Shown piece after piece: positions 1 to 43,910 of a DNA stretch of 43,910 nucleotides; positions within the stretch are counted from its first letter, which is position 1, and each line of letters begins with the position of its first letter. The notes under the pieces are model-generated. The model was not told the DNA's origin. It made no database searches and saw only the letters and a list, made by a program, of their open reading frames with translations. A program made the translations under genes and the position numbers. This DNA comes from Pararhodobacter aggregans (lineage in GTDB: Bacteria > Pseudomonadota > Alphaproteobacteria > Rhodobacterales > Rhodobacteraceae): assembly GCF_003075525.1 (NCBI RefSeq), contig NZ_QDDR01000020.1, positions 1 through 43,910 on the forward strand, written 5' to 3'.

Positions 1-129
1 CATACCGGCACCGTCAGCCAGACCGGCGGCAACAACGCCTATGGCCTCTTCCAGTTCGGCCAGAACACCAACGCCGCCGTCAGCCAAAACGGCGGACAGA
101 CCGGACTCACCCTCCTGTTCGGGTGGTAG
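1..129 (+). CDS. Curlin-repeat (curli fibre subunit-like) protein, 3' end only
   Basis: The window opens inside a gene whose last 42 codons are read in frame 1 and end at a TAG. The tail contains two curlin-like repeats (VSQTGGNNAYGLFQFGQNTN, then AAVSQNGGQTG), with the S-x-Q...G-x-N-x-A...Q spacing typical of CsgA/CsgB amyloid subunits, and it ends in LTLLFGW. Known members of this family are secreted and polymerise outside the cell as curli fibres in biofilm. The N-terminus, signal peptide and the rest of the operon lie outside the window, so CsgA cannot be told from CsgB. A terminator-like hairpin follows at 157-191, which suggests this is the last gene of its operon. Confidence 0.75.
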   Translation, partial: HTGTVSQTGGNNAYGLFQFGQNTNAAVSQNGGQTGLTLLFGW

Positions 130-156
130 AACCCCTCCCCATCCGGACCTGTGGCG

Positions 157-191
157 CGGGCGGTTCCTTCGGGGGCCGCCCGTTGCCTTTT
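157..191 (+). terminator. Terminator-like hairpin after the curlin gene
   Basis: Stem CGGGCGG (157-163) pairs with CCGCCCG (176-182) across a 12-base loop and is followed by TTGCCTTTT. It lies 28 bases after the curlin stop and before the next ribosome binding site. Confidence 0.5.
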
Positions 192-232
192 CGCGCGCCC
201 GGGTGCAGGACAGGGGCAGGATGGAGGGATCG

Positions 233-1189
233 ATGGACGGCAAATCCTGTTGCGCCCCGGCCGGGTCCGGGCGGGCCATGCCCGAGGCGCTGGCGACCCC
301 GGCGCTGACCCGGCGTGCCTCCGACGCCCTGCGGGCCGAGGTCGAGGCCGGGCTGATCGCGCTGAAGGGCGGGTTCTTCGACATGGGCGCGGCCAAGGGC
401 CGCTACCCCGACGACATGGACAGCCCCCGGCGGCGGGTCTTCGTCTCGCCCTTCCGGCTGGGGCGAACCAGCGTGACCAACCGCCTGTGGGCCGCCTTCG
501 CCGAGGAATCGGGGTACAGGACGGTGGCCGAGCGCGAGGGCTGGTCCTTTGTCTTTCACCTGTTTCTGGCCGACCCGCTGGGCTATGTCGAGCATCCGCC
601 GCAGACGCCCTGGTGGCGGGCGGTGGGCGGTGCGAGCTGGGCCGCGCCGGACGGGCCCGGGTCCGACTGGCGCGAGAAGCCCGACCATCCGGCCGTGCAT
701 CTGAGCTGGTTCGATGCGCAGGCCATGGCCGAGTATCTGGGCCTCAGGCTGCCGACCGAGGCCGAGTGGGAATTCGCGGCGCGCGGCGGGCTGAAACACG
801 CGCGCTTTCCCTGGGGCAACGATCTGGTCCCGGCCTCGGGCCATCGCCACAACACCTGGCAGGGCGAGTTTCCCCGGGTGAACAGCGCGGACGACGGGTT
901 CGTCGGCACCTGCCCGGCCGATCATTTCCCGCCCAATGCCTATGGCTTTCACACCCTGACCGGCAATGTCTGGGAATGGACCGGGACGCGGTTCGGCCCC
1001 CTGCCCCGGGGCGACGGCACGCTGCCGCCGCGCGACCCCCAGGGACCGGCCGAGGGGCCGGGCTATGTGATCCGGGGCGGATCCTACCTGTGTCACGTCA
1101 GCTATTGCGAACGCTATCAGGTGCATTCGCGGACCCATAACACGCCGGACAGCTCGACCGGGCATATGGGGATGCGGCTGGCGGGTTGA
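233..1189 (+). CDS. Formylglycine-generating enzyme (FGE, SUMF1 family)
   Basis: 318 residues. FGE oxidises an active-site cysteine of sulfatases to C-alpha-formylglycine. The C-terminus carries the signature RGGSYLCHVSYC (cysteines about 287 and 292) followed by NTPDSSTGHMG. Both cysteines of true aerobic FGE are present, which separates it from the many cysteine-less FGE-sulfatase-fold proteins. Other family landmarks are LPTEAEWEFAARGG and GNVWEWT. The start at 233 is chosen because GGAGG lies five bases upstream and the product then begins MDGKSCC, a KSCC opening I recall from related bacterial FGEs. An ATG at 221 and longer in-frame extensions lack support. No sulfatase gene is in the window, so the client must be encoded elsewhere. 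The gene is convergent with the cupin gene, with a 3-base gap. Confidence 0.9.
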   Translation: MDGKSCCAPAGSGRAMPEALATPALTRRASDALRAEVEAGLIALKGGFFDMGAAKGRYPDDMDSPRRRVFVSPFRLGRTSVTNRLWAAFAEESGYRTVAEREGWSFVFHLFLADPLGYVEHPPQTPWWRAVGGASWAAPDGPGSDWREKPDHPAVHLSWFDAQAMAEYLGLRLPTEAEWEFAARGGLKHARFPWGNDLVPASGHRHNTWQGEFPRVNSADDGFVGTCPADHFPPNAYGFHTLTGNVWEWTGTRFGPLPRGDGTLPPRDPQGPAEGPGYVIRGGSYLCHVSYCERYQVHSRTHNTPDSSTGHMGMRLAG

Positions 1190-1192
1190 GGG

Positions 1193-1795
1193 TCAGGCCA
1201 CGCCCGGCACCGGAGCCTCGGTGAAGCCGTAGGAATGGGTGTTGATGTCGCCGCTCCAGCGCCAGAGCGCGAAGAGCCCCTCGGGTCCGGTGGCGAAGGC
1301 ATGGGGCAGGCGCGAGGGGTGGTGGATCACCTCGCCCGCGCCGCGCAGCCGCGTGTCCTCGCCCGCCGTCCAGAGGGCCGAGCCGGCGAGGATCACATAG
1401 GTCTCGTCGGCGTCGTGGTTGTGGGGCGGGTAATAGGTGCCGGGCGCCTGATAGAAGAAGCCCATCCGCAGGTCGGGCGCCGGGATCGGGCCGTCGGGGC
1501 CCAGAAGCTCGGCCACGGCGAAGATCGCGGCATAGGGGCCCACCTGTGCATCGACCGGGTTGGTGCCCCAGGGCAGGCGGTCGAAGAGGGCGAGCGTGGC
1601 TTCGGCCAGCGGACCCTTGCCGCTGAGCAGCGCGCGGATCGCGGCGTCATGGGGACCGGGCGGACCGGGGCGGAGGGGCGTGGCGATCTGCGTGGCGGTC
1701 AGGGCCCGGGCGGTGGCCTCGGCCTCGGGCCGGGGTTCGGCGCGCCAGAGATCGGCGAGGGCGACGAGCAGGCGGTCGAGGTCAGGATCGCGCAT
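1193..1795 (-). CDS. Cupin protein of the DMSP lyase (DddL/DddQ) type
   Basis: 200 residues. A complete cupin motif 1 is visible at 119-138: G-x5-H-x-H-x3-E-x6-G with H125, H127, E131 and the following Y133. Motif 2 supplies another histidine around GEVIHHPSRLPHAF (H165). These are metal ligands in cupins. The N-terminal helical part (LDRLLVALADLWRAEP) plus a C-terminal cupin, the total length and the YYPPHNH context resemble the dimethylsulfoniopropionate lyase family of marine Rhodobacterales, which cleaves DMSP to dimethyl sulfide and acrylate. The fold is clear but the substrate is an inference, because other small-molecule cupins share these motifs. No acrylate or DMSP-uptake genes flank it. 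Start has GGAG about 10 bases upstream. It is monocistronic and convergent with FGE. Confidence 0.65.
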   Translation of the reverse strand: MRDPDLDRLLVALADLWRAEPRPEAEATARALTATQIATPLRPGPPGPHDAAIRALLSGKGPLAEATLALFDRLPWGTNPVDAQVGPYAAIFAVAELLGPDGPIPAPDLRMGFFYQAPGTYYPPHNHDADETYVILAGSALWTAGEDTRLRGAGEVIHHPSRLPHAFATGPEGLFALWRWSGDINTHSYGFTEAPVPGVA

Positions 1796-1904
1796 TGCAG
1801 GGTCTCCGGGCTGTGGGGAGGATGCGGGTTTTCTGCGCCTGCCTTGGAGAGGGCGCGCGCCCGATTGCGACAGGCCGGATGCGGTTTTCGTCCCGGGGGA
1901 GGTT

Positions 1905-1924
1905 GGTGCGTGCGAGCACGCACC
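1905..1924. repeat. REP-like palindrome, copy A
   Basis: GGTGCGTGC-GA-GCACGCACC is a perfect 9-bp stem with a 2-base loop, followed by CTAC. The same palindrome, with AA or TT as the loop, occurs twice more at 3976-4031, always in intergenic DNA. Confidence 0.8.
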
Positions 1925-1953
1925 CTACGGGTGGCCATTGGCGGGTGATCTTT

Positions 1954-2016
1954 GCTTGCCCGGAACAAGCCGAAGGCGCCGGGCAAGCGCCGGCCCGTCC
2001 CGGCGGGCTGGCGCTT
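1954..2016. repeat. Two overlapping, mutually exclusive hairpins
   Basis: GCTTGCCCGG (1954-1963) pairs perfectly with CCGGGCAAGC (1979-1988). A second 13-bp stem with one G-T pair forms between 1985-1997 and 2004-2016 and ends in TTT. The two stems share 1985-1988, so only one can form at a time. Whether this is regulatory or just stacked repeats cannot be told. Confidence 0.5.
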
Positions 2017-2185
2017 TGGCTGCCACCCGCTCCGAACCGGGTCTGGAAGCGGGCCGAACCATGAAGCGCAGGCTGACCGGCGTTGCGGCGCCATCCCACG
2101 GTCCGGCGCTTGCCCGGCTTGCGTTGGTGCGCGGCCTCTCGCCCTCGACCCGTAGGGTGGAGTTCCACCCCACCATCCCCCATGA

Positions 2186-2211
2186 AAAAGCCCCGCCGGA
2201 GCGGGGCTTTT
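2186..2211. terminator. Strong bidirectional rho-independent terminator
   Basis: AAAAGCCCCGC (2186-2196), loop CGGA, GCGGGGCTTTT (2201-2211): a perfect 11-bp stem flanked by A and T runs, so it can work on either strand. It lies just beyond the second serA-type 3' end, and probably terminates the serC-serA transcript. Confidence 0.85.
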
Positions 2212-2218
2212 CCTGAGG

Positions 2219-2266
2219 TCAGGCGACCTCGAAGGTCAGCGGACGGGCCTGCTGGACGAGCGCGGA
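2219..2266 (-). pseudogene. Remnant: second copy of the serA 3' end
   Basis: Read on the minus strand, this stretch encodes VQQARPLTFEVA followed by TGA, closely matching the true SerA C-terminus (FQQVHPLKFEVA, TGA) 120 bases away. About 33 of 38 aligned bases agree, starting exactly at the stop codon. Upstream of this tail the frame closes with a stop within four codons. The differences read like another serA allele or paralogue rather than a recent exact duplication. It sits between the intact serA and the terminator. Confidence 0.75.
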
Positions 2267-2338
2267 TCAGAAAGCGCTCCGGTGGAGTGTTTTCCCGCGT
2301 GAGCGGCCCCGGGCAACCGGGGCCGACCGCACCGTCGA

Positions 2339-3946
2339 TCAGGCGACCTCGAACTTCAGCGGATGCACCTGCTGGAACATCCCCGTCGATTCCAGCGTCT
2401 CGACCACTTTCGGGTCGATGGCCTGATCGAGGTACAAGAGCGCGATCGCGTCCTGACCGGCGGCCGAACGGCCGAGGGTGAAGTTGGCGATGTTGACGCC
2501 GTTCTTGCCCATGGTCATGCCCAGGAGGCCGATGATCCCCGGCACGTCCTCGTTGGTCGTGTAGAGCATGTGCTCGCCGATCTCGGCGTCGATGTTGATG
2601 CCCTTGATCTGGATGAAGCGCGGCTTGCCATCCGAGAAGACGGTCCCGGCCAGCGACCGCTCGCGCTTGTCCGTCACGATGGTCAGCTTGATGTAGCCGT
2701 CGAAGGCCCCGGCCTTGTCCTGCGTGGTGGTCGAGACCTTGATGCCCCGCTCTTTCGCCACGATGGGCGCCGAGACGAGGTTAACGTCCGGGTTGGCCGA
2801 TTTCAGGATCCCGGCGATCACCGCGCAATCCAGCGCCTTGAGGTTCATGTCCGAGACGACGCCATCATAGAGCACGTTGATGGCGCGGATCGGCTCGTCG
2901 GTCATTTGCCCCGCGAAGTTGCCCAGATGCCCGGCCAGCTTGATCCAGGGGCCCATGACGGCGGCTTCCTCGGCGGTGACGGACGGCATGTTCAGCGCGT
3001 TCGAGACGGCGCCGGTCAGCAGGTAGTCCGACATCTGCTCGGCCACCTGCAGGGCGACGTTCTCCTGCGCTTCGGTGGTCGAAGCGCCGAGGTGCGGCGT
3101 GCAGACCACGTTCGGCAGGTTGAAGAGCGGGCTCTCCTTGGCGGGCTCGACGGCGAAGACATCGAGCGCGGCCCCGGCGACGTGGCCCGAGTTCAGCGCT
3201 TCGACCAGCGCGTCCTCGTCAATGAGGCCACCGCGGGCGCAGTTGATGATCCGCACGCCCTTCTTGGTCTTGGCGAGGTTCTCGCGCGACAGGATGTTGC
3301 GGGTCTTGTCGGTCATCGGCACGTGCAGCGTGATGAAATCAGCGCGGGCCAGCAGCTCGTCCAGCTCGACCTTGGTCACGCCCAGCTGCTTGGCGCGCTC
3401 GTCCGAGAGGAAGGGATCGTAGGCCACGACCTTCATCTTCAGGCCGACGGCGCGGTCGCAGACGATGCCGCCGATGTTGCCCGCCCCGATCACGCCCAGG
3501 GTCTTGTTGAAGAGTTCAACGCCCATGAATTTCGATTTTTCCCACTTGCCTTCGTGGGTCGAGGCATTGGCCTCGGGGATCTGGCGGGCAACGGCGAACA
3601 TCATGGCGATGGCGTGTTCGGCGGTGGTGATCGAATTGCCGAAGGGGGTGTTCATCACGATGATGCCCTTCTTCGACGCCTCGGGAATATCGACGTTGTC
3701 GACGCCGATGCCCGCGCGGCCGATGACCTTGAGGTTGGTCGCGGCGGCGAGGATCTTGTCGGTCACCTTGGTGGCCGAGCGGATGGCGAGGCCATCGTAC
3801 TGGCCGATGATCTCGAGCAGTTTCTCTTTGTCCTTGCCCAGCGCGGGCAGGTAATCGACCTCGACCCCGCGGTCGCGGAAGATCTGGACGGCGGTTTCGG
3901 AGAGGGCATCGGAAACGAGGACGCGCGGTTTCGTCTGGGGGGCCAT
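2339..3946 (-). CDS. serA: D-3-phosphoglycerate dehydrogenase
   Basis: 535 residues, the long form of SerA. It oxidises 3-phosphoglycerate to 3-phosphohydroxypyruvate with NAD+, the first step of the phosphorylated serine pathway, in the cytosol. The substrate-binding domain opens RVLVSDALSE. The Rossmann dinucleotide motif is GVIGAGNIGG, the catalytic region is INCARGG...DVFAVEP, and the histidine is in TPHLGAST. The C-terminal half has the intervening domain and an ACT domain (DVPGIIGLLG...NIANFTLGR), the usual site for serine feedback. The start is set at MAPQTK because AGGAG lies 8-12 bases upstream; the longer in-frame extension runs into the repeat pair at 3976-4031. serC lies 99 bases upstream on the same strand, and the two probably share a transcript. 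Confidence 0.97.
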   Translation of the reverse strand: MAPQTKPRVLVSDALSETAVQIFRDRGVEVDYLPALGKDKEKLLEIIGQYDGLAIRSATKVTDKILAAATNLKVIGRAGIGVDNVDIPEASKKGIIVMNTPFGNSITTAEHAIAMMFAVARQIPEANASTHEGKWEKSKFMGVELFNKTLGVIGAGNIGGIVCDRAVGLKMKVVAYDPFLSDERAKQLGVTKVELDELLARADFITLHVPMTDKTRNILSRENLAKTKKGVRIINCARGGLIDEDALVEALNSGHVAGAALDVFAVEPAKESPLFNLPNVVCTPHLGASTTEAQENVALQVAEQMSDYLLTGAVSNALNMPSVTAEEAAVMGPWIKLAGHLGNFAGQMTDEPIRAINVLYDGVVSDMNLKALDCAVIAGILKSANPDVNLVSAPIVAKERGIKVSTTTQDKAGAFDGYIKLTIVTDKRERSLAGTVFSDGKPRFIQIKGINIDAEIGEHMLYTTNEDVPGIIGLLGMTMGKNGVNIANFTLGRSAAGQDAIALLYLDQAIDPKVVETLESTGMFQQVHPLKFEVA

Positions 3947-3975
3947 ATCTGGGCTCCTTGAATGTCGGGGGGTGT

Positions 3976-4031
3976 GGTGCGTGCAAGCACGCACCCTACG
4001 GGGGGCGGTAGGGTGCGTGCTTGCACGCACC
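3976..4031. repeat. Double REP-like palindrome (BIME-like) between serC and serA
   Basis: Two copies of the GGTGCGTGC-nn-GCACGCACC palindrome (3976-3995 and 4012-4031) face each other. With their CTAC/GTAG tails they make a perfect 24-bp inverted repeat (3976-3999 against 4008-4031) around an 8-base G-rich spacer. RNA could form two small hairpins or one long one. In the serC-serA transcript it lies between the two genes, where such structures can affect mRNA stability or polarity. Confidence 0.85.
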
Positions 4032-4045
4032 GTCCCTTCATGAAC

Positions 4046-5203
<1,158 letters not shown>

Positions 5204-5223
5204 GGTATCCTTCCAGATAAACG

Positions 5224-5283
5224 CCCCTCGTTGGGGAGGGGTGTCCCGCCGTCGCTGATATTCCTGCGCCCTGACTGGCGCAA
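5224..5283 (-). promoter_or_regulatory. Candidate serC promoter and leader hairpin
   Basis: On the minus strand TTGCGC (5283-5278), a 17-base spacer and TATCAG (5260-5255) make a plausible sigma70 promoter. The leader it would start contains the hairpin CCCCTC/GAGGGG (5224-5241) just before the serC ribosome binding site. The match is moderate and untested. Confidence 0.35.
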
Positions 5284-5357
5284 GCGGGATTATTGGCCTA
5301 ATGCGGCACTTGAAGCCGCGAAACCGACGTCGCCTGTCCATCATCGGAAACACGCCC

Positions 5358-6236
5358 ATGCATGTCGCCACCCTGCTGACCAATCCCGCCACCCCGGTGC
5401 TGGAAGCGCCGCTGGTGGAGAACCTGCGCAACGCCTGGGGCGGCGGCGCGGCGCGCTGGCTGGCGCCGGGTGTGGCTGCGGAATTCGACCTGTCGATGCG
5501 GCCGGCGAAACAGTGGGAGGTCTGGGCCGACCTGCAGGGGATGGGCGTGGACCTCTGCGTCCAGAAGGCCGAGGGGCGGCGCAAGGCGATGCTGCTGGCC
5601 GATATGGATTCGACCATGATCCAGCAGGAATGCATCGACGAGCTGGCCGATATGGCGGGCGTCGGCGCCCATGTCGCGGGGATCACCGCACGGGCGATGA
5701 ACGGCGAATTGGATTTCGAATCGGCGCTGAACGAGCGGGTCGGGCTGTTGAAGGGTCTGCCCGTCGGCGTCATCGACCAGGTGCTGGCCGAGCGGATCAC
5801 CTACATGCCCGGCGGCAAGCTGCTGATCGCCACGATGAAGGCCCACGGCGGCCATGCGGCGCTGGTCTCGGGCGGGTTCACCGCCTTCACCGCGAAGGTG
5901 GCGGCGGCGCTGGGATTCGACGAGAACCGCGCGAATACGCTCCTGGAGGAGAACGGCGCCCTGACCGGCAAGGTCGGCCTGCCGATCCTCGGCAAACAGG
6001 CCAAGGTCGATGCGCTGGAACAGATCACCGCAAGGCTGGGGATCACACCCGCCGAGGTGATCGCCGTCGGCGACGGGGCGAACGATCTGGGCATGCTGCA
6101 TCTGGCGGGTTCGGGCGTGGCGCTGCACGCCAAGCCCTCGGTCGCGGCGCAATGCGAGCTCAGGGTGAATCACGGCGACCTGACGGCGCTCCTCTATTTG
6201 CAGGGTTACGCGCGCGAGGATTTCGCGGCAGTCTGA
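5358..6236 (+). CDS. serB: Phosphoserine phosphatase
   Basis: 292 residues. It hydrolyses O-phosphoserine to serine, the last step of the pathway whose first two enzymes are encoded divergently next door. The HAD core is clear: nucleophile motif [14 protein letters not shown] (DxDST), motif [10 protein letters not shown], motif III lysine near [15 protein letters not shown], and motif [12 protein letters not shown]. An N-terminal region of about 75 residues precedes the HAD domain, as in long SerB proteins. The start at 5358 ([10 protein letters not shown]) fits the family; an upstream in-frame ATG at 5301 would add 19 basic, unconserved residues. The ribosome binding site is weak (GGAAA). 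Confidence 0.95.
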
Positions 6237-6251
6237 GCCGCGAGCGCGGAA

Positions 6252-6272
6252 GCGGGGGTTTTGCACCCCCGC
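6252..6272 (+). terminator. Hairpin after serB
   Basis: GCGGGGGT (6252-6259) pairs with ACCCCCGC (6265-6272) 15 bases after the serB stop. There is no T tract, so it may only stall polymerase or protect the 3' end. Confidence 0.4.
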
Positions 6273-6327
6273 ACCCCCGCAGCGTATTGAAGGCAGAATG
6301 AAGGGGCGCGGCCCCGGGACGGGTGGC

Positions 6328-7890
6328 ATGGCGCAGGACAGCATTTTCATCGGCGGCGGCGGCGAGGGCTATGCAGAGCCCGAGGAATTGCTGCTGAAAT
6401 ACGGCAATCGGCACGGGCTGATCGCGGGCGCCACCGGAACCGGCAAGACCATCACCATGCAGATCATGGCCGAGGAATTCAGCCGGGCGGGCGTCCCGGT
6501 CTTCCTGACCGACATCAAGGGCGACGTGGGCGGGATGGCGGTGGCGGGGACGCCGCGCGAGAGCTTCCAGAAGCGCGCCGACCAGATCGGCCTGGGCGCG
6601 CTGAGTTACGCGGCGATGCCGGTGGTGTTCTGGGACCTGTTCGGTCAGTTCGGCCATCCCGTGCGCACCACCATGGCCGAGATGGGGCCCTTGCTGCTGT
6701 CGCGGATCCTGGAGCTGACCGAGGCGCAGGAGGGGGTCATCAACGTCGCTTTCCGGCTGTCGGACGAGCAGGGCTGGCCGATCCTCGATCTGGCCGATCT
6801 GCGGGCGATCCTGCAATTCCTAGCCGAGAACCGCGAGGAGATGTCGGCGCGCTATGGCAATGTCACCACCGCCTCGATCGGGGCGATCCAGCGGCGGCTT
6901 CTGGTGCTAGAAAACCAGGGGGCGGCGAATTTCTTCGGTGAACCGGCGCTCGACATCAAGGACCTGATGCTGACCACGCCGCAGGGTCAGGGCCGGGTCA
7001 ACATCCTGCATGCTGCCCGGCTGATGGAGACGCCCCGGCTTTACGCCACCTTCATGCTGTGGCTGATGTCCGAGCTGTTCGAGGAACTGCCCGAGGTGGG
7101 CGATGCCGAAAAGCCGAAGCTGGTGTTCTTCTTCGACGAGGCGCATCTGTTGTTCGACGGGGCGCCCAAGGCGCTGGTCGACAAGGTGCAGCAGGTGGCG
7201 AGGCTGATCCGTTCCAAGGGCGTCGGCGTCTATTTCATCACCCAGAACCCCGATGACGTGCCCGAGGATGTGCTGGGCCAGCTGGGCAACCGGGTCCAGC
7301 ACGCTTTGCGCGCCTTCACCGCGCGCGACCAGCAGGCCCTGCGCCGGGCGGCGCAGACCTACCGGCCGAACCCGCGCTTCGACACCGAGGCGGCGATCCG
7401 CGAGGTGGGCGTGGGCGAGGCCGTGACCTCGTTTCTGGAGGCCAAGGGCGTGCCGGGCGTGGTGGAACGCACGCTGATCCGCCCGCCGGCCAGCGCCATG
7501 GGCCCCTGCGACGAGGCGATCCGGCGGCAGGTGATCGTTTCCTCGCCGCTGGCCGGGAAATACGACACCGCCGTCGACCGCGATTCGGCGCAGGAGATGC
7601 TGGCGCGCCGCGCCGACCAGGCCGCGCGCGAAGCCGAAAGGTTCGAGCGGGACCGCGGCGAGGACGAGCATTCGCGCGGGCGGCGCTATTCGCCGGGCGG
7701 GTCCTCGCGCTCGCGCCGGGTCGAGGAGGAGGACGCGCCGCGCCGGCGGTCCTCGCCCTCGCGCAGCCGGTCGTCGCGGTCGGATACGGTGATGGACGCG
7801 TTCACCAAATCGGTCGCCCGCTCCATCGGCACGCGGGCCGGCAGCGCCATCGTTCGGGGCGTGCTGGGCGGGTTGTTCCGGGGCCGGTGA
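6328..7890 (+). CDS. HerA/YjgR-like P-loop ATPase (DUF853 family)
   Basis: 520 residues. An FtsK/HerA-superfamily ATPase of the YjgR type. Walker A is GATGTGKT (about 34-41), Walker B is KLVFFFDEAH, and an arginine-finger/sensor region follows (GVGVYFITQNPDDVPEDVLGQ...RVQHALRAFT). Relatives are called helicase HerA-like, but their role is not known; DNA or polymer translocation is an assumption from the superfamily. Between about 430 and 490 the chain is very rich in Arg, Ser and Glu and probably disordered, followed by a conserved C-terminal stretch ending in GVLGGLFRGR. The start is taken at MAQDSIFIGGG, where family members begin. An ATG 30 bases upstream (6298) has a better GAAGG site and is a real alternative. 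The next gene overlaps by one base. Confidence 0.85.
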   Translation: MAQDSIFIGGGGEGYAEPEELLLKYGNRHGLIAGATGTGKTITMQIMAEEFSRAGVPVFLTDIKGDVGGMAVAGTPRESFQKRADQIGLGALSYAAMPVVFWDLFGQFGHPVRTTMAEMGPLLLSRILELTEAQEGVINVAFRLSDEQGWPILDLADLRAILQFLAENREEMSARYGNVTTASIGAIQRRLLVLENQGAANFFGEPALDIKDLMLTTPQGQGRVNILHAARLMETPRLYATFMLWLMSELFEELPEVGDAEKPKLVFFFDEAHLLFDGAPKALVDKVQQVARLIRSKGVGVYFITQNPDDVPEDVLGQLGNRVQHALRAFTARDQQALRRAAQTYRPNPRFDTEAAIREVGVGEAVTSFLEAKGVPGVVERTLIRPPASAMGPCDEAIRRQVIVSSPLAGKYDTAVDRDSAQEMLARRADQAAREAERFERDRGEDEHSRGRRYSPGGSSRSRRVEEEDAPRRRSSPSRSRSSRSDTVMDAFTKSVARSIGTRAGSAIVRGVLGGLFRGR

Positions 7891-8246
7891 TGAAACCGCC
7901 GGTCCCGATCCTGCGCAGTTTCGACGAGGCCCGGGCGCGGGACTTCTACGTCGGTTTCCTGGGCTTCGAGGTGGTTTTCGAGCATCGCTTCGAGCCGGGC
8001 CTGCCGCTGTACCTGGGGCTGCGGCAGGGGGAATGTGTGCTGCATCTCTCCGAGCATTTCGGCGATGCGGCACCGGGGGCGGCGCTCAGGATCGAGGTGC
8101 CGGATGTGGACGCTTTCTGCGCGGCGCTGAACGCCAAGGGCTATGCCAACGCCCGGCCGGGGGTTCAGGCCCAACCCTGGGGCTCGCGCGACATGGCGGT
8201 GAGTGATCCGTTCGGGAACAGGCTGGTGTTCTGGTCGGAGGGGTGA
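7890..8246 (+). CDS. VOC / glyoxalase superfamily protein (bleomycin-resistance-like)
   Basis: 118 residues with one vicinal-oxygen-chelate domain: FYVGFLGFEVVFEHRF at the N-terminus, CVLHLSEHFGD in the middle and MAVSDPFGNRLVFW at the end. The metal-ligand-like residues are in LHLSEH and the final strand. Such small proteins either bind hydrophobic drugs such as bleomycin or act as dimeric lyases and dioxygenases; nothing here fixes a substrate. The start codon ATG overlaps the stop of the HerA-like gene by one base (TGATG), so translation is probably coupled. An in-frame GTG one codon earlier is less likely. Confidence 0.85.
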   Translation: MKPPVPILRSFDEARARDFYVGFLGFEVVFEHRFEPGLPLYLGLRQGECVLHLSEHFGDAAPGAALRIEVPDVDAFCAALNAKGYANARPGVQAQPWGSRDMAVSDPFGNRLVFWSEG

Positions 8247-8354
8247 GGCGCTGGGTCGCGGCTGGCCGGGTGACCGAGCTGCGGACGACGCTGTCATTGC
8301 CATGAACTCATGCTACAGCGCGCCCATGTTTCAGTCCGCGCAGGGAGCCATGGC

Positions 8355-9341
8355 ATGAAGTTCGGCATTTCTTCGGTCCTGATCGTGGCCGCTGCACCGT
8401 GCCTCGCAGAGACGTCGGCAGGATTTGTCCGACTTCGCGACACCTCGGTGGAGGAGCGTCCGCTGTCGCTGTCGATCTGGTACCCTTCGGCAGACCAGGC
8501 CTCGGGCACCGTCGGCGGCAACCCGGTCTTCGAAGGGGCTCTTGCCGCCCCGGATGCCGCCTTTCCAGACGGCGCGCTCCCCTTGGTGGTGGTTTCGCAC
8601 GGCGGCTTGCGATCCGCAGCGGAGTCCGGCGCCTGGCTCAGCTCCTCCATCGCGCGGGCGGGCTATGTTGTCGTCGAGGTCAATGCGCCGCGTCCGGACA
8701 ATGCGGCTCTTGCCCTGGACGAGATATGGCGCAGACCGCAGGACATCCGCCGCGCCATCGATCTGGTGCTGGCTGACGAGACATGGGGACCGCGCCTTGA
8801 TGGCAGCAGGGTGTCGGTCGCCGGGTTTGCCCTTGGCGCAACGGCCGCCCTTTCCGTTGCCGGTGCCGACATGGACGCAGCGCGCTACTTGCGTTCCTGC
8901 TCTGCGGACCGCGCAACCGAAGAGCCGGATTGCGGCTGGTATGACGCACAGGGCGTGGACCTGTCTGAGACCAGCCCGGAAGGCTTGGCAGGGCTGGCCC
9001 GGGACCCTCGTGTCACCTCGGTGATCGCCGTGAATCCGGAATATCTGTCGGCGCTGGGCGCGGTCCCTGCCGGTGTCAGCGCCCTGCGGATGTCGCTGGG
9101 AAACCCTGATAACGCGTCGGCAGACGGCCAGATCCCTCAAGCGGTTGTCATTCCCGGGGCATCCATCGTCGACGCATTCGCAATCTGCACGGACCTCGGA
9201 CCGGCCATTCTGCTCGAGGAAGAGGGAGAGGCCTCGCTCTGTGGCGAGTCGCCGGAAGCACGCCGGATCATCCATCAGGAAATTTCCGATGCGATGATAT
9301 CCTTTCTCGGCGGGGGCGCGGAACAGGCCGGCGCTGATTGA
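8355..9341 (+). CDS. Secreted alpha/beta-hydrolase-fold protein lacking the nucleophile serine
   Basis: 328 residues. The N-terminal signal peptide (MKFGISSVLIVAAAPCLA) probably puts it in the periplasm. The layout resembles the predicted dienelactone hydrolase group (COG4188): LSLSIWYPSAD, oxyanion-side LVVVSHGG (81-84), GYVVVEVNAP, then the nucleophile elbow. That elbow reads VAGFALGATAAL, so the usual G-x-S-x-G is G157-F-A159-L-G161 with alanine in place of serine. Unless a different residue acts, it should not be a standard serine hydrolase and may be a binding protein. The start at 8355 has GGGAG seven bases upstream. Base usage looks less GC-rich in third positions than its neighbours (visual impression only), and it stands alone. 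Confidence 0.75.
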   Translation: MKFGISSVLIVAAAPCLAETSAGFVRLRDTSVEERPLSLSIWYPSADQASGTVGGNPVFEGALAAPDAAFPDGALPLVVVSHGGLRSAAESGAWLSSSIARAGYVVVEVNAPRPDNAALALDEIWRRPQDIRRAIDLVLADETWGPRLDGSRVSVAGFALGATAALSVAGADMDAARYLRSCSADRATEEPDCGWYDAQGVDLSETSPEGLAGLARDPRVTSVIAVNPEYLSALGAVPAGVSALRMSLGNPDNASADGQIPQAVVIPGASIVDAFAICTDLGPAILLEEEGEASLCGESPEARRIIHQEISDAMISFLGGGAEQAGAD

Positions 9342-9390
9342 CCGGCACCGCCGGCCCTTCGCCAAGATCAACCACCGTCAGGCTGGGCCC

Positions 9391-10308
9391 CTATCCCTGC
9401 GGCGTCATCGCCTTCCGCTGCTTGGCCCGTTCCAGCCCCAATTGCCGCTCGCGCCAGATGATGAGGATCCCGGCCGAGACGACGATGGCGGCGCCGATCA
9501 GCATGGTGCCGGTCGGGACCTCGCCAAACACCCAATAGCCGATCGCCAGGGCCAGCAGCATCGAGGCATAATCGAAGGGCGCGATCAGCGAGGCGTCGGC
9601 TTCGCGGTAGCTGGAGGTCAAGAAGATCTGCCCGACCCCGCCGATCAGCCCGGTCAGCACCAGGATCCCCGCCTCGGCCGGGGTGGGCAGGGCCCAGCCG
9701 AACGGCAGCGTGAAGAGCGCGAGGCCCGTGGCGGTGATCGAGAACCAGAAGACGATGGCCGAGGTCTCTTCGGTCATCACCAGCCGCCGGACCGTCACCT
9801 GCGCCAGCGCCGCGCAGACCGCGCCGGTCAGGGCGAACATGGCGCCCAGGGCCTCGGCTGTGCCCACGTCGCTGCCCAGCGTCAGGCGCGGTGAAAGAAC
9901 GATCATCACCCCGGCGAGCCCGGCGAAGACCGCGGTCAGGCGGAAGAGCCGCACCTCCTCGCCCAGGAACATCGAGGCGAAGATCACCACGAGCAGCGGC
10001 GCGGCATAGCCGATGGCGGTGACCTCGGGCAGGGGCAGGAAGGCGAGGGCGGCGAATCCCATGCCCATGGCCATGGTCCCGACCATGCCGCGCCACAGAT
10101 GCCCCAGCGGTTTGGAGACCTTGAGCCCGGTGCGCAGCTCGCCCCGGAAGGCCAGCCAGGCCAGGATCACCGGGATGGCAAAGAGCGAGCGGAAGAAGAC
10201 CGTCTCACCGGGCGGGATGCTGTCCGAGACCGATTTCACCAGGCTCGACATGACGATGAACAGCGTGACCGAGATCAGCTTGAAGACGATTCCGCGGATC
10301 GGTCGCAT
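9391..10308 (-). CDS. EamA-family (DMT superfamily) permease
   Basis: 305 residues, about ten hydrophobic segments forming two EamA repeats of the drug/metabolite transporter superfamily. The first repeat contains FFRSLFAIPVILAW and FLPLPEVTAIGYAAPL, the second contains GGVGQIFLTSSYREADAS and PFDYASMLLALAIGYWVFGE. An inner-membrane location is expected. Family members export or import amino acids, nucleobases or S-adenosylmethionine; the substrate cannot be read from sequence. The basic C-terminal tail (WRERQLGLERAKQRK) is probably cytosolic. It is monocistronic and divergent from tRNA-Phe. A second, unrelated-looking EamA permease lies at 27973-28908. Confidence 0.88.
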   Translation of the reverse strand: MRPIRGIVFKLISVTLFIVMSSLVKSVSDSIPPGETVFFRSLFAIPVILAWLAFRGELRTGLKVSKPLGHLWRGMVGTMAMGMGFAALAFLPLPEVTAIGYAAPLLVVIFASMFLGEEVRLFRLTAVFAGLAGVMIVLSPRLTLGSDVGTAEALGAMFALTGAVCAALAQVTVRRLVMTEETSAIVFWFSITATGLALFTLPFGWALPTPAEAGILVLTGLIGGVGQIFLTSSYREADASLIAPFDYASMLLALAIGYWVFGEVPTGTMLIGAAIVVSAGILIIWRERQLGLERAKQRKAMTPQG

Positions 10309-10390
10309 GGGGGCGCCTCGGTTCTGAACAGGTGCAGTATCCCATCGGCGGAGGGCAGGAGCAAGGCACGGAAAAGCGTCAATTTCCCTC

Positions 10391-10419
10391 TGGACACCGC
10401 TCGCGGCGTGACGTAGGAC
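10391..10419 (+). promoter_or_regulatory. Probable tRNA-Phe promoter
   Basis: TGGACA (10391-10396), a 17-base spacer and TAGGAC (10414-10419) lie about 32 bases before the mature tRNA 5' end. The -10 box TAGGAC is identical to the one proposed for tuf at 43685. Confidence 0.6.
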
Positions 10420-10450
10420 ACGCTCACCCGAAAGCGATGCTTTCCCCGGT

Positions 10451-10525
10451 GCCCGGGTAGCTCAGGGGTAGAGCAGTGGATTGAAAATCCTCGTGTCGGT
10501 GGTTCGATTCCGCCCCTGGGCACCA
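10451..10525 (+). tRNA. tRNA-Phe (GAA)
   Basis: 75 bases including an encoded CCA. Acceptor stem GCCCGGG pairs with CCTGGGC (one G-T pair), D arm GCTC/GAGC, anticodon loop TTGAAAA with anticodon GAA, T arm GGTGG-TTCGATT-CCGCC. The anticodon stem GTGGA/TCCTC contains one T-T mismatch. No other tRNA gene is seen in the window. It is followed within about 90 bases by a truncated gene. Confidence 0.97.
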
Positions 10526-10614
10526 TTTCCAACTTCCTGATAACGCAGGACAAGTGGCACTCTTGCCCTGGCCGATGCGGCGTTGGTCGTGGGCCATGCG
10601 CGGTCGAAGGGCCT

Positions 10615-11400
10615 TTGGCCCCCGGTCGCGATGGCGTCGCAGCGGATCGGAGTTTCAAGCAGATCGCCGGGCCCATCCGCCCGCAACACTACCTGTCGCG
10701 CGGCGTGCCGAAGCTGGTGATCCGGCGCCGGGGGGACCGGCTGGCGCTGGAGGGCGAGGCGCTCTATCGCGGCGCCGGTCCGGTGCTGGCGGAACTGGTG
10801 GCCCGACCGGGGCGCGTCGCGCCCGGATGTGAAGGTGATCCAGCCGGGCCCGACCCGTTGTTCACCTGCACGCTGATCCGCAACTTCCCCTCGGATGTGG
10901 CGCTGGCCGGGGAAACCGCCCCGACCTTGTTGGCGCGGATCGCGGAAATGGCGGGACAGCCGCGCGATGCCACGGTGCTGGACGCACGCCGGGCGCGGAT
11001 CGCCACAGCCGCCGCCGCCGACCGGGCGGCCCTGCGCGCCCTCGCCGAGAAGGGCTGCGGCGGGCCGATGACCAAGGCCTGGGTCAGCGCCTGTCATCAG
11101 GTGGCCGAGGCGCCTGCGCTGCCGGTGATCGTGCTGGTGCTGAACAACGGCGAATGGGGCGCCGTGCGGCAGTCGGTGCTGGGCCTTTATCCCGGGGGAC
11201 AGGCCGACCGGGCCAATGACGTGCCGCTGAGCAGCCTGCGCCCCAGCCCCGATTTCACCCTGACCGCCGCCGCCAGCCGCGCCCATACCGCGACCGTCAC
11301 CGAGGGCCGCGAACTGCCCGCGGCCCTTGACCGCGCGATCCGCGGCGCCCGAACGGAGCGACGGCAGGTCCTCTTGAACATCGCGATCAGTCCTGATTGA
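10615..11400 (+). pseudogene. Decayed thiamine-diphosphate-dependent enzyme (acetolactate synthase / benzoylformate decarboxylase type)
   Basis: An open frame of 261 codons beginning at a TTG, but not an intact gene. The N-terminal Pyr-binding domain is missing; the text starts inside the central domain (GPIRPQHYLSRGVPKLVIRR). The C-terminal domain has an in-frame gap: TKAWV is joined directly to SACHQVAEA, losing the segment that carries the GDGS...N thiamine-diphosphate/Mg motif, before resuming with VLNNGEWGAVRQSVLGLYP. Near 10820-10850 two compensating frameshifts are likely, since the adjacent frame reads DVKVIQPGP where the family sequence is expected. A bit of the same gene may persist upstream in another frame (ADAALVVGHARSKG). 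Active relatives decarboxylate 2-oxo acids. Its 3' end lies 32 bases before the aldehyde dehydrogenase, its probable former operon partner. Confidence 0.8.
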
Positions 11401-11432
11401 TCGTCTGCATCGAAGCCTTGGAGGAAAAATCC

Positions 11433-12878
11433 ATGAAAATCTCTATGCTTGTCGACGGCGCCTATGTGCAGGCCGAAGGCGGCCGCAGCTTCGCGCGCCG
11501 TGACCCGGTTACCGGCGACGTCGCCACCGAAGCGCCGGCCGCGTCGGTGGCCGATGCGTTGCGGGCGGTCGATGCCGCCGCGCGGGCCTTCCCCGGCTGG
11601 GCCGCGACCAGCCCGGCGGCGCGGCGCGCGCTGCTGAACAAGGCCGCCGACCGGCTGGAAGCCAAGACCCCCGACATCATCGCCACCGCCATCGCCGAAA
11701 CCGGCGCGACCGGCCCCTGGATCGGCTTCAACTGCATGCTGGCGGCGGGTATCCTGCGCGAGGCGGCCTCGATGACCACCCAGATCACCGGCGAGGTGAT
11801 CCCGGCCAACAAGCCCGGCATGCTGGCCATGGCGCAGCGCAAGCCGCTGGGCGTCTGCCTCGGCATCGCGCCCTGGAACGCGCCGGTCATCCTGGGCACG
11901 CGCGCCGTGGCCATGGCGATCGCCTGCGGCAACACGGTCGTGCTGAAAGCCTCGGAACTGTCGCCCGCGACGCAGCTCGCCATCGGCGAGGCCTTCACCG
12001 AGGCCGGTTTCCCGCCGGGCGTGCTGAACGTCGTCACCAACGCGCCCGAGGATGCGGCCGAGATCGTCGCGGCCCTGATCGCCGCCCCCGCGGTGCGGCA
12101 TGTCAACTTCACCGGCTCGACCCGCGTGGGCCGGATCGTCGCCATCAAGGCCGCCGAGCATCTGAAGCCGGTCCTGCTGGAACTGGGCGGCAAGGCGCCG
12201 CTGGTCATCCTCGATGACGCGGATCTGGAGGGGGCGGTGAATGCGGCCGCCTTCGGGGCCTTCATGAACCAGGGCCAGATCTGCATGTCGACCGAGCGGA
12301 TCATCGTGCACGAGGGCATCGCCGATGCCTTCGTCGCGGCGCTGGCTGCCAAGACCAAGGCGCTGCCCGCGGGCAACCCGCGCGGTCAGGTGGTTCTGGG
12401 CGCGCTGGTCACGCCCGAGGCCGCGGAAAAGATGGACCGCATCATCGCCGACGCCACCGCCAAGGGCGGAACGGTCGCGGCGGGCGGCAGCCGCGACGGC
12501 TCGGTCGTCAGCGCCACGCTGATCGACCATGTCGGCGCCGAGATGACGATCTATCAGGAAGAAAGCTTCGGCCCGGTCAAGCCGATCATCCGCGTGGCCG
12601 ATGACGACGAGGCGGTGCGGGTGGCCAACGACACCGAATACGGGCTGTCGGCCGCGGTCTTCAGCCAGAACATCCAGCGCGCGATGGCCGTCGCCGACCG
12701 GATCGAGAGCGGCATCTGCCACATCAACGGCCCGACCGTGTCCGACGATGCGCAGATGCCCTTCGGCGGGGTCAAGAACTCGGGCTATGGCCGCTTCGGC
12801 GGCAAGGCGGGGATCGACGCCTTCACCACGATCCGCTGGGTGACGATCGAGGATCCGCACCAGCACTACCCGTTCTGA
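11433..12878 (+). CDS. Aldehyde dehydrogenase (aromatic-aldehyde type)
   Basis: 481 residues of the NAD(P)-dependent aldehyde dehydrogenase superfamily. Visible motifs are the cofactor region GIAPWNAPVILGTRAVAMAI and LKASELSP, the glycine-rich FTGSTRVGR, the general base in LLELGGKAP, and the catalytic cysteine in FMNQGQICMSTERI. The overall style is nearest to vanillin/salicylaldehyde/benzaldehyde dehydrogenases, and a 2-oxo-acid decarboxylase relic just upstream would fit an aromatic-aldehyde pathway, but the substrate is an inference. The start at 11433 has GGAGG with eight-base spacing. A terminator follows at 12887-12912. With its upstream partner broken, it may now be orphaned or serve another route. 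Confidence 0.9.
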   Translation: MKISMLVDGAYVQAEGGRSFARRDPVTGDVATEAPAASVADALRAVDAAARAFPGWAATSPAARRALLNKAADRLEAKTPDIIATAIAETGATGPWIGFNCMLAAGILREAASMTTQITGEVIPANKPGMLAMAQRKPLGVCLGIAPWNAPVILGTRAVAMAIACGNTVVLKASELSPATQLAIGEAFTEAGFPPGVLNVVTNAPEDAAEIVAALIAAPAVRHVNFTGSTRVGRIVAIKAAEHLKPVLLELGGKAPLVILDDADLEGAVNAAAFGAFMNQGQICMSTERIIVHEGIADAFVAALAAKTKALPAGNPRGQVVLGALVTPEAAEKMDRIIADATAKGGTVAAGGSRDGSVVSATLIDHVGAEMTIYQEESFGPVKPIIRVADDDEAVRVANDTEYGLSAAVFSQNIQRAMAVADRIESGICHINGPTVSDDAQMPFGGVKNSGYGRFGGKAGIDAFTTIRWVTIEDPHQHYPF

Positions 12879-12886
12879 AACCAGAG

Positions 12887-12912
12887 GGCCCGTAGCGATC
12901 TCCGGGCCTTTT
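12887..12912 (+). terminator. Terminator after aldehyde dehydrogenase
   Basis: GGCCCG (12887-12892) pairs with CGGGCC (12903-12908) and is followed by TTTT. Confidence 0.7.
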
Positions 12913-13383
12913 GCCTTCCGGGGGCAGGCTTGCGGCAGGAAGACCCCGACCAGCGCCGCAGGAAGGTTCACCGCGACGAAGACTTTCCGGATCAATCGCT
13001 GGGTGGCGGTGCCCGCGGCTCAAGCGAGTGTCAGAGCCGCGGGCGTCTCGCGCCGCCCCTACCGGAATGGGCTGGAGGTTCGGGAAGGCGGGAAACCCGC
13101 GGCTCTGTCGCACCCCCGTCTGGCGCAGGCGGGATGCCGACAGCGAAGGTGCCGCGCTTGCCCGGGGCATCCTGCGCCCGGGCATCGAGCACTGCACCGA
13201 AGACGCCCCGCCCGGTATCGTGACGTGCCGTCGCGCCGAGGGCAGGACGCCCCGGCTTCAGGCCCGGGCGCCGCGGGAAGCGACGGCCTTGCTCGACGGG
13301 TCTGCGTGCCCCCCCCTGCCCTGCCCGAACAGGCCGACGCCTCCGGGCGCGGCAGGGGATATCACGGCCCGGGGGGAGCGCCC
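12913..13383. other. Long gene-free region
   Basis: About 470 bases without a credible gene. It contains a perfect 10-bp inverted repeat, CCCGCGGCTC (13012-13021) and GAGCCGCGGG (13034-13043), with CCCGCGGCTC occurring again near 13098. On the minus strand about 12918-12992 reads RKVFVAVNLPAALVGVFL, which recalls a transmembrane stretch of DHA2-type MFS exporters; it is too short and isolated to name, but it could be a gene remnant. Reading frames that cross the rest have no recognisable content. Confidence 0.5.
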
Positions 13384-13605
13384 TCAATGCGCGCTGACCG
13401 GCTCCAGGTCGTTTTCGCGCGCGACGAAGAAGGCGGTGCTGCGGTCCTGGGTCAGGGCCAGGCATTCGCCCTCGTGGTTATGGACGCCCCAGACCTCGGC
13501 CCCCGAGGGGACCTGGGCGCGGATGTCCTGCGGCAGATTGGCCACGTCGATCTGGCGGATATAGGCGATCTTGCCGTCCGGGACGAAGGGATAGGGAGTT
13601 TGCAT
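13384..13605 (-). CDS. DUF1150 family protein
   Basis: 73 residues. A small alphaproteobacterial family of unknown function usually found beside an Hsp20 gene, as here. Visible features are IAYIRQIDVANLPQDI near the start, VWGVHNHEGECLALTQDRSTAFFVAREND and the ending LEPVSAH. No signal peptide or membrane segment is present, so it is probably cytosolic. The start has a perfect AGGAGG six bases upstream, located directly after the Hsp20 stop codon, so both are on one transcript. A role linked to the heat-shock response or to the small heat-shock protein is an inference from this pairing. Confidence 0.88.
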   Translation of the reverse strand: MQTPYPFVPDGKIAYIRQIDVANLPQDIRAQVPSGAEVWGVHNHEGECLALTQDRSTAFFVARENDLEPVSAH

Positions 13606-13617
13606 CTGTGCCTCCTG

Positions 13618-14031
13618 TCAGCCGCGGGTGATGGGGATGGTGCGCACCACGGTCTCGGGCTCGCGTCTCTCAAGGGTAACCTCGAGAAGTCCGTTGTCGA
13701 GCCTTGCACCCGAGACTTCGACCCCTTCGGCCAGCGCAAAGACGCGGCGGAACTGGCGCGTGGCGATGCCGCGATGCAGGAAAACCCGCTCGGCGCCCGG
13801 ATCGTCCTGCTGGCCGCGGATCACCAATTGCCGGTCTTCCAGCGTGATGGCGATGTCGTCGGGGCCGAAACCCGCGACCGCCAGCGTCACCACGAAACGG
13901 TTGGGTTCGACCAGTTCGATGTTGAAGGGCGGATACCCCTCGGCCCCGGCGCGGGCGGTTCGTTCGACCAGCCGCTCCAGCGGCTCGAAGCCCAGAAGCA
14001 GGGGATGCGAGGGGAAGGCGAATTTGGTCAT
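13618..14031 (-). CDS. Hsp20 / alpha-crystallin family small heat-shock protein
   Basis: 137 residues. An ATP-independent holdase chaperone related to IbpA. The alpha-crystallin domain spans about 30-130: YPPFNIELVEPNRFVVTLAVAGF, ITLEDRQLVIRGQQ, VFLHRGIATRQFRRVFAL (loop region) and GARLDNGLLEVTLER. The C-terminus ends RTIPITRG, with the I-x-I-type motif (IPI) used in oligomer assembly. The start at MTKFAFPSHP matches the family; an ATG eight codons upstream has little SD support. It is the first gene of a pair with the DUF1150 gene (12-base gap). A sigma32-like promoter is found upstream at 14098-14126. Confidence 0.93.
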   Translation of the reverse strand: MTKFAFPSHPLLLGFEPLERLVERTARAGAEGYPPFNIELVEPNRFVVTLAVAGFGPDDIAITLEDRQLVIRGQQDDPGAERVFLHRGIATRQFRRVFALAEGVEVSGARLDNGLLEVTLERREPETVVRTIPITRG

Positions 14032-14097
14032 GGGTCTGTCCTGATGCAGCGACATAAGTCCCGGTTCCCGCAGGCGGCAAACCGGGCTCGCCCCAAG

Positions 14098-14126
14098 ATA
14101 TGGGCATGCCCGCGCTCCCCTGCAAG
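14098..14126 (-). promoter_or_regulatory. RpoH (sigma32)-like heat-shock promoter for Hsp20
   Basis: On the minus strand CTTGCAG (14126-14120) is followed after 15 bases by CCCATAT (14104-14098). This is close to the heat-shock consensus CTTGAAA...CCCATNT. It would place transcription start about 60 bases before the Hsp20 start codon. Confidence 0.6.
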
Positions 14127-14139
14127 AGCCGCGAAGGCT

Positions 14140-14168
14140 TTGCTTGCACGGCAGAAAGCCGCTATTGT
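14140..14168 (+). promoter_or_regulatory. Candidate promoter for the DUF465 operon
   Basis: TTGCTT (14140-14145), 17-base spacer, TATTGT (14163-14168), about 28 bases before the ATG at 14196. Divergent from the heat-shock promoter next to it. Confidence 0.45.
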
Positions 14169-14195
14169 CGGGGGGAACAGGATCGAGTCGCAGCC

Positions 14196-14414
14196 ATGAA
14201 TGCCCCCACCGAATTGAGCCATGAAGAGGTGCTGCGCGTCCGGCTCGAGGTGCTCCGCCGCGAGCACCGGGACCTCGACGAGGCGATCGCGGCGATGCAC
14301 GACCGCGGCACCGGCGACGAGCTGGCGATGAAGCGCCTGAAAAAGCGCAAATTGTCGCTGAAGGATCTGATCCAGCGCATCGAGGATGAGCTGACCCCCG
14401 ACATCATCGCATGA
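14196..14414 (+). CDS. DUF465 / YdcH family small coiled-coil protein
   Basis: 72 residues, strongly charged and helical: VLRVRLEVLRREHRDLDEAIAAM, then LAMKRLKKRKLSLKDLIQRIEDEL. The LRxEHRxLDxxI and LKKRKLxLKDxI signatures are those of the YdcH (DUF465) family, whose function is unknown. The protein probably forms a helical hairpin or coiled coil in the cytosol. The start at 14196 is chosen because the family begins here; the upstream in-frame extension is not conserved in character. The stop overlaps the start of the next gene (ATGA), so expression is probably coupled. Confidence 0.85.
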   Translation: MNAPTELSHEEVLRVRLEVLRREHRDLDEAIAAMHDRGTGDELAMKRLKKRKLSLKDLIQRIEDELTPDIIA

Positions 14415-14842
14415 GGCCGCTGGCCCTGGCGCTGCTGCTGGCCCTGCCGCTTCCGGCGCAGGGATGGACGCTGGCGCGGCTGCCGGTGGCGGGCGGCACC
14501 CTGCTGCGCCTCGACGCGGCGGGCAGCGCCTTTCTCTGCGACGAGGGGTCCGGGCGGGTCGAGCTGTGGCTGGCACGCGCGGCCAGTGCCCATGCGCCGG
14601 GGGCGGCGCTGAGCGCGACGCTCGGCGCGGGTGCCCTGACGCGGGAGGTTCCGGCGATGGTGGTTCGGGAGGCTGGCTTCGACGGCATCCGGGCCGAGAT
14701 GGCCGCAGACGACCCGTTCTGGCCGGCGCTGCTTTCGGCCCCGGCGCTGGCCGTCACGCTGCCGGGGCTGGCGCGCTGGACCCTGCCGCTGACGGATTTC
14801 GCCGCGCCGGGCGCCGGTTTCCTGACCGCCTGCCGGGGCTGA
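14411..14842 (+). CDS. Small secreted protein of unknown function (DPFW type)
   Basis: 143 residues. The N-terminal signal peptide MRPLALALLLALPLPAQG predicts export. The mature part is Ala/Gly/Leu-rich, has only two cysteines, C43 and one near the end, and contains MAADDPFWPALLSAPALAVTLPG and a tail LPLTDFAAPGAGFLTACRG. I do not recognise a named family. The protein at 14980-15519 shares the layout: DPFW-x-x-L, then LPL-x-D...AP...FL-x-x-C. Its ATG overlaps the DUF465 stop by four bases, so it is the second gene of that unit. Confidence 0.65.
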   Translation: MRPLALALLLALPLPAQGWTLARLPVAGGTLLRLDAAGSAFLCDEGSGRVELWLARAASAHAPGAALSATLGAGALTREVPAMVVREAGFDGIRAEMAADDPFWPALLSAPALAVTLPGLARWTLPLTDFAAPGAGFLTACRG

Positions 14843-14979
14843 GCCACGCTCACAAGCCGGTGCGCGGCGGCCGAAACACTGGCGGGAACCGGCGAACCGG
14901 CGCAGGATGGCACCGACCGCGCGGATTGGGCGCGGTGCCTGTCCGTTCAAGACCGCCTTTCAGCCCTCGGAGATTTCCC

Positions 14980-15519
14980 ATGACGCGCGCCTTCTTCCTT
15001 CCCTGCGCCCTCGCCGCCCTTCTGCCCCTCTCTGCCGCGGCGCAGGAGGAGGACTTGCAGTGGATCTACAACCGCTATGTGGCGGAGAACCCGCTCGATA
15101 CCTATCTGGGGCTGGTCTATGGCATCCCCGAAACCGACGCGATGCGGGCTTCGATGACCTGCGCCATCGGGGCGAACTGGATCTATGCCGCGGTCGATCT
15201 GGGCGCCGATGTCGAGGGGCTGGCGGATGAGGCCAGCGCCACGGTGGTGCTGAACGCGGGCGGGCGGGACTTCGTCGAGCAGGGCAGCGTCTTTCGCCAC
15301 GAGGAAGGGATCTGGGGCGTCTCGCTGGCGCTGGAGCTGAGCGACCCCTTCTGGGCCGATCTCAGCCGCGGCGGCGTCCTGACCTACCGCGTGAACGAGC
15401 GCGCGCCGGAAACCCTGCCGCTGGACGGGATCGGCGCGCCGCTGCACGCTTTCCTGGGCGATTGCGTCTCTATCGGTGATCTGCCCGCCGATGACGCCGG
15501 AGCGCCCGCGGGCAAATAG
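14980..15519 (+). CDS. Secreted protein of unknown function (DPFW type)
   Basis: 179 residues. The signal peptide MTRAFFLPCALAALLPLSAAA precedes the mature sequence QEEDLQWIYNRY. Two cysteines (MTCAIGANW and FLGDC) could form a disulfide in the periplasm. The C-terminal half, ALELSDPFWADL...ETLPLDGIGAPLHAFLGDC, parallels the end of the preceding small protein, so the two are probably paralogues. No catalytic motif is visible. The start at 14980 has GGAG about eight bases upstream. The gene ends one base before the convergent rRNA methyltransferase gene. The 137 bases before it contain no gene. Confidence 0.7.
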   Translation: MTRAFFLPCALAALLPLSAAAQEEDLQWIYNRYVAENPLDTYLGLVYGIPETDAMRASMTCAIGANWIYAAVDLGADVEGLADEASATVVLNAGGRDFVEQGSVFRHEEGIWGVSLALELSDPFWADLSRGGVLTYRVNERAPETLPLDGIGAPLHAFLGDCVSIGDLPADDAGAPAGK

Positions 15520-15520
15520 C

Positions 15521-16618
15521 TCAGAGAACCCCCTGCCAGAGGGTGACCCGGGTGCCGCCCATGTCGATGGCGGGCTCGGTGGCCGCGAGGTTCAGGCCCG
15601 CGGCCTTCACCAGCCCGGCGTCGGGCGAGACGAGGCCCAGTTTCCAGCCGCGGAACCGCTCGGCCAGCGTCTTGCCCAACGCGCCGTAAAGCGCGAACAG
15701 CAGCTTCCGGTCGCCGATCCGCGCGCCCCAGGGCGGATTGACCACGATCAGGCCGGGCGGCAGCCCCTCGGGCGGGGTCAGGTCGCTGACCGGCTTGCGG
15801 TCGAACCGGCACCAGTCGGCGACCCCCGCCCGCTGGGCATTGGCCGTGGCGCCCTGAACGGCGCCTTGGTCGCGGTCCGAGCCGAAGAAGCGCAGCGCGG
15901 GCGTGGTGGCGGGGGTTTTCTTCAGCTTGGCAAAAGCCTTGGCGTCGTAGCTTTTCAGCAGCTGGAAAGCGAAGTCGCGGTCCCGGCCCGGTTGCAGCCC
16001 GGCCGCCGTCTCGGCCGCCTCGATGACGAAGGTGCCCGAGCCGCACATCGGATCGACCAGCGCCTGCGTCCCGTCGAAGCCCATCTGCCGCAGGATCAGC
16101 GCGGCCAGCGTCTCGCGCATCGGCGCCTTGCCGGTGAAATGCTTGTGCCCCCGCTTGTGCAGCGACTCGCCCGAGGTATCGAGGCTGATGGTGCAAAGGT
16201 CATCCTCGATCCGCACCTTGACCGAAAGCCCCGCATCGGCGGCAATCGGCGCGCCGATGGTCTCGCGGATCGCGGTTTCGACGCGCTGGGCGGCGGCCTT
16301 GTGGTGGTAGATCTTGGATTTGTGGCAGGTGGCCTCGACCCGCACGGGGACATCCGCGCGCAGCAGGGCCGCCCAGTCGACCTTGCGCGCCCGCTTGTCG
16401 AGTTGCGCGAGGTGCATCGCCCGGAATTCGGCGATCCGGGCCAGCACGCGGGTCGCGCCCCTCAGCTCCAGATTGGCCCGCCAGACCTCGGCCCAGCCGC
16501 CCGCAACCGTCACCCCGCCGGGGACCACACTCACGCCCTGAAAACCCGCCGCCCGCGCCTCGTCGGCGAGAATGGCATCCAGCCCGGGGGCGGCGACGAG
16601 GAAGAAGCTGTCGATCAT
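15521..16618 (-). CDS. THUMP-domain class I rRNA methyltransferase (RlmL N-terminal/YpsC type)
   Basis: 365 residues. Probable N2-guanine methyltransferase of 23S rRNA, related to the first half of E. coli RlmL. An N-terminal ferredoxin-like and THUMP region (about 1-155) contains KVDWAALLRADVPVRVEATCHKSK. The methyltransferase core has ISLDTSGESLHKRGHK, the SAM motif DPMCGSGTFVIEAAE, an acidic FGSDRDQGAV motif and the catalytic NPPWGARIGD. The second methyltransferase domain of full-length RlmL (RlmK part) is absent, as in many single-domain relatives. The start MIDSFFLVAAPG is typical. It is divergent from purE and convergent with the secreted-protein gene. The exact nucleotide modified is inferred. 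Confidence 0.88.
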   Translation of the reverse strand: MIDSFFLVAAPGLDAILADEARAAGFQGVSVVPGGVTVAGGWAEVWRANLELRGATRVLARIAEFRAMHLAQLDKRARKVDWAALLRADVPVRVEATCHKSKIYHHKAAAQRVETAIRETIGAPIAADAGLSVKVRIEDDLCTISLDTSGESLHKRGHKHFTGKAPMRETLAALILRQMGFDGTQALVDPMCGSGTFVIEAAETAAGLQPGRDRDFAFQLLKSYDAKAFAKLKKTPATTPALRFFGSDRDQGAVQGATANAQRAGVADWCRFDRKPVSDLTPPEGLPPGLIVVNPPWGARIGDRKLLFALYGALGKTLAERFRGWKLGLVSPDAGLVKAAGLNLAATEPAIDMGGTRVTLWQGVL

Positions 16619-16676
16619 GCCCCCCCATAGCCGCAAAGCCCGGGCGCCGCGAGGGTCTTTGCAACGCGCCCCGTCT

Positions 16677-16704
16677 TTGCATCGGTCCTGGTCCATGCTA
16701 GGGC
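16677..16704 (+). promoter_or_regulatory. Candidate purE promoter
   Basis: TTGCAT (16677-16682), 16-base spacer, TAGGGC (16699-16704), 26 bases before the purE ATG. The -10 resembles the TAGGAC boxes of the tRNA-Phe and tuf promoters. Confidence 0.4.
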
Positions 16705-16729
16705 GCGCGCAAGCAACCCGGAGGGGCAG

Positions 16730-17209
16730 ATGACCGTCGACGTCGGAATCATCATGGGCAGCCAGTCGGACTGGCCGACGATGCGCGAGGCGGCGGCGAT
16801 CCTCGATGAGCTGGGCATCAGCTATGAGGCGAAGATCGTCAGCGCCCATCGCACGCCGGACCGGCTCTGGTCCTATGGCAAGACGGCCGTCGAACGCGGG
16901 TTGAAGGTGATCATCGCCGGTGCCGGGGGGGCCGCGCATCTGCCGGGGATGATGGCGTCCAAGACCCGGGTGCCGGTGGTGGGCGTGCCGATCCAGACCC
17001 GGGCGCTGGCGGGCGTCGACAGCCTCTATTCCATCGTGCAGATGCCGAAGGGCTTTCCGGTCGCCACCATGGCCATCGGCGGCGGGGCGAATGCCGGGCT
17101 GATGGCGGCGCAGATCCTGGCGGTGACGGACCCGGCGCTGGCCGCACGGGTCGATGCCTGGCGGGACGCGCTGAGCGCTTCGATCGCCGAGGAGCCCACC
17201 GATGAGTGA
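16730..17209 (+). CDS. purE: N5-carboxyaminoimidazole ribonucleotide mutase
   Basis: 159 residues, class I PurE. It rearranges N5-CAIR to CAIR in purine synthesis. Motifs are [12 protein letters not shown] at the N-terminus, the active-site [10 protein letters not shown], the [14 protein letters not shown] loop, and PVVGVPIQ. The length matches the family (about 160). The start has GGAGGGG six bases upstream. Its 3' end overlaps purK by eight bases (stop after ATGAGTGA), which implies coupled translation of the two consecutive enzymes. Confidence 0.97.
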
Positions 17210-18272
17210 GGCGCTGGAACCGGGCGCGGCCATCGGCATTCTGGGCGGCGGGCAGCTGGGACGGATGCTGTCGGTCGCGGCCTCGCGGCTGGGGCTGCGG
17301 ACCCATATCTACGACCCGGGCGCCGAGCCCCCGGCGGGCCATGTCGCCGAGACGGTGACGACGGCGGAATGGGATGACGAGGTGGCCTTGCGCGCCTTCG
17401 CGGGTTCGGTCGATGTCATCACCTATGAATTCGAGAACATCCCGGCGGCGACGCTGGACCTGCTGGAATCGCTGCGCCCGGTGCGCCCGAACCGGCGCGC
17501 GCTGGCGGTGTCGCAGGACCGGCTGACGGAAAAGGATTTCCTGACCGGGCTGGGCCTGACCACCGCGCCCTATCGCGACGTGCCGACGCTGGCCGCGCTG
17601 GAGGCGGCGCTGGCCGAGATCGGGCCGCAGGGCATCCTGAAGACCCGGCGGCTGGGCTATGACGGCAAGGGGCAGGCGCGGCTGAAGGGGCCCGGGGACG
17701 CGGCGACGGCTTACGCCGAGATGGGCGGGGCGGAGGCGATCCTTGAGGGCTTCGTGCAGTTTTCGCACGAGGTCTCGGTCATCGCCGCACGGGGCGTGAC
17801 GGGCGAGGTCGCCTGTTTCGATCCGGGCGAGAACCTGCACGAGGCGGGCATCCTGCGCACCACCACCGTCCCCGCCCGTCTGGCGCCGGGGCAGCACATG
17901 GACGCCATCCTGCTGGCCGGCAAGATCCTGAACGCGCTCGATTATGTCGGGGTGATGGGGGTCGAGCTGTTCGTGACGCCCAAGGGCCTCGTGGTCAACG
18001 AGATCGCGCCGCGGGTGCATAACTCGGGCCACTGGACGCAGGCGGGCTGCACCGTCGACCAGTTCGAGCAGCATATCCGCGCCGTGGCGGGCTGGCCGCT
18101 GGGCAACGGGCAGCGCTATGCCGATGTGGTGATGGAGAACCTGATCGGCGAGGATGTGGCGAAGGTGCCGGCGCTGGCGAAGGCCGCCGATGTGCAGATC
18201 CACCTCTACGGCAAGGGCGCGCCGCGACCGGGCCGCAAGATGGGCCATGTGAACCGGATCACCCGGGGCTGA
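17202..18272 (+). CDS. purK: N5-carboxyaminoimidazole ribonucleotide synthetase
   Basis: 356 residues. An ATP-grasp enzyme that carboxylates AIR with bicarbonate and ATP to N5-CAIR, the substrate of PurE. It begins with the nucleotide-fold motif [13 protein letters not shown], then [11 protein letters not shown], the ATP-grasp segments [13 protein letters not shown] and [15 protein letters not shown], and the metal/ATP-binding [14 protein letters not shown]. The C-terminal cap ends GHVNRITRG. Overlap with purE and family length support the start. The next gene starts 62 bases on with its own ribosome binding site. Confidence 0.97.
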
Positions 18273-18334
18273 GCTTTCCCCTTGCCGCCACCCCGCCGCC
18301 CGGCCATCTTTCCGGGCAAAGAGGGAGGCCGCGC

Positions 18335-19306
18335 ATGGCAAAGACCATCATCATCGAGGCCCATGGCGGGCCCGAAGTCCTGACACTGGTGGACCGTCCG
18401 GTGGGCGATCCGGGTCCGGGCGAGATCCGCATCCGCCACAAGGCGATCGGGCTCAATTTCATCGACTGCTACCAGCGCTCGGGGCTCTACCCGATGCAGA
18501 TGCCCGCCGCGCTGGGGCGCGAGGCGGCCGGGATCGTCGAGGCGGTCGGCGAGGGCGTGACCCATCTGAAAGTGGGCGACCGCGCCGCCTATGCCGCCGC
18601 GGTGTCCGGCGCCTATTGCGAGGCGCGGGTGATGCCCGCGGCGCAGGTCTGCCCCCTGCCCGAAGGCATCAGCTTCGAGGAAGGCGCGGCGATGATGCTG
18701 AAGGGGATGACGGTGGAATACCTGTTCCACCGCACCACGCCCCTGAAGGCGGGCGACACCGTGCTGTTCCACGCCGCCGCCGGGGGCGTCGGGCTGATCG
18801 CCTGCCAATGGGCGCGCTCGGAAGGCATCCATCTGATCGCCACCGCGGGGTCGGCCGCCAAATGCGCGCTGGCGCTGGAGAATGGCGCCGAGCAGGCGAT
18901 CAACTACGCCACCGAGGATTTCCCCAAGCGGGTCATGGAGCTGACCGGCGGCAAGGGCGTCGATGTGGTGATGGATTCGGTGGGGGCCACGACCTGGCAA
19001 GGCTCGCTCGACAGCCTCAGGCCCTTGGGCATGATGATCTCGTTCGGCAGCGCCTCGGGCCCCGTGCCCGCCTTTTCGCTGGCGGCGCTGGCCGGGAAGT
19101 CGCTGAAGGTGACGCGGCCGACGCTGTTCACCCATATCGGCCCGCATGAGGCGTGTCAGGCCATCGCCCGGCACCTGTTCGACAAGGTGCTGTCGGGGGA
19201 TGTGAGGATCCATATCGACCAGCGCTTCCCGCTGGCGGAAGTGCGCGCCGCGCATGAGGCGTTGGAGGCGCGGAAGACCACGGGGTCGACGATCCTGACG
19301 GTGTGA
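18335..19306 (+). CDS. Quinone oxidoreductase (zeta-crystallin type, zinc-independent MDR)
   Basis: 323 residues of the medium-chain dehydrogenase/reductase superfamily, quinone oxidoreductase (Qor) branch. It probably reduces quinones or other alpha,beta-unsaturated carbonyls with NADPH. The N-terminal GroES-like domain has LNFIDCYQRSGLYPMQMP and LGREAAGIVEAVG; the Rossmann domain has FHAAAGGVGLIACQWAR (AAxGGVG, NADPH-preferring). The zinc-ligand cysteine pattern of alcohol dehydrogenases is missing. The ending ARKTTGSTILTV is typical. The start has GGGAGG about seven bases upstream. It follows purK by 62 bases but is not obviously linked to it in function. Two strong hairpins follow the gene. 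Confidence 0.9.
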   Translation: MAKTIIIEAHGGPEVLTLVDRPVGDPGPGEIRIRHKAIGLNFIDCYQRSGLYPMQMPAALGREAAGIVEAVGEGVTHLKVGDRAAYAAAVSGAYCEARVMPAAQVCPLPEGISFEEGAAMMLKGMTVEYLFHRTTPLKAGDTVLFHAAAGGVGLIACQWARSEGIHLIATAGSAAKCALALENGAEQAINYATEDFPKRVMELTGGKGVDVVMDSVGATTWQGSLDSLRPLGMMISFGSASGPVPAFSLAALAGKSLKVTRPTLFTHIGPHEACQAIARHLFDKVLSGDVRIHIDQRFPLAEVRAAHEALEARKTTGSTILTV

Positions 19307-19309
19307 GAA

Positions 19310-19372
19310 GCGAGGGGGCTGCTCGCCCCCTCGCGCTCCCCTCGCCAAAGGGGGAGCACGCTCCCCCTTTGG
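19310..19372. terminator. Tandem perfect hairpins between qor and the convergent gene
   Basis: First stem GCGAGGGGGC (19310-19319) with GCCCCCTCGC (19325-19334). Second stem CCAAAGGGGGAGC (19345-19357) with GCTCCCCCTTTGG (19360-19372), a perfect 13-bp arm with a two-base gap. The second resembles the CCAAAGGGGG hairpin of the dispersed element at 26205 and is followed by GAAACCCCCG. Probably a bidirectional terminator built from repeat material. Confidence 0.65.
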
Positions 19373-19405
19373 AAACCCCCGTGCGTGTTTGGGACAAGAT
19401 GATGA

Positions 19406-19801
19406 TCAGGTCTGGAAACGCTCGTCGGTGGGGACTTGCAGGGCGGTGGCCAGCGCGTTGGTCTGGGCGGCCATGGCGATGACCGCGAGGAGTTCGGCGT
19501 GCATCGCGGGGGTCATGCCCTTGGCCCTGGCGGCGGCGGTGTGGGAATGGGTGCAGTATTCGCAGCCATTCGTCACGCTGACCGCGACATAGATCAGTTC
19601 CTTGACCAGCGGGTCCAGCGCGCCCGGGGCCATGACCTGTTGCAGGCGGTCCCAGGTGGCGGCCAGCAGGGGCGGGTCATGGGCCAAGGCGCGCCAGAAG
19701 TTGTTGACGTAATCGGTCTGCCGCTTCGCGCGGATGTCGTCGAAGACGGCGCGGGCGGCGGGATCCGCTGCCTCGTCCGTGAGCAGGGGAACCGTCGCCA
19801 T
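19406..19801 (-). CDS. Carboxymuconolactone decarboxylase family protein (AhpD-like)
   Basis: 131 residues. An all-helical CMD/AhpD-type protein. The family signature is NGCEYCTHSHTAAARAKG, with the CxxC pair and nearby histidine used as a thiol redox or proton-relay centre in AhpD-like members. It also has DPLVKELIYVAVSVT. The role is probably peroxide/alkyl-hydroperoxide reduction or a lactone reaction; the substrate is unknown. The start MATVPLLTDEAAD overlaps the stop of the upstream cyclase gene by one base, so the two are translated together and perhaps act on related compounds. Confidence 0.85.
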   Translation of the reverse strand: MATVPLLTDEAADPAARAVFDDIRAKRQTDYVNNFWRALAHDPPLLAATWDRLQQVMAPGALDPLVKELIYVAVSVTNGCEYCTHSHTAAARAKGMTPAMHAELLAVIAMAAQTNALATALQVPTDERFQT

Positions 19802-20640
19802 CAGAAGAGCGTGAAGACGCGGGCCGGGCCGCCGGTGCCGCGGCGGTGTTTCGGCGCGCCGACAATCAGCGTGGCGCCGAGGGCCGGCACCGCGTCGAGA
19901 TTGGCGATGCATTCGACGCCCCAGCGGCCCGAGGGCAGCCAGGCGTAATGCGTGGCGAAATCGGGGGAGAGGCCGAAATCCAGCGACAGCGTGTCCACGG
20001 CGATGCCCGAGACATCGGCCTCTTCCATCAGCATCTGCACGGCCTCGACATGGAAGCCCGGGAAATGCATGGCGCCGCCGTCATCGGCGTTGCGGAACGA
20101 GGGGCTGTCGATCTTCGAGGCCCAGCCCGAGTTCATCGCCACGCAAGCCCCGGCGGGCAGCGGGCCATTGGCGCTGATCCAGGCGCGCAGGTCGTCGGGG
20201 GTGAGCTGGGTATCCGCATCCTCGGCCGCCTTGGCGCGGATATCGACCACCGCCAGCGGCACGATCAGCTTGTCGACCGGGATCTCATCGACCGACATGC
20301 CGTCGGCCGAGAAATGCATCGGGCTGTCGACATGGGTCCCGGTATGTTCGTTGACCCTGAGTTCCTTCAGGTTGAAGCCGTGTTCGGCGAAGTTGAAGAG
20401 TTGTTCTTCCCAGAATTGCTGATCGCCGAAGAAGGTCGGGAAGTCGGGGTGCAGGGTGTGGGTCATGTCGGCCATCTCGCCCGGGACCTGGGCCATGGCG
20501 GGGGCGGGGCGCAGGGTGGCGGCGCCGACGGTGCCCGCGGCGGCGAGGCCCAGCGCCCCCTTGAAGAGGTCACGCCGGCCGAGCCGCGGCTCGCCCAGCA
20601 TCCGCGCTTTCACGCTTTCCATCACGCAGGCATGGCACAT
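19801..20640 (-). CDS. Cyclase family protein (kynurenine-formamidase fold), Tat-exported
   Basis: 279 residues. Metal-dependent hydrolase of the cyclase/kynurenine formamidase family (PF04199). The metal-binding signature is NEHTGTHVDSPMHF (HxGTHxDxPxH). A twin-arginine signal, GRRDLFKGALGLAAAG followed by APAMAQ, predicts folded export to the periplasm. The first 14 residues (MCHACVMESVKARM) carry an unusual C-x-x-C before the Tat motif. The substrate is unknown: relatives hydrolyse N-formylkynurenine or cyclic amides, but no tryptophan-pathway genes are here. The downstream CMD-family gene overlaps its stop codon. Confidence 0.85.
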   Translation of the reverse strand: MCHACVMESVKARMLGEPRLGRRDLFKGALGLAAAGTVGAATLRPAPAMAQVPGEMADMTHTLHPDFPTFFGDQQFWEEQLFNFAEHGFNLKELRVNEHTGTHVDSPMHFSADGMSVDEIPVDKLIVPLAVVDIRAKAAEDADTQLTPDDLRAWISANGPLPAGACVAMNSGWASKIDSPSFRNADDGGAMHFPGFHVEAVQMLMEEADVSGIAVDTLSLDFGLSPDFATHYAWLPSGRWGVECIANLDAVPALGATLIVGAPKHRRGTGGPARVFTLF

Positions 20641-20718
20641 GATCCGATCTCCCGGTTGCTTCCGCCTCGTTTCGCCGGGCGGTTCATCGGGTCAGACTGC
20701 GGGCCGGGGGCGATTTGG

Positions 20719-21405
20719 TCAATCGAGGAGCGAGGCGACCCAATCCGGCACCACCTGCGAGGCGGGGCCATAGCGGCGGGTCTGGAAAACGCGGCTGATC
20801 TCCGAGGGTTCGAGGTTCAGTTCGGTGCAATGGGCGCCATTCCGGCGGGCCTCGGCGGCGAGGCCGGCGGCCGGGTAGACCTGGCCCGAGGTGCCGATGG
20901 CGGTGAAATGGGTGCAGGTCTCGACGGCCTCGGCGATGGCGTCCATGTGGTAGGGGATCTCGCCGAACCAGACGACATCGGGGCGGGTGCGGGGCTGGCC
21001 GCAGGCGGGGCAGCGGTCGGTCAGGGCCATGACGGGCGGCGCGGGCCAGCGGTGGCCGCAACCGGCGCAAAGCGCCGACATCAGTGCGCCGTGCATCTGG
21101 ATGACGTTGCGCGAGCCCGCGCGCTGGTGCAGGTCGTCCACGTTCTGCGTCACCAGCGTCACCTGCCCGGGCAGCGCCGCCTCCAGCCGGGCCAGCGCCG
21201 CATGGGCGGCGTTGGGCTGGGCGCTCGCGCAATTGGCGCGGCGGGCGTTGTAGAAATCCGTCACAAGCTGGGGGTTCTTCGCGAAACCCTCGGGCGTCGC
21301 CACCTCGTTCAGGTCGTATTGCGTCCAGAGCCCGTCCTTGTCGCGGAAGGTGCCGAGCCCGCTTTCGGCCGAGATCCCGGCGCCGGTGAGGATGACGATC
21401 CGCAT
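20719..21405 (-). CDS. cobB: NAD-dependent protein deacylase (sirtuin)
   Basis: 228 residues, class III sirtuin like bacterial CobB. It removes acyl groups from lysines using NAD+. Motifs are LTGAGISAESGLGTFRD, the TQNVDDLHQRAG loop, the catalytic histidine in MHGAL, a zinc site C-x-x-C...C-x-x-C (CAGCGHRW and CPACGQ), and VVWFGE. The final nucleotide-binding part reads FTAIGTSGQVYPAA. A Y/R pair typical of desuccinylases may be present (YNARRA), which fits a SIRT5-like activity. The gene starts one base after metR stops, so it is the second gene of a metR-cobB unit. Confidence 0.93.
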   Translation of the reverse strand: MRIVILTGAGISAESGLGTFRDKDGLWTQYDLNEVATPEGFAKNPQLVTDFYNARRANCASAQPNAAHAALARLEAALPGQVTLVTQNVDDLHQRAGSRNVIQMHGALMSALCAGCGHRWPAPPVMALTDRCPACGQPRTRPDVVWFGEIPYHMDAIAEAVETCTHFTAIGTSGQVYPAAGLAAEARRNGAHCTELNLEPSEISRVFQTRRYGPASQVVPDWVASLLD

Positions 21406-21406
21406 C

Positions 21407-22312
21407 TCACGCCCGTTGCAGCTTGACCGGCTCGGTCCGCGCGAGCCGCAGGAAATGGGCCATGAAGGGCTTGACCGTGTCCTCCTCGCGCGTCGCGGCA
21501 TAGAGGCGTTTGGTGAGGCCCCCCTCGGTCACCGGTTTGGTGACGTAATCGGTCGAATATTTCACCTCGCGCAGCACCCAGTCCGGCAGCACCGCCACCC
21601 CGCGATTGGAGGCGACCAGCAGCAGGATCACCGCCGTCAGCTCGATCGGCCTGACCTGCCGGGGCTCCACCCGGGCGGGGTTCAGGAGGCCGGTGAAGAT
21701 GTCGAGCCGCGTGCGGTCCATCGGATAGGTGAGCAGCACCTCGTCGCGGAAATCCTCGGCTTCGATGAAGGGTTTCGCGGCGAGGGGATGCTGGGAGGAG
21801 GCGATGAAGCGCGGCTCGTAATCGAAAAGCGGCGTGAAGGTGATGCCGGGGATTTCCTCGGGGTCCGACGAGATCACCAGATCCACCTCCTCGCGCGCCA
21901 GCGCATTGAGCGCCGCGAAGGCGAGGTTCGGGCGGATGTCCACGTCCACATCGGGCCAGGCGTGGCGGAAGCGTTCCAGCACCGGGAACAGCCAGTCGAA
22001 ACAGGCGTGGCATTCGATGGCGATGTGCAGGCGGCCCATCTTGCCGGCGATCATGGCGCGGAATTCCTCTTCCAGCGCCTCGACCCGGGGCAGGACTTCC
22101 TCGGCCAGTTTCAGCATCTTGAGGCCCGCGGCGGACAGGCGCAGGGGCTTGGTGCGGCGGGCGAAAAGCTCCACCCCCGCCTGATCCTCCAGCCCTTTCA
22201 GCTGATGCGACAGCGCCGATTGGGTGATGTTCAGGATATCGGCCGCGCGCGCCACGCCGCCTGCCAGATGGATGGCGCGGATGGTGCGGAGGTGACGAAA
22301 CTCCAGGTGCAT
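21407..22312 (-). CDS. metR: LysR-type regulator of methionine genes
   Basis: 301 residues. The N-terminal winged helix has the LysR signature HLAGGVARAADILNITQSALSHQLKGLEDQAGVELF (quoted positions about 17-51 in part; key HTH segment SALSHQLKGLE). The effector domain contains IECHACFDWL...RFRHAWPDVDVD, characteristic of MetR, which senses homocysteine and controls metF/metE/metH. It is divergent from metF across 90 bases, the classical arrangement. The start MHLEFRHLRTIRAIH fits the family. It is co-transcribed with cobB on its 3' side. Confidence 0.92.
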   Translation of the reverse strand: MHLEFRHLRTIRAIHLAGGVARAADILNITQSALSHQLKGLEDQAGVELFARRTKPLRLSAAGLKMLKLAEEVLPRVEALEEEFRAMIAGKMGRLHIAIECHACFDWLFPVLERFRHAWPDVDVDIRPNLAFAALNALAREEVDLVISSDPEEIPGITFTPLFDYEPRFIASSQHPLAAKPFIEAEDFRDEVLLTYPMDRTRLDIFTGLLNPARVEPRQVRPIELTAVILLLVASNRGVAVLPDWVLREVKYSTDYVTKPVTEGGLTKRLYAATREEDTVKPFMAHFLRLARTEPVKLQRA

Positions 22313-22402
22313 TATGCTGCCCGCCTCATGTTCGTGATGAAAACAATGAATTTGTCTCACAATGCTGCGCATGCGACAAGAGGCTCAACAAGGAGCCCCA
22401 TC
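22313..22402. promoter_or_regulatory. metR-metF divergent regulatory region
   Basis: A relatively AT-rich 90-base region between the two start codons. It contains the interrupted palindromes TTC-GTGAT-GAA (22331-22341) and ATG-CTGCG-CAT (about 22362-22372), either of which could be a LysR-type (T-N11-A class) operator for MetR. The metF ribosome binding site AAGGAG is at about 22390. Operator assignment is tentative. Confidence 0.45.
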
Positions 22403-23272
22403 ATGCCCGCACCGCGCATCTCGTTCGAGTTTTTCCCGCCCAAGACGCTGGAAGCCAGCTTCCGCCTGTGGGAAACCGTGCGCATGCTGGCGCCGCTCAG
22501 GCCCGACTTCGTGTCGGTGACCTATGGCGCGGGCGGCACCACCCGGCAGCTGACCCATGAGGCCGTCACCACCATCGGGCGCGAGTTCACCCTGAACGTC
22601 GCGGCGCATCTGACCTGCGTCGATGCCACCCGCGCCGAGACGCTGGCGATTGCCGAAAGCTATGCGGCGGCGGGCGTGACCGAGCTGGTGGCACTCAGGG
22701 GCGATCCGCCGAAGGGTCAGGGCGGTTTCGCGGCCCGGCCCGAGGGGTTCGCGTCCTCGCTGGAGCTGATCGCGGCGCTGAAGGACACCGGCAAGTTCAA
22801 GATCCGCGTCGGCGCCTATCCCGAACGTCACCCCGAGGCGCGGGATGAGGCCGCTGACATCGACTGGCTGAAGCAGAAGTTCGAGGCCGGGGCGGACAGC
22901 GCCATCACCCAGTTCTTCTTCGAGGCCGAGACCTTCCTGCGCTTCCGCGACCGCGCCGAGAAGGCCGGGATCGACGCCGCCCGGATCATCCCCGGCATCA
23001 TCCCGATCGAGGGCTGGGCGGGCATCCGCCGCTTCGCCCAGGCGACCGGCGCCACCATCCCCGGCTGGCTGGACGAGGCCTTCGTCAAGGCCGGACGCGA
23101 CGGGCACGAGCAATTGCTGGCCACCGCGGTCTGCACCGAGCTTTGCGATACGCTGTTGGGAGAGGGCGTGCCGGCCCTGCATTTCTACACGCTGAACAAG
23201 GCGCATCTGACGCGCGATGTGTGTTTCGCGCTGGGGGTGAAACCGCAGGTGGCCTTGCAGAACGTGGCCTGA
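22403..23272 (+). CDS. metF: 5,10-methylenetetrahydrofolate reductase
   Basis: 289 residues. A flavoprotein TIM barrel that reduces methylene-THF to methyl-THF for methionine synthesis. It begins ISFEFFPPKTLEA with the catalytic glutamate of FEFFPP, followed by VSVTYGAGGTTR, LTCVDAT, the flavin-binding LVALRGDPPKG, KIRVGAYPERHPEA, AITQFFFEAETFLRFRD, PGIIPI and LHFYTLNK. Length matches the bacterial enzyme. The start has AAGGAG about nine bases upstream. It is divergent from metR, its likely regulator. A strong hairpin follows at 23328-23363. Confidence 0.97.
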   Translation: MPAPRISFEFFPPKTLEASFRLWETVRMLAPLRPDFVSVTYGAGGTTRQLTHEAVTTIGREFTLNVAAHLTCVDATRAETLAIAESYAAAGVTELVALRGDPPKGQGGFAARPEGFASSLELIAALKDTGKFKIRVGAYPERHPEARDEAADIDWLKQKFEAGADSAITQFFFEAETFLRFRDRAEKAGIDAARIIPGIIPIEGWAGIRRFAQATGATIPGWLDEAFVKAGRDGHEQLLATAVCTELCDTLLGEGVPALHFYTLNKAHLTRDVCFALGVKPQVALQNVA

Positions 23273-23327
23273 GCGGGCCGGAAGGACAGGCAGCCGGGGG
23301 GCAGGCGCGCCCGCCGGTCGTCTTGGT

Positions 23328-23363
23328 GCCGGGGCGGGTGGGTTCTGACCCGCCTGCCCCGGC
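23328..23363. terminator. Strong GC hairpin after metF
   Basis: GCCGGGGC (23328-23335) pairs with GCCCCGGC (23356-23363), and the interior GGGTGGG/CCCGCC also pairs, around TTCTGA. There is no T tract. It lies between metF and coaBC. Confidence 0.5.
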
Positions 23364-23443
23364 GCGCCGGTCGCCTCGACCATGGCCGGTTGCCATCCCC
23401 TGCCGCCGCTTCTACACCTGAGCCAGTCCTAGCGGAGACGCCC

Positions 23444-24649
23444 ATGCTGGCCGGAAAGCGCATCCTTCTGATCATCGGCGGCGGCATCGCGGCCTACAAG
23501 GCGCTGGAGCTGATCCGGCTGCTGAAAGGCGTGGGCGCCAGCGTCTCGCCGGTGCTGACCCGGGCGGGGGCGGAGTTCGTCACCCCCCTGTCGGTCGCCG
23601 CGCTGGCCGGCGAGCCGCTGCATCAGGACCTCTTCGACCTGACGGCCGAGGCCGAGATGGGGCATATCCAGCTGTCGCGCGCGGCCGATCTGGTGGTCGT
23701 GGCCCCCGCGACCGCCGATCTGATGGCCAAGATGGCGGGCGGGCAGGCCAATGACCTCGCTTCCACCCTGCTGATGGCGACCGACAAGCGGGTGCTGATC
23801 GCGCCCGCTATGAACGTGCGGATGTGGGAACACCCCGCCACCCAGCGCAACCTCCGGTCGCTGCTGGCTGACGGCATCCTGAGTGTGGGTCCGGACCATG
23901 GCGACATGGCCTGTGGCGAGCATGGCCCGGGCCGGATGGCCGAGCCTCGGGCGATCCTCGCCGCGATCCAGACCGCGCTCAGCGACGGCCCCTTGAAGGG
24001 CAAGCATGTCCTCGTGACCTCAGGCCCGACGCATGAACCCATCGACCCGGTGCGCTACATCGCCAACCGTTCCTCGGGTCAGCAAGGCACCGCGCTCGCT
24101 GCCGCGCTGCGCGATCTCGGCGCCCGGGTGACCTTCGTCACCGGCCCCGCCACCACCCCGCCGCCCCCGGGCGTGACGGTGGTAAAGATCGAAAGCGCGC
24201 GCGAGATGCTAGCGGCCGCCCTCGCCGCGCTCCCTGCCGATGCCGCCGTCTTTGCCGCCGCCGTCGCCGACTGGCGGGTCAAGAACGAGGCCGGGCAGAA
24301 GATGAAGAAACAGGCCGGCCAGCCGCTGCCGGTGCTGGAATTCGCCGAGAACCCCGACATCCTCGCCACCATCAGCCGCCACGCCGGGCGCCCGCCGCTG
24401 GTCGTGGGTTTCGCCGCCGAGACGGAGAAGGTCGTGGAACACGCCCAGGCCAAACGCGCCCGCAAGGGCTGCGACTGGATCGTCGCCAATGACGTGTCGC
24501 CCGCCACGGGCATCATGGGCGGCAGCGAGAATGCCGTCCACCTCATCACGGCGGGCTCGGTTGAGGACTGGCCCCGCCTGCCCAAGGACGAGGTCGCCCG
24601 CCGTCTCGCCGCCCGCATCGCCACCGAACTCACGGGAAAGCCGCAATGA
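23444..24649 (+). CDS. coaBC: Bifunctional phosphopantothenoylcysteine decarboxylase / phosphopantothenate-cysteine ligase
   Basis: 401 residues, cytosolic, two consecutive steps of coenzyme A synthesis. CoaC part (about 1-185): [14 protein letters not shown], the catalytic histidine in [25 protein letters not shown], the substrate clamp [16 protein letters not shown], and the active cysteine in [12 protein letters not shown]. CoaB part (about 188-400): [24 protein letters not shown], the dimer/nucleotide region [11 protein letters not shown] with the KMKK lysines, and DWIVANDVS. The start has GGAGA about six bases upstream. The gene overlaps dut by four bases (ATGA), giving a coaBC-dut-moeB operon. 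Confidence 0.96.
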
Positions 24650-25113
24650 GTGTCCTCATCAAGGTCCTGCGCGAAGGCTGGGCCGATCCCGCCATCGAGC
24701 TGCCCGCCTATGCCACCCCCGGGTCCGCCGGGGCCGACATCCGCGCCAACCTGCGCCCCGAGGATCGTGACACCGGCTTCACGCTGGACCCCTGGCACCG
24801 GGCTCTGATTCCCACGGGCCTGATCGTCGAGATCCCGCAGGGCTACGAGATCCAGGTGCGCCCCCGCTCGGGCCTGTCGCTGAAACACGGGATCACCCTG
24901 CCCAACACGCCCGGGACCATCGACAGCGATTATCGCGGGCCGGTGGGCGTGCCGCTCATCAACCTCTCGGACCGGCCCTATACGATCCAGCACGGCGAGC
25001 GCATCGCCCAGATGGTCGTGGCCCCGGTGGTGCAGGGCCGCTTCCTGCTGACCGAGGCGCTGGGCGAGACCGGCCGCGGCGCCGGCGGTTTCGGCTCGAC
25101 CGGGCGCGGCTGA
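24646..25113 (+). CDS. dut: dUTP diphosphatase
   Basis: 155 residues, trimeric all-beta dUTPase. It hydrolyses dUTP to dUMP and PPi, keeping uracil out of DNA and feeding thymidylate synthesis. All five family motifs are visible: [48 protein letters not shown] and the P-loop-like C-terminus [12 protein letters not shown]. The ATG overlaps the coaBC stop by four bases and the stop overlaps the next start by one base. The coaBC-dut order is conserved in many proteobacteria. Confidence 0.97.
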
Positions 25114-26159
25114 TGCTGGTCGTCCTGATCCTGGCCGGGGTGCTCTTCACGCTGGGCTGGGTGTTCGGCGTGCCGCTGAAGGCGCGGCTGGCCTTTCTGG
25201 CGGCGATCTGGGCCGGGATGGTTCTGGCGCATCTGGCCTTGCCCGCCGCGCATCCCTTCCGCCAGGGCACCGGCGGCGACGCGCGGCCCTGGCTGTTGCT
25301 GGCGATCTTGGCCCTTGCCGTCTGGGCCTATCGGGCGATCTTGCAGGCCCTGCGCAAACGCGCGCGCCAGCACGAGGCCCAGACCATGCCCGAGGTCAAG
25401 AAACCGCTTTTCTCCGAGGCCGAGCTGAACCGCTACGCCCGCCACATGATGCTGCGCGAGGTGGGCGGCCCCGGCCAGCGCAAGCTGAAAGAGGCCAAGG
25501 TGCTGGTGATCGGCGCCGGGGGCCTCGGCTCGCCGCTGCTCCTCTATCTGGCGGCGGCGGGGGTCGGCACCATCGGGGTGATCGACGACGATGCAGTCGA
25601 ATCCTCGAACCTGCAACGGCAGATCATCCACAATGACCGCACGGTCGGCATGCCCAAGGTCTTCTCGGCGCAGGAACAGATGGAGGCGCTGAACCCCTTC
25701 ATCACCGTGAAACCCTATCACCGCCGCCTGACCGAGGCGGAGGCCGAAAACCTCTTCGCCGAGTATGACCTGATCCTCGACGGCACCGACAATTTCGACA
25801 CCCGCTACATGGCCAACCGGGTGGCGGTGAAGACCGGCAAACCGCTGATCGCCGCCGCCATCACCCAATGGGAGGGGCAGATCGCCCTTTACGACCCGGC
25901 CCGCGGCGGCCCCTGTTTCGAATGCGTCTTCCCGACCCGGCCCGCGCCCGGGCTGGTGCCCAGCTGCGCCGAGGCCGGGGTCATCGCCCCGCTGCCCGGT
26001 GTCATGGGTTCGATGATGGCGATGGAGGCGGTGAAACTGCTGACCGGCGCGGGTGACCCCCTCAGGGGCGCCATGCTGATCTATGACGGGCTTTACGCCG
26101 AAACCCGCCGCATCACGATCAAGCCCCGCCCCGACTGCCCGGTCTGCCACAAGGCCTGA
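25113..26159 (+). CDS. moeB: MoeB/ThiF-family adenylyltransferase with N-terminal membrane anchor
   Basis: 348 residues. An E1-like enzyme that adenylates the C-terminal glycine of a ubiquitin-like sulfur carrier (MoaD or ThiS) for molybdopterin or thiazole synthesis. The core (about 95-348) has RYARHMMLREVGGPGQ, the ATP-binding VIGAGGLGSPLLLYLAAAGVG, DDDAVESSNLQRQIIH with the arginine finger, DGTDNFDTRY, and zinc cysteines CFECVF and CPVC. The first 90 residues are an extra segment with two to three hydrophobic stretches (LVVLILAGVLFTLGWVFGV; AFLAAIWAGMVLAHLA; WLLLAILALAVWAY), so the enzyme is probably held at the inner membrane. MoeB against ThiF cannot be settled from sequence alone. One-base overlap with dut. 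Confidence 0.88.
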   Translation: MLVVLILAGVLFTLGWVFGVPLKARLAFLAAIWAGMVLAHLALPAAHPFRQGTGGDARPWLLLAILALAVWAYRAILQALRKRARQHEAQTMPEVKKPLFSEAELNRYARHMMLREVGGPGQRKLKEAKVLVIGAGGLGSPLLLYLAAAGVGTIGVIDDDAVESSNLQRQIIHNDRTVGMPKVFSAQEQMEALNPFITVKPYHRRLTEAEAENLFAEYDLILDGTDNFDTRYMANRVAVKTGKPLIAAAITQWEGQIALYDPARGGPCFECVFPTRPAPGLVPSCAEAGVIAPLPGVMGSMMAMEAVKLLTGAGDPLRGAMLIYDGLYAETRRITIKPRPDCPVCHKA

Positions 26160-26172
26160 ACTGCCCCCTTTT

Positions 26173-26365
26173 CATCTTTGTTCTCCAAATATCCTCGGGG
26201 GTTTCCAAAGGGGGTGGAAAACCCCCTTTGGCGGGGGGTGCGGGGGTGAGCGGCGTCTCGGAAACGCGCCAGTGGCGCGTTTCAGCCGCGAACGCCGCGC
26301 CCGTGGCGCGGCCGGACCTTGGCCCCCCGCCACCGGTCGCCCGAGGCACGAGGGCGACGTGCCTC
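26173..26365 (-). repeat. Composite multi-hairpin intergenic element, long copy 1
   Basis: Fills the convergent gap between moeB and pncA. From moeB it has the core CATCTTTGTTCTCCAAATAT (26173-26192) followed by CCTCGGGGG, hairpin CCAAAGGGGGT/ACCCCCTTTGG (26205-26231), hairpin GAAACGCGCC/GGCGCGTTTC (26261-26283), hairpin GCCGCGCC/GGCGCGGC (26294-26312) and hairpin GAGGCACG/CGTGCCTC (26343-26365). The last one overlaps the pncA stop codon. The order and sequences match 35391-35583 read in the opposite direction. Confidence 0.85.
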
Positions 26366-26972
26366 ACCCCAGCAGGGTGACGCCCGCCGCCCGCATCTCG
26401 GCCAGCGCCGTCGCCAGCGAGCCGTCGAGGTCGATGGCCCGGCAGGCGTCGAGCCGCACGCTCACCGCAAATCCCAGACGCGCCGCGTCCAGCGCCGAAT
26501 AGGCGACGCAGAAATCGGTGGCGAGGCCCGCGAGCGTCAGCCTGGTCACGCCGCGGCTGCGCAGATAGCCCTCCAGCCCGGTCGGCGTCGTCCGGTCATT
26601 CTCGAAGAACGCCGAATAGCTGTCGATCTCGGGGCGGAACCCCTTGCGGATCACCAGATCGGCGGGATCGGTGCGCAGCCCGGGGTGAAAATCCGACCCC
26701 GCCGTGCCCTGCACGCAATGGCGCGGCCAGAGGACCTGCGGCCCGTAGGGCATCTGCGTGACCGAAAAGGGCGCGGCGCCGGGATGGTTGTCGGCAAAGG
26801 ACGCATGGTCCGCCGGGTGCCAGTCCTGGGTCAGGACCCGCACCGCGAACTCCCCCAGCAGCGCGTTGATCGGCGCCACGACGGCATCGCCCTCGGCCAC
26901 CGCCAGCGCGCCGCCGGGGCAGAAATCGTTCTGGACATCGATGACGATCAGGGCGTGATCGGGGGCCTGCAT
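26364..26972 (-). CDS. pncA: Nicotinamidase / pyrazinamidase
   Basis: 202 residues. Deamidates nicotinamide to nicotinate in NAD+ salvage. Catalytic triad residues are visible: Asp in VIDVQNDFCPGGAL, Lys in VIRKGFRPEIDSYSAF and Cys in LAGLATDFCVAYSAL. Metal ligands lie in the LTQDWHPADHASF segment. PRHCVQGTAGSDFHP is also family-typical. The start has GGAGGAG with good spacing. It is divergent from a LysR regulator and convergent with moeB; its stop lies inside the last hairpin of the repeat element. Confidence 0.96.
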   Translation of the reverse strand: MQAPDHALIVIDVQNDFCPGGALAVAEGDAVVAPINALLGEFAVRVLTQDWHPADHASFADNHPGAAPFSVTQMPYGPQVLWPRHCVQGTAGSDFHPGLRTDPADLVIRKGFRPEIDSYSAFFENDRTTPTGLEGYLRSRGVTRLTLAGLATDFCVAYSALDAARLGFAVSVRLDACRAIDLDGSLATALAEMRAAGVTLLG

Positions 26973-27106
26973 GGCGCTCCTCCTTCCGGCAAGATGCGCG
27001 GATCAAAGGGCTTCTGCGTTGCGGCGTCAAGCGTTCCGGCCGAAAACCGCCTTGCACCCCCCTGCCCAAATACACAGAATGCGGCCGAGGCTGGGGATAC
27101 GCACAG

Positions 27107-27976
27107 ATGGCCATCGAATCCTGGGACGAGATCCGCACCGCCTGGCATGTGGCCCGCGCGGGCACGGTCAGCGGCGCGGCCGAGGCGCTGGGCGTGCACC
27201 ACGCCACCGTCATCCGCCATATCGACGCGCTGGAGGCCCGGCTCGGCGTCAAGCTGTTCCAGCGCCACGCGCGGGGCTATACCCCGACCGAGGCGGGCTC
27301 TGCCCTGGCCCAGGTCGGCCGCGTCACCGAAGAGCAATTCGCCCAGCTCGGCACCCGCCTCACCGGCGCGGGCAGCGGCATCGAGGGCGATCTGGTGATT
27401 ACCACGTTGCCCGGCCTCGTGCCGCTCCTGCGTCCGGCGCTGATCGAGCTGAACACCCGCTATCCCGACCTCTCGCTCAGGGTCGAGACCGAGCGCCGCG
27501 TGGTCCGGCTGGAATATGGCGAGGCGCATCTGGCGGTCCGCGCCGGCAGCCGCCCGACCGAGCCCGACAACGTGGTCCAGCCCCTGCTGCGCTGCCCCGT
27601 CGCGCTGTATGCGAGCCCCGGCTACATCGCCCGCCATGGCGCCCCCAGGGACGATGCCGAACTGGCGGAGCATCTGTTCGTCGTCGAGGATGTCGAGGAT
27701 GCGCGCGCGCCCTTCGATCAATGGCTTTTGCGTCAGAAACCCCTGCCGCACATCGTCTTCCGCTCGAACGAGGCGGCAGCGCGGCGCGCGGCGATGGCCG
27801 ACGGGCTGGGGCTGGGCTTCTGGTACGGCGAAAGCGACGCGCCGGATCTGGTCGAGGTGATGCCCAGCCGCCCGGAATGGGAATTCACCGTCTGGCTGGT
27901 GACCCATGTCGACCTGCACCGCACCGCCAAGGTTCAGGCGGCGGTGACCATCATCAAGGACACGCTGAAGCAATGA
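27107..27976 (+). CDS. LysR-family transcriptional regulator
   Basis: 289 residues. The N-terminal helix-turn-helix reads VARAGTVSGAAEALGVHHATVIRHIDALEARL in part (key ATVIRHIDALE, about 37-47), followed by the LysR linker and a periplasmic-binding-like effector domain beginning LVITTLPGLVPLL. The HH-A-T-V-I-R form of the recognition helix groups it with regulators that often lack a strict LysR operator arrangement. Candidate targets are the divergent pncA and the downstream permease, whose start overlaps its stop (ATGA). Effector unknown. Confidence 0.87.
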   Translation: MAIESWDEIRTAWHVARAGTVSGAAEALGVHHATVIRHIDALEARLGVKLFQRHARGYTPTEAGSALAQVGRVTEEQFAQLGTRLTGAGSGIEGDLVITTLPGLVPLLRPALIELNTRYPDLSLRVETERRVVRLEYGEAHLAVRAGSRPTEPDNVVQPLLRCPVALYASPGYIARHGAPRDDAELAEHLFVVEDVEDARAPFDQWLLRQKPLPHIVFRSNEAAARRAAMADGLGLGFWYGESDAPDLVEVMPSRPEWEFTVWLVTHVDLHRTAKVQAAVTIIKDTLKQ

Positions 27977-28908
27977 CCGCCGCCATCGGGATGCGGGGCC
28001 GCGCCGAGGCGCTGAAGGGCCATGCGGCGATGCTGGGCTTCTCGGCCGCCGTCTCGGGCTCGTTCAGCCTGGGCGCGCTGGTGGCCAATGATATCGGCCC
28101 GGTGCCGCTGACCACGGTGCGCTTCCTCTGCGCGGCGCTGGTGCTGGCGCTGCTGGTCGCCCTTCTGCCCGGGGCCGGACGGGCCGGGCGGCGCGGCTTT
28201 GCCCGGGCCGATCTGGCGGCGCCCTGGCGCTATGGCCTGCTGGCGCTGCTCTATGGCGGCTATTTCGTCCTGATGTTCGAGGGGCTGAAGACCGCCCATC
28301 CGCTGGCCGCGGGCGCGGTCTTCACCCTGACCCCGCTGATGACCGCGGCGCTGGCCTGGCCGATGCTCGGCCAGCGGCTGCGGACCGCGGTGGCGGCGCC
28401 GCTGGCGGTCGGCGCGGCGGGCGCGGTCTGGGTGATTTTCCGCGGCGATCCCGGCGCGCTGATGCGGCTCGAGATCGGGCCGGGCGAGGCGATCTATTTC
28501 CTCGGCTGCGTGCTGCACGCGGTCTATGCGCCGATGCTGCGGCTGCTGAACCGGGGCGAAAGCGCGCTGGTCACCGCGGCGCTGGTCACCGCCTTCGGAT
28601 TCGTGCTGTTCCTTGCCTGGGGCTGGGCCGAGGTTCTGGCCACCGACTGGGCCGCCCTGCCCGCGCGGGTCTGGGTGACGCTGGCCTATCTGGCGGTCTT
28701 CGCCACCGCCTTCGCCGCCTCGGCCATGCAATTCGCCGCCCAGCGCCTGCCCGCGTCCAAGGTCATGGCCTATACCTATGCAACGCCGGTCTGGATCATC
28801 CTGTGGGAGCTGGCGCTCGGCCATGGCGTGCCGGGCTGGGTGGTGCTGCCCGGCGTGGCGCTGATCGTGGTGGCGCTTCTGATTCTGCTCAGGGGCGATC
28901 AGGCGTAA
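27973..28908 (+). CDS. EamA-family (DMT superfamily) permease
   Basis: 311 residues with about ten transmembrane segments in two EamA repeats. The first repeat has FSLGALVANDIGPVPLTTVRF and FVLMFEGLKTAHPLAAGAVFTLTPLMTA, the second FAASAMQFAAQRLPASKVMAYTYATPVWIILWE. It is an inner-membrane exporter or importer of small metabolites; the substrate is unknown. The ATG overlaps the stop of the LysR gene by four bases, so regulator and permease form one unit, a common arrangement when the regulator senses the transported compound. Confidence 0.88.
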   Translation: MTAAIGMRGRAEALKGHAAMLGFSAAVSGSFSLGALVANDIGPVPLTTVRFLCAALVLALLVALLPGAGRAGRRGFARADLAAPWRYGLLALLYGGYFVLMFEGLKTAHPLAAGAVFTLTPLMTAALAWPMLGQRLRTAVAAPLAVGAAGAVWVIFRGDPGALMRLEIGPGEAIYFLGCVLHAVYAPMLRLLNRGESALVTAALVTAFGFVLFLAWGWAEVLATDWAALPARVWVTLAYLAVFATAFAASAMQFAAQRLPASKVMAYTYATPVWIILWELALGHGVPGWVVLPGVALIVVALLILLRGDQA

Positions 28909-29064
28909 CGCGGCCCGCCCGCTCCCCCTGACCGGCCCAACCGGGCCCGTTCACACGCATATGCCTTGATTTCACGCCGCGACCGGCGCAGCATTCCTCC
29001 GTTTTCCAGACGACCTTTATTCCCGGGGCCCCGGCACCGGACCATTCAATACAAGGAGGACGCG

Positions 29065-32000
29065 ATGCTCCCTCTCCCTGGATGCCGGCCCGGCGGTCGG
29101 CGCCTGCGCGCGCTTTGCGCGGGAACCCTTGGCCTGATCGCCGCAACCTTCGCCACCAGCGCCCTCGCCTGCCCCGATCCGGGCCAGAACGGCCACATGA
29201 TCCGCTACAACGGCGCGCAATTGCAGCAGGGCCAGAGCGAGAGCGTCACGGCCGGCGGCAATGTCGATCTGGCCACCTGCCCCGGCATTCCCGGCAGCGG
29301 ACGGGTCATCAGCCGCCCCGATTTCACCCTGAATTTCGCCCGCAACAACCCGGGCTACGACCTCGAGTTGCGGGTGGACGGCACCTGCGACACGGTGCTG
29401 CTGGTCAACGGGCCGGACGGGCGCTGGTCCTTCAACGACGATGCCATCGGCCTTGATCCGCGGGTGGTGATCCCGGCGGCGGCGGTCGGCGAATATGACA
29501 TCTGGGTCGGCAGCTATGGCGCCGGAACCTGCGCCGCGACCTTGCAGATGCGGACGTCGGGCGGCGGGGCGGCGCCGCAGCCGCAGGTGATCCCGCAGCT
29601 GCCGCCGCAGATCCAGCAGATCATTCCGCAGCTGATCCCCCAGCTCACGCCCCAGACCCCTCAGCTGACGCCGCAGATCCCGCAACTGCCCCAGATCCCG
29701 CAATTGCCGCTGGCGCCGCAGCTGGTCGCCTGCCCGAATCCGGCGCTGAACGGCCAGCCGCTGAGCTATGCCGCCCAGCAGCTGCGCCAGGCCCGGAGCC
29801 ATGGCGTGACCGCTGGCGGCCCTGTCGATCTTGACGCCTGCGCCTCGGTCCCCGGGCATGGCCATGTCGCGCTCAGGGCCGATTTCACCCTGAGCCTGAC
29901 GCAGAACCTGCCGAACTATGATCTGGAAATCCGCGCCGACGGCACCTGCGATCCGGTGCTGCTGGTTCGCGCGCCGGACGGGCAATGGCATTTCAACGAC
30001 GATGCCGACGGGCTGAACTCGCGTCTGCGGCTGACTGGGGCGGCGACCGGGGAATACGACATCTGGGTCGGCACCTTTGGCGCCCAGACCTGCGCCGCCA
30101 CGCTGCGGCTGGAGACGGTCGGCGGGCTGGTCCTGCAACCGCCGCAGATCCCCCAGCCGCCGCAGATCGTGCTGTGCCCCAACCCGGCCGCCAATGGCCA
30201 GTTGCTGAGCTATTCGGCGGTGCAACTGCTGTCGCCGCGCAACCATGGCGTGGTGGCGGGCGGGGCGGCGGATCTGGCCGCCTGTGCCCAGGTCCCGGGC
30301 CATGGCCGTGTCGCCCCGAACCCCGATTTCACCCTGAACCTGACCCAGAACGCCCTGAACGCCACGCTGCAACTGGGCGTCGACGGCACCTGCGACACGG
30401 TGCTGCTGGTGCGCGGGCCGAACGGGCAATACGCCTTCAACGACGACACCAACGGGCTGGACCCCCAGCTGCGCTTCCAGGGCGCCCAGACGGGCGCGTA
30501 TGACATCTGGGTCGGCACCTTCGGCCAGCAGAGCTGCCAGGCGACGCTGATCGCCTCGACCCAGGGGCAGATTCTGCCGCAACCGCAACCGCTGCCCCAG
30601 CCCCAGCCGCAACCCCAGCCCCAGCCGCTGCCCGTGCTCTGCCCCAACCCGGCGCTGAACGGCAACGCGCTGATCTACAGCGCCGCGCAACTGCTGAACG
30701 CGCAAACGGTGCCGGTGACGGCGGGCGGCCCGGCGGACCTCACGGCCTGCGCGGCGGCGCCCGGGCATGGCCGGGTGGCCGAGCGACCCGATTTCACCCT
30801 GACGCTGACCCAGAACGCGGGCGACAGCGATCTGGAATTCCGCGTCGACGGCACCTGCGATCCGGTGCTGCTGATCCATGGGCCGGACGGGCAATATTCC
30901 TTCAACGACGATGCCAACGGGCTGAACTCGGCCCTGCGGATCGCCGCCGCCCGGCCAGGCGCCTATGACATCTGGGTCGGCACCTATGGCCAGCAGACCT
31001 GCGCCGCCTCGCTGGCGCTGCAAAGCTACGCCCCGGCGCCGCCCGCGCCCCCGGAGCCCCCACCCGCGCCCTACAAGCCCGGCGCCTGCCCCGATCCCGG
31101 CCTGACCGGCACCACGCTGAGCTATGACGCGCAGGGCCTGTGGACCGCGCAGAGCTTCCCGGTCGTCGCCGGGGGCAATCTGGGCCTGCGCGATTGCCCG
31201 CGGCTCGATGTCTACGGCAATGCCGTGCAGCAGCCGGATTTCTCGCTGACGCTGACCGGCAACCTGCCCGATCACGCGCTGGAATTCCGCGTCGAGGCCG
31301 CCTGCGACCCGGTGCTGCTGGTCCATGCGCCGGATGGCAGCTGGAGCTTCAACGACGACGCCGACGGGCTGAACTCGCGCCTGAGGCTGGAGAATGCGCC
31401 GACCGGGGTCTACGGCATCTGGGTCGGCACCTATGGCACCGCCACCTGCGAGGCGACGCTCAGCGCCGAGACCTTCTCCTCGATCCAGCCGCGGCCGCAG
31501 GGGATCTCGTATCCGCAGCCGATGGTGAACGGCGAGCGGGTCGACTGGTGCCGCACCTATGCCGCCGATTGCGGCCAGCCCGCGGCCGATGCCTTCTGCC
31601 AGCAGCAGGGCCACGGGACGGCCGCCTTCTGGCGGCAGGTTCCGGCCAGCCGGACGCTGGTTCTGGGCGGCATGCAGCTGTGCACCCAGCAGAACGGCTG
31701 CGGCGCGCTGGCCGATGTGATCTGCACCCCGGCCAGCGGCGGCAGCGGAATCGAGGTGCTTCCCGATCCCGGCAACATGACCGCCTATCGCGGCCAGACC
31801 GGCACCACCCTGCATTTCGAGGTCACCGGCTCCACCTCGGGCTCGGTCTGGGGCTCGGATGTCTATACCGACGATTCGCGCCTGGCGCGGGCCGCGGTGC
31901 ATGCCGGCCTTCTGCAGGTCGGCCAGACCGGGACCGTCGCCGTGACGGTCCTGCCCGGGCAGCAATCCTATACCGGCAGCACCCGCAACGGCGTCCAGAG

Positions 32001-32076
32001 CGCGACCTACGGGCAATGGAGCGGCAGCTACCGGTTCGAGACGCAGCCCGCCTCCCCGCCCGCGGGTGGCAAGTAA
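29065..32076 (+). CDS. Secreted repeat protein: five four-cysteine beta domains, Cys-rich domain and LCCL domain
   Basis: 1003 residues. Signal peptide about 1-35 (ends TSALA, before C36). Five copies of a ~130-residue domain follow: 36-165, 223-352, 371-499, 526-654, 675-803. Each has cysteines spaced exactly 36-36-48 and the signatures AGG-x-x-DL, PDF-[TS]-L, FNDD-x-x-GL and YDIWVG (YGIWVG in copy 5); the domain resembles pre-peptidase-C-like beta sandwiches, and the NDD-x-D/N-G loop may bind calcium. Linkers are Pro/Gln-rich (170-220, 503-525) or Pro/Ala-rich (657-672). Residues 820-888 form a six-cysteine module (C829, C836, C845, C873, C879, C887), and 900-992 an LCCL domain (WGSDVYTDDSRLARAAVHAG, YTGSTRNGV). 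No protease or lipase motif. The start has AAGGAGG. Probably an extracellular adhesin or ligand-binding protein; function unknown. Its partner gene follows. Confidence 0.85.
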   Translation: MLPLPGCRPGGRRLRALCAGTLGLIAATFATSALACPDPGQNGHMIRYNGAQLQQGQSESVTAGGNVDLATCPGIPGSGRVISRPDFTLNFARNNPGYDLELRVDGTCDTVLLVNGPDGRWSFNDDAIGLDPRVVIPAAAVGEYDIWVGSYGAGTCAATLQMRTSGGGAAPQPQVIPQLPPQIQQIIPQLIPQLTPQTPQLTPQIPQLPQIPQLPLAPQLVACPNPALNGQPLSYAAQQLRQARSHGVTAGGPVDLDACASVPGHGHVALRADFTLSLTQNLPNYDLEIRADGTCDPVLLVRAPDGQWHFNDDADGLNSRLRLTGAATGEYDIWVGTFGAQTCAATLRLETVGGLVLQPPQIPQPPQIVLCPNPAANGQLLSYSAVQLLSPRNHGVVAGGAADLAACAQVPGHGRVAPNPDFTLNLTQNALNATLQLGVDGTCDTVLLVRGPNGQYAFNDDTNGLDPQLRFQGAQTGAYDIWVGTFGQQSCQATLIASTQGQILPQPQPLPQPQPQPQPQPLPVLCPNPALNGNALIYSAAQLLNAQTVPVTAGGPADLTACAAAPGHGRVAERPDFTLTLTQNAGDSDLEFRVDGTCDPVLLIHGPDGQYSFNDDANGLNSALRIAAARPGAYDIWVGTYGQQTCAASLALQSYAPAPPAPPEPPPAPYKPGACPDPGLTGTTLSYDAQGLWTAQSFPVVAGGNLGLRDCPRLDVYGNAVQQPDFSLTLTGNLPDHALEFRVEAACDPVLLVHAPDGSWSFNDDADGLNSRLRLENAPTGVYGIWVGTYGTATCEATLSAETFSSIQPRPQGISYPQPMVNGERVDWCRTYAADCGQPAADAFCQQQGHGTAAFWRQVPASRTLVLGGMQLCTQQNGCGALADVICTPASGGSGIEVLPDPGNMTAYRGQTGTTLHFEVTGSTSGSVWGSDVYTDDSRLARAAVHAGLLQVGQTGTVAVTVLPGQQSYTGSTRNGVQSATYGQWSGSYRFETQPASPPAGGK

Positions 32077-32085
32077 CCCCCGCGC

Positions 32086-32118
32086 CGGGCCCCGGTTGAA
32101 CCTTTGGGCCGGGGCCCG
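32086..32118 (+). terminator. Perfect hairpin between the two LCCL-protein genes
   Basis: CGGGCCCCGG (32086-32095) pairs with CCGGGGCCCG (32109-32118), 9 bases after the first stop. No T tract follows, so it may be a partial terminator or an mRNA-stabilising element that sets the ratio of the two proteins. Confidence 0.5.
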
Positions 32119-32175
32119 CGACAGACAGCCACCGGACGGCCGCGCCAGGCGGCCGCCCCCTCACAGAGAGACCGC

Positions 32176-33318
32176 ATGACCCTGTCTTCCCTTTCCCTCC
32201 GCCCGCTGGCCTTCGGGCTGGTAACCCTCTCCGCCGGTTTCGGCGCCTCGGCCGCGCTGGCTTGCCCGGACTGGAGCCTGACCGGCACGCCCATCAGCTA
32301 TTCCGCGCAGGACCTCGGCCGACCGCAGGCCGTGGGCGTGATCGCGGGCGGCAACGTCGATCTGGCGGGCTGCCCGATGCCCGGGCATGGCTATGTCATC
32401 ACCCAGCCGGATTTCGATTTCAGCTTCACCGACAACAGCGCCCGTCAGGACCTGACCCTCAGGGTCGAGGCGACCTGCGACACGGTGCTTCTGATCAACG
32501 ACGCCACCGGCACCTGGCATTTCAGCGACGACGAGGGCGGCAACTTCAATCCGGCGATCACCCTGCCCGGCGCCCCCGCCGGGGCCTATGACATCTGGGT
32601 CGGCACCTTCGGCCAATCGACCTGCGAGGCGCAGCTGATCCTGTCGGCTGGCAGCGGCGGCGGTGGGGCAGGCACCGCGCCCGGCTATCCGCCCGCGCCC
32701 GGCAACATGACCACCTACCGCGGCCAGGTCGGCCAGACGCTGACCTTCACCGTCACCGGTGCGACCAGCGGCTCGGTCTGGGGCTCGGGGGTCTATACCG
32801 ACGATTCCTCGGTCGCCGCAGCCGCCGTCCATGCCGGGGTCATCCGCCCGGGCGAGACCGCGCCGGTCGAAGTGACCGTCCTGCCGGGCCAGCAGAGCTA
32901 CAACGGGTCGACCCAGAACGGCGTGCAATCGTCGAACTACGGCAGCTGGTCGGGCAGCTACAGCTTTCCCGCCGCCGCGCCCGCGGCGATGGCCGATCCG
33001 GGCAACCTGACCAGCTACCGCGACCGCGTGGGCCAGACGCTGACCTTCCTCCTGACCGGCTCGACCTCGGGTTCGGTCTGGGGCTCGGGCCCCTATACCG
33101 ACGATTCCTCGCTGGCGACCGCCGCCGTGCATGCGGGCGTCCTGCAGCCGGGCCAGAGCGGCCCCGTCGAGGTCACGATCCTGCCGGGCGAGCAGAGCTA
33201 CAGCGGCTCGGCCCAGAACGGCGTGCAATCGTCGAATTACGGGACCTGGCAGGGCAGCTACAGCTTCCCCGCCGCCCCGGCCGTCTCGGCCCCGGCGCAG
33301 CCCTCGGCTGGCAAGTGA
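32176..33318 (+). CDS. Secreted protein: one four-cysteine beta domain and two LCCL domains
   Basis: 380 residues. Signal peptide about 1-29 (ends ASAALA, before C30). Residues 30-157 are one copy of the four-cysteine domain of the upstream protein (C30, C66, C101, C150; spacing 36-35-49; AGGNVDLAGC, AYDIWVGTFG). After a Gly-rich linker come two LCCL domains, 174-264 and 274-364, each with GSVWGS-x-x-YTDDSS, AAAVHAGV or TAAVHAGV, LPG-[QE]-QSY and QNGVQSSNYG-x-W-x-GSYSF. The two LCCL copies are very alike and contain no cysteine, unlike the disulfide-bonded animal LCCL domains. The start has GAGAG nearby. It lies 99 bases after the larger paralogue, and both C-termini end in GGK or AGK. Probably extracellular; function unknown. 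Confidence 0.83.
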   Translation: MTLSSLSLRPLAFGLVTLSAGFGASAALACPDWSLTGTPISYSAQDLGRPQAVGVIAGGNVDLAGCPMPGHGYVITQPDFDFSFTDNSARQDLTLRVEATCDTVLLINDATGTWHFSDDEGGNFNPAITLPGAPAGAYDIWVGTFGQSTCEAQLILSAGSGGGGAGTAPGYPPAPGNMTTYRGQVGQTLTFTVTGATSGSVWGSGVYTDDSSVAAAAVHAGVIRPGETAPVEVTVLPGQQSYNGSTQNGVQSSNYGSWSGSYSFPAAAPAAMADPGNLTSYRDRVGQTLTFLLTGSTSGSVWGSGPYTDDSSLATAAVHAGVLQPGQSGPVEVTILPGEQSYSGSAQNGVQSSNYGTWQGSYSFPAAPAVSAPAQPSAGK

Positions 33319-33342
33319 GCCTGCAGTCGGCATGAAGACCGG

Positions 33343-33365
33343 AAGGGGCCCCGACGGGCCCCTTT
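33343..33365 (+). terminator. Rho-independent terminator after the LCCL pair
   Basis: AAGGGGCCC (33343-33351), loop CGAC, GGGCCCCTTT (33356-33365). A good stem with a short T run, 25 bases after the stop. Confidence 0.8.
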
Positions 33366-33477
33366 CGCTTTCACAGGGCGGATCGGGAGGTGCGGACATG
33401 CGCCCGGCGGGCCTCCGGACTGGACTTGCGGCGCCCCGGCGGGCATGAGGGGGCGTTGCCGTGAGAGAAGCCCGCCG

Positions 33478-34482
33478 ATGACCGATCTTGCCGAAAGCAT
33501 CCTGAACGCCGACCGCCGGGCGCTGGCCCGGGCCATCACGCTGGTCGAATCGACCCGTGCCGATCACCGGGAGGCGGCGCAGGCGCTGTTGGCCGAGCTG
33601 GCAGGCCACGGACGGCAAGCCCTGCGAATCGGTCTGTCCGGCACCCCGGGCGTCGGCAAATCCACCTTCATCGAATCCTTCGGCCTGATGCTGGCCGATG
33701 CCGGGCTGAAGATCGCCGTGCTGGCCGTCGACCCCTCGTCGGCGCGCACCGGCGGCTCGATCCTGGGCGACAAGACGCGGATGGAGCGACTGTCGCGCCA
33801 CGCCAACGCCTTCATCCGCCCCTCGCCCAGCCAGTCGCATCTGGGCGGCGTCGCCCGGCGCACGCGCGAGGCGGTGGCGCTGTGCGAAGCGGCCGGTTTC
33901 GACGTGGTGCTGATCGAGACGGTGGGCGTCGGTCAGTCGGAAACGGTGGTGGCCGAACTCTCGGACATTTTCGTCCTGCTGCTGGCACCCGCGGGCGGCG
34001 ACGAATTGCAGGGCGTGAAGCGCGGCATCATGGAGGCCGCGGATCTGATCGTGGTCAACAAGGCCGATGGCGAGCTGAAATCCACCGCCACCCGCACCTG
34101 CGCCGATTACGCGGGCGCGCTGCGACTGCTCAGGGCCCGGCCGCAGGACGCGCCGGGCTTTCCCAAGGCGATGACCGCCTCGGCCCTGCACGAGGCCGGG
34201 CTGGGCGCCGTCTGGGACGAGATCCGCGCCCTGGCCAATTGGCGACGCGAGAAGGGCCATTGGAACGAGCGCCGCGCTGCCCAGGCACGGCACTGGTTCG
34301 CCGAGGAGGTGAAACAGGCCCTGCTGGCGGTTCTGGACACGCCCGAGGCCCGCGCCCGCATGGCGGCGCTGGCCGAAAGCGTGGCCCGCGGCACGCTGGC
34401 GCCGGGCGCCGCGGCCCGGCAGATGGTTTCCACGCTGGCGGGCGGTTCTGCGGCCCTTGACGCGCCCCGGGAATCCGCCTAA
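33478..34482 (+). CDS. meaB: Methylmalonyl-CoA mutase-associated GTPase MeaB
   Basis: 334 residues. A G3E-family GTPase that loads and protects the B12 cofactor of methylmalonyl-CoA mutase and relatives such as ethylmalonyl-CoA mutase. Motifs are the P-loop GLSGTPGVGKSTF, the metal-binding AVDPSSARTGGSILGDKTRM, VVLIETVGVGQSE (switch), and the base-specificity VVNKAD. PSPSQSHLGG is also family-typical. The C-terminal helices form the dimer arm. No mutase gene is in the window. The start at 33478 agrees with the family; its ribosome binding site is weak. Confidence 0.95.
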   Translation: MTDLAESILNADRRALARAITLVESTRADHREAAQALLAELAGHGRQALRIGLSGTPGVGKSTFIESFGLMLADAGLKIAVLAVDPSSARTGGSILGDKTRMERLSRHANAFIRPSPSQSHLGGVARRTREAVALCEAAGFDVVLIETVGVGQSETVVAELSDIFVLLLAPAGGDELQGVKRGIMEAADLIVVNKADGELKSTATRTCADYAGALRLLRARPQDAPGFPKAMTASALHEAGLGAVWDEIRALANWRREKGHWNERRAAQARHWFAEEVKQALLAVLDTPEARARMAALAESVARGTLAPGAAARQMVSTLAGGSAALDAPRESA

Positions 34483-34485
34483 GAG
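34457..34485 (+). promoter_or_regulatory. Candidate rpmB promoter inside the end of meaB
   Basis: TTGACG (34457-34462), exact 17-base spacer, TAAGAG (34480-34485). Transcription would start near 34492 and leave a leader of about 95 bases before rpmB. Confidence 0.5.
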
Positions 34486-34586
34486 GCCAGACGAGATTTC
34501 GGGTGCTGCCGTGGCGGCGCCCTTTGTGATTGACGGAGCCCCGGTTGCACGACCGGCGCCTGCCTGACAGAGACGAGGATGACACC

Positions 34587-34868
34587 ATGTCGCGCCGCTG
34601 CGAACTGACCGGTAAGGGCCCGATGTCGGGCAACAACGTGAGCCACGCCAACAACAAGACCAAGCGGCGCTTCCTGCCGAATCTGGTCGACGTGACCCTG
34701 GCGTCCGAGACCCTGGGCCGGTCGTACAAGCTGCGCATCACCGCCTCGGCGCTGCGCTCGGTCGACCACCGCGGTGGCCTCGACGCTTTCCTCGCCAAGG
34801 CGAAGGACGTGGAACTTTCGGATCGCGCGCTGGCGATCAAGAAAGAAATCGCCAAGGCCGCTGCCTGA
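34587..34868 (+). CDS. rpmB: 50S ribosomal protein L28
   Basis: 93 residues. The sequence [20 protein letters not shown] is the hallmark start of bacterial L28, followed by [32 protein letters not shown] and a basic end. It is the long alphaproteobacterial form (about 90-98 residues against 78 in E. coli). The zinc-binding cysteines of some L28 proteins are absent. The start has GAGGA about nine bases upstream. It is a single gene: rpmG is not adjacent. A classic terminator follows. Confidence 0.98.
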
Positions 34869-34896
34869 TCTCAGGCCTGCCACCTTGCATCGGACG

Positions 34897-34918
34897 GCCC
34901 CGCTTTGGCGGGGCTTTT
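34897..34918 (+). terminator. Rho-independent terminator after rpmB
   Basis: GCCCCGC (34897-34903), loop TTTG, GCGGGGC (34908-34914), then TTTT. Confidence 0.9.
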
Positions 34919-34949
34919 CCTTTTGCCAGCGCTGCGCTTCACTGAGGCG

Positions 34950-35390
34950 ATGATCCGCCCCGCCACCCCCGACGACCTCGCCGCGATTCGCGCCTGCGCC
35001 GAAGCCGCCTATGCCCGCTATGTGCCGCTGATCGGGCGGCGACCGGCGCCGATGGACGCGGATTACGCGGCGCTGGTGGCGCAGGGCTTCGCCCGGGTGG
35101 CAGAGGTGGAGGGCGCGGTGCGGGGCTTCGTGACCTTCTGGCCGAAGGACGATCACCTCTACCTCGACGCCGTGGCGGTCCACCCCGATGCCGCGGGCCG
35201 GGGTCTGGGCCGGGCGCTGGTCGGCGCCGCCGAAGCGGCGGGCCGCGCGGCAGGGCTGGGGGAGATCCGGCTCTACACCAACGCGGCGATGACCGGGAAC
35301 CTGACCCTCTATCCGCATCTGGGATACCGGCAGGTCGACCGGCGGCGGGATCAGGGCTTCGACCGGGTGTTCTTCGTCAAGGATCTGTAG
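34950..35390 (+). CDS. GNAT-family N-acetyltransferase
   Basis: 146 residues with one GNAT domain. It starts MIRPATPDDLAAIRACAEAAY and has the acetyl-CoA-binding motif AVHPDAAGRGLGRALVGAAEAAGRAAG (key R/Q-x-x-G-x-G/A form GRGLGRAL). The last strand reads LYPHLGYRQVDRRRDQGFDRVFFVKDL. The substrate is unknown. The start ATG has GAGG three to seven bases upstream, and it lies 81 bases after rpmB beyond the terminator. The dispersed repeat element follows its stop directly. Confidence 0.88.
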   Translation: MIRPATPDDLAAIRACAEAAYARYVPLIGRRPAPMDADYAALVAQGFARVAEVEGAVRGFVTFWPKDDHLYLDAVAVHPDAAGRGLGRALVGAAEAAGRAAGLGEIRLYTNAAMTGNLTLYPHLGYRQVDRRRDQGFDRVFFVKDL

Positions 35391-35583
35391 AGGGGTTTCG
35401 CCCTCGTGCCTCAGACGACCAAACGGGGGGCGCCGCCCCCTCGGCTCCCGGCCGCGCCACGGGCGCGGCGTTCTCGGCTGAAACGCGCCACGGGCGCGTT
35501 TCCGAGACGCCGATCACCCCCCGCTCAAGGGGGTTTTCCACCCCCTTGAGAAACCCCCGAGGATATTTTCAGCGCAAAGAAGC
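35391..35583 (+). repeat. Composite multi-hairpin intergenic element, long copy 2
   Basis: Starts at the GNAT stop and ends two bases before the stop of the convergent hydratase gene. Same order as copy 1 in the opposite orientation: GGTTTCGCCCTCGTGCCTC region, hairpin GCCGCGCC/GGCGCGGC (35451-35469), hairpin GAAACGCGCC/GGCGCGTTTC (35480-35502), hairpin CTCAAGGGGGT/ACCCCCTTGAG (35524-35550), then a diverged core CGAGGATATTTTCAGCGCAA. In the last hairpin both arms have changed relative to copy 1 (CCAAAG against CTCAAG) with pairing kept. Confidence 0.85.
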
Positions 35584-35585
35584 GA

Positions 35586-36383
35586 TCAGGCGAGGGTGGC
35601 GGTGGCGTCCATCGCCTGAATGCCGTCCTGGCGGCGGACCCAGAGCCGGGCGGTTTCGCCCTCGATCCGGGCGCAGAGAGTGAAGGGGGTGTCGGCGGTG
35701 ACCGGCGCCATGGCGCGGAAGCTGAAGCGCGACGGCAGGCGCCCGCCCTCGACGCGCAGCAGGTCGAGGAGCAGCGTGGCCAGCAGCGGGCCATGCACCA
35801 CCAGCCCGTCATAGCCCTCGGCCGCGCAGAAATCGCGGTCGTAATGGATGCGGTGGCCGTTGAAGGTCAGCGCCGAGTAGCGGAAGAGCAGCACCGGCCC
35901 GGCGGTCAGGGTCCGGCTGAGCGTCTCGTCCCCGGGGGCGGGCTGCGTGGCGCCGGGCGGAGCATCAGCGCGGCGGTAGACGATGTCCTGTTCCTCGTCG
36001 ATCACGGGGCCCGCGGCGTCGCTCCAGCGATGCGCCACGGTGACGAAGGCGATGGGGCCCGAGCGCCCTTCCTTCTGCGCCACGTTCAGGACCTGCGACT
36101 GTCGGGTGACCTCGGCGCCAATGGTCAGCGGGCGGTGGAAGGTGAAACGCCCGCCGGCCCACATGCGCCGCGGCAGGCCGAGGTCGGGCAGGAAGGGGCC
36201 CAGCGCCTGATGGCCATCCGCCCCGGCCTCGGCCATCGGGTAGAGCTTCAGGCAATGGAACCAGTGCCAGAGCGGCGGCAAGGCGGCGCCGTCGGCGAAG
36301 GATTCGGCGCGGTCAAGCGTCGCGGCCATGGCCCGGGCGGGGAAGGCGGCGACGGTTTCGCGGACCTCCTCGTTCGGGCTCAT
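35586..36383 (-). CDS. MaoC-like hotdog-fold dehydratase/hydratase (FAS1-type, mesaconyl-CoA hydratase-like)
   Basis: 265 residues, with two hotdog halves: an N-terminal domain (about 1-130, [32 protein letters not shown]) and a C-terminal one with the hydratase signature [29 protein letters not shown] in part (key NGHRIHYD...VVHGPLLA). Relatives include HTD2-type 3-hydroxyacyl thioester dehydratases and mesaconyl-C4-CoA hydratases. A role in CoA-thioester metabolism near meaB is attractive but not proven. The start overlaps the aroC stop by four bases (ATGA), so it is the second gene of an aroC unit. Confidence 0.78.
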
Positions 36384-37483
36384 CCGATGCGCCCGCGCGG
36401 ACCCTCGCCGACCTGGGCGCGGTGCAGCAGCAACTGGTCGAGGATCACCAGCGCCATCATCGCCTCGCCCACCGGGACGGCGCGGATACCGACGCAGGGG
36501 TCGTGGCGGCCCTTGGTCACCACCTCGGCGGGCTGGCCGTCCAGCGTGACGGATTGGCGCGGGGTGAGGATCGACGAGGTCGGTTTCACCGCGAAGCGCA
36601 CCACGACATCCTGGCCGGTAGAGATCCCGCCGAGGATGCCGCCCGCGTGGTTCGACCCATAGACCGGGCCATCGTTGCCCATGCGGATCTCATCGGCATT
36701 CTCGACCCCGGTGAGGGCGGCGGCACCCATGCCGGCGCCGATCTCAACCCCCTTCACGGCGTTGATCGACATCATCGCCGCGGCCAGTTCGCTGTCGAGC
36801 TTGGCATAGAGCGGCGCGCCGATCCCGGCGGGCAGGCCCGAGGCCACGACCTCGACAGTCGCGCCCACCGAATTGCCGGTCTTCCTGAGCGCGTCGAGGT
36901 CATCGGCCCAGAGGTCGGCGGTGGCGGGATCGGGGCACCAGAAGGGATTGCCCTCGATGGCGGCGGCGTCGAAGCGGGCACGGTCGATGGCGCGGGGGCC
37001 CATCTGCACCATGTAGCCGGTGATGCGGAGCCCCGGCATCAGCGCCGCCAGCACCTGCCGCGCGACACCGCCCGCCGCCACCCGCGCCGCCGTTTCGCGG
37101 GCCGAGGACCGCCCGCCGCCGCGCGGATCGCGGATGCCGTATTTCTGCCAATAGGTGATGTCGGCGTGGCCGGGACGGAAGGTCTGGGCGATGGTGCCGT
37201 AATCCTTGGACCGCTGGTCGGTGTTGCGGATCATCAGCTGGATCGGCGTGCCGGTGGTCCGGCCCTCGTAGACGCCCGAGAGGATCTCGACCTCGTCCGC
37301 CTCGCGCCGCTGGGTGGTGAAGCGGTTCTGGCCGGGCTTGCGGCGGTCGAGCCAGGGCTGGATGTCGGCCTCGGTCAGGGGAATGCCGGGCGGGCAGCCG
37401 TCGACGGTGGCACCCAGCGCCGGCCCGTGCGATTCGCCCCAGGTGGTGACGCGGAACAGATGGCCGAAAGTGTTGAACGACAT
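36380..37483 (-). CDS. aroC: Chorismate synthase
   Basis: 367 residues. Converts EPSP to chorismate, the last shikimate-pathway step, using reduced FMN. Signatures are [19 protein letters not shown] at the start, the FMN-binding [21 protein letters not shown], and [18 protein letters not shown]. Length is typical (350-370). The start at 37483 has GAGGGAG about six bases upstream. It is the first gene of a two-gene unit with the hydratase and is divergent from hrpB. Confidence 0.97.
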
Positions 37484-37798
37484 GGCGGCTCCCTCAGGTC
37501 GGGTTTCGTCTAACCGGCGGGGGGGCGGCGCTCAAGGGTGAAGTGGGCGCTTGTGGCGGCCCCGGGGGCCGTCTGCCCCCGGACCCCCGAGGATATTTGG
37601 AGAACAAAGAAGGGCGTTAGGGATTCACTAACCGTTATCTTCGTTCTTCAAATATCCCGGGGGGTCCGGGGGGCTGGCCCCCCGGGGCCTGCCACGGGCG
37701 CGACGGTTCCGGCGGCGGGGCGCAGCCGGGGTGGGCGGGTGGGAGGCTGCGCCCCGCCGCCTCTTCCCTTCCGTCCCCACGCTGCGCATAACCGGACC
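37484..37798. other. aroC-hrpB intergenic region with facing repeats and a 17-bp inverted repeat
   Basis: 315 bases without a gene. It holds a core of the dispersed element in plus orientation (37584-37610, CGAGGATATTTGGAGAACAA), a diverged core in minus orientation (37637-37667), and a perfect 17-bp inverted repeat, GGCGGCGGGGCGCAGCC (37711-37727) with GGCTGCGCCCCGCCGCC (37745-37761), 37 bases before the hrpB start. Promoters for the divergent genes must lie here, but none stands out. Confidence 0.75.
37584..37667. repeat. Two facing cores of the dispersed element
   Basis: ACCCCCGAGGATATTTGGAG (in part) at 37584-37610 and its diverged reverse complement at 37637-37667 (ATCTTCGTTCTTCAAATATC...CCGGGGGG). 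The 26-base space between them holds GGGCGTTAGGGATTCACTAA. Both lack the hairpin block of the long copies. Confidence 0.75.
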
Positions 37799-40243
37799 AT
37801 GCGCTTTCCCGGCCCGCCCCTGCCCATCGACCCCCTGCTGCCCGATCTGGTCGCGGCCTTGGCGGCGCGCGGCATGGCGGTGTTGCAGGCGCCGCCCGGG
37901 GCGGGGAAGACGACGCGGGTGCCGCTTGCCTTGCTGGACAACACGCCCGGCCGGATCGTCATGCTGGAACCCCGACGGCTGGCGGCGCGGGCCGCGGCCG
38001 AGCGGCTGGCCGAGACGCTGGGCGAGCCCGTCGGCCAGCGGGTCGGCTACCGCATCCGGGGCGAGGCGAAGGTCTCGAAGGCCACCCGGATCGAGGTGGT
38101 GACCGAGGGCATCCTGACCCGGATGCTGCAATCCGACCCCTCGCTCGACGGAATCGGCGCGGTGATCTTCGACGAATTCCACGAGCGCAGCCTCAACGCC
38201 GATCTCGGCCTCGCGCTGGTCCTCGAATCGCGGGGCGCGCTGCGCGAGGATCTGCGGCTGGTGGTCATGTCGGCGACGCTGGACGCGGCGCCGGTGGCCG
38301 CCCTGCTGGGCGGGGCGCCGCTGCTCACCGCCGAGGGGCGGGCCTATCCGGTCGAAACCCGCTGGCTCGACGCGCCGCTGCCGCCCAAGGCGCGGCTGCC
38401 CGAGGCGGTGGCCGATCTGACCCTGAGGGCCTTGGCCGAGACCGAAGGTGGGATGCTGGTCTTTCTGCCTGGCGAGGGCGAGATCCGGCGGGTGGCGGCC
38501 CTGCTGGCGCCGCGGCTCGCCCCGGGGGTCGCCTTGCAGCCCCTCTACGGCGCGATGGATTTCGCGCTGCAGCGGGCGGCGCTGGCGCCCCTGACCTCGG
38601 GTCGAAAGCTGGTGCTGGCGACGGCGATTGCCGAGACCTCGCTGACCATCCCCGACATTCGCGTCGTGGTCGATGCGGGGCAAGCGCGGCGGGCGCGGTT
38701 CGACCCCAATTCCGGCATGGCGCGGCTGGTGACGGAGCGCGTCAGCCTCGCCGAGGCCGAGCAGCGGCGGGGCCGGGGCGGGCGGGTGGCCGAGGGGATC
38801 TGCTACCGGCTCTGGACCCGGGGACAGGAGGGCGCCCTGCAAGCCTTCGCGCCGCCCGAGATCGAGACGGCGGATCTGGCCGGGCTGGCGCTGGAACTGG
38901 CGCTCTGGGGATCGGCCGATCTCGCCTTTCTGACCCCGCCGCCGCCCGGGCCGATGGCCGAGGCGCGGGTGCTGTTGCAGGAGCTGGGCGCGTTGGACGG
39001 GGCGGGGCGGATCACCGGCCACGGCCGGGCCATGGCCGCGCTGCCGCTGCATCCACGGCTGGCGCATATGCTGCTCAGCGCGGGCAAGGGCGCGGCGCCG
39101 CTGGCCGCGCTGATCGCCGACCGCGACCCTTTGCAGGGGGCGCCCGCGGATCTGGCGCTGCGGCTGAAGGCCATCGACGACCCGAAGGGTTATCAGCGCG
39201 ACCATTCGTATCCGCTCAGGCGCGAGGCCCTGGAACGCATCCGGGTGGAGGCGAAGCGGCTCGCCCGCATGGCGCCCGGAGATCAGGGGCTGGATCCGGC
39301 CGAGATGGCGGCGCTGGCCTACCCGGACCGGATCGGCCTGAGGCGCAAGGGCGAAGCGCCGCGCTACCTGCTCTCGGGCGGCAAGGGCGCGGTCTTCGAC
39401 GCCGCCGATCCCTTGGCGCAGACCCGGCTGATTGTGGCGACCGATCTGGACGGCGACTCGCGGGAGGCGCGGATCCGGCAGGCCCTGCCGATCCCGGAAT
39501 CCGCGCTGAGGGCGCTGTTCCCCGGGCAGATCCGCTGGCACGACCTCTGCGAATGGTCGGCGCGCGAGGGGCGGGTGCTGGCCCGCTCGCGCGAGATGCT
39601 GGGGGCGCTGGTGCTGGCCGAACGGCATTGGGAGGCCCCGGCCGAGGCCCGGGCCCGGGCCGCGCTGGAGGGGCTGAGGGCGCTGGGGCTGGGCGCGATG
39701 TCGCCCGCCGCGCGCCGCCTGCAGGCCCGGGTCGAGTTGCTGCGGGCCGAGGGCGAGGATCTGCCCGACCTCTCGGATGCGGGGATCCTGGCGCGGGGCG
39801 AGGCGATCTTGCTGCCCTTCCTGACCAAGGTGCGCAATGCCGAGGATCTGAAGGCGCTCGACCTGACCGAGGCCCTGCGGCAGGCATTGGATTGGGAGCA
39901 GCAGCAGCGGCTGGACCGGCTGGCGCCCGCGCATTTCGTGACGCCGCTGGATCGCAGGGTGCCGATTGATTACTCGGGCGGCCAGCCCGAGATCGCCGTG
40001 CGGTTGCAGGAGATGTTCGGCGTGACCGAGCATCCGGCGATCGGGCCGAAGCGGCTGCCCCTGAAGGTCACGCTGCTCAGCCCCGGGCAGCGGCCGGTGC
40101 AGGTGACGACCGATCTGCCGGGGTTCTGGGACACCTCCTATGCCGATGTGCGGAAGGACATGCGCGGCCAATACCCGCGCCACCCCTGGCCGGAGAACCC
40201 GCGCGAGGCGGACCCCACGCTCAGGGCGAAGCCGCGGAAGTAG
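37799..40243 (+). CDS. hrpB: ATP-dependent helicase HrpB
   Basis: 814 residues, DEAH-box family (E. coli HrpB 809). Helicase motifs in order: I APPGAGKTTRVPLALL, Ia LEPRRLAARAAAERLAE, II VIFDEFHERSLNADLG (DEFH), III VVMSATLD, then domain 2 with LYGAMDFALQRAAL, motif V ATAIAETSLTIPDI and VI EQRRGRGGRV. The HrpB C-terminal domain is present (SGGQPEIAVRLQEMFGVTEHP, PGFWDTSYADVRKDMRGQYPRHPWPENP). Its cellular role is not well established. The start MRFPGPPLPIDPLLPDL suits the family, without a clear SD. A long in-frame extension upstream covers repeat DNA and is rejected. Confidence 0.94.
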   Translation: MRFPGPPLPIDPLLPDLVAALAARGMAVLQAPPGAGKTTRVPLALLDNTPGRIVMLEPRRLAARAAAERLAETLGEPVGQRVGYRIRGEAKVSKATRIEVVTEGILTRMLQSDPSLDGIGAVIFDEFHERSLNADLGLALVLESRGALREDLRLVVMSATLDAAPVAALLGGAPLLTAEGRAYPVETRWLDAPLPPKARLPEAVADLTLRALAETEGGMLVFLPGEGEIRRVAALLAPRLAPGVALQPLYGAMDFALQRAALAPLTSGRKLVLATAIAETSLTIPDIRVVVDAGQARRARFDPNSGMARLVTERVSLAEAEQRRGRGGRVAEGICYRLWTRGQEGALQAFAPPEIETADLAGLALELALWGSADLAFLTPPPPGPMAEARVLLQELGALDGAGRITGHGRAMAALPLHPRLAHMLLSAGKGAAPLAALIADRDPLQGAPADLALRLKAIDDPKGYQRDHSYPLRREALERIRVEAKRLARMAPGDQGLDPAEMAALAYPDRIGLRRKGEAPRYLLSGGKGAVFDAADPLAQTRLIVATDLDGDSREARIRQALPIPESALRALFPGQIRWHDLCEWSAREGRVLARSREMLGALVLAERHWEAPAEARARAALEGLRALGLGAMSPAARRLQARVELLRAEGEDLPDLSDAGILARGEAILLPFLTKVRNAEDLKALDLTEALRQALDWEQQQRLDRLAPAHFVTPLDRRVPIDYSGGQPEIAVRLQEMFGVTEHPAIGPKRLPLKVTLLSPGQRPVQVTTDLPGFWDTSYADVRKDMRGQYPRHPWPENPREADPTLRAKPRK

Positions 40244-40407
40244 GGAGGGGTTTCGCCCTCGGTTCCCTCGGGCGACCGGAACCGGGGTGCGACCGCCCCC
40301 AGAGAACGCAAAGGGCGGGGGTCTGCCGCCCCCCGCACCCCCTGCTTCAAGGAGGGTTTTCCACCCTCCTTGAAAATCCTCCCGAGGATATTTGGAGAAC
40401 AAAGATG
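40244..40407 (+). repeat. Composite intergenic element, partial copy 3
   Basis: Begins at the hrpB stop with GGGTTTCGCCCTCGG, then GGTTCC/GGAACC (40261-40283), a G/C-rich stretch, hairpin TTCAAGGAGGGT/ACCCTCCTTGAA (40346-40374, 12 bp, perfect), then the core CGAGGATATTTGGAGAACAA (40383-40402) and AGATG. The GCCGCGCC and GAAACGCGCC hairpins of the long copies are missing. The core ends in GGAG-AACAAAG-ATG, which reads like a ribosome binding site plus start codon. Confidence 0.8.
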
Positions 40408-40473
40408 ACACGAGGGGCGGGCGTCGTGTCATTCGCGATTTCCCCCGCCGTGCGACTGCGGTAAACCCGATCC

Positions 40474-42786
40474 ATGACCGATACGCCCCCCGAAGAACCC
40501 CCCATCGAGACCCCGCTTGACGCGCCCCTGGCCGAGCCCCTGCGCCGGGCCCTCGGCGAGCGCTATCTGCAATACGCGCTGTCGACGATCATGCACCGGG
40601 CGCTGCCCGATGCCCGCGACGGGTTGAAGCCGGTCCACCGGCGGATCCTGTTCGCCATGCGGGAACTGCGGCTGACCGCCAGCGGCGGGTTCCGCAAATC
40701 CGCCAAGATCTCGGGCGATGTGATGGGCAATTATCACCCCCATGGCGATGCGGCGATCTATGACGCGATGGCGCGTCTGGCGCAGGATTTCAACGTCCGC
40801 TATCCGCTGGTTGATGGCCAGGGCAACTTCGGCAACATCGACGGCGACAACCCCGCCGCCAGCCGCTACACCGAGGCCCGCCTGACCGCCGCCGCCGAGG
40901 CGCTGCTGGAGGGCCTGGCCGAGAACGCGGTCGATTTCCGCCCGAACTATGACGGCACGCTGGAAGAGCCGATCGTCCTGCCGGCGGCTTTCCCGAACCT
41001 GCTGGCCAATGGCTCCAGCGGCATCGCGGTCGGCATGGCGACCAACATTCCGCCGCATAACCTCGATGAGCTTGTCACCGGCTGTCAGGCGCTGATCCGC
41101 AACCCGGACCTGCCCGACGAGGATCTGGTCGAGATGATCCCCGGCCCCGATTTCCCCACCGGCGGGGTGATCGTGGAGCCGCGCGCCTCGATCCTGGAAA
41201 GCTATCGCACCGGCCGCGGCGCCTTCCGCCTGCGCGCCCGCTGGAATGTCGAGGATCTGGGCCGCGGCACCTGGCAGGTCGTGGTCACCGAGATCCCCTA
41301 TCAGGTGCCGAAGTCGAAGCTGATCGAGAAACTGGCCGAGGTCATCCAGCTGAAGAAGGTGCCGCTTCTGGCCGATGTCCGCGACGAATCGGCCGATGAC
41401 GTGCGCATCGTGCTGGAGCCGCGCTCGAAGAACGTGGACGCGGAACAGATGATGGGCATGCTGATGCGGGTGACGGATCTGGAGATCCGCTTCTCGCTCA
41501 ACATGAACGTGCTGATCGACGGCCGGACCCCCAAGGTCTGTTCGCTGCGCGAAGTGCTGCGCGCCTTCCTCGACCACCGGCGCGAGGTGCTGCAGCGCCG
41601 CTCGCAGCACCGGCTGGACAAGATCGACCACCGGCTGGAAGTGCTGGAAGGCTTCATCATCGCCTTCCTCAACCTCGACCGGGTGATCGACATCATCCGC
41701 TATGACGAGGATCCCAAGGCCGCGCTGATGCGCGAGGAATGGGACCGGAAATTCAAGCGCGCCACCTCGGAGGCCGATTACAAGTCGCCCCCGGCGTCGG
41801 ATGGCGAACTGACCGAGGTGCAGGCCGAAGCCATCCTCAACATGCGCCTGCGCAGCCTGCGCCGGCTGGAGGAGATGGAGCTCAGGCGCGAGCGCGACGA
41901 GCTGATGAAGGAACGTCAGGAGCTGCAGGACCTGCTGGACGATCCCGGCCTGCAATGGACCCGCATCGCCCAGGAGCTGGAGAAGGTGCGCGACCAGTTC
42001 GGCATGGGCACGCGGCTGGGTGCCCGGCGCTCGACCTTCGCCGAGGCGGCCGAGGCCGAGGTGCTGGCGCCCGAAGCGATGATCGAGCGCGAGCCGATCA
42101 CCGTGGTCTGTTCGAAAATGGGCTGGATCCGGGCGATGAAGGGCCATGTCGCGCTGGATACCGAGTTCAAGTTCAAGGACGGCGACGAGGGCTCTTTCGC
42201 CCTGCATGCCGAGACGACGGACAAGATCGTCATTTTCGGCTCGAACGGGCGCTTCTACACGCTGCTGGGCGCCAATCTGCCCGGCGGGCGGGGGATGGGC
42301 GAGCCGGTGCGGCTGATGGTCGACCTGCCGAACGAGGCGCAGATCCTCGACCTCTTCGTGCATCAGCCGGGGGTGCGGATGATCGTCGCCTCGACCGATG
42401 GTGACGGCTTCATCGTGCCCGGCGACGAGTTGCTGGCCCAGACCCGGGCGGGCAAGCAGGTGCTGAACCTGCGCGAGGGGGCGCGGGCGCTGGTCTGCAA
42501 GCCGGTCTCGGGCGATCACGTCGCCTGCGTCGGCGAGAACCGCAAGATGCTGGTCTTCGCGCTGGACGAATTGCCCGAGATGAATCGCGGCAAGGGCGTC
42601 AGGCTGCAGAAGTTCAAGGACGGCGGCCTGTCGGACCTGACGACGCTGACCCTGGCCCAGGGGCTGAGCTGGAAGGACCCGGCCGGGCGCACCCGGACCG
42701 AGACCGACCTCGGCGAATGGCTGGCCAAGCGCGCCACCGCCGGACGCATGGCCCCGCGCGGCTTCCCGCGTGACAACAGGTTCTAG
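40474..42786 (+). CDS. parC: DNA topoisomerase IV subunit A
   Basis: 770 residues. The DNA-cleaving subunit of the type IIA topoisomerase that decatenates chromosomes, acting with ParE. It has [19 protein letters not shown], the winged-helix/QRDR region [18 protein letters not shown], the catalytic tyrosine in [10 protein letters not shown] (Y132), the [13 protein letters not shown]-type motif (here [16 protein letters not shown]), a long coiled coil and C-terminal blades. At the quinolone-determining positions equivalent to E. coli S80 and E84 it has A93 and D97. The length (about 750-780) and simple C-terminal part favour ParC over GyrA. No clear SD precedes the ATG; a tiny ORF ends nine bases upstream (40405-40464). 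Confidence 0.95.
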
Positions 42787-42806
42787 GCGTCCTGCTTCGG
42801 GGCAGT

Positions 42807-42824
42807 CGGGGGGTCCGCCCCCCG
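42807..42824 (+). terminator. Hairpin after parC
   Basis: CGGGGGG (42807-42813), loop TCCG, CCCCCCG (42818-42824), 20 bases after the stop. No T run. Confidence 0.45.
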
Positions 42825-42881
42825 GCGTTGCCATGAAACCCCCGATCCGCTAAGCCTTTGCCGACGAGGAAAGGGATTCCC

Positions 42882-43574
42882 ATGGCGATTGCGCACTTCC
42901 TGACGAAAACCCTGGCCCCGCTGGGCCTGGCGGCGCTGATCGCCGGCTGTTCGGCCAGTGGCGAGGATGTCGGCGTGATGCGTCCTGAACTGGGCGATTT
43001 CCGGCTGTGCTACAACATCGTCACCACCAATGACGCGGTGCAGGGCCCCCTCTCGCGCGAGGCCGATGTCGAGGTCTTCGCCGACCGGATCCGCGACGAG
43101 ATCGACCGCCGCTTCAGCCGCTACGAGGGCGACCGCCTCTATCACCTGGCGCTGCATCTCGATGCCTATGTGCTGGCCGTGCCGGGCATCCCGCTGGTCG
43201 CCTCGCCCCGCTCGGCGCTGATCGTCTCGGCCAATGTCTGGGACGATGCGCTGGGACGGCCGCTGAACGAGGAACCCCAGCAATTCACCGTGCTGGAAAG
43301 CGCGGGCGGCTCGGCCATCGTCGGCTCCGGCCTGACGATGAGTGCCGAGGAACAGATGACCATGCTGTCGCAGAACGCGGCACTGAGGATCGAAACCTGG
43401 CTGGCCGAGCATCCCGAATGGTTCACCCAGCCCGGGGATCTGCCCGAAACCCGCGAGACCACGGGACCGACGGCGCCCGCCCCGACCCCGGCGGCCGCGC
43501 CCACCGCGCCCGGCACGACCGCGGCCGCGGCGGGGGCTGAAACCGGGGCCACCGCGACCTGCGGGCGGCGCTGA
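42882..43574 (+). CDS. Putative lipoprotein of unknown function
   Basis: 230 residues. The N-terminal signal ends in a lipobox, LAALIAGC, with lipidated C23, so it should be membrane-anchored and face the periplasm. The middle is a mixed alpha/beta region (DFRLCYNIVTTNDAV, YHLALHLDAYVLAVPGIPLVASPRSALIVSANVWDD) that I do not recognise as a named domain. The C-terminal 35 residues are Ala/Thr/Pro-rich and probably disordered (PTAPAPTPAAAPTAPGTT). The start at 42882 has GAGGAAAGG upstream. It is located between parC and tuf and is probably transcribed alone. Confidence 0.8.
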   Translation: MAIAHFLTKTLAPLGLAALIAGCSASGEDVGVMRPELGDFRLCYNIVTTNDAVQGPLSREADVEVFADRIRDEIDRRFSRYEGDRLYHLALHLDAYVLAVPGIPLVASPRSALIVSANVWDDALGRPLNEEPQQFTVLESAGGSAIVGSGLTMSAEEQMTMLSQNAALRIETWLAEHPEWFTQPGDLPETRETTGPTAPAPTPAAAPTAPGTTAAAAGAETGATATCGRR

Positions 43575-43661
43575 CGCGACGTCGCCCCGGCCCCGTCCCG
43601 GCAGGCAGGCGGGCGGGGCCCCGGGACAGGCGGAATCTCGGCCCGAAATGTCCCAACCCGC

Positions 43662-43690
43662 TTGATTTTTCCGGTTTCGGCCAGTAGGAC
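43662..43690 (+). promoter_or_regulatory. Probable tuf promoter
   Basis: TTGATT (43662-43667), exact 17-base spacer, TAGGAC (43685-43690). Two GC hairpins follow in the leader: GCGGGG-TAAT-CCCCGC (43713-43728) and a second GCGGGG/CCCCGC around 43750. The leader to the tuf ATG is about 100 bases. Confidence 0.6.
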
Positions 43691-43796
43691 GCGCGCGACG
43701 CGGCCCGCCGAAACGCGGGGTAATCCCCGCCGCGATCGACACCTGAACGGGCGGGGTCCCCCCGCCGCGCCGACCTAGACTCGAGGAGAAGCCATC

Positions 43797-43910
43797 ATGG
43801 CGAAGGCAAAGTTTGAACGGACGAAACCGCACGTTAACATCGGCACGATCGGCCACGTTGACCACGGCAAGACCACGCTGACCGCGGCGATCACGAAATA
43901 CTTCGGCGAT
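43797..43910 (+). CDS. tuf: Elongation factor Tu, 5' end only
   Basis: The first 38 codons, [20 protein letters not shown] then [18 protein letters not shown], are unmistakable EF-Tu with the complete G1 motif [10 protein letters not shown]-Tu carries aminoacyl-tRNA to the ribosome. The gene runs off the right edge. The ribosome binding site is GAGGAG about nine bases upstream. Rhodobacterales often carry two tuf copies; whether this is tufA or tufB cannot be told from this side. Confidence 0.98.

What the first reader, a model, noticed from the sequence alone, without database searches (positions are those of the whole stretch)
29065..33318. Tandem pair of exported proteins that combine a four-cysteine beta repeat with LCCL domains
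Seen: two adjacent secreted proteins share a ~130-residue domain (5 copies and 1 copy) and C-terminal LCCL-type domains (1 and 2 copies). Known: LCCL domains are best known from animal extracellular proteins (Limulus factor C, cochlin, Lgl1), where they carry disulfides; the copies here have no cysteine. Inference: the pair is an extracellular binding or adhesion module, perhaps with the large protein as a fibre-like scaffold and the small one as a partner. The gene order, shared termini (GGK/AGK) and single final terminator suggest co-expression. I know of no described function for this combination.
Basis: partly seen in the sequence, partly recalled or inferred. Interest (0 to 1): 0.75.

Follow-up and report, generated by a model that had tools for sequence, protein, structure and literature searches.

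The report
Lysine-tailed LCCL repeat protein pair
Two neighbouring exported proteins of a Rhodobacter-like bacterium combine small disulfide-type beta domains with a cysteine-free form of an animal-type LCCL domain, and both end in a single conserved lysine that unrelated envelope proteins of the same bacteria share, which may be a tag for attachment to the cell wall.

Summary
Gene A (29065-32076, 1003 aa) has five copies of a four-cysteine domain and one LCCL domain; gene B (32176-33318, 380 aa) has one and two. All three LCCL copies pass the Pfam cut-off and lack cysteine; the modelled one matches cochlin's LCCL. The four-cysteine domain fits no Pfam family; its confident model is a PPC/PliG-like beta sandwich. 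The genome is a Pararhodobacter. Cysteine-free LCCL is widespread in bacteria; fusion with the four-cysteine domain was seen only in Pararhodobacter and Rhodobacteraceae strain WD3A24. The locus was found in 9 of 18 Pararhodobacter genomes, next to an EamA gene; five have both genes, so they are associated but separable.

The main new result: the proteins end in fast-changing Pro/Ala-rich tails whose last residue stays lysine (22 of 24). Two unrelated exported families do likewise: a peptidoglycan-binding protein (9 of 9 locus-bearing genomes, 0 of 4 others) and a vWA protein (5 of 5 close orthologues). Lysine ends only 1.5% of sampled genes. Most likely (inferred, about 0.4) it is a Braun-lipoprotein-type acceptor for L,D-transpeptidases, tethering a glycan-binding module to peptidoglycan. 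Free secretion as an adhesin, or protease protection, remain rivals.

The parts
29065..32076 (+). Gene A, large protein, 1003 aa: Sec signal, 5 P domains, six-Cys segment, 1 LCCL, lysine-ended tail
   Evidence: tandem orthologues; dN/dS 0.17
29065..29166 (+). Signal peptide of A (cleavage near ALA|C; by eye)
   Evidence: sequence; exported-like in the heuristic. The Cys after it is C1 of the repeat and is not always next to the cleavage site in orthologues (by eye), so a lipobox is unlikely
29167..29553 (+). P domain 1 (four-Cys, PPC/PliG-like)
   Evidence: alignment; profile
29728..30114 (+). P domain 2; the one modelled (mean pLDDT 94.7)
30172..30558 (+). P domain 3
30637..31023 (+). P domain 4
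31084..31470 (+). P domain 5
31549..31725 (+). Six-Cys segment aa 829-887, no Pfam match; also in G130, G128 and one G131 gene
   Evidence: modelled with low confidence
31759..32049 (+). LCCL domain of A, Cys-free
   Evidence: 60.5 bits; model pLDDT about 90, top PDB hit 1jbi TMt 0.80
32050..32073 (+). C-terminal tail of A, ends PPAGGK
32083..32120 (+). Hairpin between the genes, no T run
   Evidence: -30 kcal/mol, z -1.64
32176..33318 (+). Gene B, small protein, 380 aa: Sec signal, 1 P domain, 2 LCCL, lysine-ended tail
32176..32259 (+). Signal peptide of B (by eye)
   Evidence: sequence; heuristic
32260..32646 (+). P domain of B
32695..32970 (+). LCCL 1 of B, Cys-free
32995..33279 (+). LCCL 2 of B, Cys-free
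33280..33315 (+). C-terminal tail of B, ends QPSAGK
33340..33367 (+). Terminator-like hairpin after B
   Evidence: z -2.59; not found by the consensus scan
27970..28908 (+). EamA transporter gene, the constant upstream neighbour in the genus (context, not part of the system; start not determined)

Best explanation
The pair are exported envelope proteins. Each consists of one or more PPC/PliG-like beta sandwiches with two likely disulfides (C1-C2 and C3-C4), strung in A on Pro/Gln-rich spacers, followed by one or two cysteine-free LCCL domains that most likely bind a polysaccharide, and a flexible Pro/Ala-rich tail whose terminal lysine is under strong selection. Shown: domain identities, folds by model, locus conservation, repeat-number change, conservation of the terminal lysine, the same tail end on two unrelated exported families, nine YkuD domains in the genome. 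Inferred: the lysine is the acceptor for an L,D-transpeptidase that joins its side chain to peptidoglycan, as in Braun's lipoprotein and Dickeya OutB, so LCCL and P domains are held at the cell wall, where LCCL contacts glycan or LPS and the P array acts as a spacer or second binding surface.
For: LCCL: Pfam 60.5 and 120.4 bits; top structure 1jbi, TMt 0.80. P domain: mean pLDDT 94.7, best matches PliG 4dzg and PPC 5sv5. Disulfide pairing: of 188 aligned P stretches 137 have all four Cys and 5 keep C1 and C2 without C3 and C4 (includes redundant and cut copies). Tail: 22 of 24 end in K, with no K among the 324 other tail residues. Pattern [PA]-[APST]-[AGS]-G-K-stop hits 4 places in the 5.08 Mb genome, reversed control 0; all 4 are C-termini of proteins with a signal peptide by eye: A, B, the P-P paralogue and a PG_binding_1 protein. 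Orthologues of the latter have rewritten tails but end in K in 9 of 9 genomes with the LCCL locus, 0 of 4 without. A vWA protein ends in K in 5 of 5 close orthologues. Background: K ends 15 of 986 roughly called genes and 5 of 141 exported-like ones, 2 of those 5 being A and B, while R ends 22 of the 141, so Lys, not just charge, seems kept. Nine YkuD domains. PMC12274547 (abstract, introduction, two results sections, discussion read): a single C-terminal Lys is necessary and sufficient for attachment, and the box tolerates much substitution. Cochlin binds heparin-type glycans (PMC9333281, abstract); LCCL of akhirin and cochlin is said to bind bacteria and, for cochlin, sulfated glycans (PMC12839204, passages); Lgl1, with two LCCL domains, binds lipid A (PMC10892792, section 4).
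Against: No experiment shows attachment. The tails lack the Arg-Lys, Lys-Lys or Tyr-Thr-Lys context of known Lpp boxes. In genomes without the locus the peptidoglycan-binding orthologue ends in D (3) or N (1), which a protease-protection reading also allows; one such genome (G132) nevertheless has a P-P protein ending in K. PMC12274547 says over 20% of E. coli periplasmic proteins and lipoproteins end in Lys, so a terminal Lys is no proof. Alphaproteobacterial anchoring described in the two papers seen uses N-termini of beta-barrels (PMC12274547 introduction; PMC12729407 passages). The tail-bearing genomes are related, so the counts are not independent. LCCL ligand binding is carried over from animal proteins with disulfides. 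The fold match of P is generic (GOLD, CUB, C2-like and other beta sandwiches rank close behind). A fully extended A might exceed the periplasm's width (estimate, not computed).
Confidence: 0.42

Rival explanations
1. Freely secreted or surface-displayed adhesin or matrix pair: A is a fibre of PPC-like beads with an LCCL tip, B a soluble partner or cross-linker. The terminal lysine is a by-product or serves an unknown export step.
For: Repeat number differs between species (2 to 6 P domains; 3 against 4 in G136 and P. zhoushanensis), typical of surface-exposed stalks. LCCL sits in extracellular adhesive proteins in animals and Plasmodium (PMC10892792, section 4 and passages). Cochlin, an LCCL protein, binds sulfated glycans (PMC9333281, abstract).
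Against: No outer-membrane translocation signal was recognised by eye (not searched for systematically). Does not explain why the last residue stays lysine in rewritten tails, nor why a peptidoglycan-binding protein shares it.
Confidence: 0.28
2. The proteins are periplasmic and unanchored; the terminal lysine protects a disordered tail against tail-specific proteases (Prc/CtpA), which prefer non-polar C-termini (recalled).
For: Pro/Ala-rich tails should be flexible; orthologues of the peptidoglycan-binding protein in the other group end in D or N, also polar. In E. coli a terminal Lys is common in periplasmic proteins (PMC12274547, discussion).
Against: R, D or E should serve as well, and R is the commonest last residue of exported-like proteins here (22 of 141), yet none of the 24 tails counted ends in R. 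Five other exported-like proteins with Pro/Ala/Ser/Thr/Gly/Gln/Asn-rich ends in the sample end in N, N, E, N and R.
Confidence: 0.2
3. The P domains are inhibitors, in the manner of PliG, of lysozyme or an endogenous peptidoglycan enzyme, and LCCL positions them.
For: Best Foldseek match of the P model is PliG (E 2.8e-4); single P-domain proteins with a signal peptide by eye occur in many of the Rhodobacteraceae loci fetched.
Against: Only 15% identity, TM about 0.5, equally close to PPC, collagen-binding, GOLD and other beta sandwiches; the inhibitory loop was not tested.
Confidence: 0.07

Closest known systems
LCCL module (PF03815) of cochlin, Limulus factor C, Lgl1
   Same: Profile score far over the cut-off, fold (1jbi TMt 0.80), Y...S...AAVHAG motif with the conserved His, export
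   Different: No cysteine, where the animal module has four; bacterial; fused to P domains
Rxt3 (PF08642; 8i03 chain I)
   Same: Second-best profile and structure match
   Different: Subunit of the yeast SIN3L complex (8i03 title), a histone-deacetylation protein; not exported
PPC domain (PF04151) and clostridial collagen-binding domains
   Same: Beta-sandwich fold; NDD and G-x-Y motifs (likeness by eye, recalled)
   Different: Below the Pfam cut-off (13.2 of 25.9 bits); two likely disulfides; not at the C-terminus of a protease here
PliG, periplasmic g-type lysozyme inhibitor (4dzg)
   Same: Top Foldseek match of the P model
   Different: 15% identity; inhibitory site untested; the P domain also occurs as a tandem repeat
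Braun's lipoprotein (Lpp) and Dickeya OutB
   Same: Works-like candidate: C-terminal Lys on a flexible end, YkuD enzymes present
   Different: No lipid or membrane anchor, no Lpp box; attachment not shown
Plasmodium CCp/LAP proteins
   Same: Exported multi-domain proteins with LCCL among adhesive domains, without membrane anchor (PMC10892792, passages)
   Different: Other partner domains, eukaryotic; four-Cys LCCL as the review describes the module

Membership tests
LCCL domain (PF03815) | Profile score over the curated cut-off of 22.6 bits | tested here: met
   A 60.5 bits, B 120.4 bits over two stretches
LCCL domain (PF03815) | LCCL fold | tested here: met
   1jbi rank 1, TMt 0.80; LCCL part of the model pLDDT about 90. 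Model of the A copy only; the B copies are 67-75% identical
LCCL domain (PF03815) | Four conserved cysteines (PMC10892792, section 4 read) | tested here: not met
   0 Cys in all three copies. Filed as the Cys-free bacterial branch of the superfamily, not as the canonical animal module
LCCL domain (PF03815) | His motif YxxxSxxCxAAVHxGVI | tested here: inconclusive
   YTDDS....AAVHAG(V/L)(I/L): His kept, Cys lost
PPC domain (PF04151) | Profile score over the cut-off of 25.9 bits | tested here: not met
   13.2 bits, E 0.17; 1 of 34 P domains matches, E 0.12; the best Pfam match of any P domain is PLipase_C_C, E 0.0048, 4 of 34
PPC domain (PF04151) | PPC-like beta-sandwich fold | tested here: met
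   5sv5 E 4.5e-4, prob 1.00, TMt 0.62
PliG lysozyme inhibitor | Inhibits g-type lysozyme | not testable with these tools
   Fold likeness only
Lpp-type peptidoglycan-attached protein | C-terminal lysine kept across orthologues | tested here: met
   22 of 24 tails
Lpp-type peptidoglycan-attached protein | L,D-transpeptidases (YkuD) in the genome | tested here: met
   9 matches over the cut-off
Lpp-type peptidoglycan-attached protein | Lipidated N-terminus | tested here: not met
   By eye only: the Cys after the signal peptide is repeat Cys C1, at variable distance from the likely cleavage site in orthologues
Lpp-type peptidoglycan-attached protein | Covalent bond of the terminal Lys to diaminopimelate | not testable with these tools
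   Needs muropeptide mass spectrometry

The most novel reading that the evidence does not exclude
A subgroup of Pararhodobacter uses a free C-terminal lysine on a Pro/Ala-rich tail as a general cell-wall address: unrelated non-lipidated exported proteins (P/LCCL repeat proteins, a PG_binding_1 protein, a vWA protein) are joined through it to peptidoglycan by L,D-transpeptidases. This would be a multi-substrate, Gram-negative counterpart of sortase anchoring, displaying LCCL glycan binders on the wall.
Probability: 0.3. Interest if true: 0.82.

Novelty: new variant of a known kind. Interest (0 to 1): 0.6.

Why it matters
If the lysine is an attachment site, it answers a question left open by the OutB paper (PMC12274547): whether other periplasmic proteins are tethered to peptidoglycan through a C-terminal lysine. 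It names three unrelated families in a genome where terminal lysine is rare, so one mass-spectrometry experiment could test the idea. Independently, the pair shows a disulfide-free LCCL in exported bacterial proteins and gives a fold to a four-cysteine domain found in a fifth of the Rhodobacteraceae genera sampled (own included, LCCL matches counted in) but with no Pfam family.

Tried and rejected
Alignment A3 mixed P and LCCL fragments and set P halves on LCCL columns; dropped, not modelled. PHROGs matches (three weak families for A, none for B): the best falls largely on a Pro/Gln-rich linker; not pursued. Phage origin: no match in the phage collection, plasmids only two short LCCL hits in Rhodococcus; not supported. 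Lipoprotein reading: the 'ALAC' at the signal-peptide end resembles a lipobox, but that Cys is C1 of every repeat; rejected by eye. NCBIfam gave only matches far under their cut-offs. Viral fold search: three hits under 0.001, all uncharacterised proteins. The 999-aa antisense ORF (29017-32016) is taken as a high-GC by-product. The promoter/terminator scan found nothing. Literature on bacterial LCCL: listings only; none of the 30 of 120, 15 of 22,597 and 10 of 5,994 papers (none of these ten holds 'LCCL') has a title about a bacterial LCCL protein; one search was badly set (word stems with whole-word matching) and says nothing. TadE, C-type-lectin and lytic-transglycosylase likenesses in relatives are by eye; Pfam did not give them at E 1e-4.
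Full report
What is there. Gene A and gene B lie in tandem on the + strand with a 99-bp gap. Six copies of a ~128-residue domain ('P') with four cysteines (five in A, one in B) share 44-62% identity, and three LCCL copies share 67-75%. PF03815 reports LCCL at 60.5 and 120.4 bits against a cut-off of 22.6; in the whole genome only these three copies pass the cut-off. Rxt3 (PF08642) is the second profile hit. The PDB sequence search gives cochlin LCCL and fission-yeast Rxt3.

Folds. An alignment of 34 P domains gave a model with mean pLDDT 94.7. Foldseek against the PDB has four hits under 0.001: PliG, the PPC domain of a collagenase, a subtilase and a human GOLD domain; collagen-binding domains, CUB, C2-like and enterotoxin C-terminal domains follow closely. 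TM-scores are about 0.5, so this is a fold class, not a family. Among 34 P domains the best Pfam match is PLipase_C_C at E 0.0048 (4 of 34), PPC 0.12 (1 of 34), and no PDB sequence matches at E 1. The model of P5 + six-Cys segment + LCCL is confident for LCCL, moderate for P and poor for the six-Cys segment; its top hit is 1jbi, TMt 0.80. In 188 P stretches from the fetched loci (redundant and truncated copies included) 137 have all four Cys, 5 keep C1 and C2 without C3 and C4, 37 show none (lost or cut), and 9 are cut or irregular; this suggests pairs C1-C2 and C3-C4.

Where it occurs. The named-genome scan places the organism in Pararhodobacter (one contig 99% alike over the LCCL query; P. 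zhoushanensis, P. marinus, Pararhodobacter sp. CCB-MM2 and Rhodobacter sp. NTK016B among the next). In the family, PF03815 is found in 10 of 120 genomes and a B-like match (P or LCCL) in 24 of 120, own included both times. In the 34 regions that I fetched from those results (31 from other genera, 3 from the own genome), no open frame holds both domains; not every matching place was fetched. P reaches E 1e-6 in 15 of 289 genomes of the class and LCCL E 1e-5 in 3 of 299 of the phylum, own included. Of 42 LCCL loci from the scan with a Cys-free query, 25 have a Cys-free copy, 18 outside the Rhodobacteraceae set: Phycisphaerales, Fermentibacteria, Planctomycetes, Clostridia, Spirochaetales and others. 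Twelve open frames in those 42 loci hold both domains; they lie in contigs that match, by length, Pararhodobacter genomes, in P. zhoushanensis, or in Rhodobacteraceae bacterium WD3A24. Among 20 relatives scanned with Pfam (chosen by me, not all LCCL proteins), LCCL partner domains include SH3_3, BlaR1-type M56, Cu_amine_oxidN1, TSP3 and DUF6777.

The locus through the genus. In 18 Pararhodobacter genomes searched with B at E 1e-5 (several are incomplete) I found the locus in 9, next to the EamA gene in all nine (own; eight others), and in P. zhoushanensis too. WD3A24 has no EamA in the fetched stretch. A and B both occur in own, G130, G136, G128 and G123 (and P. zhoushanensis); G120 has B alone; G121 and G135 have one large protein with a further C-terminal stretch and no B seen; G131 (64% complete) has four such genes. 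P repeats number 2 to 6 in large proteins; the repeat tree suggests species-specific duplications, e.g. 3 against 4 copies in G136 and P. zhoushanensis and a near-identical pair in WD3A24. A paralogous two-gene locus without LCCL (P + P-P) lies elsewhere in own (C6) and in seven other genomes of the genus.

The lysine. Of 40 P-containing proteins tabulated (genus, P. zhoushanensis and WD3A24) 24 have a tail of 5 to 60 residues after the last domain; 22 of these end in K, and the other 324 tail residues contain none. The two exceptions are a P-P protein of G134 (ends GP) and a single-P protein of G136 with an atypical end. The K ends include AGK, GGK, PGK, QGK, SGK, NGK, GSK, PSK, LSK and PVK. 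Left out by the length limits: ten single-P proteins with ends of 3 or 4 residues (mostly ETF); two G131 proteins with 257 and 368 further residues, which end in K; three large proteins of G121, G135 and G131 that end in another domain and in R; the P-P-LCCL protein of WD3A24 (4 residues, R). Two LCCL proteins without P (L100, L101) were not in the table and end in Q and N. A strict DNA pattern for [PA]-[APST]-[AGS]-G-K-stop hits 4 places in the own genome with 0 in the reversed control: A, B, the P-P paralogue, and a 428-aa protein with a signal peptide by eye and a PG_binding_1 domain (E 1.3e-8). In four sister genomes it hits 17 places (reversed control 4); 5 lie in frames of 400 aa or more: three B orthologues, one PG-binding orthologue and one vWA protein; the other 12 lie in frames of 80 aa or less. 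Allowing K, E, D, Q, N or H as last residue gives 36 hits in the own genome (reversed control 6); of 32 non-K hits 28 came with loci, 3 of them in frames of 200 aa or more and one of these with a Pro/Ala tail, ending in N.

Independent families. The PG-binding protein was found in 13 of 18 genomes. It ends in K in own, G130, G120, G121, G123, G128, G131, G135 and G136, with different tails (e.g. PYSK, PNSK, AVTK, PSGK, APEK), and in D, D, D and N in G122, G126, G129 and G132; G126 and G129 have a Lys two residues before the end. These two sets are exactly the genomes with and without the LCCL locus among those 13; a gene tree of this protein groups the four non-K sequences, so this may be one gain or loss. 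One inconsistency: G132, without the locus, has a P-P protein ending in PVK. The vWA protein was found in 10 of 18 genomes; of 13 loci read, the five close orthologues (own, G130, G123, G128, G136) end in K, three distant ones end in P, E and E, and five ran off before the stop. With a rough gene caller on 1.2 Mb plus the window, K ends 15 of 986 genes; of 141 exported-like genes 5 end in K (two being A and B) and 22 in R. So lysine is rare and not the default end of a Pro/Ala-rich tail.

Interpretation. A side-chain amine kept at the very end of an otherwise unconstrained tail, in preference to the much commoner arginine, on proteins that include a peptidoglycan binder, fits an acceptor for L,D-transpeptidases. 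In Dickeya, OutB is joined to peptidoglycan by its C-terminal Lys, one Lys is necessary and sufficient, the box tolerates substitution, and the authors suggest that other periplasmic proteins may be tethered likewise (PMC12274547: abstract, introduction, two results sections and discussion read). The own genome has nine YkuD domains. A review of these enzymes lists C-terminal attachment sites for E. coli and Dickeya Lpp, OutB and Legionella Lpg1810, and N-terminal attachment for a Brucella outer-membrane protein (PMC12729407: passages). (search for Rhodobacter and C-terminal lysine) was seen as a listing only. For LCCL, cochlin binds heparin-like glycans (PMC9333281, abstract), Lgl1 binds lipid A, and interactions with bacterial wall components are described for all three founding proteins (PMC10892792, section 4, and passages); akhirin LCCL binds bacteria (PMC12839204, passages). 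Whether the Cys-free form keeps such binding is unknown.

Weight. The domains and their conservation are certain. The lysine conservation is strong but rests on related genomes. The anchoring step is inference; I put it at about 0.4 within the best explanation and 0.3 for the general-address version. Free secretion and protease protection stay open.

Noticed in passing
32176-33315 against G130 (L088/L108): Gene B differs from G130 at dS 0.063, whereas EamA, ThiF, MeaB and dUTPase differ at 0.23-0.25 and gene A at 0.31: B looks recently exchanged between lineages and A somewhat more divergent.
   Followed up: partly
L177 232-1518; L317: Exported PG_binding_1 protein and exported vWA protein that share the lysine-ended Pro/Ala tail.
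   Followed up: yes
L093 (G131:C549): Four tandem P/LCCL genes in one genome, one with a C-type-lectin-like stretch (by eye; no Pfam match at 1e-4) and a second six-Cys segment like that of gene A.
   Followed up: partly
31549-31725: Six-Cys segment without Pfam match, recurring in G130, G128 and G131; fold undetermined.
   Followed up: partly
L112, L133: In a Phycisphaerales and a Planctomycetaceae MAG, Cys-free LCCL domains follow a BlaR1-type M56 peptidase domain: a possible sensor role of LCCL.
   Followed up: no
L038 3229-4596: A Rhodobacteraceae protein with a P-like domain in front of a trypsin domain.
   Followed up: no
L056 5337-7289: Own-genome 651-aa open frame with a C-terminal P domain and an N-terminus that looks like a TadE-type pseudopilin by eye; Pfam gave no match at 1e-4.
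   Followed up: partly
L318/L328 (G136): The vWA gene lies in two reading frames in G136, so it is frameshifted there or the assembly has an error.
   Followed up: no
L275, L277, L282: Three more exported-like own-genome proteins ending in K, each with Pro near the end (SPAEAPGK, PSPRPMK, PGSPSMK): possible further carriers of the tail.
   Followed up: no
32083-32120: GC-rich hairpin without T run between the two genes, possibly affecting the ratio of A to B.
   Followed up: no
G000:C10:11923-12957: Own-genome 617-aa open frame with three partial P-like matches (E 1e-11 to 3e-7), a further distant member not examined.
   Followed up: no
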